NCBI GenBank assembly: GCA_039924845.1
Contig: JBDTAC010000100.1
Span: 1 to 40,415 of the forward strand
DNA: 40,415 bases
Origin: Bacteroidia bacterium
GTDB lineage: Bacteria > Bacteroidota > Bacteroidia > DATLTG01
Direction: 5' to 3'
The position numbers and the translations under genes were made by a program. A model generated the notes under the pieces. The model had not been told where the DNA came from and did not search any database. It saw only the letters and a program-made list of their open reading frames with translations. Below, piece by piece: positions 1 to 40,415 of this stretch; position 1 is the first letter of the stretch; every line of letters starts with the position of its first letter.

Positions 1-26
1 GCTTCAAAAAATTAATTTTTTGAAGC
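1..26. repeat. Perfect 26-bp AT-rich palindrome
   Basis: The first 26 bases are a perfect palindrome with GCTTCAAAAA and its complement as arms around a TTAA-type centre. It is a variant of the interspersed near-palindromic element found throughout the window, whose usual centre is ATAAT. No gene is visible to its left because the window starts here. The rest of 27-225 has no convincing gene, only a promoter box. Confidence 0.8.
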
Positions 27-171
27 CGATTTTTCAAATTATTAAATGAATTTATTCTCGTTGCGTTTGTTTTTGCTTTATCTCATCCATTTCCATCCTC
101 TTATTTGTTATTTTACAGCAACTAAATTTCCATTTTATCCTGAGATGATTCAGCACCTAACTAATTTATAA

Positions 172-179
172 TACTTTTG
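172..179 (+). promoter_or_regulatory. Probable -7 box (TAnnTTTG) for the FAD oxidoreductase operon
   Basis: TACTTTTG fits the Bacteroidota -7 consensus TAnnTTTG and lies 46 bases before the ATG at 226. No good -33 TTG/TTTG is seen at the usual 19-21 base spacing, so the call rests on the -7 match and position. Confidence 0.45.
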
Positions 180-225
180 GCTCTTCCTTTGACCGCTTTC
201 TCAGCTAAAATGTAAATTCTCTTAA

Positions 226-1275
226 ATGAAAAAATACGATTACATCATCATCGGACAAGGTATTGCAGGCACATCGTTGGCATATTTATTACTGAAAAAT
301 AAAAAAAATATTTTAGTGATGGACGCGCCAAATACCACGTCTGCGTCCGAAATTGCAGCAGGAATGTTTAATCCTGTTGTGTTTAAACGTTTGGTGAAAA
401 GTTGGAAAGCGGATGAGTTTTTACCCTTCGCGAAAAAATTTTTTTCAGAAGCAGAAATACTACTCGGCGAAAAAATTTTTTTTGAAAAACCCATCGTAAA
501 ATTATTTTCCGAAGAGCAAGAAAAAACACTTTGGCAAAAAAAACAATCCACTGAAATCGGAATGTATCTTTCTGATATTTCTGAAAAATTATTTTTCCCA
601 GAACACATTGAAAATCCTTTAGGATACGCTGAAGTAAAACATTCTGGTAACGTTGATATTTCCCTTTTTTTGAAATTGTTTCGAGAAAAACTAATTACAG
701 AAAATATTTTTCTTTCTGAAAAAATGGAATATGATTTATTGAAAATTTCGGATGAGAAATGTGAATACAAAAATGTCTGCGCTAAAAAAATAATTTTTTG
801 CGAAGGCTCCAAAAGCACTGAGAATCCTTATTTTAATTGGCTTCCTTTTAAACTCACCAAAGGCGAGCTTTTAACGGTTCGCATTAAAAATTTCAACACA
901 GAAAAAATTGTGAATAAAGGCGTTTTTATTTTACCGATTGGAAATGAATTGTTCAAAGTTGGCGCTACGTACGAGTGGAACGACTTAACGGAAATTCAGA
1001 CCGAGAAAGGGAAAAATGAATTGATTCAAAAATTCGAAAAAATAATAAAAATACCTTATATAATTGTCAATCACCAAGCAGGCATTCGCCCCACGGTACT
1101 CGACCGCAGACCGTTTATCGGCACGCATCCAAAACATCCGCAATTATCTATTTTCAACGGAATGGGTACCAAAGGTGCTTTGATGGCTCCTTTTTTCGCG
1201 CAACATTTTATTGAGCATTTAGAACACGGAAATCCGCTGGATTCGGAAGTAGACATTGCGCGTTTTCCGCTGTAA
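226..1275 (+). CDS. FAD-dependent oxidoreductase, DAO (glycine/D-amino acid oxidase) family
   Basis: This is a 349-residue FAD-binding oxidoreductase of the DAO superfamily, probably soluble. The N terminus has the dinucleotide-binding motif GQGIAGTSLA right after a hydrophobic beta strand (residues 5-20). The C-terminal part has the typical IRPTVLDRRPFIG segment and a GMGTKG loop that usually closes over the flavin. No signal peptide is seen. The substrate cannot be read from the sequence. It opens a co-directional run with purT, mnmH, selD and a tRNA/rRNA methyltransferase. Because mnmH acts on wobble uridine, a role like the FAD domain of MnmC (demodifying cmnm5U) is a tempting alternative, but this is inference from context only. 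A generic amine or amino-acid oxidase is equally possible. The gene carries internal matches to the interspersed AT-rich motif near 581-600 and 781-800. Confidence 0.8.
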   Translation: MKKYDYIIIGQGIAGTSLAYLLLKNKKNILVMDAPNTTSASEIAAGMFNPVVFKRLVKSWKADEFLPFAKKFFSEAEILLGEKIFFEKPIVKLFSEEQEKTLWQKKQSTEIGMYLSDISEKLFFPEHIENPLGYAEVKHSGNVDISLFLKLFREKLITENIFLSEKMEYDLLKISDEKCEYKNVCAKKIIFCEGSKSTENPYFNWLPFKLTKGELLTVRIKNFNTEKIVNKGVFILPIGNELFKVGATYEWNDLTEIQTEKGKNELIQKFEKIIKIPYIIVNHQAGIRPTVLDRRPFIGTHPKHPQLSIFNGMGTKGALMAPFFAQHFIEHLEHGNPLDSEVDIARFPL

Positions 1276-1311
1276 GATTTTCGCTATTTTTACATCTCAC
1301 ACGATTAAAAT

Positions 1312-2481
1312 ATGCGAAAGAAAATCTTATTATTAGGTTCCGGAGAACTCGGAAAAGAATTGACCATCGCGCTGAAACGCTTGGGACACTTCGTAATTGC
1401 AGTTGATTCGTACAACGATGCGCCAGCGCAACAAATGGCGGATGAGCGCGAAATTATCAATATGTTGGATGGAAAAGAGTTGGATAGAATTGTGGCGAAA
1501 CATCAACCCAATATTATTATTCCAGAAATTGAAGCCATTCGCACCGAGCGTTTTTACGATTACGAACAACAAGGAATTCAAGTTGTACCAAGTGCAAAAG
1601 CGGCTCATTTTACAATGAATCGAAAAGCAATTCGTGATTTGGCTGCAAAAGAATTGAATTTAAAAACGGCAAAATATCAATATGCAAATAGCTTAGCCGA
1701 ATTAAAATCGGCTGTTGCAAACATTGGAATTCCTTGTGTGGTAAAGCCTTTGATGAGCTCCTCTGGAAAAGGACAATCCTATATTAAAACAGAAAATGAA
1801 ATTGTAAAAGCTTGGGATTATGCACAAACAGGCAAACGTGGCGATCAAACAGAAGTAATTGTAGAAGCTTTTCTAAAATTTAATTCGGAAATAACACTCC
1901 TTACTGTAACACAAAAAAATGGCAATACATTATTTTGCACACCCATCGGACACCGCCAGGAGCGCGGTGATTACCGCGAGAGTTGGCAACCAGCCGAAAT
2001 AAAACCAGCGCAATTAAAAGAAGCGCAGCGTATGGCAAATGAAGTAACAAAAGCCTTAACAGGATTTGGAATTTTTGGAGTCGAATTTTTTCTGGCAGAT
2101 GACGGAGTTTATTTCTCAGAACTCTCGCCACGACCACACGATACTGGTATGGTAACGCTTGCCGGCACACAAAATTTTTCGGAATTTGAATTGCACGCAC
2201 GCGCTGTTTTAGGTTTGCCAATTCCTGAAATTACATTGGAACGCGTTGGCGTGAGTGCCGTTATTTTGGCGGATAAAGAAGGAAAGAATCCTGTTTATAA
2301 AGGAATGGAAAAAGCACTTAATTTTCCTAAAAGTGATGTTCGAATTTTCGGAAAGCCATTTACCCGACCTTATCGAAGAATGGCTGTAGCATTGGCTTAC
2401 GATACTATTGGAACAGATATCGAACTTGTGAAAAAGCGTGCTATCGAAATAGCTCAACAAATAACAGTGGAAACCGATTAA
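1312..2481 (+). CDS. purT: Formate-dependent phosphoribosylglycinamide formyltransferase (GAR transformylase 2)
   Basis: PurT uses formate and ATP to formylate glycinamide ribonucleotide in de novo purine synthesis, an alternative to folate-dependent PurN. The 389-residue length matches the family. The protein starts with the preATP-grasp fold ([20 protein letters not shown]). The ATP-grasp domain follows, with [14 protein letters not shown] around residues 143-156, then the [14 protein letters not shown] metal-binding segment near residues 268-281, which is characteristic of PurT and PurK. The gene begins 36 bases after the oxidoreductase, and its TAA stop directly abuts the ATG of mnmH, so the two are almost certainly cotranscribed and perhaps translationally coupled. 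Confidence 0.95.
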
Positions 2482-3507
2482 ATGCCGCAAATTATTTCCA
2501 TATCCGAATTTCTCACCCACGCTGAAAGCCTCCCAATTATTGATGTGCGCAGCGAAGCAGAATTTGAACACAGCCACATTCCGAATGCAATAAATATTCC
2601 TTTATTTAACAACGAAGAGCGAAAAATAGTTGGAACGATTTATAAACAAAATGGTCGACAAGCTGCCATTTTAAAAGGCTTGGAACTGGTTGGCCCGAAA
2701 ATGAAATCACTTGTAGAATCCGCCAACGAAATAAAAAACAACGGACCTTTTTTAATGTATTGCTGGCGCGGAGGAATGCGCAGTGGCAGCGTTGCGTGGT
2801 TATTGGAAACATACGGGTATAAAATTTTTGTATTGAAAGGTGGATACAAAACTTTTCGAAAAGAGATTTTAAAAAGTTTTGAATTGCCTTTGAAATTGAT
2901 GATTCTGGGGGGAAAAACAGGTTCTGGAAAAACATTAATTTTAGAAAACCTCGCAGAAAAAAATCAACAAATAATTAATTTAGAAAGCTTGGCTTGCCAC
3001 AAGGGCTCTGCATTTGGCGCACTTGGAGAAAAAAATCAACCATCTCAAGAACAATTTGAAAATTTACTTGGACTTGAAATCCTAGCTCAAAAAAATAATT
3101 TTTTGACCTGGATAGAAGACGAAAGTCGGATGATTGGGAAAAAAGTAATTCCGGCAGTTTTTTGGGAACAGATGCGCCAATCAAGCCTTTTATACATCGA
3201 TGTTTCGTTTGAACTACGAACGAAATTTTTAATGGAAAGCTATGGAAAATTTTCTTCCGAAGAATTAAAAAACTCTGTCTTAAAAATTAAAAAACGGTTG
3301 GGAGGTTTACAAACAAAGCTCGCCATCGAAGCCATCGAAAAAAACGAATTGGAAACAGTCTGTAAAATTTGTTTGGACTATTACGATAAAACCTATGATT
3401 TCGGACTCCATCAGCGAGAAAAAAAACCAGTTGAAAAAATAATTTTTCAAGAGCAAATTATTTCTGCGATGGCAGATGAGTTGATAAAAAGAACGCAAGA
3501 AAAATAA
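2482..3507 (+). CDS. mnmH: tRNA 2-selenouridine synthase (rhodanese plus P-loop domains)
   Basis: MnmH (SelU, YbbB) replaces sulfur by selenium at the 2-position of the wobble uridine of certain tRNAs, through a geranylated intermediate, using selenophosphate. The N-terminal rhodanese domain carries the catalytic-loop cysteine Cys94 in YCWRGGMRSG, equivalent to Cys97 of the E. coli enzyme. A P-loop, GGKTGSGKT, lies at residues 143-151. The length of 341 residues is within the family range. The ATG follows the purT stop with no gap, and selD, which makes the selenium donor, starts 3 bases after this stop. The pairing makes the functional call strong. An internal copy of the interspersed motif at 3430-3451 encodes VEKIIFQE. 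Confidence 0.95.
   Translation: MPQIISISEFLTHAESLPIIDVRSEAEFEHSHIPNAINIPLFNNEERKIVGTIYKQNGRQAAILKGLELVGPKMKSLVESANEIKNNGPFLMYCWRGGMRSGSVAWLLETYGYKIFVLKGGYKTFRKEILKSFELPLKLMILGGKTGSGKTLILENLAEKNQQIINLESLACHKGSAFGALGEKNQPSQEQFENLLGLEILAQKNNFLTWIEDESRMIGKKVIPAVFWEQMRQSSLLYIDVSFELRTKFLMESYGKFSSEELKNSVLKIKKRLGGLQTKLAIEAIEKNELETVCKICLDYYDKTYDFGLHQREKKPVEKIIFQEQIISAMADELIKRTQEK
3430..3451. repeat. Intragenic copy of the interspersed near-palindrome (in mnmH)
   Basis: The run GAAAAAATAATTTTTC with TTG and CAA arms lies inside the 3' end of mnmH. It is read in frame as EKIIF. It matches the intergenic family core. Confidence 0.6.
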
Positions 3508-3510
3508 TTT

Positions 3511-4557
3511 ATGGAAAAAATAAAATTGACGCATTACACGCAGGGAGCAGGATGTGGCTGCAAAATGGCTCCGAAAGAATTGGAAAAAATTTTACAATCC
3601 AATATTGTTTTTCCAAAAAATTCAAATTTGATTGTCGGAAATAATACAAAAGATGATGCCGCAGTGTACGATATGGGCAATGGCAACGGTCTTATCAGCA
3701 CAACTGATTTTTTTACGCCCATCGTGGACGATCCTTTTATTTTCGGAAAAATTGCGGCGGCAAATGCCATTAGCGATGTCTATGCAATGGGCGGAAAACC
3801 TTTATTGGCATTGGCGATTTTGGCTTGGCCGCTTCAAAAAATTCCAATCGAAATGGCTCAAAAAGTAATGGAAGGTGCGCAAACTATTTGCTTAGAAGCG
3901 GGAATTACTCTCGCCGGAGGACACAGCATTGACAGCCAAGAGCCGATTTTTGGATTGGTAGTAAACGGGACAATTGAACTGAACAATTTAAAGCGAAACA
4001 ATACTGCTGAAGCAGAAAATCTGATTTACATCACAAAAAAAATTGGCGTAGGAATACTGAGTACCGCTGAGAAACGCGGAATTTTAAAAGAGGAAGATAA
4101 ATTATTGGGCGTCGAACAAATGTTGAAATTAAATAAAATCGGAACGCAACTTGGCGAACTAAAAGGCGTAACCGCAATGACCGACATTACCGGTTTCGGG
4201 TTACTTGGGCATTTAATTGAAATGGCTGAAGGCAGTAACTTACAAGCGGAAATTAATTATTCAAAAATTCCTTTGATAAACGGGTTAGCTTTTTACACTT
4301 CGCAAATGTGCGTGCCAGATAATACGTTTAGAAATTGGAATGGATATGAGCAAAAAGTGGACGGAATTACTGGCGAATCGTTGCTCTCACTTTGCGATCC
4401 GCAAACAAACGGAGGCTTATTAATTTCCGTAAATCCGGCAGCAAAAAACGAGCTCGAAAAATTATTTTTTCAAAACGATTTACAGGAATTTATCACGCCC
4501 ATCGGTAGTTTTAAGGCTTTCGATGAAAATAAAAAAAGAATTCGAATCATCGATTAA
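3511..4557 (+). CDS. selD: Selenide, water dikinase (selenophosphate synthetase)
   Basis: SelD makes selenophosphate from selenide and ATP, the donor used by MnmH next door. The 348-residue protein has the glycine-rich N-terminal GAGCGCK segment with the redox-active Cys15 and Cys17 and the conserved Lys18, matching Cys17, Cys19 and Lys20 of E. coli SelD. No in-frame TGA replaces the active cysteine, so this is the cysteine form rather than a selenoprotein. The DDAAVYD segment and the ITGFGLLGHLIEMA segment are typical of the PurM-like fold. It lies 3 bases downstream of mnmH. No selA, selB or tRNA-Sec is in the window, so here selenium use appears tied to tRNA modification. An internal 23-base stretch (4452-4474) is identical to an intergenic repeat copy at 13021-13043. 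Confidence 0.96.
   Translation: MEKIKLTHYTQGAGCGCKMAPKELEKILQSNIVFPKNSNLIVGNNTKDDAAVYDMGNGNGLISTTDFFTPIVDDPFIFGKIAAANAISDVYAMGGKPLLALAILAWPLQKIPIEMAQKVMEGAQTICLEAGITLAGGHSIDSQEPIFGLVVNGTIELNNLKRNNTAEAENLIYITKKIGVGILSTAEKRGILKEEDKLLGVEQMLKLNKIGTQLGELKGVTAMTDITGFGLLGHLIEMAEGSNLQAEINYSKIPLINGLAFYTSQMCVPDNTFRNWNGYEQKVDGITGESLLSLCDPQTNGGLLISVNPAAKNELEKLFFQNDLQEFITPIGSFKAFDENKKRIRIID
4452..4474. repeat. Intragenic copy of the interspersed near-palindrome (in selD)
   Basis: These 23 bases inside selD are identical to intergenic positions 13021-13043 and 13611-13633. In selD they encode LEKLFFQ. Identity over 23 bases between coding and non-coding sites is unlikely by chance and suggests shared origin or shared selection on the DNA sequence. 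Confidence 0.7.
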
Positions 4558-4577
4558 CAAAATTTATTTTTTCAAAA

Positions 4578-5108
4578 ATGAGAAAATTAAAAAACGAAGA
4601 ACTCGATCGTAAATCGGTAGAAGAATTTAAAAATTCAGCCAAAACGCCCATTATTGTTGTGTTAGACAATGTTCGGAGTTTAAATAATATTGGTTCTGTG
4701 TTTCGTACTGCCGATGCTTTTTTGCTGGAAGCCGTTTATTTATGCGGTATTACGGCAAGTCCTCCTCACAAAGACATTCACAAAACAGCATTGGGCGCAA
4801 CAGATTCTGTGAACTGGATTTATTTTCCGAGTACGTTGGAGGCGCTTGAAAAATTGAAAAAAGAAAATCGAAAAATTTACGCCATCGAACAAGCCGAAAA
4901 AAGTATTTATTTGAATGATTTTCATCCTGATAAAAAAGAAAAATTAGCACTGATTTTCGGCAACGAAATAAACGGCGTGGAACAAGATGTAATCGAGCAA
5001 TGCAATGCTTGTATTGAGATTCCTCAATTGGGCACAAAACATTCGTTGAACATCGCGGTAAGCGTTGGCGTAGTGGTTTGGGATATTTTCGCGAAGTTGA
5101 AGCAATAA
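4578..5108 (+). CDS. TrmH/SpoU-family RNA 2'-O-methyltransferase
   Basis: This 176-residue protein is a SPOUT-class methyltransferase that would methylate a ribose 2'-OH in tRNA or rRNA using S-adenosylmethionine. All three SpoU motifs are visible: NNIGSVFRTADAF near residue 36, LIFGNEINGVEQ near residue 131, and IPQLGTKHSLNIAVSVG near residue 148, where the trefoil knot forms. It is short and lacks the N-terminal RNA-binding extension of larger family members. The exact target nucleotide cannot be assigned. It starts 20 bases after selD and is probably the last gene of the operon. The neighbouring mnmH fits a theme of RNA modification. Its end nearly touches the stop of the convergent carbonic anhydrase gene (1-base gap). 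Confidence 0.9.
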   Translation: MRKLKNEELDRKSVEEFKNSAKTPIIVVLDNVRSLNNIGSVFRTADAFLLEAVYLCGITASPPHKDIHKTALGATDSVNWIYFPSTLEALEKLKKENRKIYAIEQAEKSIYLNDFHPDKKEKLALIFGNEINGVEQDVIEQCNACIEIPQLGTKHSLNIAVSVGVVVWDIFAKLKQ

Positions 5109-5109
5109 C

Positions 5110-5745
5110 TTATTTATCGAAGCGATAAATTTTTGACATTTCATCGTTGTTAGTTACGCTCACTTTTAAATCTTTGATAATTCCGTTTCCAATATCGTAC
5201 ACCCAGCCGTGGATGTGCGGAGAATTCGAATCTCTCCACGCATTTTGGATGGTAGATGTTTTACATAAATTCGAAACTTGTTCGATTACATTTAATTCCA
5301 CCAAACGATTTTTTCGTTCGTGTTCGTCCGGAATGGCGTCCAATTCTGTTTGATGCAAACGATAAATATCTTTGATACTGCGCAACCAATTGTCAATTAA
5401 ACCATATTCTTTATTGCTCATGGCAGCTACAATTCCGCCGCAACCGTAATGCCCGCAAACAATTACGTGTTTCACTTTTAAAATCTGCACGGCAAAATCC
5501 AGTACACTCAACATATTCATATCGGTATGAATAACCATATTGGAAATATTGCGATGCACAAAAACCTCTCCCGGTCTGGTATTGGTAATTTGATTTGCTG
5601 GCACGCGACTGTCGGAACAGCCAATCCACAAAAGCGGCGGCGATTGTCCGTTGGCTAATTTGTGAAAATAATCCGGATCTTCTTTCAACATGTTGGCAAC
5701 AAATTCTTTATTGCCGTCCAATAATTTTTTATACAATTCGTCCAT
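5110..5745 (-). CDS. Beta-class carbonic anhydrase
   Basis: The 211-residue protein interconverts CO2 and bicarbonate in the cytoplasm. The zinc ligands of the beta class are present: Cys43 and Asp45 in GCSDSRVPA, and His99 and Cys102 in CGHYGCGG. The DSR motif supplies the Asp-Arg catalytic dyad (Asp45, Arg47). The length is normal for Can/CynT-type enzymes. The gene lies 8 bases downstream of kbl on the same strand, so the two probably share the kbl promoter. It converges on the RNA methyltransferase with almost no intergenic space and no obvious GC-rich terminator. Confidence 0.95.
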   Translation of the reverse strand: MDELYKKLLDGNKEFVANMLKEDPDYFHKLANGQSPPLLWIGCSDSRVPANQITNTRPGEVFVHRNISNMVIHTDMNMLSVLDFAVQILKVKHVIVCGHYGCGGIVAAMSNKEYGLIDNWLRSIKDIYRLHQTELDAIPDEHERKNRLVELNVIEQVSNLCKTSTIQNAWRDSNSPHIHGWVYDIGNGIIKDLKVSVTNNDEMSKIYRFDK

Positions 5746-5753
5746 TCGAAAAA

Positions 5754-6950
5754 TTATTTTTTTAAAACACCTAATTCTTTTCCCACTTTCGTGAAGGCTG
5801 CAATGGCTTTATCTAAATGTTGTTTTTCATGCGCAGCAGAAAGTTGCACACGAATCCGTGCCAAATCTTTCGGCACCACGGGATAAAAAAATCCGATTAC
5901 ATAAATACCTTCTTTCAATAATTTACTTGCCATTTCTTGTGCGATTTTCGCATCGTATAACATTACTGGTACAATAGGATGTATTCCAGAGCGAATATCA
6001 AAACCGGCTTTGCTCATTCCTTCGCGGAAATACAACGCATTTTCCATCACCTTATCGCGTAAAGTAGTCGTTTCACTCAGTAAATCCATTACCGCAATCG
6101 TAGCACCAACAATAGATGGCGCTAAAGAATTGGAAAATAAATACGGACGAGAACGTTGGCGCAACATATCAATAATTTCTTTTCTGCCCGAAGTAAATCC
6201 GCCCATTGCGCCGCCCAGCGCCTTGCCCAGTGTGCTGGTAATAATATCAATTTTGCCGATTACGTTGTTGTGTTCGTGTGTGCCGCGTCCCGTTTTTCCT
6301 ACAAATCCAGTAGCATGGCTGTCGTCCACCATTACCAACGCATCGTATTTTTCAGCCAGTTTACAAATCTCATCTAATTTCGCGATGTAACCGTCCATCG
6401 AAAAAACGCCATCGGTAACAATTATTTTGAAACGATTGGCTTGCGCCGCTTTTAGTTGTTCTTCCAAATCCGCCATGTCGCTATTTTTATAACGATAACG
6501 TTTTGCTTTACACAAACGCACGCCATCAATAATGGAAGCATGATTTAATTCGTCCGAAATAATGGCATCCTCTTCTCCGAAAAGTGGTTCGAAAACACCG
6601 CCGTTTGCATCAAAAGCTGCAGCATACAAAATGGTATCTTCTGTTCCGAGAAACGTGGAAATTTTTTTCTCTAATTCTTTGTGAATGTCTTGCGTTCCGC
6701 AGATAAATCGTACCGATGACATTCCGTAGCCGTGCGAGTCTAACGCTTTTTTAGCAGCATTTACAACCGTTGGGTGAGAAGACAATCCGAGATAGTTATT
6801 GGCGCAAAAATTCAAAACTTCTTCGCCTGTATTTACTTTTATGACTGCGTTTTGTGGCGTAACAATAATGCGTTCGCGCTTGAAAAGACCAGCAGCATCA
6901 ATGTTTTTTAATTCATTGGAAAGCTGTTCTTGAAATTTTTTCGTGTACAT
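5754..6950 (-). CDS. kbl: Glycine C-acetyltransferase (2-amino-3-ketobutyrate CoA ligase)
   Basis: Kbl is a PLP enzyme of the alpha-oxoamine synthase family that converts 2-amino-3-ketobutyrate and CoA to glycine and acetyl-CoA in threonine breakdown. The 398-residue length equals that of E. coli Kbl. The PLP Schiff-base lysine is Lys243 in [12 protein letters not shown], and the [13 protein letters not shown] segment holds the Asp/His that contact PLP. The NYLGLSSHP motif near residue 50 is typical. Threonine dehydrogenase (tdh), the usual partner, is not in the window. A -7 box lies 24 bases upstream of the ATG. Other family members (AONS, serine palmitoyltransferase) are less likely given the close fit to Kbl. 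Confidence 0.93.
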
Positions 6951-6973
6951 ATTTAACCTTGATTTTGGAGAAG

Positions 6974-6981
6974 CAAATGTA
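6974..6981 (-). promoter_or_regulatory. Probable -7 box for kbl
   Basis: On the minus strand this reads TACATTTG, a full TAnnTTTG match, giving an expected short leader of about 15-20 bases before the kbl ATG at 6950. The -33 element is not clear. Confidence 0.5.
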
Positions 6982-7018
6982 CTAAACTGTTTTTGTTTCG
7001 CTTAAAATAATTGTTAAG

Positions 7019-7050
7019 AAAAAACGCCTTCAAAAAAATAATTTTTCGAA
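7019..7050 (+). repeat. Left 32-bp direct repeat flanking the restriction-modification system
   Basis: AAAAAACGCCTTC followed by the AT-rich core and TCGAA makes a 32-base block identical to 9120-9151. The block contains a near-palindrome and sits between two divergent promoters (kbl and the methyltransferase), so it cannot be a simple gene-end terminator here. The match ends abruptly at both sides (7018 G versus 9119 T; 7051 G versus 9152 A). Confidence 0.9.
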
Positions 7051-7065
7051 GTGTATTATTTCTTG

Positions 7066-7073
7066 TAAATTTG
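7066..7073 (+). promoter_or_regulatory. Probable -7 box for the cytosine methyltransferase
   Basis: TAAATTTG fits TAnnTTTG and lies 31 bases before the preferred ATG at 7105. The expected -33 position falls in the right arm of the flanking repeat, which gives no clear TTTG in this direction. Confidence 0.5.
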
Positions 7074-7104
7074 TAACCATTGTATAAGGTTAATCAATTT
7101 GGTT

Positions 7105-8340
7105 ATGAGTGAATATTTAACATTGTCGGAAGCCTCGGAACTAATTGGGAAGAGCAAGGAAACGTTGAGAAGATGGGATCGAGAAGGGAAACTTTGTGCT
7201 GTTCGGGAACCAATGAGTAATTATCGTGTTTACCGAAAAACGGAAGTCCAAACGCTCTTTTCGGATTTTTTAGTTGATAAAATAGATACTGTTTCCAATT
7301 ACGTTGAGGCAGAGAATGATTATACCGTTTTGGAATTATTTGCAGGTGCGGGAGGTTTAGCCGCTGGCATGGAAAAAGCAGGATTAAAATGTGTTGGATT
7401 GAATGAAATAGATAAATGGGCTTGTCAGACATTGCGCAAAAATCGTCCAGCTTGGAACGTTTTAGAAGGCGATATTAAATCCTATAAATTTTCAAAATAT
7501 CATAACAAAGTAGATGTTGTTACTGGAGGTTTTCCTTGCCAAGCGTTTAGTTATGCAGGTAAAAAATTAGGACTTGCTGATGCGCGAGGAACGCTTTTTT
7601 ATGAATTTGCACGAGTTGTAAAAGAGGTAAATCCTCTCATCTGTATTGGAGAAAATGTTCGTGGTTTGTTGAGCCACGAAAATGGGAAAACGCTGCAAGG
7701 TATGATTTCAATATTAGATGAAATTGGCTACAATGTTGTACCTGTGCAGGTTTTAAAAGCTATTCACTACAAAGTCCCACAAAAGAGAGAGCGAATAATT
7801 TTAGTTGGAATTAGAAAAGATATTGATTTAACGTATGAATATCCAAAACCATATAAGAAAATATACAATTTAAAAGATGCTTTAAAAAAAGGAGAATTAT
7901 TCGCTTGTAATGTTCCAAAATCAAATGGTTCGAAATATCCAAAAAGTAAAATTGACGTGTTGGATTTAGTTCCTCCAAAAGGCTACTGGAGAGATTTACC
8001 TTTAGCAATCCAAAAAAAATTTATGGGTGGAAGTTTTCACTTGGGTGGCGGAAAAACAGGTATTGCAAGAAGAATAGGTTGGGACGAACCTTGTCTGACC
8101 CTTACGTGCAGCCCAGCACAAAAACAAACAGAAAGGTGTCATCCCGATGAAACTCGTCCGTTTACAGTTCGCGAATATGCCCGTATTCAAACTTTTCCAG
8201 ATGATTGGAAATTTGAAGGATCTACAGCCCAACAATACAAGCAAATTGGGAATGCCGTTCCAGTAAATTTAGGCAGAGAAGTTGGCTATTCTATCGTTAA
8301 ATTTTTGAATCAATATTACAGTTTATCGAAACCTAAATAA
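7105..8340 (+). CDS. DNA (cytosine-5) methyltransferase with N-terminal MerR-like HTH, predicted GGNCC specificity
   Basis: This is the modification half of a type II system. About 50 N-terminal residues form a MerR/excisionase-like helix-turn-helix (LTLSEASELIGKSKETLRRW). The C5-methyltransferase motifs follow in order: ELFAGAGGLAAG (motif I, SAM binding), GGFPCQAFS with the catalytic cysteine (IV), GENVRGLL (VI), QKRERIILVG (VIII), and REYARIQTFPDDW with QIGNAVPV (IX-X). The open frame extends to a TTG at 7099, but the ATG at 7105, giving 411 residues, is the better start. Sequence specificity is inferred from the Eco47II-type partner nuclease. The HTH suggests that the protein may also bind its own promoter, as M.SsoII does. 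The 3' end overlaps the convergent nuclease gene by 25 bases. Confidence 0.93.
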   Translation: MSEYLTLSEASELIGKSKETLRRWDREGKLCAVREPMSNYRVYRKTEVQTLFSDFLVDKIDTVSNYVEAENDYTVLELFAGAGGLAAGMEKAGLKCVGLNEIDKWACQTLRKNRPAWNVLEGDIKSYKFSKYHNKVDVVTGGFPCQAFSYAGKKLGLADARGTLFYEFARVVKEVNPLICIGENVRGLLSHENGKTLQGMISILDEIGYNVVPVQVLKAIHYKVPQKRERIILVGIRKDIDLTYEYPKPYKKIYNLKDALKKGELFACNVPKSNGSKYPKSKIDVLDLVPPKGYWRDLPLAIQKKFMGGSFHLGGGKTGIARRIGWDEPCLTLTCSPAQKQTERCHPDETRPFTVREYARIQTFPDDWKFEGSTAQQYKQIGNAVPVNLGREVGYSIVKFLNQYYSLSKPK

Positions 8341-9080
8341 TAGCTGTAATTTTCAAAAGTAATTTGGTCTAAGATACTTCGTTTCGTATTTTGTGTTTCA
8401 GATTTTATTTCTTCTAAAGCAGAATTTTCTTTGAGTTTTTCACTTTGTCCAATCGAATTTAGATATTCCTTTATGGCCATTGGTAAAACTTTGTATAATT
8501 GAAAAAGAGCATCGTCTTGTCTCGAAAGCAAAGCGTAGAATCGATCTCCTGAAATTTTAAAAACTCTACTGTGGCTATATTCTTTCCCATTTATTTCACC
8601 TTTCCACAATTCACAAAAACTGGTTTTTGCTAAAATTTGAACCCAATAACAATTTGCTTTTTTGTACGTATCGGCATAATGCGCTAATTTTTGAAACAAA
8701 GCTTCCGCCGAACTGCTATTCATTGTGTTGTGTTTATTTTTTATATCAGCAAACAAGGTATCGTCTTTTGCTTTGATGTCAAATCCACTCAACTTACCAA
8801 CTGAAAAGTTTTTTATTCCGCCTAAAATTTCTTCGTGAAATGTGCCAATGGAATTATTAATGGATTTATCTATTTGCCTCAAAATCTCTGCTTGAATAAG
8901 GTTTTCCTCATTAATATTATTGAATTTTGCATCAAAAACCAATTTAACAGTATCCACTTTGTTACTGTAAAAGCTCTTTTTCGAAACATTGTTTTTTGCT
9001 TTTAAATAGGCCTTGTGAAGCTTCGATATGCAATCAAGTAAATGCTTGTCTGAAATGAAGCCTACGTATTTATTTTTCAT
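8316..9080 (-). CDS. Eco47II/Sau96I-family type II restriction endonuclease (predicted GGNCC)
   Basis: The 254-residue protein resembles the Eco47II restriction endonuclease family, whose characterised members cut GGNCC. The most recognisable stretch is ADIKNKHNTMNSSSAE near residues 131-146. Here Asp and Lys of DIK, with the preceding GFDI aspartate, probably form the PD-(D/E)xK-type metal site. RQIDKSINNSIGTFHEEILGGI upstream is also family-typical. It faces the methyltransferase tail to tail with a 25-base overlap, so the two genes are transcribed from separate promoters. GGNCC sites occur in the surrounding host genes (for example 2692-2696 and 2743-2747), so the genome needs the methylase. 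Specificity is inferred from family membership. Confidence 0.88.
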   Translation of the reverse strand: MKNKYVGFISDKHLLDCISKLHKAYLKAKNNVSKKSFYSNKVDTVKLVFDAKFNNINEENLIQAEILRQIDKSINNSIGTFHEEILGGIKNFSVGKLSGFDIKAKDDTLFADIKNKHNTMNSSSAEALFQKLAHYADTYKKANCYWVQILAKTSFCELWKGEINGKEYSHSRVFKISGDRFYALLSRQDDALFQLYKVLPMAIKEYLNSIGQSEKLKENSALEEIKSETQNTKRSILDQITFENYSYYLGFDKL

Positions 9081-9105
9081 ACAATTTTATATTATGATAA
9101 CTGCT

Positions 9106-9135
9106 CAAAATTACTCAATAAAAAACGCCTTCAAA
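9106..9135 (-). promoter_or_regulatory. Probable promoter of the restriction endonuclease, -33 inside the flanking repeat
   Basis: On the minus strand, TAATTTTG (9106-9113) fits TAnnTTTG. A TTTG at 9132-9135 lies 18 bases upstream, close to the usual Bacteroidota spacing. The TTTG belongs to the right-hand 32-bp direct repeat, so the repeat may supply part of the promoter. Confidence 0.5.
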
Positions 9136-9151
9136 AAAATAATTTTTCGAA
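9120..9151 (+). repeat. Right 32-bp direct repeat flanking the restriction-modification system
   Basis: This copy is identical to 7019-7050 in the same orientation. It lies between the divergent nuclease gene and rnr. Removing one copy plus the 2.1 kb between the copies would leave kbl and rnr as divergent neighbours separated by one repeat. Confidence 0.9.
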
Positions 9152-9216
9152 ACCGAAAATCTGCTTCTTTTTTTTATTTGTACTTTTAAGAAAAAATTCC
9201 CCGATAAAAAGAGTAC

Positions 9217-11370
9217 ATGTCGAAGAAAAAATCAAAAAAAGGAAAACATTTTTTAGTAGATGAGGTGATTGGAATCCTCAGTAAAAATAGTGGAAAGCCG
9301 CTCAATTACAAACAAGTGGCAGCACAAATGAATATCGAAGATCATTCCCAAAAATTATTAATCAATAATATTCTGGAAGAATTAAACGAGCGCGGAACAA
9401 TTACAGAACCGGAGCGCGGAAAATTTTTAATGAAAACATCCGAACGTTTTATAATCGGAAAAGTGGACATGACTTCCGGCGGCGATGCGTATATCGTTTC
9501 CGACGAAATGGAGGACGATGTTTTTGTGTCAGAGAAAAAGACGGCGCGCGCTTTTCATGGCGATACCGTGAAAGTGCGTGTACGTGCGGCACGTGGCAGT
9601 AGAAAACCAGATGGAGAAATTGTAGAAATTATTTCGCGCGGAAAAACAGAATTTGTTGGAGTCGTAAAAATTTCTCCACGCTTTGCTTTTTTTGTGGCGG
9701 ATAATGCGCGTATGCAAACGGATATTTTTATTCCCTTGGAAAATTTGCTGGGCGCGAAAGATGGACAAAAGGCGATTGCGAAAATTTTAGAATGGCCCGA
9801 AAAAGAACGCAACCCAATTGGCGAAATCACAGAAGTGCTGGGCGATCCGGGAAATAACGAAACAGAAATGCACGCGATACTTGCCGAATTTGGCTTGCCG
9901 TATGCATTCCCGAAAGACGTAGAAAAAATAGCAGATCAAATTCCGACGATTATTACTGCGGAGGAAATTGCGTCGCGAAAAGATTTTAGAAGAATAACCA
10001 CATTTACGATTGATCCATTAGATGCGAAAGACTTTGACGACGCACTTTCCATTCGAAAAATGGAAAACGGAAATTGGGAAATCGGCGTGCACATTGCAGA
10101 CGTTTCTCATTATTTAAAAACGGATTCTATTTTAGACAAAGAAGCGGCAAGTCGCGCTACATCTGTGTATTTGGTGGATCGTGTGGTGCCGATGTTGCCC
10201 GAAATTCTTTCCAACAATGTGTGTTCGCTTCGTCCAAAAGAAGAAAAATTATGTTTTTCTGCGGTGTTTGAATTAGACGAAAACGCCAATGTTTTAGCGG
10301 AATGGTTTGGACGAACAGTGATATTTTCCGACCGTCGTTTTACGTACGAAGAAGTGCAAATTATTTTAGAAACAGAACAAGGCGATTTTTACGATGAACT
10401 GAAAACATTGGATGGATTGGCAAAAAAATTACGCGTCGAACGTTTCAAAAAAGGCTCTATCGCTTTTGATCGTCAAGAAGTAAAATTTAATTTGGACGAA
10501 AAAGGGAATCCAATCGGTGTATTTTTTAAAGAACAAAAAGATGCGCATAAATTAATTGAAGACTTTATGTTGCTTGCCAATCGTAAGGTTGCGGAGTATG
10601 TCGGAAAAAGAAAAACGAATAAGCAAAAAACATTTGTGTACCGAATTCACGATTCGCCAGATCCTGAAAAATTGAAAAACTTTTCTGCTTTTGTTTCGCG
10701 TTTCGGTTATAAAATAGATACAAAATCGGACAAAGATATTGCGGTTTCGATGAATAAATTATTGCACGATTCGAAATCAAAACCCGAAGAAAATATCATC
10801 GAACAATTAGCGATTCGTACCATGTCGAAAGCAATTTATACCACGCAAAACATCGGTCATTACGGATTGGCATTTGATTATTACACGCATTTTACTTCGC
10901 CCATTCGCCGTTATCCGGATGTGTTGGTGCACCGTTTATTGCAACGTTATTTGGATGAAGCCGCTGGAAAAAATGTTTTGTCCATCAACGATAAACAATT
11001 GGAAGACGAATGCAAACACTCGTCGGAGATGGAAAAATTAGCTGCCGAAGCCGAACGCGCTTCTGTCAAATACAAACAAGTAGAATTTTTAGAAGATAAA
11101 ATCGGACAAAAATTTGACGGAATTGTATCGGGCGTTACCGAGTGGGGAATGTTTGTGGAAATCATTGAAAACAAATGCGAAGGCATGATTCGTTTGCGCG
11201 ATTTAGCAGATGATTTTTATTTCTTCGATCAAGAAAATTATTGCATCAAAGGCAGACGTAGCGGAAAAACTTTTTCCTTGGGAGATAAATTGAGAATCGT
11301 TGTAAAACGTGCTGATTTAGTGAGAAAGCAATTGGATTTCGGCTTGGCTGGAAAATCATTTGACTACTAA
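9217..11370 (+). CDS. rnr: Ribonuclease R (RNB-family 3'-5' exoribonuclease)
   Basis: RNase R is a processive 3'-5' exoribonuclease that degrades structured RNA and helps in rRNA and tmRNA quality control. The 717-residue protein shows an N-terminal winged-helix RNA-binding region (residues 1-70), cold-shock domains, and the RNB catalytic domain with TIDPLDAKDFDDALSI near residue 265, whose aspartates bind magnesium. HYGLAFDYYTHFTSPIRRYPDVLVHRLL, the family signature, lies near residue 550. A C-terminal S1 domain (GQKFDGIVSGVTEWGMFVEI) follows. The lysine-rich tail typical of E. coli RNase R is absent, as is common in this phylum. It is transcribed away from the restriction system and ends at an element shared with the convergent lipoprotein gene. 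Confidence 0.96.
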   Translation: MSKKKSKKGKHFLVDEVIGILSKNSGKPLNYKQVAAQMNIEDHSQKLLINNILEELNERGTITEPERGKFLMKTSERFIIGKVDMTSGGDAYIVSDEMEDDVFVSEKKTARAFHGDTVKVRVRAARGSRKPDGEIVEIISRGKTEFVGVVKISPRFAFFVADNARMQTDIFIPLENLLGAKDGQKAIAKILEWPEKERNPIGEITEVLGDPGNNETEMHAILAEFGLPYAFPKDVEKIADQIPTIITAEEIASRKDFRRITTFTIDPLDAKDFDDALSIRKMENGNWEIGVHIADVSHYLKTDSILDKEAASRATSVYLVDRVVPMLPEILSNNVCSLRPKEEKLCFSAVFELDENANVLAEWFGRTVIFSDRRFTYEEVQIILETEQGDFYDELKTLDGLAKKLRVERFKKGSIAFDRQEVKFNLDEKGNPIGVFFKEQKDAHKLIEDFMLLANRKVAEYVGKRKTNKQKTFVYRIHDSPDPEKLKNFSAFVSRFGYKIDTKSDKDIAVSMNKLLHDSKSKPEENIIEQLAIRTMSKAIYTTQNIGHYGLAFDYYTHFTSPIRRYPDVLVHRLLQRYLDEAAGKNVLSINDKQLEDECKHSSEMEKLAAEAERASVKYKQVEFLEDKIGQKFDGIVSGVTEWGMFVEIIENKCEGMIRLRDLADDFYFFDQENYCIKGRRSGKTFSLGDKLRIVVKRADLVRKQLDFGLAGKSFDY

Positions 11371-11374
11371 AAAA

Positions 11375-11402
11375 GGTCTTCAAAAAAATAATTTTTCAAA
11401 GC
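11375..11402 (+). repeat. Interspersed near-palindrome at the rnr 3' end
   Basis: GGTCTTC, the AT-rich core and TTCAAAGC form a hairpin-capable copy between convergent rnr and the lipoprotein gene. At this site it could act as a bidirectional terminator. Confidence 0.75.
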
Positions 11403-11421
11403 AAAATAAAACTTGAAAAAG

Positions 11422-11952
11422 TTATGGTACAGGGATGATGGGCGTGTATATCACGTTGCTTTGATGCAAAGCCCGATCATAAATATAAACGCGAAATTCA
11501 ATTTCGTTGTGTCCAGGATAATAATACGGGGCATGCAACATCACTTGTATTTTTCCACTCAAAACCTTCACTTTTCCCGCAGGTGTAATATTCGGAAGAC
11601 GGTATGGAAAATAAATTGTATCGTTAAACAAAGAGTCTCCACCAGCTTGATAAAACGGCTTGAAAGAGCCATCCGAAGTCTTGTATAAATACTCTAAAAA
11701 ACAATCGTAATAATATTTATTTTTATCTTTTCTGAAATCGTAAGGCGCTAATGTATCGCCGGGATTCAGCCCAATATCGCCGTCTCCATCTTTAAAATTG
11801 AAAATAAGTGCGGCAGAATCCGTTCCATATTTTATAAAATTATTAAACGTAATTGCTGGAATGTCCGAATAATTGGGCGCTTTGATACAACCCGAAAAAA
11901 TAATTCCAGAAACCATCATTATCAAAAAAATATTTTTTACAGCGCTTTTCAT
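11422..11952 (-). CDS. Small lipoprotein of unknown function (Bacteroidota-type)
   Basis: This 176-residue protein is not assigned a function. The ATG at 11952 is chosen because it gives a proper lipoprotein signal peptide: MKSAVKN, a hydrophobic run, and a lipobox ending in SGC with Cys22 as the lipidation site. The open frame extends upstream to 12141, but that extension overlaps the start of the divergent luxE-like gene and has no signal. The mature part contains an acidic KDGDGDIGLNPGDT segment that looks like a calcium-binding loop, followed by an aromatic-rich KNKYYYDCFLEYLYK stretch. The protein is probably exported to the outer membrane or periplasm. The gene converges on rnr with the hairpin element between them. 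Confidence 0.75.
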   Translation of the reverse strand: MKSAVKNIFLIMMVSGIIFSGCIKAPNYSDIPAITFNNFIKYGTDSAALIFNFKDGDGDIGLNPGDTLAPYDFRKDKNKYYYDCFLEYLYKTSDGSFKPFYQAGGDSLFNDTIYFPYRLPNITPAGKVKVLSGKIQVMLHAPYYYPGHNEIEFRVYIYDRALHQSNVIYTPIIPVP

Positions 11953-11959
11953 TTTAGTG

Positions 11960-11990
11960 TTTGAAAGGTTAAAATTAAGGAATATTTTTG
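11960..11990 (+). promoter_or_regulatory. Bacteroidota-type promoter of the LuxE-like gene
   Basis: A -33 TTTG (11960-11963) and a -7 TATTTTTG (11983-11990) are separated by 19 bases, an excellent fit to the phylum consensus. The start codon of the LuxE-like gene is 35 bases further on. Confidence 0.65.
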
Positions 11991-12024
11991 TTTTCGCATA
12001 TTTGCGCTTTTTAATTGCTAAAAA

Positions 12025-13002
12025 ATGTTTCGTAAAATCCCACTTTCGCAGATAAATAAAGATAATTTCAAGGAATATGCCTTGGATGTTTTTCGCTTTC
12101 AAGCGGAAGAAAATCCGATTTACAAAACGTATTTGAAGCAATTAAACATTAATTTTAAAACGATTTCGGAACTGGAAAAAATTCCTTTTTTACCAATTGA
12201 ATTTTTCAAAACGCATGAAATTATTTCTGAAAAAAAAATTTCGGAAACTGTTTTTACGAGCAGCGCCACAACAGGAACTATTCCGAGCAAACATTACGTG
12301 GCAGAACTTTCCTTGTATCGCGAAAGTTTTACAAAAGCATTTCAACTTTTTTATGGAAAAATTACAGATTATTGTGTGCTTGCATTATTACCTTCTTACC
12401 TAGAAAGAGAGGGATCTTCGTTGATTTTGATGGTAGAAGAATTAATACAAAAATCACAAAATAAAAACAGCGGATTTTATCTTCACAACCAACAAGAGCT
12501 CGCTGAAAAAATAATTTTTCTGGAGCAAAAAAAACAAAAAATAATTTTGATTGGCGTTACGTATGCTTTGTTAGAATTGGCGGAAACACAAGTCTTTTCA
12601 GTCAAAAATACCATTGTAATGGAAACTGGCGGCATGAAAGGAAAACGCAAAGAAATGCTGCGCGAAGAGTTGCATCTTTTTTTGTGCGAACGTTTCGGCG
12701 TAAAAAAAATTCATTCAGAATACGGAATGACGGAATTGCTCTCTCAGGCATATTCTAAAGGTGATGGCGTGTTTGAATGTCCGCCTTGGATGCGCGTTTT
12801 AGTGCGCGATGTAAACGATCCTTTTTCAATTGTTGCACACGAAAAATCAGGTGGTATCAACGTTATAGATCTTGCCAATATTTATTCTTGCGCGTTTATC
12901 GCAACGCAAGATTTAGGAAAATTGCATTCAGAAAATAATTTTGAAGTACTCGGAAGGTTTGATAACAGCGATATTCGCGGATGTAATTTGATGATGCAGT
13001 AA
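12025..13002 (+). CDS. LuxE-like acyl-protein synthetase / acyltransferase
   Basis: The 325-residue protein belongs to the LuxE/acyl-protein synthetase group within the adenylate-forming superfamily. LuxE activates fatty acids and transfers them to a cysteine. The TSSATTGTIPSKH segment near residue 80 corresponds to the ATP-binding TSGTTG-like loop, and the HSEYGMTELLSQAY segment near residue 233 corresponds to the YGxTE motif of adenylating enzymes. No luxCDAB genes are present, so bioluminescence is not implied. In Bacteroidota such proteins occur alone and probably activate an acyl group for an unknown acceptor. The gene has its own strong promoter, divergent from the lipoprotein gene. An internal copy of the interspersed motif is at 12501-12523. 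Confidence 0.82.
   Translation: MFRKIPLSQINKDNFKEYALDVFRFQAEENPIYKTYLKQLNINFKTISELEKIPFLPIEFFKTHEIISEKKISETVFTSSATTGTIPSKHYVAELSLYRESFTKAFQLFYGKITDYCVLALLPSYLEREGSSLILMVEELIQKSQNKNSGFYLHNQQELAEKIIFLEQKKQKIILIGVTYALLELAETQVFSVKNTIVMETGGMKGKRKEMLREELHLFLCERFGVKKIHSEYGMTELLSQAYSKGDGVFECPPWMRVLVRDVNDPFSIVAHEKSGGINVIDLANIYSCAFIATQDLGKLHSENNFEVLGRFDNSDIRGCNLMMQ
12501..12523. repeat. Intragenic copy of the interspersed near-palindrome (in the LuxE-like gene)
   Basis: The GAAAAAATAATTTTTC core lies within the coding region and is read as EKIIF, the same peptide as in mnmH at 3430-3451. Confidence 0.55.
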
Positions 13003-13003
13003 A

Positions 13004-13053
13004 AAATTATTTTTTTGAACGCTCGAAAAATTATTTTTTCAAAGCCTTTTTTT
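13004..13053 (-). repeat. Paired near-palindromes; 13019-13053 is the left 35-bp direct repeat
   Basis: Two copies of the AT-rich element lie back to back just after the LuxE-like stop codon. The second, with ACGCTCG at its left and CAAAGCC plus a T-run at its right, is identical over 35 bases to 13609-13643. Together the two copies bracket a single gene. The T-run after GCC also resembles a terminator tail for the LuxE-like transcript. Confidence 0.85.
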
Positions 13054-13083
13054 ACCCAAAAAATTCAAATGGAAATTAGGCAA

Positions 13084-13575
13084 CTACTCTTTCTGAACAC
13101 TAACTAAATTTTCGTATAATTCTTTAATTTTATTTTTATTCCAATCAGTTTCAAAAACAGTATTACTATACTGCGTTATAGATAAGTTATCTTGCTTAAA
13201 TGTTAATTGAAATTTTTGAAATAAACTTACAGATGGAACGCGTTCCAGTTCTATGTTTACTTGCCTTTTATTAAAAATGATTTTCTTTTCCTTGTTATAT
13301 GACAGATAGTTAATTGTAATAAATTCCGCGTCATAATATATTTGATATACGAATATTTTATTCCACCTTATAGTGATTCTAATCGCATATAAATATATTA
13401 GAAACACAGTTCCAAACGCAATACCATCCGAAGAAAAAGAACTTAGCCCTTCACCATCAAAATACAATAGAAATATATATGCAAATAAGTACAATATTGT
13501 GTTACTCAATAAGATTTTCGAATATCTTTTCCACATTGATTGTTTCTCAAATTCAAGTAAAGTTATTTTTCCCAT
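13084..13575 (-). CDS. Membrane protein of unknown function, two TM helices plus soluble C-terminal domain
   Basis: This 163-residue protein is not recognised. It starts MGKITLLEFEKQSMWKRY and has two hydrophobic helices, about residues 21-40 and 51-69. A soluble segment of about 90 residues follows, rich in short beta-type stretches (FVYQIYYDAEFITINYL, KKIIFNKRQVNIELERV). This layout resembles YcxB/PH-like membrane proteins, but the match is only by architecture. It is the sole gene between two perfect 35-base direct repeats. Its neighbours, the LuxE-like gene and the methyltransferase, would be convergent without it. That setting and its lack of a recognisable family suggest a mobile or accessory gene. 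No transposase or integrase is associated. Confidence 0.65.
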   Translation of the reverse strand: MGKITLLEFEKQSMWKRYSKILLSNTILYLFAYIFLLYFDGEGLSSFSSDGIAFGTVFLIYLYAIRITIRWNKIFVYQIYYDAEFITINYLSYNKEKKIIFNKRQVNIELERVPSVSLFQKFQLTFKQDNLSITQYSNTVFETDWNKNKIKELYENLVSVQKE

Positions 13576-13608
13576 TTAATTATTTATTGAAATTTTGCGT
13601 CAGAAAAC

Positions 13609-13643
13609 ACGCTCGAAAAATTATTTTTTCAAAGCCTTTTTTT
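13609..13643 (-). repeat. Right 35-bp direct repeat flanking the membrane-protein locus
   Basis: This copy is identical to 13019-13053, starting at ACGCTCG and ending in the T-run after GCC. The flanking bases differ on both sides (13018 A versus 13608 C; 13054 A versus 13644 T). Confidence 0.88.
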
Positions 13644-13657
13644 TTAAAATTTTACGC

Positions 13658-14521
13658 TTAAATATTATACAATCGCCCGAAGACGCCCAAAGGCAGCTTC
13701 ACTCCGCTCGTAGCTTGTAAAAAAAGTTCTCCTGTTTCTTTTTTCGAATCTGGAAAATTATTTTTCAAAAGGTTTTCAATAATAATAGAGGAAAAGCCCA
13801 AGGAATAAGCATTCAGAATCAAAAAATGCTCTTTCGGATCCAAAATATTCAAAACGGATTTCATCATTTCATTGATGTGATCTTCCAATTTCCATTTCTC
13901 TCCGTTCGGTCCGTGGCCGAAAGCAGGCGGATCTAAAATAATTCCGTTGTATTTATTTCCTCTTTTTTCTTCGCGTTTTACAAATTTCAAAGCATCTTCC
14001 ACTACCCAACGAATGTCGCGCAAGCCTGATAAATCCATGTTTTCCTTCGCCCAGGTAATTACTTGTTTGATGGAATCCACGTGCGTAACATCCGCACCAG
14101 CGCTTTTTGCCGCCAAAGATGCACCGCCAGTGTAAGCGAATAAATTCAACACTTTTGGTGCAGGATTTTGTATTTTTTTTACTGATTGCTGAATAAAATC
14201 CCAATTAGAACCTTGCTCCGGAAAAACGCCCACGTGTTTGAAAGCCGTTAATCCCAAACGAAAGCGAATATCTTGTTGATACGAAATCGTCCATTGATCG
14301 GGCGCAGGTTTTAGTTTTTTCCATTCACCAGCAGAACTCGATTTCGGCATAAAAAGCAAGTGCGCTTTTTTCTCCCATTCCTGATTGCTCCAAGCTTTAT
14401 CCCACACTGCTTGCGGCTCTGGGCGAATGGTAATGTATTGCCCGAAACGTTCCAATTTCTCAAAATTGCCGCAATCCAGCAATTCGTAATCTTTCCAATT
14501 TTCGGGTTTTAGTAACAGCAT
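13658..14521 (-). CDS. Class I SAM-dependent methyltransferase, RlmI/RlmK-like
   Basis: This is a predicted S-adenosylmethionine-dependent rRNA methyltransferase. The ATG at 14521 gives 287 residues starting MLLLKPENWKDYELLDCG. The frame is open to 14617, but the extra 32 residues look like untranslated leader and include a hairpin element. SAM-binding motif I is VLNLFAYTGGASLAAKSAGA, with the acidic HVDS strand following. Motif IV is LDPPAFGHGPNGEKW, the DPP(A/S)F type seen in the RlmI and RlmL/K families. The N-terminal PUA domain of RlmI is missing or very different, so the exact target base is not assigned. It is transcribed toward the membrane-protein locus, with the 35-bp repeat just after its stop. 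Confidence 0.85.
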   Translation of the reverse strand: MLLLKPENWKDYELLDCGNFEKLERFGQYITIRPEPQAVWDKAWSNQEWEKKAHLLFMPKSSSAGEWKKLKPAPDQWTISYQQDIRFRLGLTAFKHVGVFPEQGSNWDFIQQSVKKIQNPAPKVLNLFAYTGGASLAAKSAGADVTHVDSIKQVITWAKENMDLSGLRDIRWVVEDALKFVKREEKRGNKYNGIILDPPAFGHGPNGEKWKLEDHINEMMKSVLNILDPKEHFLILNAYSLGFSSIIIENLLKNNFPDSKKETGELFLQATSGVKLPLGVFGRLYNI

Positions 14522-14590
14522 TTTATTTTTTTCTTGATTGCAAAAATGCTGATTTTTATTTTCTGTTTTAGGAAAATGTTTTAAGCAGTA

Positions 14591-14611
14591 TTCAAAAAAT
14601 AGTTTTTCAAG
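14591..14611. repeat. Divergent copy of the interspersed near-palindrome
   Basis: TTCAAAAAATAGTTTTTCAAG lies between the divergent methyltransferase and aldehyde dehydrogenase genes, just upstream of the latter's promoter box. It differs from the core by TAG for TAA at the centre. Confidence 0.5.
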
Positions 14612-14647
14612 AAACAAAAACCTGTTTTATAAATCCCTTTTCTCTCT

Positions 14648-14655
14648 TATCTTTG
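14648..14655 (+). promoter_or_regulatory. Probable -7 box for the aldehyde dehydrogenase gene
   Basis: TATCTTTG is a full TAnnTTTG match 25 bases before the ATG at 14673. The -33 element is weak. Confidence 0.5.
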
Positions 14656-14672
14656 CAGGAAAAATATACAAC

Positions 14673-16226
14673 ATGGTAGAAACTGCAAAATCGGCAATTG
14701 CCGAAACACTCGCACACTTAGGAATAAAGGAAATAAATAACGGTGCTTGCACTGGAACCAAATGGATAACGACTTCCGGTGATTTACTGGAATCTTATTC
14801 TCCGGCTGATGGAACATTAATCGGTTCTATAAAACAAGCTACTTGGGATAATTACGAAACCGTTATCGCGCAAGCGCAAAAAGCGTTTAAAGAATGGCAA
14901 ATGGTGCCTGCTCCGAAACGTGGCGAAGTGGTGCGACAAATAGGAAATGCGCTTCGTGAAAACAAAGAACATTTGGGAAAATTAGTGTCGTACGAAATGG
15001 GGAAAATTTATCAAGAAGGTTTAGGCGAAGTGCAGGAAATGATTGATATCTGTGATTTTGCTGTCGGACTTTCGCGTCAATTATATGGATTTACAATGCA
15101 CTCGGAACGCGAAAAACACCGCATGTACGATCAATATCATCCGCTCGGAATTGTAGGCGTGGTGAGCGCTTTTAATTTTCCAGTTGCCGTTTGGTCGTGG
15201 AATGCCATGTTGGCAATGGTTTGCGGAGATGTAGCTGTTTGGAAACCAAGTTCGAAAACAATGTTATGCGCACTTGCAGTACATCATATTATTGAAAAAG
15301 TATTGAAAGAAAACAATGTTCCAGAAGGTGTTTTAACCTTGGTGGCTGCTGGTTCTAAATATGTAGGTGATGATTTTTTAGCCGATAAACGTATTCCTTT
15401 AATCTCTGCAACAGGCTCTACGCGCGTTGGAAAGAAAGTTGGGAAAATAGTAGGTGAACGTTTGGGCAGAAGTTTATTGGAATTAGGCGGTAACAATGCC
15501 ATCATTATCAGCGAACATGCAAACATGGAAATGGCTTTGCGCGCCACTGTTTTCGGAGCTGTTGGAACAGCAGGACAACGTTGTACTTCTACTCGCAGAT
15601 TGATTATTAAAGATTCTATTTACGAAGCTTTTAAAACAAAATTAATTGCCGCGTATCAACACATTCGCATCGGAAATCCTTTACATGTGGATACTTTGGT
15701 TGGTCCGTTAATTGATAAAAATGCGGTAAAAGATTTTGTAAACGCTATTGCTGAAATTAAAAAAGAAGGTGGAAAAATTATTTTCGGAGGCAATGTGTTA
15801 GACGGAAAAGGCTACGAATCGGGCTGCTACGTTAATCCGTGCATCGCGGAAGTAAAAAATAGTTATAAAATTGTTCAAGAAGAAACCTTCGCTCCCATTT
15901 TATATTTGATAAAATATTCGACTATCGAAGAAGCAATTGAATTGCAAAACGATGTGCCACAAGGTTTGTCGTCTTCTATATTTTCAAACAACATGTTGGA
16001 AACAGAAAAATTTCTTTCGCACGAAGGTTCTGATTGCGGAATTGCTAACGTAAACATCGGAACTTCTGGTGCTGAAATTGGTGGCGCTTTTGGTGGCGAA
16101 AAAGAAACAGGTGGCGGACGTGAATCTGGCTCTGATGCTTGGAAAATTTATATGCGCAGACAAACTAACACGATTAATTACGGTAGCAGTTTACCTTTAG
16201 CGCAAGGCATTAAATTTGATTTGTAA
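14673..16226 (+). CDS. Aldehyde dehydrogenase, ALDH7 (antiquitin)-like
   Basis: The 517-residue NAD-dependent aldehyde dehydrogenase resembles the ALDH7/antiquitin group, whose best-known role is oxidising alpha-aminoadipic semialdehyde in lysine breakdown. The catalytic Cys304 lies in GTAGQRCTSTRR and the general-base Glu270 in LLELGGNNAI. The paired ELGGNN and AGQRCT signatures are characteristic of this subgroup. The cofactor loop SATGSTRVGKKVG is also present. The length fits the family. It is monocistronic: it has its own -7 box and a strong hairpin terminator 17 bases after the stop. No other lysine-degradation gene is in the window, so the physiological substrate remains inferred from family membership. 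Confidence 0.9.
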   Translation: MVETAKSAIAETLAHLGIKEINNGACTGTKWITTSGDLLESYSPADGTLIGSIKQATWDNYETVIAQAQKAFKEWQMVPAPKRGEVVRQIGNALRENKEHLGKLVSYEMGKIYQEGLGEVQEMIDICDFAVGLSRQLYGFTMHSEREKHRMYDQYHPLGIVGVVSAFNFPVAVWSWNAMLAMVCGDVAVWKPSSKTMLCALAVHHIIEKVLKENNVPEGVLTLVAAGSKYVGDDFLADKRIPLISATGSTRVGKKVGKIVGERLGRSLLELGGNNAIIISEHANMEMALRATVFGAVGTAGQRCTSTRRLIIKDSIYEAFKTKLIAAYQHIRIGNPLHVDTLVGPLIDKNAVKDFVNAIAEIKKEGGKIIFGGNVLDGKGYESGCYVNPCIAEVKNSYKIVQEETFAPILYLIKYSTIEEAIELQNDVPQGLSSSIFSNNMLETEKFLSHEGSDCGIANVNIGTSGAEIGGAFGGEKETGGGRESGSDAWKIYMRRQTNTINYGSSLPLAQGIKFDL

Positions 16227-16242
16227 AAGAATTTTTATTCTT

Positions 16243-16276
16243 AAAAATCCTTCTCCAAAAGAGAGGGATTTTTTTT
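16243..16276 (+). terminator. Rho-independent terminator of the aldehyde dehydrogenase gene
   Basis: AAAAATCCTTCTC pairs with GAGAGGGATTTTT across a 5-base loop (13 pairs including one G-T), and the T-run continues to 16276. This is the clearest intrinsic terminator in the window. Confidence 0.85.
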
Positions 16277-16694
16277 GCTTTAATTTTAGTGAGCATCTCG
16301 CTTACCCACTAATTTCTGCTACTTTTTTTACTTCGATATCGAAATAAAAAAACTTTGAAAGTTCTCTGAAATTCGAGAGTGGGAAATATATTAATTACGC
16401 ATCGACTAAGAATAGATTACAAACGTTATAATATTCTTAAGTTATCTTGAACCATAAATTATTTAAGGATGAAACATCTTCTAAATAAAATTAAGAACTT
16501 ATTAAAAAAATAGCATGAAATTGTTAGTATGATTTTAATCATAAAATTCTAAATAATTATTTCGTATAATGGACATAACTTATTTTATATTAACAAGTTA
16601 TGAGCATGTAATTTGTTTGAAAGTTTTAAAAAAGGGATTCAAAATGAGCAAAATATTATAATAATTTAGCCTCATAAATTTAACTTAATAGAGT
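16277..16694. other. Long AT-rich leader region upstream of nrdJ
   Basis: No gene is seen in these roughly 420 bases. There is a 12-base palindrome TTCGATATCGAA at 16331-16342, a CTCT/AGAG hairpin near 16363-16378, and an inverted repeat ATAACTT/AAGTTAT (16575-16581 and 16595-16601). The last of these could be an operator for the ribonucleotide reductase gene. A cobalamin riboswitch would be plausible here, but no GCCACTG-type B12 box was found. No clear NrdR box was found either. Confidence 0.5.
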
Positions 16695-19253
16695 ATGGAA
16701 ATGACAGCAGCAAAACAGGAACATACAAACGCAAAAGAAACCTATTCATTTAATGAAGTGTTTAAAAAATCAATCAACTATTTTAATGGAGATGAGTTGG
16801 CGGCGACAACTTGGATGAACAAATATGCGCTTAAAAATAATGATGGAGATTTTATGGAAAAAACTCCAGACGAAATGCATAAAAGAATGGCTATCGAATT
16901 TGCTAGAATAGAAAAAAAACATGAAAATAGTTTAGTTGGAAGCGCTCAAAAAATATCTGATTACGGTAAGAAGAGGGCATTCTTAAGTGAGGAGAGGATT
17001 TATAATTATTTCAAAGATTTTAAATACATTATTCCTCAAGGAAGTGTGATGAGCGGATTGGGTAATCCCTACATGTTGGCATCATTGTCTAATTGTGTAG
17101 TAATGCCTGAAATTTATGATTCGTATGGTGGAATTTTAAAAACAGATCAACAACTTGTTCAACTTTTTAAAAGAAGATGTGGCGTAGGCGTTGATTTATC
17201 TACTTTACGACCAGCAAATACAAAAGTATCCAATGCTGCAGGTACAACTTCGGGAGCTGTTTCTTTTATGGAGCGTTTCTCAAATACTACACGTGAAGTT
17301 GCTCAAAATGGAAGAAGAGGAGCTTTAATGTTAACAATGGATATCGCTCATCCAGACATTGAAAATTTTATTACCATTAAACAAGATTTAACCAAGGTTA
17401 CTGGTGCTAATATTTCCATTCGTTTGTCGGATGAGTTCATGAAAGCGGTCCAAACTGATGGAGAATATACACACAGGTGGCCAATAGATTCTAAAAATCC
17501 GACTGTTACTAAAACTATTAGAGCAAAAGATTTGTGGAATAAAATTATTGATTGCGCACACGCTACTGCAGAGCCAGGTTTGATTTTTTGGGATAGGCAA
17601 CATTATTATTCAACATCTTCGGTTTATCCGGGTTATAAAAATGTTTCTACAAATCCTTGTTCTGAAATTGCCATGCAAGGTGGAGATAGTTGTCGTTTAG
17701 TAGCGATTAACTTGTACAATTTTGTAGATAATCCTTTCACGCCAAAAGCAAAATTTAATTTGAAAAAATTCTATGAAGTAACCTACGAATCTCAACGACT
17801 AATGGATGATTTAGTTGATTTAGAGTTAGAAGCGATTACACGAATTTTAGATAAAGTAAAAAGTGATCCAGAACCTGATGACGTAAAATCAGAAGAAATA
17901 AAAACGTGGGAATTACTTTACAATGCTGGAAAAAAAGGGAGAAGAACTGGTTTAGGATTTACAGCTTTAGCAGATACAATCGCAGCACTTGGATATTCTT
18001 TTGATTCAAATGAAGCAATTGCTGAAATTGAAATAATGATGAAGGAAAAATGTCGTGCAGAATTTGATAGTTCTATTGATATGTCCATTGAAAGAGGAAG
18101 TTTTGAAGGCTTTTCTCCTGAAATTGAAGATACTTCAGAATTTGTTCAAATGCTGAAAAAAGAATTGCCTAAATTGTACATTAGAATGATGGAAAATGGG
18201 AGAAGAAATATTTCTATCAGCACAGTTGCACCAACTGGAACGCTAAGTATGTTAGCGCAAACTTCTTCTGGAATTGAACCTGTCTTTTTGTTATCGTATA
18301 AAAGACGAAGAAAGATAAATGCACAAAATAAAAAAGTAAAGATTGATTTTATAGATGAAATGGGCGATGAATGGGAAGAATTTGATGTTTATCACCAAAA
18401 GTTAAAAGATTGGATGTCAATAACAGGTGAAAAAGATATTTCAAAAAATCCATATATAGGTTCTACAGCATCAGAGATTAATTGGAAAAAGAGAATTGAA
18501 ATTCAATCTGTTGTACAGAAATATGTGACGCATTCTATCAGTTCTACCATTAATTTACCGAATGATGTAACGAAAGAGCGAGTAGGAGAAATTTATTTAG
18601 AATCTTGGTTAGGTGGATTAAAAGGAATAACAGTTTACAGAGATGGTTCAAGAAATGGAGTGTTAATTTCTAATGATACAACTGTTGATGAGAAAATTAT
18701 AGAAACAGTTGCGCCAAAACGACCAAAAGTGTTAGAAGCTGAAATCTTGCGTTTCCTGAATAATAATGAAAAATGGATTGCTGTTGTTGGATTATTAAAC
18801 GGTAAACCGTACGAAATTTTTACGGGTAAAGCAGAAGATTCTTTTTTCTTATCACTTTGGGTTGAAAAAGGATATATCATTAAAAATAAAAACGAAAATG
18901 GTAAATCGAGATATGATTTCCAATATTGCGATAAAGAATCTTATAAAGTAACTATTGAAGGTTTGTCACGCTCTTTTGATAAAGAGTATTGGAATTATGC
19001 AAAACTAATTTCTGGCGTGTTAAGACATGGAATGCCTTTGCCTTACGTGGTAGATTTAGTAAGTAATTTAGATTTTCACCATGAAAATATCAACGATTGG
19101 AAAGGTGGAGTTACCAGAGCACTCAAAAAATATATTACTGATGGAACAAAAGCTCCTGATCACAAATGTATGGAATGTGGTGATATTGATGGATTGATTT
19201 ACGAAGAAGGATGCCTTAAATGCAAAAGCTGCGGACATTCAAAATGCGGGTAA
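16695..19253 (+). CDS. nrdJ: Adenosylcobalamin-dependent (class II) ribonucleotide reductase
   Basis: This 852-residue enzyme reduces ribonucleotides to deoxyribonucleotides using coenzyme B12 to make the thiyl radical. The radical-site motif NPCSEIAM has Cys322 with Asn320 and Glu324, matching the N-x-C-x-E core of class I. One of the redox cysteines is Cys134 in SNCVVMPE. The substrate-phosphate loop STVAPTGTLSMLAQTSSGIEP follows, and the C-terminal tail is a cysteine-rich CMECGDIDG...CLKCKSCGHSKCG knuckle that shuttles electrons. There is no ATP-cone. The start MEMTAAKQEH could equally be the second ATG at 16701. It implies that the cell makes or imports cobalamin. Unlike its neighbours, the gene carries no copies of the interspersed motif. 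Confidence 0.95.
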   Translation: MEMTAAKQEHTNAKETYSFNEVFKKSINYFNGDELAATTWMNKYALKNNDGDFMEKTPDEMHKRMAIEFARIEKKHENSLVGSAQKISDYGKKRAFLSEERIYNYFKDFKYIIPQGSVMSGLGNPYMLASLSNCVVMPEIYDSYGGILKTDQQLVQLFKRRCGVGVDLSTLRPANTKVSNAAGTTSGAVSFMERFSNTTREVAQNGRRGALMLTMDIAHPDIENFITIKQDLTKVTGANISIRLSDEFMKAVQTDGEYTHRWPIDSKNPTVTKTIRAKDLWNKIIDCAHATAEPGLIFWDRQHYYSTSSVYPGYKNVSTNPCSEIAMQGGDSCRLVAINLYNFVDNPFTPKAKFNLKKFYEVTYESQRLMDDLVDLELEAITRILDKVKSDPEPDDVKSEEIKTWELLYNAGKKGRRTGLGFTALADTIAALGYSFDSNEAIAEIEIMMKEKCRAEFDSSIDMSIERGSFEGFSPEIEDTSEFVQMLKKELPKLYIRMMENGRRNISISTVAPTGTLSMLAQTSSGIEPVFLLSYKRRRKINAQNKKVKIDFIDEMGDEWEEFDVYHQKLKDWMSITGEKDISKNPYIGSTASEINWKKRIEIQSVVQKYVTHSISSTINLPNDVTKERVGEIYLESWLGGLKGITVYRDGSRNGVLISNDTTVDEKIIETVAPKRPKVLEAEILRFLNNNEKWIAVVGLLNGKPYEIFTGKAEDSFFLSLWVEKGYIIKNKNENGKSRYDFQYCDKESYKVTIEGLSRSFDKEYWNYAKLISGVLRHGMPLPYVVDLVSNLDFHHENINDWKGGVTRALKKYITDGTKAPDHKCMECGDIDGLIYEEGCLKCKSCGHSKCG

Positions 19254-19273
19254 TAATTTTTAGTTTATTATTC

Positions 19274-20632
19274 CTAAATCGTCATTGAGAAAATTCGGGT
19301 TTCAGGTTTATTACGGATCAATCGTAAATCAAAAGCCATTGCTACATTTCTCGTAAATACGCGACCTTTTTCAGTGATTTTCAGCTTGTTTTCAGAAATT
19401 TCTACTAAGCCATCGCTTTGCATTTCTTGTAAAACTTTCAATACATTTTCTATTTCAGGGAAAGTAGTTTGCGCATCCCAAGAGGTTTCTAAACGACACA
19501 TAATATTCAGAATATGTCTTCTGATAATCAAATCTTCATCGTTCAGAATATGTCCGTGCATAACTGGAATTCTACCTTCTTCCACTATTTGTTGATATTC
19601 TTCTACACTTTTATCATTTTGTGCAAATCCATACCACGAATCAGAAATGGCAGACATTCCCAAACCTATCATTAACTGCGTTTTACTGGAAGTATAACCC
19701 ATAAAATTACGGTGAATTTTTCCTGAAATCATTGATTGATACAAATCGTCATGCTCTAACGCAAAATGATCCATTCCAACTTCAATATAGCCTAATTCTT
19801 GCAAAAGCTTTTTTCCGTTTTCGTAGAGTTTACGCTTTTCTTCACCACTTGGCAAATCATTTTCATCAAAACCTCTTTGTCCAACACCTTTTACCCACGG
19901 AACATGCGCATAGGAATAAAATGCTAAACGATCGGGTTTTAACTCCAAGGTTTTACGGATAGTTGACTCCATTTTTTCCCAATTGTGAAAAGGCAAACCA
20001 AAAACTAAATCGTGTGAAACGCTTTTATAACCAATTTCTCTTGCTAATTCTGTTACCTTTTTTACATTTTCAAAAGGTTGAATGCGATTGATAGCTTTTT
20101 GAACGATTGGATCGTAATCTTGTACGCCAAAACTACATCTGCGGAAACCTAAATCATACAAAGTTTGTAAATGATTTCTGGTTGTATTATTTGGATGTCC
20201 TTCAAAAGAAAACTCTGGAGTTATGTCAATTTCAGCTTTTTCAAAGATTCCTTCTAATAATATTTTAAGATTTTCTGGTGAGAAAAATGTAGGAGTTCCA
20301 CCACCTAAATGGATTTCTTTTATTTTCGGCTTTCTACCAAATAACTTTACATATAAATTCCACTCTTTCAGAATAGATTCCAAATAAGGAGTTTCAACAG
20401 AATGCCGTTTTGTAATTCTTTTATGACAAGCGCAAAAAGTACACAATTGTTCACAAAAAGGCAGATGGATGTAGATGGAAATTCCCTCAGAATCATTGGT
20501 TGCGTTAAATGTTTTAATGACAGATTGTTGCCATAAATCACTTGTAAAATCTTTATTATTCCAAAACGGAACAGTAGGATAAGAAGTGTAGCGCGGTCCA
20601 GGAATATTATATTTATCTATTAAAGAACTCAT
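19274..20632 (-). CDS. hemN: Oxygen-independent coproporphyrinogen III oxidase (radical SAM)
   Basis: HemN decarboxylates coproporphyrinogen III to protoporphyrinogen IX without oxygen, in heme synthesis. The 452-residue protein carries the radical-SAM CxxxCxxC motif at Cys60, Cys64 and Cys67, with the extra Cys69 (FCEQLCTFCAC) that distinguishes true HemN from HemW. The EIHLGGGTPTF and SFGVQDYDP motifs also match. The N-terminal RYTSYPTVPFW segment is the HemN hallmark. It is the last gene of the minus-strand run gltX-folB-hemN, starting 33 bases after folB, and it converges with nrdJ over a 20-base gap that has only a weak AT hairpin. Both flanking enzymes, HemN and NrdJ, work without oxygen. 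Confidence 0.95.
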   Translation of the reverse strand: MSSLIDKYNIPGPRYTSYPTVPFWNNKDFTSDLWQQSVIKTFNATNDSEGISIYIHLPFCEQLCTFCACHKRITKRHSVETPYLESILKEWNLYVKLFGRKPKIKEIHLGGGTPTFFSPENLKILLEGIFEKAEIDITPEFSFEGHPNNTTRNHLQTLYDLGFRRCSFGVQDYDPIVQKAINRIQPFENVKKVTELAREIGYKSVSHDLVFGLPFHNWEKMESTIRKTLELKPDRLAFYSYAHVPWVKGVGQRGFDENDLPSGEEKRKLYENGKKLLQELGYIEVGMDHFALEHDDLYQSMISGKIHRNFMGYTSSKTQLMIGLGMSAISDSWYGFAQNDKSVEEYQQIVEEGRIPVMHGHILNDEDLIIRRHILNIMCRLETSWDAQTTFPEIENVLKVLQEMQSDGLVEISENKLKITEKGRVFTRNVAMAFDLRLIRNKPETRIFSMTI

Positions 20633-20665
20633 TTGAAAATTTGAGGATTTAGGTAGAGCTGTTTT

Positions 20666-21016
20666 TTAAAAAGAAACAACCACACTTACGCGCGACACGT
20701 TTCCATTCATCGGAGGATTTACTTTCGTGATTTTTATTTCGGCATGAAGAAGCATTGAAAAATTATTTTTCAACGCGTCCGAAATACGTTGCGCAACATG
20801 TTCAATTAATTTGGAACGTTGCGCCATTTCTTTTTTTACAATTTCGTAAACAGCAACGTAATCAATAGTTTCAGAAAGATTATCATTTATAGCTGCTTTC
20901 GAAAAATCTGTATCCAACGTTACATCAATTAAATATTCTCCGCCAATTTTTGCTTCCTCTTCCAAGCAACCGTGAAAGGCATAAATTTTTATTTCTTCGA
21001 GAATTATTTTGTGCAT
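20666..21016 (-). CDS. folB: Dihydroneopterin aldolase
   Basis: FolB cleaves 7,8-dihydroneopterin to 6-hydroxymethyl-dihydropterin and glycolaldehyde in folate synthesis. The 116-residue length is typical. The AFHGCLEEEAKIGGEYLIDV segment (residues 13-32) contains the conserved glutamate region that anchors the pterin, and the ITKVNPPM segment near residue 97 holds the conserved catalytic lysine. The gene lies 60 bases downstream of gltX on the same strand, with a palindromic element in the gap, and upstream of hemN. Cotranscription is likely but not proved. It contains one internal motif copy at 20753-20776. Confidence 0.92.
   Translation of the reverse strand: MHKIILEEIKIYAFHGCLEEEAKIGGEYLIDVTLDTDFSKAAINDNLSETIDYVAVYEIVKKEMAQRSKLIEHVAQRISDALKNNFSMLLHAEIKITKVNPPMNGNVSRVSVVVSF
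20753..20776. repeat. Intragenic copy of the interspersed near-palindrome (in folB)
   Basis: TTGAAAAATTATTTTTCAA lies in folB and is read on the minus strand as LKNNFS. It is one base pair shorter in the core than the standard form. Confidence 0.45.
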
Positions 21017-21044
21017 TTTTCAGATTTTACTTTTATTTTTTATC

Positions 21045-21068
21045 GTTCAAAAAATTAATTTTTCAAAC
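21045..21068. repeat. Interspersed palindrome between gltX and folB
   Basis: GTTC and its near-complement flank an AAAAAATTAATTTTT core. It is a TTAA-centred variant like the one at 1-26, between two genes transcribed in the same direction. Confidence 0.7.
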
Positions 21069-21076
21069 ATGAAAAT

Positions 21077-22627
21077 TTATTTTATTGAATTGACTGCTGT
21101 TTCCAAACGTTTTACCACTTCTTCTTTTCCGAGTAATTCGGTCATTTCAAACAATGCCGGTCCACCTGCAACACCACTCAAACACACGCGAAATAATTGC
21201 ATGACCGAACCTGGATTAATACCTAATTTTTCAGCAGTTTCCTTAAATATTTTTTCCGTTTCAACGGAATTAAAATCAGTGAGCGATTTAAAAACTTCGG
21301 CAACTTGTTTTATAAATTCAACAGATTGTTCGTTCCAACGTTTTTTAATTACGTCTGCATCGTATGTTTTTGGAGCTTCGAAAAAATAATTTCCGGAAGT
21401 CCAAAATTCATTTACAAAATGGGCCTTCTCTTTCACCAAGCGACAAACACCTTCGATATATTTTTCATCTTTCAAACGTTTATCTTCAATCGTATTTAAT
21501 TTTTCTACGAAAGTTTCCGAAAATAATTTCGTTAATTCTACATCCGATTTTTTGCGCAAATATTGTTGATTGAACCATTTTGTTTTGTCGGGATCAAATT
21601 TGGCGCCTGATTTATTAACACGTTCAAACGAAAATACTTGAATTAATTCGTCCATCGAAAAAATTTCTTGCGTCGTTCCCGGATTCCAACCCAGCATGGC
21701 GAGCATGTTTACAAAGGCTTCCGGAAAAAATCCGCTTTCGCGATATCCTACATATTTTTCGCTAGTGCGTTCATCGTACCAATCCAACGGAAACATCGGA
21801 ATGCCCGATTTGTCGCGTTTAGAAAGCTTCCCGTTACCATCCGGTTTTAAAATTAAAGGCAAATGTACAAGCAAAGGCATTTTATTTTCCAATCCTAAAT
21901 AACGGTAAATCAACACGTGTGCTGGTGCCGAAGGCAACCATTCTTCACCACGAATTACGTGCGACATTTCCATTTCAATATCGTCCACAATGTGCGCCAA
22001 ATGGTACGTTGGCATTCCGTCCGATTTCAATAAAACTTTATCATCCACTTGCGTGGAATTCACAATAATCCATCCGCGAATAATATCGTTAAACCGAATC
22101 TCTTCGTTGCGCGGAACTTTCAAACGAATCACGTAAGGCGTTCCGGCATCCATTAATTTTTTCACTTCATCTTCCGATAAAGTCAAGGAATTACGCATGT
22201 TTTGGCGCGTGATGGAATTGTATTGCGGAGCAGTAACCTTCGCAATTTCCAAGCGTTTGCGCATCGCATCCAATTCTTCCGCAGTATCAAAAGCATAATA
22301 TGCATGGCCGCTATCAATGAGTTGCTGCGCGTATTTCGCGTATATTCCTTTTTCTTTTCGTTCACTTTGGCGATACGGCGCATGCGGTCCGTCACCGAAA
22401 CCAACACCTTCGTTTGGCTCAATGCCACACCATTTCAGCGCGTTTATAATATATTCCTCCGCGCCATTTACATAACGTGTTTGATCGGTATCTTCGATAC
22501 GTAAAATAAAATCGCCCTTGTGTTTTTTAGCGAATAAATATCCGAATAAAGCGGTACGAACGCCGCCCATGTGTAAGCCTCCCGTAGGACTTGGCGCGAA
22601 ACGAACGCGCACTTTTCTGTTCTCCAT
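21077..22627 (-). CDS. gltX: Glutamyl-tRNA synthetase
   Basis: GltX charges tRNA-Glu with glutamate. The 516-residue protein has the class I HIGH-type motif in APSPTGGLHMGGVRTALF (residues 11-28) and the KMSKS-type motif KLSKR at residues 267-271. Bacteroidota enzymes are typically about this length. No zinc-binding cysteine cluster is seen. It leads the minus-strand group gltX-folB-hemN. A -7 box lies about 18 bases upstream of the start. No GatCAB genes are in the window, so whether it also charges tRNA-Gln cannot be judged. One near copy of the interspersed motif lies inside it at 21375-21399. Confidence 0.96.
   Translation of the reverse strand: MENRKVRVRFAPSPTGGLHMGGVRTALFGYLFAKKHKGDFILRIEDTDQTRYVNGAEEYIINALKWCGIEPNEGVGFGDGPHAPYRQSERKEKGIYAKYAQQLIDSGHAYYAFDTAEELDAMRKRLEIAKVTAPQYNSITRQNMRNSLTLSEDEVKKLMDAGTPYVIRLKVPRNEEIRFNDIIRGWIIVNSTQVDDKVLLKSDGMPTYHLAHIVDDIEMEMSHVIRGEEWLPSAPAHVLIYRYLGLENKMPLLVHLPLILKPDGNGKLSKRDKSGIPMFPLDWYDERTSEKYVGYRESGFFPEAFVNMLAMLGWNPGTTQEIFSMDELIQVFSFERVNKSGAKFDPDKTKWFNQQYLRKKSDVELTKLFSETFVEKLNTIEDKRLKDEKYIEGVCRLVKEKAHFVNEFWTSGNYFFEAPKTYDADVIKKRWNEQSVEFIKQVAEVFKSLTDFNSVETEKIFKETAEKLGINPGSVMQLFRVCLSGVAGGPALFEMTELLGKEEVVKRLETAVNSIK
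21375..21399. repeat. Intragenic near-copy of the interspersed motif (in gltX)
   Basis: GCTTCGAAAAAATAATTTCC matches the left arm and core but has a degraded right arm. On the coding (minus) strand it is read as NYFFEA. Confidence 0.4.
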
Positions 22628-22644
22628 AATTTTAAAATGAGGAC

Positions 22645-22652
22645 AAAGATAA
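22645..22652 (-). promoter_or_regulatory. Probable -7 box for gltX
   Basis: The minus strand reads TATCTTTG, a full TAnnTTTG match, close to the gltX start at 22627, implying a leader of only about 10-15 bases. Confidence 0.5.
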
Positions 22653-22700
22653 AATATAATTTTTGAGAAGATTTAATCGAATTTTTTTCACGAAAATTGA

Positions 22701-22725
22701 TTTGAAAAATTATTTTTTTGAAGCC
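22701..22725 (-). repeat. Interspersed near-palindrome upstream of gltX (copy A)
   Basis: TTTGAAAAATT, then a T-run, GAAGCC and a second T-run. The GCC plus T-run layout is shared with the copies at 13021 and 13611. Confidence 0.75.
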
Positions 22726-22747
22726 TTTTTTTTGCTTCAGAAAAACA

Positions 22748-22773
22748 CGTTCGAAAAAATAATTTTTCGAACG
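22748..22773. repeat. Interspersed near-palindrome upstream of gltX (copy B)
   Basis: CGTTCGAAAAAAT with its near-complement forms an almost perfect 26-base palindrome with CGTTCG/CGAACG arms. It is the most symmetrical ATAAT-type copy. It lies 23 bases from copy A. Confidence 0.8.
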
Positions 22774-22804
22774 ATTGCAATTGAGAAAATGTAGAATTAA
22801 AAAA

Positions 22805-22937
22805 TCAATTAATGATAAACGGCACTGTGTTACTATTATCATTCGATAAAATTTTACAGAAATACGTTCCTTTTTTTAAGTTTTACAAATGTAAAGGCAA
22901 GGTTTGTATTCCACTTTTCAGAAAAAGATTTTGGTAA
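22805..22937 (-). pseudogene. Remnant of a T9SS C-terminal sorting domain, frameshifted
   Basis: On the minus strand, one frame reads LPKSFSEKWNTNLAFTF then VKLKK. After a 7-A homopolymer (22871-22877) another frame continues GTYFCKILSNDNSN and TVPFIIN followed by a stop. The joined sequence has the shape of a type A T9SS C-terminal domain tail, where G-x-Y-F/I precedes a basic residue and the chain ends in a short beta strand. The upstream part of the protein is missing and a stop lies directly before LPKSF, so this is a truncated and frameshifted remnant of a once-secreted protein. The assignment rests on pattern alone. Confidence 0.6.
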
Positions 22938-22964
22938 TTATATATAACTTTACACTAAACTAAA

Positions 22965-23160
22965 ATGTTAAAAATAGTACGAGAAATAAATCCTAAAAAC
23001 GGAAATGAACAATGGGTTATCTATTATATATTTGACATCAAAATTTTAACTAAAACAATTTGCGATAGTTATTAATGATTTTCAAGATTTATATACCCAA
23101 AAAACAGAACAGCAGTTCGATTCTCTGCCCAAAGTATTTGTTGATATGCTCTTTACTTGA
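22965..23160 (+). pseudogene. Frameshifted remnant of an unrecognised small protein
   Basis: An ATG at 22965 opens MLKIVREINPKNGNEQWV, which continues to ILTKT and stops at 23075. A different frame then reads FAIVINDFQDLYTQKTEQQF, continuing to FVDMLFT with a stop at 23158-23160. Both stretches have natural-looking composition and would join into one protein of about 65 residues with one frameshift near 23050. The family is not recognised. Confidence 0.4.
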
Positions 23161-23171
23161 TAGCCAACTTT

Positions 23172-23310
23172 TTATAATTCAGAAATAATTTCATCTAATG
23201 ACTTTATATTTTTGAGTCCCAATCTTTGGTATATACCATTAATTTGTTTTCTTTTTCATTTGAAAGGACATAGGAGGCACTTTAAAAGAAAGAAATCTTG
23301 AATTTGCCAT
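23172..23310 (-). pseudogene. Remnant of a LuxR-type helix-turn-helix C terminus
   Basis: The minus strand reads INGIYQRLGLKNIKSLDEII then SEL and stop (23172-23174). This resembles the end of a LuxR/GerE DNA-binding domain, where a recognition helix is followed by L-G-x-K-N. In another frame the preceding bases read MANSRFLSFKVPPMSFQMKK, so the piece is frameshifted near 23245-23255 and cut off upstream. It cannot encode a working regulator. The family call is tentative. Confidence 0.4.
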
Positions 23311-23345
23311 AGCTAATAAAGTTTAAGAGTTATTAATTGTGGCCC

Positions 23346-23381
23346 AAACACAGGAACTTGTAATTCCTGTGTTTTGCTTTT
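23346..23381 (+). terminator. Strong hairpin with T-rich tail inside the gene graveyard
   Basis: AAACACAGGAA (23346-23356) pairs perfectly with TTCCTGTGTTT (23364-23374) over a 7-base loop, followed by TGCTTTTG. It is an 11-base-pair terminator-like stem. The genes it once served appear to be gone, so it may be a relic or may shield sprE from read-through. Confidence 0.65.
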
Positions 23382-23396
23382 GTAAAGATAACGATT

Positions 23397-23540
23397 TTAT
23401 TTCTCAATAGATACCTGCAATGGGTAGTCGAGATATACTCCGCTTATACCTACAATATTAACATCCATTTCGTCATCTTTATTAAATTTTACGTTAATAG
23501 AGCCGTCAGAATTAACTGGAACTAATGCCTTTAGTTGCAA
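23397..23540 (-). pseudogene. C-terminal fragment of an unrecognised protein
   Basis: The minus strand has 47 codons reading LQLKALVPVNSDGSINVKFN, continuing through DDEMDVNIVGISGVYLDYPL to QVSIEK and a stop at 23397-23399. The alternating hydrophobic pattern suggests a beta-rich domain end. A stop codon lies directly upstream and no ATG is available, so it looks like the tail of a lost gene rather than a gene. Confidence 0.4.
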
Positions 23541-23611
23541 TCACAAATATAATTTTAAGGTAATTAGTGGTTAAATTAAATTATTTAACGATTTTGTTTC
23601 GAAAAATAAAA

Positions 23612-23619
23612 TATTTTTG
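23612..23619 (+). promoter_or_regulatory. Probable -7 box for sprE
   Basis: TATTTTTG fits TAnnTTTG 39 bases before the TTG start at 23658. A TTTG at 23593-23596 is only 15 bases upstream, shorter than usual. Confidence 0.45.
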
Positions 23620-23657
23620 TGATTATAGAGTTAGTGTAACTTGTATTTATCAGAGAT

Positions 23658-26291
23658 TTGAAACGAGGTTCAAAAAAATATTTTTTTATCCCTACTATTG
23701 GCGCATTTTTGCTGATGGCTGCGTGTTCTACCAAAAAGAACACGCTTGTTACGCGCACATTTCACAACATTACTTCCCGTTTCAACGGCTATTATTACTC
23801 GAAATTGAATGTGAATGAAGGCGTGGATAAAATAGCCGAAAATCACAAAGAAGATTACACAAAATTACTTCCTTTATTTGTTTACGCGGATCCGAAAAGT
23901 GCACAAAGCACGTATGAGAATTTTGATAAGTCCATTGAAAAATCATCCCTTGTCGTTCAGCGCCACACGATTACAACCAAAAAAGGAATCGAAATTCCTT
24001 ATGCTGTAAAATGGATCAAGTACAATTATTTGCTTATTGGAGAAGCTCATTTTTACAAGCGCGATTTTTTTTCGGCACTTGAATCATTTGATTATGTAGC
24101 GAAAGAATACAAAAAATCACCACTTAAATACGAAGCGATGATGTGGGAAGTGCGTACCTACAACGAAATGGAAATGCCTTCGTCGGCAGGTGATTTACTC
24201 GATTTTTTATACAACGAACCAAAATTTCCAAAAAAATATAAACGTGATTTGGCACTTGTTTCGGCTGATTTTTGCATGCACTTGGGCAACGATGCACAAG
24301 CAATTAAGTGGCTCACAAAAGCCATCGTGCTAACACATAAAAAACGTGTGAAAGCCCGCTATGCCTTTATTTTAGGACAATTGTATGCCCGACAAAAAAA
24401 CACCAAAAAGGCGGTACAATTGTTTAAAGATTGCATCAAATGGCATCCGAGTTACGATATGGTTTTTAATGCGCGAATGAACATTGCGGGTCTATTTGAT
24501 ATCAGCGATGAGAAAAACGCAAAATTGATTAAAAAGCAATTGGAAAAAATGCTAACGGATAGTAAAAATAATGAATACCGCGATCAAATTTATTATGCCT
24601 TGGCTGAAATTGCCGAAAGAGAACAGAATATTCCGCTTACGATTAATTATTTGAAACTTTCTGTGCGAGCCAGTTTTTCGAATAACAATCAGAAAGCTCG
24701 GTCCTATTTAAAATTGGCAGATATTTTTTTCGATGCTCCCGAATATAAATTAGCACAAGCTTATTACGACAGTACGGTTACCTTGCTTCCAAAAGATTAT
24801 CCGAATTACGAACTCATTGTCAATAAAAAAGAAAATTTAACCGTTCTGGTAAAAAATTTGGATATTATTTCTCGCCAAGACAGTTTATTAAAATTAGCGC
24901 GTATGTCCGAAAAAGACAGAGATGTTGCCATTGACACCGTTATTGCGCGCGTAAAACAAGAAGAAGAAAAGAAGGCAGAGGAAAAATTATATCAACAACA
25001 AAACAATAATTTTTTAAGTCAGAATAATCAACAAACATCGGGTCAGCAAGCAGATCCGACCATTTGGTATTTTTACAATCAAACAACTGTTGGTTTCGGA
25101 ATTTCGGAATTTGTAAAAAAATGGGGAAACCGTCCGTTGGAAGACGATTGGCGCAGAAGTACCAAACAGCAACAAATGACAGCAGTAGCGAGCGAGGATT
25201 CTGTGAGTAGCGACTCCTCTAATACCAAAAATCCAACTGCAAAAGCGGCAAGAGACCCTAAAAACAGAGCGTATTATTTGAAAGACATTCCGCTTACGGA
25301 ACCAGAGCAGAAAAAGGCAACAGATGAAATTATTGAAGCCTATTTTAACTTGGGATCCATTTACAAAGAACAATTGGAGAACGATGAAAAAGCTATCAGC
25401 GCCTTTGAAACATTGAATAGCCGATTTCAAAAAAATAAATATGAAGTGCCGGTTTATTATCGATTATACCGACTTTATTTGGATGAAAACAATACCGAAA
25501 AAGCCGATTACTACAAAAACATTTTGCTGAATAATTATCCCCAAACGGAATATGCAAAAATTATTAAAAATCCAGAATATGAAAAAGAGAATGCCCTCGT
25601 TGCATCGGAAGTAGACAGCTTTTACGTAGGCACTTATAAAACGTACCAAATGGCTAATTATTCGGAAACCCTTAACCGTTGTCGAAAAGCGGATTCCTTG
25701 TATTCAAAGAGTATATTGATGCCGAAATTTTCTTTCTTGGAAGCCCTTTGTATCGGACGAACACAAGACGTTAATGCCTTCCAAAATGCACTTCAAAAAG
25801 TAACCATTAAATATCCGAAAGATCCAGTATCAAAAGAAGCTCAAAATATGTTAAATGCTATCCAGTTATCGCAACATCCTGAAAAAGCGAAAGCTGCCGC
25901 AGACAGTTTATCAAAAGCAGATACCTATACTTTTGATAAAGATGCAGATTATTACTGGGTAATTGTGGTAAATGTCGATAAATTTGATGAAAATAAATTC
26001 AAATCAGCCGTATCCGACATGAATAATAATTCCTTCAGCTCTCAACAATTGGGTCTAACTTCTATTCTGATGGGAGAGAGTCAATTAATTTATGTGAAAA
26101 AATTTAGCGGTATGGCGCCCGCAATGAATTATTACAATTTTATAAATGAAGACAAAGATATTTTGGCGCTTCTCACTAAAAATAAGTACAACGATTTTAT
26201 GATTTCGGAAGCTAATTTCCGCATTTTATACGCTACTCACACGACTAAACAATATTCCGATTTTTTCACAAAAAATTTTCTACAGAAATAA
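23658..26291 (+). CDS. sprE: SprE/PorW-type TPR lipoprotein of the type IX secretion system
   Basis: SprE (PorW) is a tetratricopeptide-repeat lipoprotein needed for type IX secretion and, in gliders, for motility. The 877-residue protein has a lipoprotein signal (KRGSKK, a hydrophobic run, and LMAAC with Cys23). The family-typical THNITSRFNGYYYSKLNVNEG-like start follows. Many TPR-type helices run through residues 110-400, and a second set near residues 560-720 follows a Gln/Asn-rich linker. The start is a TTG at 23658. An in-frame stop lies at 23637 and no ATG exists upstream of the signal peptide, so TTG initiation is required to export it. It stands alone, with its own promoter, and ends at paired palindromic elements facing the anti-sigma gene. 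A remnant of a T9SS cargo signal lies about 0.8 kb upstream. Confidence 0.88.
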   Translation: MKRGSKKYFFIPTIGAFLLMAACSTKKNTLVTRTFHNITSRFNGYYYSKLNVNEGVDKIAENHKEDYTKLLPLFVYADPKSAQSTYENFDKSIEKSSLVVQRHTITTKKGIEIPYAVKWIKYNYLLIGEAHFYKRDFFSALESFDYVAKEYKKSPLKYEAMMWEVRTYNEMEMPSSAGDLLDFLYNEPKFPKKYKRDLALVSADFCMHLGNDAQAIKWLTKAIVLTHKKRVKARYAFILGQLYARQKNTKKAVQLFKDCIKWHPSYDMVFNARMNIAGLFDISDEKNAKLIKKQLEKMLTDSKNNEYRDQIYYALAEIAEREQNIPLTINYLKLSVRASFSNNNQKARSYLKLADIFFDAPEYKLAQAYYDSTVTLLPKDYPNYELIVNKKENLTVLVKNLDIISRQDSLLKLARMSEKDRDVAIDTVIARVKQEEEKKAEEKLYQQQNNNFLSQNNQQTSGQQADPTIWYFYNQTTVGFGISEFVKKWGNRPLEDDWRRSTKQQQMTAVASEDSVSSDSSNTKNPTAKAARDPKNRAYYLKDIPLTEPEQKKATDEIIEAYFNLGSIYKEQLENDEKAISAFETLNSRFQKNKYEVPVYYRLYRLYLDENNTEKADYYKNILLNNYPQTEYAKIIKNPEYEKENALVASEVDSFYVGTYKTYQMANYSETLNRCRKADSLYSKSILMPKFSFLEALCIGRTQDVNAFQNALQKVTIKYPKDPVSKEAQNMLNAIQLSQHPEKAKAAADSLSKADTYTFDKDADYYWVIVVNVDKFDENKFKSAVSDMNNNSFSSQQLGLTSILMGESQLIYVKKFSGMAPAMNYYNFINEDKDILALLTKNKYNDFMISEANFRILYATHTTKQYSDFFTKNFLQK

Positions 26292-26299
26292 AACGTCTC

Positions 26300-26352
26300 T
26301 AAAAATTATTTTTTGAACGTAAATAAAGAGAATCGAAAAATTATTTTTTCGG
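26300..26352 (-). repeat. Paired interspersed near-palindromes between sprE and the anti-sigma gene
   Basis: Two AT-rich copies (about 26300-26319 and 26333-26352) lie in the 106-base convergent gap, the second followed by GCACCC and a T-run. The paired layout is the same as after the LuxE-like gene at 13004-13053. Confidence 0.7.
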
Positions 26353-26397
26353 CACCCTTTTTTAGTGTGTGTTTTGTCTTTTAAAAAAATTTGAAAA

Positions 26398-27228
26398 CTA
26401 TACTTTCCCCAGCACGTACATTGCGCTCATTGTAGGTGTTGGACTTCCGCCTTTTTTCTCGAGTGTAACAGCAAAAGCTTGTGCGTTGGATACTTTTTGC
26501 ATCATTTGAACGGTTTTATTTCCCATCTCAAAAACGCCTTCGCTCACTGGTTTCCCATCTACAATTGCCCATAATTGATATTGTTTATCGGATGGTGGCA
26601 TCGGTAAATTATTCACGTCAATTGCAACAGTTTGAGAAATTGGATTCCAATAAATCGTTGCCATTGCTTGCGGAGCAATAGCCATTCCTTTCATTTTAAT
26701 AATTTTATTGGCTGTATCTGTAAGCAAAGCCATTGTTTTCGAGGTCTCTTCGAAATTTGTTTTTTGAACTTGCATTTGCATCGCGTAACCGTCCTTTTCT
26801 CCGTTTACAGAAACCAATTGCGTTTCGGTATTTTTCCAATTCGTGTAAAACACATAATTGAAAACAGCACTGGTAACTAACAAAGCAAGCGATGCAGCCA
26901 CCAATAAATTTTTAATGAATTGCGATTTATTTTCGGATTTATTGAAATCCGGATTCAGCGGAATTACTTTTGCGTCTTTCGAAAAATTATTTTTTTGAAG
27001 GCTTTCTTTTTTGATTTCAGAAAATATTTTTTCTTTTAAATCAGCTGGAGGATTTTTTTCAGTACCAGAAATATAATTTTCCATCGCTTTGCGAATGGAT
27101 TCAATTTCCGCTTTTATTTCAGCATGTTGTTGGGCAAAAGTTTCCACTTCGCGGGTTTCTTCCAGAGAAGTAACACCCATTACATACATTTCTAAAATGC
27201 CTGACGATATGTAATCTTTTGTGTTCAA
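26398..27228 (-). CDS. RskA-type anti-sigma factor
   Basis: The 276-residue single-pass membrane protein would hold the adjacent ECF sigma factor inactive until a signal releases it. The cytoplasmic N-terminal half has the zinc-less anti-sigma layout (ISSGILEMYVMGVTSLEETREVE). One transmembrane helix lies around residues 104-126 (LLVAASLALLVTSAVFNYVFY). The extracytoplasmic RskA domain follows, with the typical YQLWAIVDGKPVSEGVF segment near residue 216. The ATG overlaps the sigma stop by 4 bases (ATGA), showing translational coupling. An interspersed motif copy lies inside the gene at 26976-27002. Confidence 0.9.
   Translation of the reverse strand: MNTKDYISSGILEMYVMGVTSLEETREVETFAQQHAEIKAEIESIRKAMENYISGTEKNPPADLKEKIFSEIKKESLQKNNFSKDAKVIPLNPDFNKSENKSQFIKNLLVAASLALLVTSAVFNYVFYTNWKNTETQLVSVNGEKDGYAMQMQVQKTNFEETSKTMALLTDTANKIIKMKGMAIAPQAMATIYWNPISQTVAIDVNNLPMPPSDKQYQLWAIVDGKPVSEGVFEMGNKTVQMMQKVSNAQAFAVTLEKKGGSPTPTMSAMYVLGKV
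26976..27002. repeat. Intragenic copy of the interspersed near-palindrome (in the anti-sigma gene)
   Basis: CTTTCGAAAAATT, then a T-run and GAAGGC, lies in the linker-coding part of the anti-sigma gene, read as SLQKNNFSKD. The site is a tolerant linker region, which fits with insertion or drift of a repeat into coding DNA. Confidence 0.6.
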
Positions 27229-27788
27229 ATGCTTACTTTTAATAAACTTCGTAATTGATTAATTGCTGATCGTGCTCTTGTTTTTACTGTTCCCAATGGT
27301 AAATTTAATTTCTTCGCCGCTTCTTCTTGCGTATATCCGCCGAAATATAATAAATCAATTAATTCTTTGTATTCCTCTTTTAATGTTTCTACTACTTCTT
27401 TCAGTCCGATGTGATCCACTTTAGTGGTCGTATTCATCTGTCTGTTCACCCTATTTACGGAATCGTCTATGTTTTGGATTTGATGATTGTTTTTAAAATC
27501 TTTCGAACGAATCGTATCAATGGCTAAATTTCGAGTGATATTAAGCATCCACGTAAACAATCTGCCTTTGGAAACATCATACGTTTCGCCTTTGTTCCAA
27601 ATTTTTACAAATGCTTCTTGCATCACATCGCGCGCTATTTCTTCCGAGTTTACAATCCGAAAAATAATACCGTACAAAGCAGTAGAATAATTATCGTAGA
27701 TAACTTCAAAACCGCTCGCATCCTTCTTTTTAAGGAAGGCAACTAAATCTTCTTCGATATATTTTTGTGCAGCGATTTGTTGTAGAAT
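27225..27788 (-). CDS. ECF-type RNA polymerase sigma factor (start uncertain)
   Basis: This is a sigma-70 family ECF factor, partner of the downstream anti-sigma gene. Region 2 is seen as FEVIYDNYSTALYGII followed by ARDVMQEAFVKIWNK and RLFTWMLNITRNLAIDTIR. Region 4 is LLYFGGYTQEEAAKKLNLPLGTVKTRARSAINQLR. A start at TTG 27677 would delete the first helix of region 2. The frame stays open upstream and clearly encodes IEEDLVAFLKKKDASGFEVI, but no ATG, GTG or suitable TTG exists before the upstream stop. The coordinate given uses an ATT at 27788 as the least bad start (187 residues, a normal length). A sequencing indel in the T6 run near 27791-27796 is the alternative. A promoter box lies just upstream. 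Confidence 0.8.
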   Translation of the reverse strand: MLQQIAAQKYIEEDLVAFLKKKDASGFEVIYDNYSTALYGIIFRIVNSEEIARDVMQEAFVKIWNKGETYDVSKGRLFTWMLNITRNLAIDTIRSKDFKNNHQIQNIDDSVNRVNRQMNTTTKVDHIGLKEVVETLKEEYKELIDLLYFGGYTQEEAAKKLNLPLGTVKTRARSAINQLRSLLKVSI

Positions 27789-27805
27789 TAAAAAAGAATA
27801 GGAGT

Positions 27806-27813
27806 CAAAAATA
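27806..27813 (-). promoter_or_regulatory. Probable -7 box for the sigma/anti-sigma operon
   Basis: The minus strand reads TATTTTTG, a full TAnnTTTG match. It would place the transcript start around 27796-27802, leaving almost no leader before the possible ATT start. Confidence 0.4.
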
Positions 27814-27857
27814 GAAATTAAAACGGAGCATTGTTAAGAATATTTTTTCAAAGGAAA

Positions 27858-27889
27858 CTTGCAGAACAAAAATAGTTTCCGTAGTTTTG
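27858..27889 (+). promoter_or_regulatory. Promoter of the TetR-led efflux operon
   Basis: A TTG at 27859-27861 and a TAGTTTTG at 27882-27889 are 20 bases apart, a good Bacteroidota promoter. The start codon follows after 19 bases. It is divergent from the sigma promoter within about 120 bases. Confidence 0.55.
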
Positions 27890-27908
27890 TCGCGAAATTT
27901 AAAAAGAC

Positions 27909-28520
27909 ATGAACCCCGAAGAAAAAATTTTGCAGACTGCCATCGAGCTTTTTTTCAAATACGGCATCAAAAGCGTTACGATGGATGACATTGCGAAACA
28001 ACTTTCGATGTCGAAAAAAACCATTTACAATTATTACAGAAACAAAGACGAGATTGTTTTAGCGCTTACAACGGCACATTTTAAAGGCAATATTCTTGAA
28101 TGTGAAGCGCTTGCAAAAAACTCCAAAGATGCCGTTTTTGAAATGGTGGGAATGATGCACCAACTTCGTGTGATGTTTGCTCGCATGAATCCGACGGTGG
28201 TGTACGATTTACAAAAATACCATCCGGAAGCGTGGCAATTGTTCAAAAATTTTAAGGAAAATCATATTTCTAAATTGGTGGAAGACAATCTGAAAAAAGG
28301 CATTGAACAAGGTTTATATAGAGAAGACATCGATGTAAAAATAATGGTGCGTTTGCGTTTGGAAGAAGTGGAAATGGCTTCAGTGCCTACGATTTTTAAT
28401 CCGCAAAAATTTGATTTGAAAGAAGTACAAATGGAATTGCTAAATCATTTTTTACACGGAATTACTACCATCAAAGGACATAAACTCATCGAAAAATATA
28501 AAAAAATGATGGCAGAATAA
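27909..28520 (+). CDS. TetR-family transcriptional regulator
   Basis: The 203-residue protein has the TetR N-terminal helix-turn-helix: ILQTAIELFFKYGIKSVTMD then DIAKQLSMSKKTIYNYYRNK (residues 6-46). The C-terminal ligand-binding half is not conserved enough to name an inducer. As the first gene of the efflux cluster, 28 bases before tolC, it most likely represses the operon, including itself, and is released by a pump substrate. That role is inferred from position. No clear operator palindrome other than the promoter region was recognised. Confidence 0.92.
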   Translation: MNPEEKILQTAIELFFKYGIKSVTMDDIAKQLSMSKKTIYNYYRNKDEIVLALTTAHFKGNILECEALAKNSKDAVFEMVGMMHQLRVMFARMNPTVVYDLQKYHPEAWQLFKNFKENHISKLVEDNLKKGIEQGLYREDIDVKIMVRLRLEEVEMASVPTIFNPQKFDLKEVQMELLNHFLHGITTIKGHKLIEKYKKMMAE

Positions 28521-28546
28521 AGCCTTCGAAAAAATAATTTTTTGAC
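28521..28546 (+). repeat. Interspersed near-palindrome between tetR and tolC
   Basis: AGCCTTCGAAAAAATAATTT and GAC fill the 28-base gap between two cotranscribed genes. As a terminator it would cut the efflux operon, so either it attenuates or it has another role. Confidence 0.75.
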
Positions 28547-28548
28547 TC

Positions 28549-29910
28549 ATGAAAAGAAAAAAAATAAAAATAATTGCTTTGTTGTTTGGTTTTGGAACTA
28601 CCGTTTACGCACAACAAGCTGCCGATACAACCAGCCATGTTTTTTCCTTGCAACAATCGGTTGACTACGCACTGCAACATCAAACAAGTATTATTGATGC
28701 ACAATACTCGGAACAAGCAGCGGAACAAAAAGTAAAAGAAATTCGAGGTATCGGATTACCCCAAATAACAGGCGATTTAGACGCAAAAGATTTTATTCAA
28801 TTGCCAACACAATTAATTCCTGCAGAGTTTTTCGGTGGTCCTGCCGGAACATTTATCGGATTGAAATTTGGAACAAAATACAATGCCACTGGCGAGCTAG
28901 ATGCATCACAAATTCTTTTTGACGGCAGCTATTTAGTGGGCTTGCAAGCAGCAAAAGTATATCGTGAGCTTTCGCAGAAAGCGACACAACGCACTAAAAT
29001 TGAAGTGGCAGAAGCGGTAACAAAGGCTTATTATTCGGTATTAGTAAGTCAGGAGCAACTTAAATTAATTAGCGCCAATTTAGTTCGGTTGGAAACTTTG
29101 CAAAACGAAACTAAAACAATGCACGACAATGGTTTTGCAGAACAAATTGATTTGGACAGAATCATGGTAACATATAATAACACGGCGGTAGAAAGAGAAA
29201 AAATAGAACGATTGATTCAATTAAGCGATGCGCTATTGAAATACCAAATGGGGATGACACAAGACCAACAATTGACCCTTACAGATAGTTTGGGAGCAGT
29301 TGATTTTACACCTATTGCAGAATCTTCCGGAAAATTTAATTACAGCAACCGAATCGAATATTCTTTGCTGCAAACGCAATTGAAAGCAGCACAATTGGAA
29401 TTGAAAAAAAATCGATTTGATTATTTACCTTCTGTTGCACTTTACGGAAGCGTTTCTGAACAGGCGCAGCGCAATGAGTTTGATGTTTTTGAGCCCAATA
29501 AAACTTGGTTTGCCACGCAATTAATCGGACTCAAAGTAGGAATTCCTATTTTTGATGGGTTTCAAAAACATTTTCGTGTGCAAGAGTCCGCAATTGGTGT
29601 GTTGCAAGCCAAAAATAATCTCCACGCTTTAGAACAAAGCATTGATTTCCAACTCTCGAATGCAGAAATAAATTTACAAAATGCTACTGCCAGCTTGGGA
29701 ATCCAGAAAAAAAATATTTCGTTGGCACAAAATGTGGACGATGTTGCGAAGAAAAAATACGAACAAGGGGTTGGCTCTAATATTGAAATGATTACTGCGG
29801 AAACTTCTTTGAAAGAAGCGCAAACCAACTATTATAGCGCCTTGTACGATGCGCTCATCGCAAAAATAGAATTCGAAAAATCAGAAGGAACTTTAGTAAA
29901 ACAGAAATAA
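28549..29910 (+). CDS. TolC-family outer membrane efflux protein
   Basis: The 453-residue protein forms the outer-membrane exit duct for the RND pump encoded downstream. It starts with a Sec signal peptide (MKRKKIKIIALLFGFGTTVYA, likely cleaved before QQ). Two homologous OEP halves follow, rich in long alpha-helical segments with alanine, glutamine and glutamate. FSLQQSVDYALQHQ opens the first half, and AQNVDDVAKKKYEQGVGSNIEMITAETSL near residue 400 is the usual end of the second. It lies between tetR and the HlyD-type adaptor, forming a complete tripartite set. Confidence 0.92.
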   Translation: MKRKKIKIIALLFGFGTTVYAQQAADTTSHVFSLQQSVDYALQHQTSIIDAQYSEQAAEQKVKEIRGIGLPQITGDLDAKDFIQLPTQLIPAEFFGGPAGTFIGLKFGTKYNATGELDASQILFDGSYLVGLQAAKVYRELSQKATQRTKIEVAEAVTKAYYSVLVSQEQLKLISANLVRLETLQNETKTMHDNGFAEQIDLDRIMVTYNNTAVEREKIERLIQLSDALLKYQMGMTQDQQLTLTDSLGAVDFTPIAESSGKFNYSNRIEYSLLQTQLKAAQLELKKNRFDYLPSVALYGSVSEQAQRNEFDVFEPNKTWFATQLIGLKVGIPIFDGFQKHFRVQESAIGVLQAKNNLHALEQSIDFQLSNAEINLQNATASLGIQKKNISLAQNVDDVAKKKYEQGVGSNIEMITAETSLKEAQTNYYSALYDALIAKIEFEKSEGTLVKQK

Positions 29911-29934
29911 TTCAACACGTATATACTTTAAAAA

Positions 29935-31068
29935 ATGAAAAAAATAATTTTCGCAATCGCAGGAATATCCATTTTAGCTGCTTGTTCATCTGGACAGAAA
30001 AATAAATCCTTGGATAAACAAAAAGCCGATTTAGCAAAACTTCAAAAACAGGAAGCTGTGATTCAAACAAAAATAGATTCTTTGCAAACGTCTATCCATT
30101 TGGCAGAAGGAGATTCAACAAATTCAAAACAAAAATTTGTTTCTGTTACAACTGTTCAACCGGGCTTATTTACCCATTTCATTGAAGTACAAGCCAGCGT
30201 GGATGGAAAACAAGACATCAACGTAAGTTCGCAAACAATGGGTGTAGTTAGTAAAATAATGGTTAGCGAAGGCGATGAAGTAAAAACTGGACAATTGTTG
30301 GCGCAATTGGATGATGGAGTCATCCGACAAAGCATGCAAGAAGTACAAACAGCTAAAGACTTCGCTAACACCATATATCAGAAACAAAAAAATTTATGGA
30401 ATCAAAAAATCGGAACAGAAGTACAATATTTAAGCGCGAAAAATAATTATGAATCACTCATAAAAAAGCAAGCAACCTTGCAACAACAATTGGATATGAC
30501 ACAGCTAAAATCGCCGATTGACGGAATAGTGGATGAAATTGACATTAAACTCGGACAATCTGTTGCACCTGGGATGCCGACGATTCGTGTGGTTAATTTT
30601 TCCGAATTAAAAGTAGAAGGAAATGTGGCGGAAAGTTATATTTCTAAAGTACATAAAGGCGATAGCGTACTCGTTTTATTTCCAGATTTAAAAACGCAAT
30701 TAAAAAGTACCATCAACTATGTATCAAAGGTAATCAACGTGCTTAATCGCTCATTTGCGGTGGATGTGAAATTACCTTCTGATAACATTAATTACCATCC
30801 GAATATGATAGCGATTTTAAAAATTTCAGATTACAGTTCTGCTAACGCGATTTCGGTTCCTGTAAACACCGTTCAATCTTCGCAAGACGGAGATTTTGTG
30901 TACATCGCAACTACTAAAAACGGCAAAACGATTGCCGAAAAACAAGCCATCGTTGTTGGAAGAATTTACAACGGAACAGTAGAAGTATTACAAGGATTGA
31001 ATGCTGGAGATAAGTTGATTACAGTAGGTTACGAAGGATTGAATCCGGGAGATGTGGTGAAATTTTAA
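29935..31068 (+). CDS. RND efflux periplasmic adaptor (HlyD/MFP family), lipoprotein
   Basis: The 377-residue membrane fusion protein links the inner-membrane pump with TolC. A lipoprotein signal ends in LAACSS with Cys17 as the lipid anchor. A coiled-coil stretch (KSLDKQKADLAKLQKQEAVI, about residues 24-60) precedes the barrel-sandwich half-motif (VSSQTMGVVSKIMVSEGDEV). The second lipoyl half follows (LKSPIDGIVDEIDIKLGQSV), then beta-barrel and membrane-proximal domains ending in GLNAGDKLITVGYEGLNPGD. It begins 24 bases after tolC. The start codon region itself contains a core motif match (AAAAAAATAATTTTCGC). Confidence 0.92.
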   Translation: MKKIIFAIAGISILAACSSGQKNKSLDKQKADLAKLQKQEAVIQTKIDSLQTSIHLAEGDSTNSKQKFVSVTTVQPGLFTHFIEVQASVDGKQDINVSSQTMGVVSKIMVSEGDEVKTGQLLAQLDDGVIRQSMQEVQTAKDFANTIYQKQKNLWNQKIGTEVQYLSAKNNYESLIKKQATLQQQLDMTQLKSPIDGIVDEIDIKLGQSVAPGMPTIRVVNFSELKVEGNVAESYISKVHKGDSVLVLFPDLKTQLKSTINYVSKVINVLNRSFAVDVKLPSDNINYHPNMIAILKISDYSSANAISVPVNTVQSSQDGDFVYIATTKNGKTIAEKQAIVVGRIYNGTVEVLQGLNAGDKLITVGYEGLNPGDVVKF

Positions 31069-31076
31069 AAATAGAA

Positions 31077-31098
31077 GTGTCGAAAAAATAATTTTCAG
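31077..31098 (+). repeat. Interspersed motif copy between the adaptor and RND genes
   Basis: GTCGAAAAAATAATTTTCAG fills most of the 30-base gap before the RND ATG at 31099. The right arm is shortened. Confidence 0.55.
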
Positions 31099-34000
31099 AT
31101 GAAAGATTTAGAAAAAGAATTTAAACCAACTACGTGGTCTATAAATAATCGCACCAGCATATTTATTGTAACCATTATTATCACTTTGGCAGGGATTGCT
31201 TCTTACATTGGTTTACCAAAAGAAAAATTTCCAGACATTGTTATTCCGACTATTTACGTAACCACCATTTATCCAGGAACTTCTCCAACGGACATGGAAA
31301 ATTTGGTAACTAAACAAATCGAAAAGCAAATCAAAGGAATTTCGGGAATAAAAAAATTCACCAGTAATTCGGTGCAAGATTATTCTAGTATCGTAGTCGA
31401 ATTTAACACCGGCGTGGACGTAAATGTTGCCAAACAAGAAGTGAAAGATGCAGTGGACAAAGCGCGTACCGACTTGCCAAGTGATTTACCGCATGATCCA
31501 GAAGTGATACAAGCGGATATATCACAAATGCCAATTATTTACGTCAATCTTTCCGGTAATTACGATCTCAATAAATTGAAAAAATATGCCGATGATATAA
31601 AAGATCAAATCGAGGCAATGCCCGAAATTACACGTGTGGATGAAGTTGGAGCCCTGGATAGGGAAATACAAATCAACGTGAATTTGTTTAAAATGGAAGC
31701 CGCGCAAATTTCCATGAACGACATTTCCAATGCTGTTGCCAACGAAAACATTACTATTTCGGGCGGAACGGTTAAAATGGATGGCATGAATCGTTCCTTG
31801 AGTGTGAACGGACAATTCACAAATGTAGATCAAATAAAAAATATTGTAGTGCGCTCAATGGCTGGCGGAACGGTTTATATAAAAGATATTGCCGATGTTA
31901 AAGATACGTTTGCAGACCAAATAAGTTATGCGCGTTTAGATCGTAAAAATGTAATTACCTTAAATGTTGTTAAGCGTGCTGGAGAAAATTTAATTGAAGC
32001 TTCGGATAAAGTCAGAGATATTGTAGCGACACTCCAAAAAACAACTTTCCCGAAAGATTTAAAAATTACACTTACCGGAGATCAATCTTCGCAAACGCGC
32101 TCTACACTTCACGATTTAATAAATACCATTATCATCGGATTTATTTTAGTAACTATTATTCTGATGTTTTTTATGGGTGGAACAAATGCTTTATTTGTTG
32201 CTATGTCGGTTCCACTTTCCATGTTCATCGCGTTTTTAATTTTACCGAGTATTGGTTTTGCTTTAAACATGATTGTGTTGTTCGCCTTTTTATTAGCGCT
32301 CGGTATTGTGGTGGATGATGCCATTGTGGTAATTGAAAACACGCATCGTATTTTTGATAATGGAAAAGTGCCGATTGCGAAAGCTGCAAAAATGGCTGCT
32401 GGAGAAATATTTTTGCCTGTTCTTGCCGGAACGCTTACTACGCTTGCACCTTTTGTTCCACTTGCTTTTTGGGGCGGCATCATTGGTAAGTTTATGTTTT
32501 ATTTACCCGTTACACTTATCATCACATTAACGGCTTCTTTGGTAGTTGCCTATATTATCAATCCGGTGTTTGCAGTAGCATTTATGAAACCGCATCCGCC
32601 TGAAACAGGCGAGAAAAAAAGCCACAAAGGATTAAAAATTACGAGTATTATTTTTCTGGCACTCGCGTTATTATTTTATGCGACACATTCTTTTGGAATG
32701 GGAAATTTCCTTGTTTTTTTACTATTGATAAATATTTTTTATCGATTGGTTTTAATGAGTGCAATCAAAAAATTCCAAACAAAAACCTGGCCCTCTATTC
32801 AACAGAAGTATAAAAATATTTTAGCGAAAGCGTTGAAATATCCTAAATCTGTACTTGGCGGAACTTTCCTACTTTTTGTTTTAGCTATTTTTCTTTTTGC
32901 GGTGCGAACTCCGAACGTGGTTTTTTTCCCACAGTCGGATCCTAATTTTGTGTACGTGTATCTCAATTTACCTGTCGGAACAAATCAAGAATACACCGAT
33001 TCCATCACGAAAATAGTAGAAAGTGAAGTATATAATGTAATTGGAGAAGGTAAACCTGGCGAATACAATCCGGTTGTAGAATCCGTTATTTCTAACGTTG
33101 CAGTTGGTGCTACCGATCCGCAAGAAAATGATCAAGGAACGTATTCTAATAAATCAAAAATAAGTGTTTCGTTTGTGGAATTCGGGAAACGGAACGGAGT
33201 TTCTACGCGCTTGTATCTGAATAAAATTCGCGCAGCAGTAAAAGATATGCCAGGCGTTCAGATTTCGGTAGATCAAGAAGCAAGCGGACCGCCAACACCA
33301 AAGCCTATTGACATAGAAATAAGTGGCGATAATTTTGAGGATTTGGTGAGCACTTCTACCAAATTAAAACATTACATAGATTCTTTGCAAATTGGCGGAA
33401 TAGAAGATTTGCGCTCTGATTTAGAAAATCATAAACCAGAAATTATTTTTGATATTGATCGCGAACGCGCCAACAGAGAAGGCATTTCAACGGCACAAAT
33501 CGGAATGGAAATTCGGAATGCCGTTTTCGGAAAAGAAGTTTCTAAATTTCGTGATGCGAATGATGAATATCCAATTGAGCTGCGTTATGAAAGAAATCAA
33601 CGTGATAATATTGATGCCTTAAACAATTTAGAAATTACGTATCGTGATATGAATATGGGCGGAAAAATTCGCCAAGTTCCAATGTCCGCTTTTGTGAAAA
33701 TTCACTATTCCTCTTCTTACGGAGGTATCAAACGCAAAAACAATAAACCGCTCATTTCGCTTACATCCAATGTGCTTAGCGGATTTAACCCCAACAAAGT
33801 AGTCGCGGATATTCAGGCGAACTTAATTAATTTCAAAGCATCGGATGGCGTAACAATAAAAATGGGTGGAGAACAAGAAGACCAACAAGAAACGGCTTCG
33901 TTTTTAGGTCACGCGATGCTCATTTCACTCATGTTAATTTTATTGATTTTGGTTACGCAATTTAATTCCATCAGCAAACCAATTATTATTTTGAGCGAAA

Positions 34001-34485
34001 TTATTTTTAGCTTGATTGGAGTGATGCTCGGATTCGCTATTTTTAAAATGGATATGTCTATTGTGATGACGGGCGTTGGTTTTATTGCCTTAGCGGGAAT
34101 TGTCGTTCGCAACGGAATATTATTAGTGGAATTTACTGACCTTTTGAGAGAACAAGGGGTTAGTACATTGGATGCTATTATTGAAGCCGGAAAAACGCGG
34201 ATGACTCCCGTAATTTTAACTGCTACCGCAACTATACTAGGCTTGATTCCCTTGGCTATTGGCTTTAATATTGATTTCGTTACGATGTTCACAGAATTAA
34301 ATCCGCACATTTATTTTGGTGGCGACAGCGTTGCATTTTGGGGACCACTTTCGTGGACAATGATTTTTGGTTTGTCGTTTGCCACTGTCATCACCTTAAT
34401 TGTGGTTCCGATAATGTATTTGCTTGCCGATAATGCAAAAATAAAATCAAAAAGATTAATTGAAAAATTTTCAGCAATAAAGTAA
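31099..34485 (+). CDS. RND efflux pump permease (AcrB/MexB-type) with extra membrane segment
   Basis: The 1128-residue inner-membrane pump uses proton flow to expel compounds through TolC. The proton-relay aspartates are Asp406 and Asp407 in GIVVDDAIVVIENTHRI (TM4), equivalent to Asp407 and Asp408 of AcrB. Porter-domain segments are typical, such as PGTSPTDMENLVTKQIE near residue 55 and the GPPTPKPIDIEISG segment in the second half. The protein is about 80 residues longer than AcrB. Part of the excess is an extra hydrophobic stretch at residues 513-560, between TM6 and TM7, that could form two more helices. The substrate is unknown. It is the centre of the tetR-tolC-hlyD-rnd-abc-abc operon, with only 2 bases before the first ABC gene. 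Confidence 0.94.
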   Translation: MKDLEKEFKPTTWSINNRTSIFIVTIIITLAGIASYIGLPKEKFPDIVIPTIYVTTIYPGTSPTDMENLVTKQIEKQIKGISGIKKFTSNSVQDYSSIVVEFNTGVDVNVAKQEVKDAVDKARTDLPSDLPHDPEVIQADISQMPIIYVNLSGNYDLNKLKKYADDIKDQIEAMPEITRVDEVGALDREIQINVNLFKMEAAQISMNDISNAVANENITISGGTVKMDGMNRSLSVNGQFTNVDQIKNIVVRSMAGGTVYIKDIADVKDTFADQISYARLDRKNVITLNVVKRAGENLIEASDKVRDIVATLQKTTFPKDLKITLTGDQSSQTRSTLHDLINTIIIGFILVTIILMFFMGGTNALFVAMSVPLSMFIAFLILPSIGFALNMIVLFAFLLALGIVVDDAIVVIENTHRIFDNGKVPIAKAAKMAAGEIFLPVLAGTLTTLAPFVPLAFWGGIIGKFMFYLPVTLIITLTASLVVAYIINPVFAVAFMKPHPPETGEKKSHKGLKITSIIFLALALLFYATHSFGMGNFLVFLLLINIFYRLVLMSAIKKFQTKTWPSIQQKYKNILAKALKYPKSVLGGTFLLFVLAIFLFAVRTPNVVFFPQSDPNFVYVYLNLPVGTNQEYTDSITKIVESEVYNVIGEGKPGEYNPVVESVISNVAVGATDPQENDQGTYSNKSKISVSFVEFGKRNGVSTRLYLNKIRAAVKDMPGVQISVDQEASGPPTPKPIDIEISGDNFEDLVSTSTKLKHYIDSLQIGGIEDLRSDLENHKPEIIFDIDRERANREGISTAQIGMEIRNAVFGKEVSKFRDANDEYPIELRYERNQRDNIDALNNLEITYRDMNMGGKIRQVPMSAFVKIHYSSSYGGIKRKNNKPLISLTSNVLSGFNPNKVVADIQANLINFKASDGVTIKMGGEQEDQQETASFLGHAMLISLMLILLILVTQFNSISKPIIILSEIIFSLIGVMLGFAIFKMDMSIVMTGVGFIALAGIVVRNGILLVEFTDLLREQGVSTLDAIIEAGKTRMTPVILTATATILGLIPLAIGFNIDFVTMFTELNPHIYFGGDSVAFWGPLSWTMIFGLSFATVITLIVVPIMYLLADNAKIKSKRLIEKFSAIK

Positions 34486-34487
34486 AA

Positions 34488-36236
34488 ATGCTTGAAACGG
34501 AAAAAATAATTTCTGCAAAAAAAGCTCGAAAGCCAAGTATGTTAAGCTTACTCAAACCTTATTCTGGTTTGATAATTTGGCTTATTGTATTGACTTTTTT
34601 TAGCAATGGAATTAGTTTAGTTATTCCAAAAATTATTGCCAATGGCATTGATAGTTTTTCCGCTGGACATTTAATTTTCAAAAAAATAATTTTTGAATTT
34701 GGTATTGCCGCTGTTTCGATATTTATTTTTACGTACTTACAAAGCATTGTGCAAACCTACGCTTCTGAGCGCGTTGCGCGCGATTTGCGTCAAAAACTTT
34801 CTGCTAAAATTTCGCAACAATCGTATGCGTATGTAGAGAAAATTTCGCCTTCACGCTTGCTTACCAATCTTACTTCTGATGTAGATGCCATCAAAACATT
34901 TGTTTCGCAAGCCATCGTTTCTATTGCGTCTTCGCTTTTTATCATAATCGGAGCGAGTGCTTTATTAATAAGTATTAATTGGCGATTGGCTTTAGCAGTA
35001 CTCACTATTATTCCAATTATAGGAGCGGTATTTTATTTTGTGTTAGTAAAAGTACGCGTACTTTTTAAAAGAAGTCAAGGTGTTATTGATTGGCTCAACA
35101 AAGTAATTAACGAAAGTGTTCTGGGCGCTGCACTCATTCGTGTTTTAAATTCGCAACAGCCGGAATACGATAAATTTATTTCTGCAAATAAGGAAGCATT
35201 GGGTATTGGACTTTCCATCTTACGGCTTTTTGCAACGCTTATTCCCTTAGTTACGTTTGTTTCCAATTTGGCGATGCTCACCGTTTTAGCATTGGGCGGA
35301 CATTTTGTTATTGGCGGAACAATGACACTGGGCGATTTTGCCGCATTCAACAGTTATATCGCATTACTTATTTTTCCAATTATTATGATTGGTTTTATGA
35401 GCAACGTAATTGCAATGGCAAGTGCTTCGTACCAACGAATTCAAAATGTGTTGGAAATAAAAGAAGTAGAGGATAAAGGAAGCATTAAAAATTCGCTGAA
35501 AGGAAACATTGAACTGGAAAACATTACAGTAACGTATGGTGATATACCGGCATTAAAAGAAATTTCTTTTTCAGTAAAAGCTGGAACGAAAACAGCTATT
35601 ATCGGACCAACTGCTGCCGGAAAAACTCAATTATTTTATTTGCTCACAGGATTAATTCAACCCGAAAAAGGTTCGATAAAATTTGATAACAACAACATTG
35701 CCGATTACAACAAAGAAAGCTTTTACAGTCAAATTGGTTTTGTTTTTCAGGACAGTATTATTTTTAATATGAGCATGCGCGAAAACATTGCATTTAACAA
35801 AGCGGTTACCGATGAAGCGATGCAAAAAGCGATTGCTACTGCCGAGTTGGATATCTTTATTGAAGCGCTACCAGAAAAAATGGATACGGTAATTTCTGAA
35901 CGAGGTAACAGTCTTTCAGGCGGACAAAAACAGCGTGTCATGTTGGCGCGGGCTTTGGCAATCAATCCTAAAATATTATTGTTGGATGATTTTACAGCTC
36001 GTGTAGATGCGCAAACCGAAAAAAAGATTTTAGCAAACGTTCGAAAAAATTATCCTGATATCACATTACTTTCCATTACGCAGCAAATAGATCCTGTAAA
36101 AGAGTACGATCAAATTATTTTATTGATGCAAGGCGAACTTGTCGCAAAAGGAACGCATGAAACATTACTGAAAACAAGTCCAGAATACGTTCAAATTTAT
36201 CAATCACAAAGAAGTACGAGCAGCTATGAAGTATAA
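34488..36236 (+). CDS. ABC exporter half-transporter with degenerate ATP site (subunit 1)
   Basis: The 582-residue protein has an N-terminal six-helix exporter domain and a C-terminal nucleotide-binding domain. Walker A is GPTAAGKT and the signature is the canonical LSGGQ (residues 476-480). However, Walker B ends Asp500-Asp501 instead of Asp-Glu, and the H-loop histidine is replaced by Gln532 (SITQQI). These are the changes expected in the subunit that supplies the non-hydrolysing site of a heterodimeric exporter such as TM287/288 or BmrCD. The partner gene overlaps its 3' end by 11 bases. It probably exports a drug or lipid, with no direct evidence for the substrate. An internal motif copy lies at 34676-34700. 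Confidence 0.92.
   Translation: MLETEKIISAKKARKPSMLSLLKPYSGLIIWLIVLTFFSNGISLVIPKIIANGIDSFSAGHLIFKKIIFEFGIAAVSIFIFTYLQSIVQTYASERVARDLRQKLSAKISQQSYAYVEKISPSRLLTNLTSDVDAIKTFVSQAIVSIASSLFIIIGASALLISINWRLALAVLTIIPIIGAVFYFVLVKVRVLFKRSQGVIDWLNKVINESVLGAALIRVLNSQQPEYDKFISANKEALGIGLSILRLFATLIPLVTFVSNLAMLTVLALGGHFVIGGTMTLGDFAAFNSYIALLIFPIIMIGFMSNVIAMASASYQRIQNVLEIKEVEDKGSIKNSLKGNIELENITVTYGDIPALKEISFSVKAGTKTAIIGPTAAGKTQLFYLLTGLIQPEKGSIKFDNNNIADYNKESFYSQIGFVFQDSIIFNMSMRENIAFNKAVTDEAMQKAIATAELDIFIEALPEKMDTVISERGNSLSGGQKQRVMLARALAINPKILLLDDFTARVDAQTEKKILANVRKNYPDITLLSITQQIDPVKEYDQIILLMQGELVAKGTHETLLKTSPEYVQIYQSQRSTSSYEV
34676..34700. repeat. Intragenic copy of the interspersed near-palindrome (in ABC subunit 1)
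   Basis: TTTTCAAAAAAATAATTTTT then GAA lies in the transmembrane-domain coding region and is read as FKKIIFEF. Confidence 0.55.
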
Positions 36237-37992
36237 TCTCTACGACATACAAGCTGCACAGCCCAAGAAAACAAATACGTGGGTAACTCTCAAAAAACTA
36301 TTTGCATTTATTGTTGATGAGAAAAAAAACGTCATCATTGCTGTCATCGCTATCGTCATTAATGCAGTGCTTAATTTATTAGGTCCTTTGCTAATTGGAT
36401 ATACGATTGACCATTACATCGAAACAAAACAAATGCACGGAGTGTTGGTCAATTCGGCTATTTTGCTTGTGATATACATTGTCGCGGTTATCGCCAATTA
36501 TCTGCAAACACAATTAATGGGAAGTATTGGTCAGCGCATGTTATACACCTTGCGAAATGCGGTTTTTACGAAGTTGCAGGAATTACCTGTTTCGTTTTTT
36601 AATCAAAATAAAGCAGGCGATTTAATTTCGCGTATCAATAACGACACCGATAAATTGAATCAGTTTTTTTCGCAATCGTTGATGCGTTTTTTAAGCAGCA
36701 TTATGTTGATGATTGGCGCAGGAATTTTCCTGTTGAGTATTCAACCTAAATTAGGTGCAGCTTCTTTACTTCCAGCATTATTTATTTTCATTTTTACAAA
36801 AATAATTTCAGTTTGGGTAAAACGGAAAAATGCGGCTAACCTAAAAACAGTTGGCGGAATGAGCGCGGAAATTCAGGAAAGTTTAAATAATTTTAAAACA
36901 ATTATTGCTTTTAATCGCAGAGATTATTTCAGAGATCGTTTCAGCAAAGTAAATCACGAAAATTATAAAACCGCTATTGGTGCTGGATTGGCGAATAATT
37001 TATTAATGCCTGTTTACGGATTGTTTACCAATATGGCACAACTTATTTTGTTGGTGTACGGTATTTATTTAATTGCAGCGGGAAGTTTTACTGTTGGTTT
37101 GCTCATCAGTTTTTTAGCGTATTCCAACAGCTTTTACCGACCATTGCAACAATTGGCAGTTTTGTGGGCGAGTTTCCAAACCGCGCTGGCAGCTTGGGAC
37201 AGAGTTTCTACTATTTTAAATTTAGATTCTGATTTGAAAATAGAAGAAATAAAAACTTACGAAAATTCTACTTCCGCTTTGCTCGAATTTAAAGATGTTT
37301 ATTTTAGTTATGCCGACAGCAAGGAAATTTTACATGATATTAATTTTAAATTGGAACGCGGAAAAACTTACGCTTTTATTGGTCCTACTGGTGGCGGAAA
37401 AACAACAAGTGCCTCTTTAATTGCGCGTTTGTACGATCCTGTAAAAGGAACCGTATTGCTAAACGGAAAAGATATTCGCTCTTATTCTCCCGCAGAACGC
37501 AGTCAAAAAATAGGTTTTATTTTACAAGATCCATTTTTGTTTACTGGTTCTGTGAAAGAAAATATTTTGTATGGCAATGCGCTCTATACAGATTATTCCA
37601 ACGAAGCATTGCAGCAATTACTTGCGGATGCTCATCTAACAGTATTGTTAGATAAATTTGAAAAAGGATTAGACACGCCAATATCTTCTGGTGGCGATAC
37701 ACTTAGCTTAGGACAAAAACAACTCATTGCTTTTATTCGTGCTGTTTTGCGAAATCCTGAATTATTAATTTTAGACGAAGCTACTGCCAATATAGATACT
37801 GTTACAGAACAATTGTTAGAAGAAATATTGAAAAACCTTCCTTCCTCAACTACGCGTGTAATAATTGCTCATCGCTTAAATACAATTGAAAATGCAGACG
37901 AAATATTTTTTGTGAACGCTGGCGAAGTTACCGCAGCCGGCTCGATGCAACACGCCATGCAAATGCTTTTGCAAGAAGAACGCAAAAGTTAA
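36226..37992 (+). CDS. ABC exporter half-transporter with catalytic ATP site (subunit 2)
   Basis: The 588-residue partner has six predicted membrane helices and an ATPase domain. Walker A is GPTGGGKTT. Walker B ends Asp517-Glu518 with the catalytic glutamate, and the H-loop histidine is His549 (IIAHRL). Its signature motif is degenerate: LSLGQ (residues 493-497) instead of LSGGQ. The two subunits are therefore complementary. The consensus ATP site combines this Walker set with the LSGGQ of subunit 1, and the degenerate site combines the altered Walker set of subunit 1 with LSLGQ here. Overlap of 11 bases with the upstream gene supports coupled translation and a heterodimer. Confidence 0.93.
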   Translation: MKYNLYDIQAAQPKKTNTWVTLKKLFAFIVDEKKNVIIAVIAIVINAVLNLLGPLLIGYTIDHYIETKQMHGVLVNSAILLVIYIVAVIANYLQTQLMGSIGQRMLYTLRNAVFTKLQELPVSFFNQNKAGDLISRINNDTDKLNQFFSQSLMRFLSSIMLMIGAGIFLLSIQPKLGAASLLPALFIFIFTKIISVWVKRKNAANLKTVGGMSAEIQESLNNFKTIIAFNRRDYFRDRFSKVNHENYKTAIGAGLANNLLMPVYGLFTNMAQLILLVYGIYLIAAGSFTVGLLISFLAYSNSFYRPLQQLAVLWASFQTALAAWDRVSTILNLDSDLKIEEIKTYENSTSALLEFKDVYFSYADSKEILHDINFKLERGKTYAFIGPTGGGKTTSASLIARLYDPVKGTVLLNGKDIRSYSPAERSQKIGFILQDPFLFTGSVKENILYGNALYTDYSNEALQQLLADAHLTVLLDKFEKGLDTPISSGGDTLSLGQKQLIAFIRAVLRNPELLILDEATANIDTVTEQLLEEILKNLPSSTTRVIIAHRLNTIENADEIFFVNAGEVTAAGSMQHAMQMLLQEERKS

Positions 37993-38007
37993 GAGCTGCA
38001 AAGAAGA

Positions 38008-38032
38008 GGTTGAAAAATAATTTTTCAAAGCC
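38008..38032 (+). repeat. Interspersed near-palindrome at the end of the efflux operon
   Basis: GGTTGAAAAATAATTTTTCA then AAGCC lies 15 bases after the last ABC stop and before the convergent tRNA gene. The core is one base shorter than standard. It could serve as terminator for the operon. Confidence 0.7.
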
Positions 38033-38105
38033 TTCTTTTGATAGTTAAATTGCGTAAGGCAAAACTGAAAAAAGACGTGACTAATCTAATTCTATTCTCT
38101 TTCAG

Positions 38106-38192
38106 CGGAGAGGGAGGGATTCGAACCCTCGATACCCTTGCGAGTATACAAACTTTCCAGGCTTGCTCGTTCGGCCACTCTGACACCTCTCC
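38106..38192 (-). tRNA. tRNA-Ser (anticodon GGA)
   Basis: The minus strand folds as a class II tRNA of 87 bases. The acceptor stem pairs GGAGAGG with CCTCTCC, followed by discriminator G. The D-arm contains AGAGTGGCCGAACGAGC. The anticodon arm is CAAGC-CTGGAAA-GTTTG, giving anticodon GGA for UCC and UCU. A long variable arm (TATACTCGCAAGGGTATC) is the serine hallmark. The T-arm GAGGGTTCGAATCCCTC is intact. CCA is not encoded. A -7 box lies just upstream. Confidence 0.95.
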
Positions 38193-38206
38193 GAAAAAAA
38201 TGTTTG

Positions 38207-38214
38207 CAAATGTA
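38207..38214 (-). promoter_or_regulatory. Probable -7 box for tRNA-Ser
   Basis: The minus strand reads TACATTTG, identical to the kbl box and a full TAnnTTTG match, 15 bases upstream of the mature tRNA 5' end. Confidence 0.45.
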
Positions 38215-38233
38215 AACAAAAATAATAGCCGAT

Positions 38234-39181
38234 TTATGTGAGCGGAATAGATTCCGGCTTTTCTTTCTTTTTCATCCATTTGTAGAAAACAAAAGTGCCT
38301 ACTCCTATTAGTAAAACACTCGCTACTACTTGCCACCAATCGTTCGTAGCGGTTCCTAATTGATCAATATTTTTTGGTACTTTATTCCGTTGTTCTAAAA
38401 AAGTAAGCAATACATCCATCCCGTTATTTACAAAATGAGCAAACATGGGTATCCAAATAGATTTACTCCAAACATAGATATAACCCAAAAAAACGCCCAT
38501 CATCATACGTGGCACAAAACCATAAAATTCGAAATGAAACGCGCTAAACACAATGGCGGCAATCCAAATTCCGGAGTGGGTACTTTTAGTCCAAGCAATG
38601 AGTATCTTTTGCAGCACTCCTCTGAAAAAGATTTCTTCGGAAACTGCCGCCAGAAAAGCAATAACAAATAAATTTAAAAACAATCCGTGTATACTCTTAT
38701 CGTTAAGGAACGCTTGCACAAGTGCGCCCGCCTTCGCCTCACTGTCTTTCATCCAATGTTCTAATCCGGATAAAGAAGCCGGCAACACCAATCGGCTGTT
38801 TAAATCTGCCATCCAATTGATAAAAGGCATGGCAGCCAACATAATTATTCCGACTAAAAGCATTGCCCCAAAGTTGGGCGGAATTTTTAATCCGAGGTAT
38901 TCTAATTTACTTCTGGAAGCCAACACCGAAAACAAAAAGGCTGGAACAATAAACGAACCCACAGCACTTACAACTTGTGCCATTTTTAAACCCATTACTA
39001 CATCTGGGTCGCCATAATTGGATAGTTTCCCGATGTCGTTAATTCCGCTGATATGTGCAAAAGGCATCGCTGCAATTATCGCCAAGACAGAGAAAACAAC
39101 CAAGCAAACTAAAAAAAGTCCCATCAAAATAAAGAATTGAGAAGCAGGGGAATTTTTTTCCAAAGGAGCCAGAGTGTTCAT
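38234..39181 (-). CDS. CPBP-family intramembrane glutamic endopeptidase (CAAX protease-like)
   Basis: The 315-residue polytopic membrane protein belongs to the CPBP/Rce1-type (Abi) family of intramembrane proteases. The catalytic Glu182-Glu183 pair lies in [11 protein letters not shown]. The second motif [15 protein letters not shown] supplies the conserved histidine and the FxxxR-like region, and HFVNNGMD is the third motif. About seven or eight hydrophobic helices are visible, the first at residues 16-40. The substrate is unknown. It is upstream of, and co-directional with, tRNA-Ser, and divergent from dus with a 54-base gap. Confidence 0.88.
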
Positions 39182-39198
39182 GTGTCTGCGTTTTTGAT

Positions 39199-39206
39199 TA
39201 TTTTTG
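39199..39206 (+). promoter_or_regulatory. Probable -7 box for the dihydrouridine synthase gene
   Basis: TATTTTTG fits TAnnTTTG 30 bases before the ATG at 39236. Confidence 0.45.
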
Positions 39207-39235
39207 TAAAAGTAACGAAATAAATATATTCTGAA

Positions 39236-40228
39236 ATGCTGAAGATTGGAGACATTGAATTACCGGATTTCCCTTTGTTGCTCGCGCCGATGGAAGACGT
39301 GAGCGATCCACCATTTCGTGCCGTTTGCAAACAAAACGGTGCCGATTTGATGTACACCGAATTTATTTCGTCCGAAGGTTTGATTCGCGATGCTGCAAAA
39401 AGTGTACATAAATTAGATATCTTCGAGTACGAACGTCCAATCGGCATTCAACTTTTCGGCAGCGACATTGATTCCATGCGAGAAGCAGCCATTATTGCCG
39501 ACAAAGCACATCCTGATTTAATAGATATTAATTACGGTTGTCCCGTTAAAAACGTGGCGTGTAAAGGTGCGGGAGCCGCGCTGTTGCAAGACATTCCCAA
39601 AATGGTAAAGATGACTTCCGAGATGGTGAAATGCACCAAACTTCCTGTTACGGTGAAAACCCGCTTGGGCTGGGACGAGCAAACTAAAAATGTAATGGAA
39701 GTAGCGGAACGCTTGCAGGACATCGGCATCAAAGCATTAACCATTCACGGACGCACGCGCAAACAAATGTACAAAGGCGAGGCAGATTGGACATTGATTG
39801 GAGAAATCAAAAATAATCCGCGGATAAAGATTCCCATTTTCGGAAATGGCGATGCTGATAGTCCGGAGAAAGTGGTGGAAATGCGTACTAAATATGGTAT
39901 TGACGGAATTATGATTGGACGTGCCAGCATTGGATATCCTTGGATTTTTAATGAAATAAAATACTTTTTGAAAACCGGATTACATCTTCCGAAACCAACC
40001 ATTGAAAACAGAATTAGTGTTTGTCGCGAGCATCTGGAAAAGTCCATTCAGTGGAAAGGCGATGTGCTCGGCATCCTCGAAATGCGCCGTCATTACTCCA
40101 ATTATTTTAAAGGCTTGAGCCATTTTAAAGAGTATCGTTTAAAATTGGTAACCAGCAATTCCATCCATGAAATTAATGATTTGCTAAACGAAATTGGCGA
40201 ACGTTACGAAGAACTAATTTCCGCTTAA
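39236..40228 (+). CDS. dus: tRNA-dihydrouridine synthase (DusB-like)
   Basis: The 330-residue flavoprotein reduces specific uridines in tRNA to dihydrouridine. The TIM-barrel start LLLAPMEDVSDPPFRAVC (about residues 14-31) is typical. The catalytic cysteine is Cys102 in INYGCPVKNVACKGAGAALL. ALTIHGRTRKQMYKGEADW and GIMIGRASIGYPWIFNEI bind FMN. The resemblance is closest to the DusB/NifR3 group, though the precise tRNA position is not assigned. It is followed by a 21-bp tandem repeat array. Confidence 0.94.
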   Translation: MLKIGDIELPDFPLLLAPMEDVSDPPFRAVCKQNGADLMYTEFISSEGLIRDAAKSVHKLDIFEYERPIGIQLFGSDIDSMREAAIIADKAHPDLIDINYGCPVKNVACKGAGAALLQDIPKMVKMTSEMVKCTKLPVTVKTRLGWDEQTKNVMEVAERLQDIGIKALTIHGRTRKQMYKGEADWTLIGEIKNNPRIKIPIFGNGDADSPEKVVEMRTKYGIDGIMIGRASIGYPWIFNEIKYFLKTGLHLPKPTIENRISVCREHLEKSIQWKGDVLGILEMRRHYSNYFKGLSHFKEYRLKLVTSNSIHEINDLLNEIGERYEELISA

Positions 40229-40269
40229 CGCGATTCCTTTTTATTTTAAGAAGCTAAAATTTACCTAAA

Positions 40270-40415
40270 CGGTAGATACGTTTAGCTTATCGCATGACAC
40301 GTTTACATGAACGTGAGGCAAGTTCAGCTGTGCGTGAGGCAAGTTCAGCTGTGCGTGAGGTAAGTTCAGATAAACGTATGACATGTTCAGCTGTGCGTGA
40401 GGCAAGTTCAGCTGT
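40270..40415 (+). repeat. Degenerate 21-bp tandem repeat array, cut by the window end
   Basis: Seven head-to-tail units of 21 bases begin at 40270, 40291, 40312, 40333, 40354, 40375 and 40396, the last cut at 20 bases. Units 3, 4 and 7 are identical over their visible length (CGTGAGGCAAGTTCAGCTGT). The left units diverge progressively, as expected for an ageing array edge. In one plus-strand frame an ATG at 40294 opens a 7-residue repeat (REASSAV) with no stop to the edge. This is probably fortuitous, because 21 is a multiple of 3. Confidence 0.9.

Follow-up and report, generated by a model that had tools for sequence, protein, structure and literature searches.

The window (the whole stretch of DNA that was analysed, 40,415 nucleotides of a Bacteroidia genome) carries a two-gene restriction-modification (RM) unit between kbl and rnr, which are divergent around it (Table 1). 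The cytosine-5 DNA methyltransferase (MTase) gene and the restriction endonuclease (REase) gene are convergent, and the 3' ends of their ORFs overlap. The pair resembles Eco47II/Sau96I-type type II RM systems in that a PF09553 nuclease adjoins a C5 cytosine MTase; it differs from them in the convergent arrangement and in the N-terminal MerR-type HTH of the MTase. A GGNCC specificity is predicted from Eco47II family membership only, and no characterised close homologue or solved relative was found. The MTase gene is preceded by a TAAATTTG box, which we take to be its Bacteroidota-type -7 promoter box, and by an AACC-N9-GGTT inverted repeat. The inverted repeat is a candidate operator for the MTase-fused HTH, and autoregulation of the MTase gene is a candidate mode of control.

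The unit is enclosed by two direct repeats. As the preliminary description had claimed, the repeats are identical over exactly 32 bp, and sequence comparison showed that the match breaks off abruptly at both ends. ORF calls and a domain search likewise bore out that only the MTase and REase ORFs lie between them. No gene besides the RM pair was present there, and thus neither a transposase nor an integrase, so that the locus does not qualify as a composite transposon or an integron cassette. Coordinate arithmetic agreed with the proposal that collapsing the repeats would restore the host junction: what remains is a single copy of the element in a spacer of 165 bp between the divergent kbl and rnr genes.

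Table 1. Features of the RM locus and of the other brackets formed by copies of the element. Positions without a prefix are those of the window.
Feature	Position	Strand	Details
kbl (glycine C-acetyltransferase), left host neighbour	5754..6950	-	TIGR01822 E=6e-209
Left direct repeat, 32-bp	7019..7050	none	A/T arm, CGCC and 22-bp palindromic core of the genome-wide element
Mobile RM unit, extent of DNA conserved with four other genomes	7064..9082	none	Flanks unrelated
TAAATTTG box before MTase gene	7066..7073	+	Conserved in aligned relatives; at left end of the interval shared with other genomes
AACC-N9-GGTT inverted repeat before MTase gene	7075..7091	none	Intact in window copy and in 3 of 4 relatives (alignment)
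MTase gene: cytosine-5 DNA methyltransferase with N-terminal MerR-type HTH	7105..8340	+	ATG start; PF00145 E=1e-83, PF13411 E=2e-7, TIGR00675
REase gene: Eco47II-family restriction endonuclease	8316..9080	-	RE_Eco47II PF09553 E=8e-82; PADLOC REase_II
Right direct repeat, 32-bp	9120..9151	none	Sequence identical to left copy
rnr, right host neighbour	9217..11370	+	TIGR02063 E=1e-231
Second element direct repeat, 35-bp, left copy	13019..13053	none	Perfect match to right copy
163-aa orphan protein gene in second bracket	13084..13575	-	Sole ORF of at least 60 aa found there; 26% GC, lowest among sampled genes
Second element direct repeat, 35-bp, right copy	13609..13643	none	Perfect match to left copy
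ORF6N-domain gene bracket	C7 12681-13685		Element pair
proC and inserted hydrolase gene bracket	C28 41035-43929		32-bp element pair; second sample
Secreted adhesin gene bracket	C73 45476-47885		Element pair; second sample

The RM unit in other genomes

Relatives of the RM proteins were found in genomes of other families, with identities of 70-81% for the REase and 80-88% for the MTase. At the DNA level, identity to four other genomes was 71-79% and was confined to approximately positions 7064-9082, ending at the MTase promoter and at the REase start codon. The chromosomal neighbours differed in each of the four genomes. Judged by these comparisons, the RM genes form a compact cassette that moves horizontally and is ordinary for its type in other respects. 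The conserved DNA stops about 13 bp inward of the left repeat and about 38 bp inward of the right repeat; hence, the repeats do not abut the unit. In the four complete relatives, no flanking direct repeat above chance was detected (8-11 bp at best). The unit therefore does not regularly make such duplications, and terminal repeats of its own were ruled out.

Three further genomes (L170, L171, and L172) carried partial REase genes only; one of these contained an internal TAA, and one match ended at a contig end. Some of them are likely decaying RM systems. Carriage of the unit by a phage or plasmid was rejected, as phage records gave no match and plasmids gave distant matches only (≤34%). One relative of 78% lay at the end of an IMG/VR contig. 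When rnr and the REase were searched in the genus, family, and order, this genome alone matched, and none of 80 rnr loci in other genomes had kbl in the flanks examined. GGNCC was not avoided in the host (O/E 1.03), which is in line with a recent arrival of the RM unit. In a genome sample, GGCC and CTAG were strongly depleted, to 0.13 of expectation, and GATC stood at 0.55; the scarcity of GGCC points to an enzyme of this specificity that has long been present in the lineage.

A lineage-specific palindrome dispersed through the genome

The 32-mer comprises one arm and the 22-bp core of an element with the consensus TTCGAAAAATTATTTTTTCGAA; in the family profile, A/T runs lie about 4 bases outside each end. 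The repeat had been described as genome-wide, and this was the case: the element was found at 919 places with ≤2 mismatches in the 2.66-Mb, 101-contig genome, against 0 places in a reversed control. Such dispersal excludes the possibility, named beforehand as one that would count against the proposal, that the repeats occur only with this RM system. With ≤1 mismatch, 513 places were found here, and 11 of 246 other genomes of the class carried one place each. The palindrome is thus lineage-specific and essentially missing from the 246 other genomes.

In 1.45 Mb, 752 copies were found with ≤4 mismatches, of which 554 were intergenic and 180 (24%) fell within genes, the remainder lying at contig edges. 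The density was 0.5 copies per kb, i.e., one per 1-2 kb, and the median spacing in the first 0.44-Mb sample was about 1.2 kb. The window contained no exact third copy of the 32-mer, three further sites with ≤3 mismatches, and the 22-bp core at over a dozen places. Because the copies are so dense, a copy on either side of the RM pair is expected, and bracketing by the element itself carries no weight.

Several roles of the element were considered. The element is reminiscent, in its arms and its density, of DNA uptake sequences or of a nucleoid-protein site. A few copies form perfect bidirectional hairpins, and convergent spacers are richest in the element; the copies at C86 8557 and 10591 and at C89 36422 are extended into perfect hairpins with A-runs and T-runs that are usable as bidirectional terminators. 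Intrinsic termination was rejected as a general role, since covariation of the arms was weak overall and the two RM-flanking copies lie in divergent promoter spacers. A role as a promoter part was rejected because the spacing to TANNTTTG boxes was not fixed. The element meets the description of a REP in being an abundant, mostly intergenic palindrome. A RAYT-driven REP was nevertheless rejected: of the three Y1_Tnp matches in the genome, none had copies on both sides within 1.5 kb, unlike REP. Arrays of tandem repeats whose period is 21 bp or a multiple of this, and whose sequences differ, were also observed at window positions 40257-40415 and in C99, C90, C21, and C15, several of them at contig ends.

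Identity between neighbouring copies and the genes they enclose

As the RM-flanking repeat contains an element present at 919 places, only identity above the family background speaks for a duplication. The genome was sampled in stretches covering about 2.0 of 2.66 Mb (about three quarters), consisting of a first sample of 1.45 Mb and a separate sample of 0.55 Mb; the assembly is fragmented, and genes were called with a simple script. All pairs of copies were compared, pairs within 3 kb were classed as near, and the length of perfect identity was scored. In the 1.45-Mb sample, perfect identity of at least 32 bp was shared by 3 of 1,102 near direct pairs versus 5 of 278,942 distant pairs, and no near inverted pair reached even 26 bp. 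In the 0.55-Mb stretches, which were new to the analysis and served to test the prediction, 32 bp was reached by 2 of 410 near direct pairs and by no inverted pair. Combined, 5 near direct pairs were observed versus 0.03 expected, a Poisson comparison that treats pairs as independent and is indicative only. By a wider measure, at least 46 of 62 bases matching, there were 16 near direct pairs versus 0.27 expected and no inverted pair, part of this excess being due to short tandem arrays and duplicated genes. The 32-bp identity of the RM repeats, in direct orientation at 2.1 kb, lies far above the family background. Gene conversion between copies was rejected, as it should affect inverted pairs as well; the lack of an excess among these also argues against independent insertion of the element.

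A scan blind to the element was performed on the first sample, in which all perfect direct repeats of at least 28 bp at distances of 250-6000 bp were collected. Two pairs had no homology past the repeat, and both were element pairs, namely those around the RM genes and around the 163-aa orphan gene. Nearly all other repeats of at least 28 bp lay within wider duplications or at contig ends. At the ORF6N element pair, similarity ran on for about 50 bp at lower identity. In the second sample, one 31-bp non-element pair (L266) was likewise isolated.

The stretches shared in the five brackets measure 32-37 bp and always include the palindrome centre. At the proC and adhesin brackets, identity ends within the palindrome core, so that what is duplicated is a segment surrounding the palindrome and not the element as such. 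All five brackets contain one or more genes of accessory or atypical appearance, and four contain no others. In codon usage, the hydrolase ranked at the 0.5th percentile, the orphan at the 3rd, the ORF6N gene at the 5th, and the REase at the 17th; the MTase and the adhesin were typical. With four further brackets around accessory cargo, the element looks like a place of gene entry. To that extent, the preliminary view of the repeat as a landing and exchange site for defence genes was supported; gain or loss by recombination between copies, which it also proposed, is less likely than insertion with duplication.

At the proC bracket (C28; L269 11293-13893), a hydrolase gene follows proC. Past the hydrolase gene, the final ~170-190 bp of proC are repeated at about 93% identity, as counted from the alignment, and the element and the next gene follow. 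The hydrolase gene bears the clear signature of an insertion with a long target duplication. The 32-bp element pair encloses the core gene proC together with the insert; an element pair is therefore not always the target duplication of its cargo.

Origin of the flanking repeats

The best explanation that we can offer, at about even probability, is that a horizontally acquired RM cassette inserted at a resident element in the kbl-rnr spacer and duplicated about 32 bp. The divergent spacer would initially have held a single resident copy of the lineage-specific palindrome. A compact type II RM cassette would have arrived by horizontal transfer and inserted at this copy. The insertion itself would then have duplicated about 32 bp including the palindrome, so that the cassette came to lie between two copies. 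A long target duplication of this kind could arise by a break and fill-in, or by template switching at the A/T palindrome. Loss of the unit through a deletion from one 32-bp repeat to the other could restore the spacer precisely, which is plausible and unobserved. Horizontal insertion is argued for by the presence of the RM unit in unrelated genomes at unrelated sites, by the identity of the copies beyond chance, and by the four other direct-only loci; the separate long target duplication at the hydrolase gene also backs it.

Alternatively, the RM genes may have travelled with an element copy, as a circle or a transformed fragment, and recombined with a chromosomal copy, the repeats being crossover products that allow loss or exchange. 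The element is dense enough for this, at 0.5 copies per kb, and brackets occur at five loci. Moreover, 32-37 bp lies near the minimum length for homologous recombination; if only such pairs recombine, long identities would be selected. Against it, random copies share at least 32 bp in about 2 of 100,000 pairs, at which rate any one donor copy would meet such a partner in this genome with a probability of only about 3%. In addition, no circle, donor, or alternative cargo was seen, and a second copy of the REase gene was not found elsewhere in this genome. The excess of 32-37-bp identities among near direct pairs, with no counterpart among inverted ones, is better accounted for if the insertion duplicated a single copy than if two unrelated copies exchanged, and we consider recombination fairly unlikely. 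Local copying, in which replication template switching copies palindrome patches nearby in the same orientation regardless of any gene insertion, would leave the RM genes merely lying between copies. It would account for an identity excess that is direct-only and short-range, for the short-spaced tandem arrays of the element (C68 38803-39012; C24 4893/4955), and for a pair that surrounds the core gene proC. It does not predict an accessory or atypical gene in all five brackets, four of them with nothing else, although the adhesin and the MTase have typical codon usage; we judge it quite unlikely. A chance 32-bp match between two independent copies of the abundant element is very improbable: bracketing by the element is common and near matches to the 32-mer (97%) exist elsewhere in the genome, but five near direct pairs of this length far exceed expectation.

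Insertion of RM genes with a long target duplication is a known mode (Nobusato et al., 2000; Furuta et al., 2010, as cited in PMC3031569). As in those insertions, the RM unit is compact, lacks a mobility gene, and has direct repeats of some tens of bases on its two sides, here 32 bp without a mismatch and longer than the usual transposon duplications; a gene insertion with a longer duplication also occurs elsewhere in the same genome. In contrast to them, the repeats here are copies of a palindrome dispersed through the genome, and the pattern also occurs with cargo other than RM genes. IS elements have insertion hot spots in REP palindromes (Tobes and Pareja, 2006; PMC1525189). The present element is similarly abundant, mostly intergenic, genome-specific, and a recipient of inserted DNA; it differs in that the insert lacks a transposase, the palindrome is A/T-rich, and many copies lie within genes.

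Insertion with duplication at a resident palindrome bears on the movement of small RM systems and of other single genes that carry no mobility functions. With several such genes between near-identical copies of one palindrome, the events are countable, empty sites are predicted, and the target is testable. It would tie dispersed palindromes to the gain of defence genes. An unlikely further step is that the A/T palindrome is an active entry point: breaks or a nuclease acting at its centre would permit the insertion of single genes that lack mobility functions, including defence genes, each with a 32-37-bp duplication. If true, about a thousand sites would be open to the transposase-free gain and precise loss of genes.
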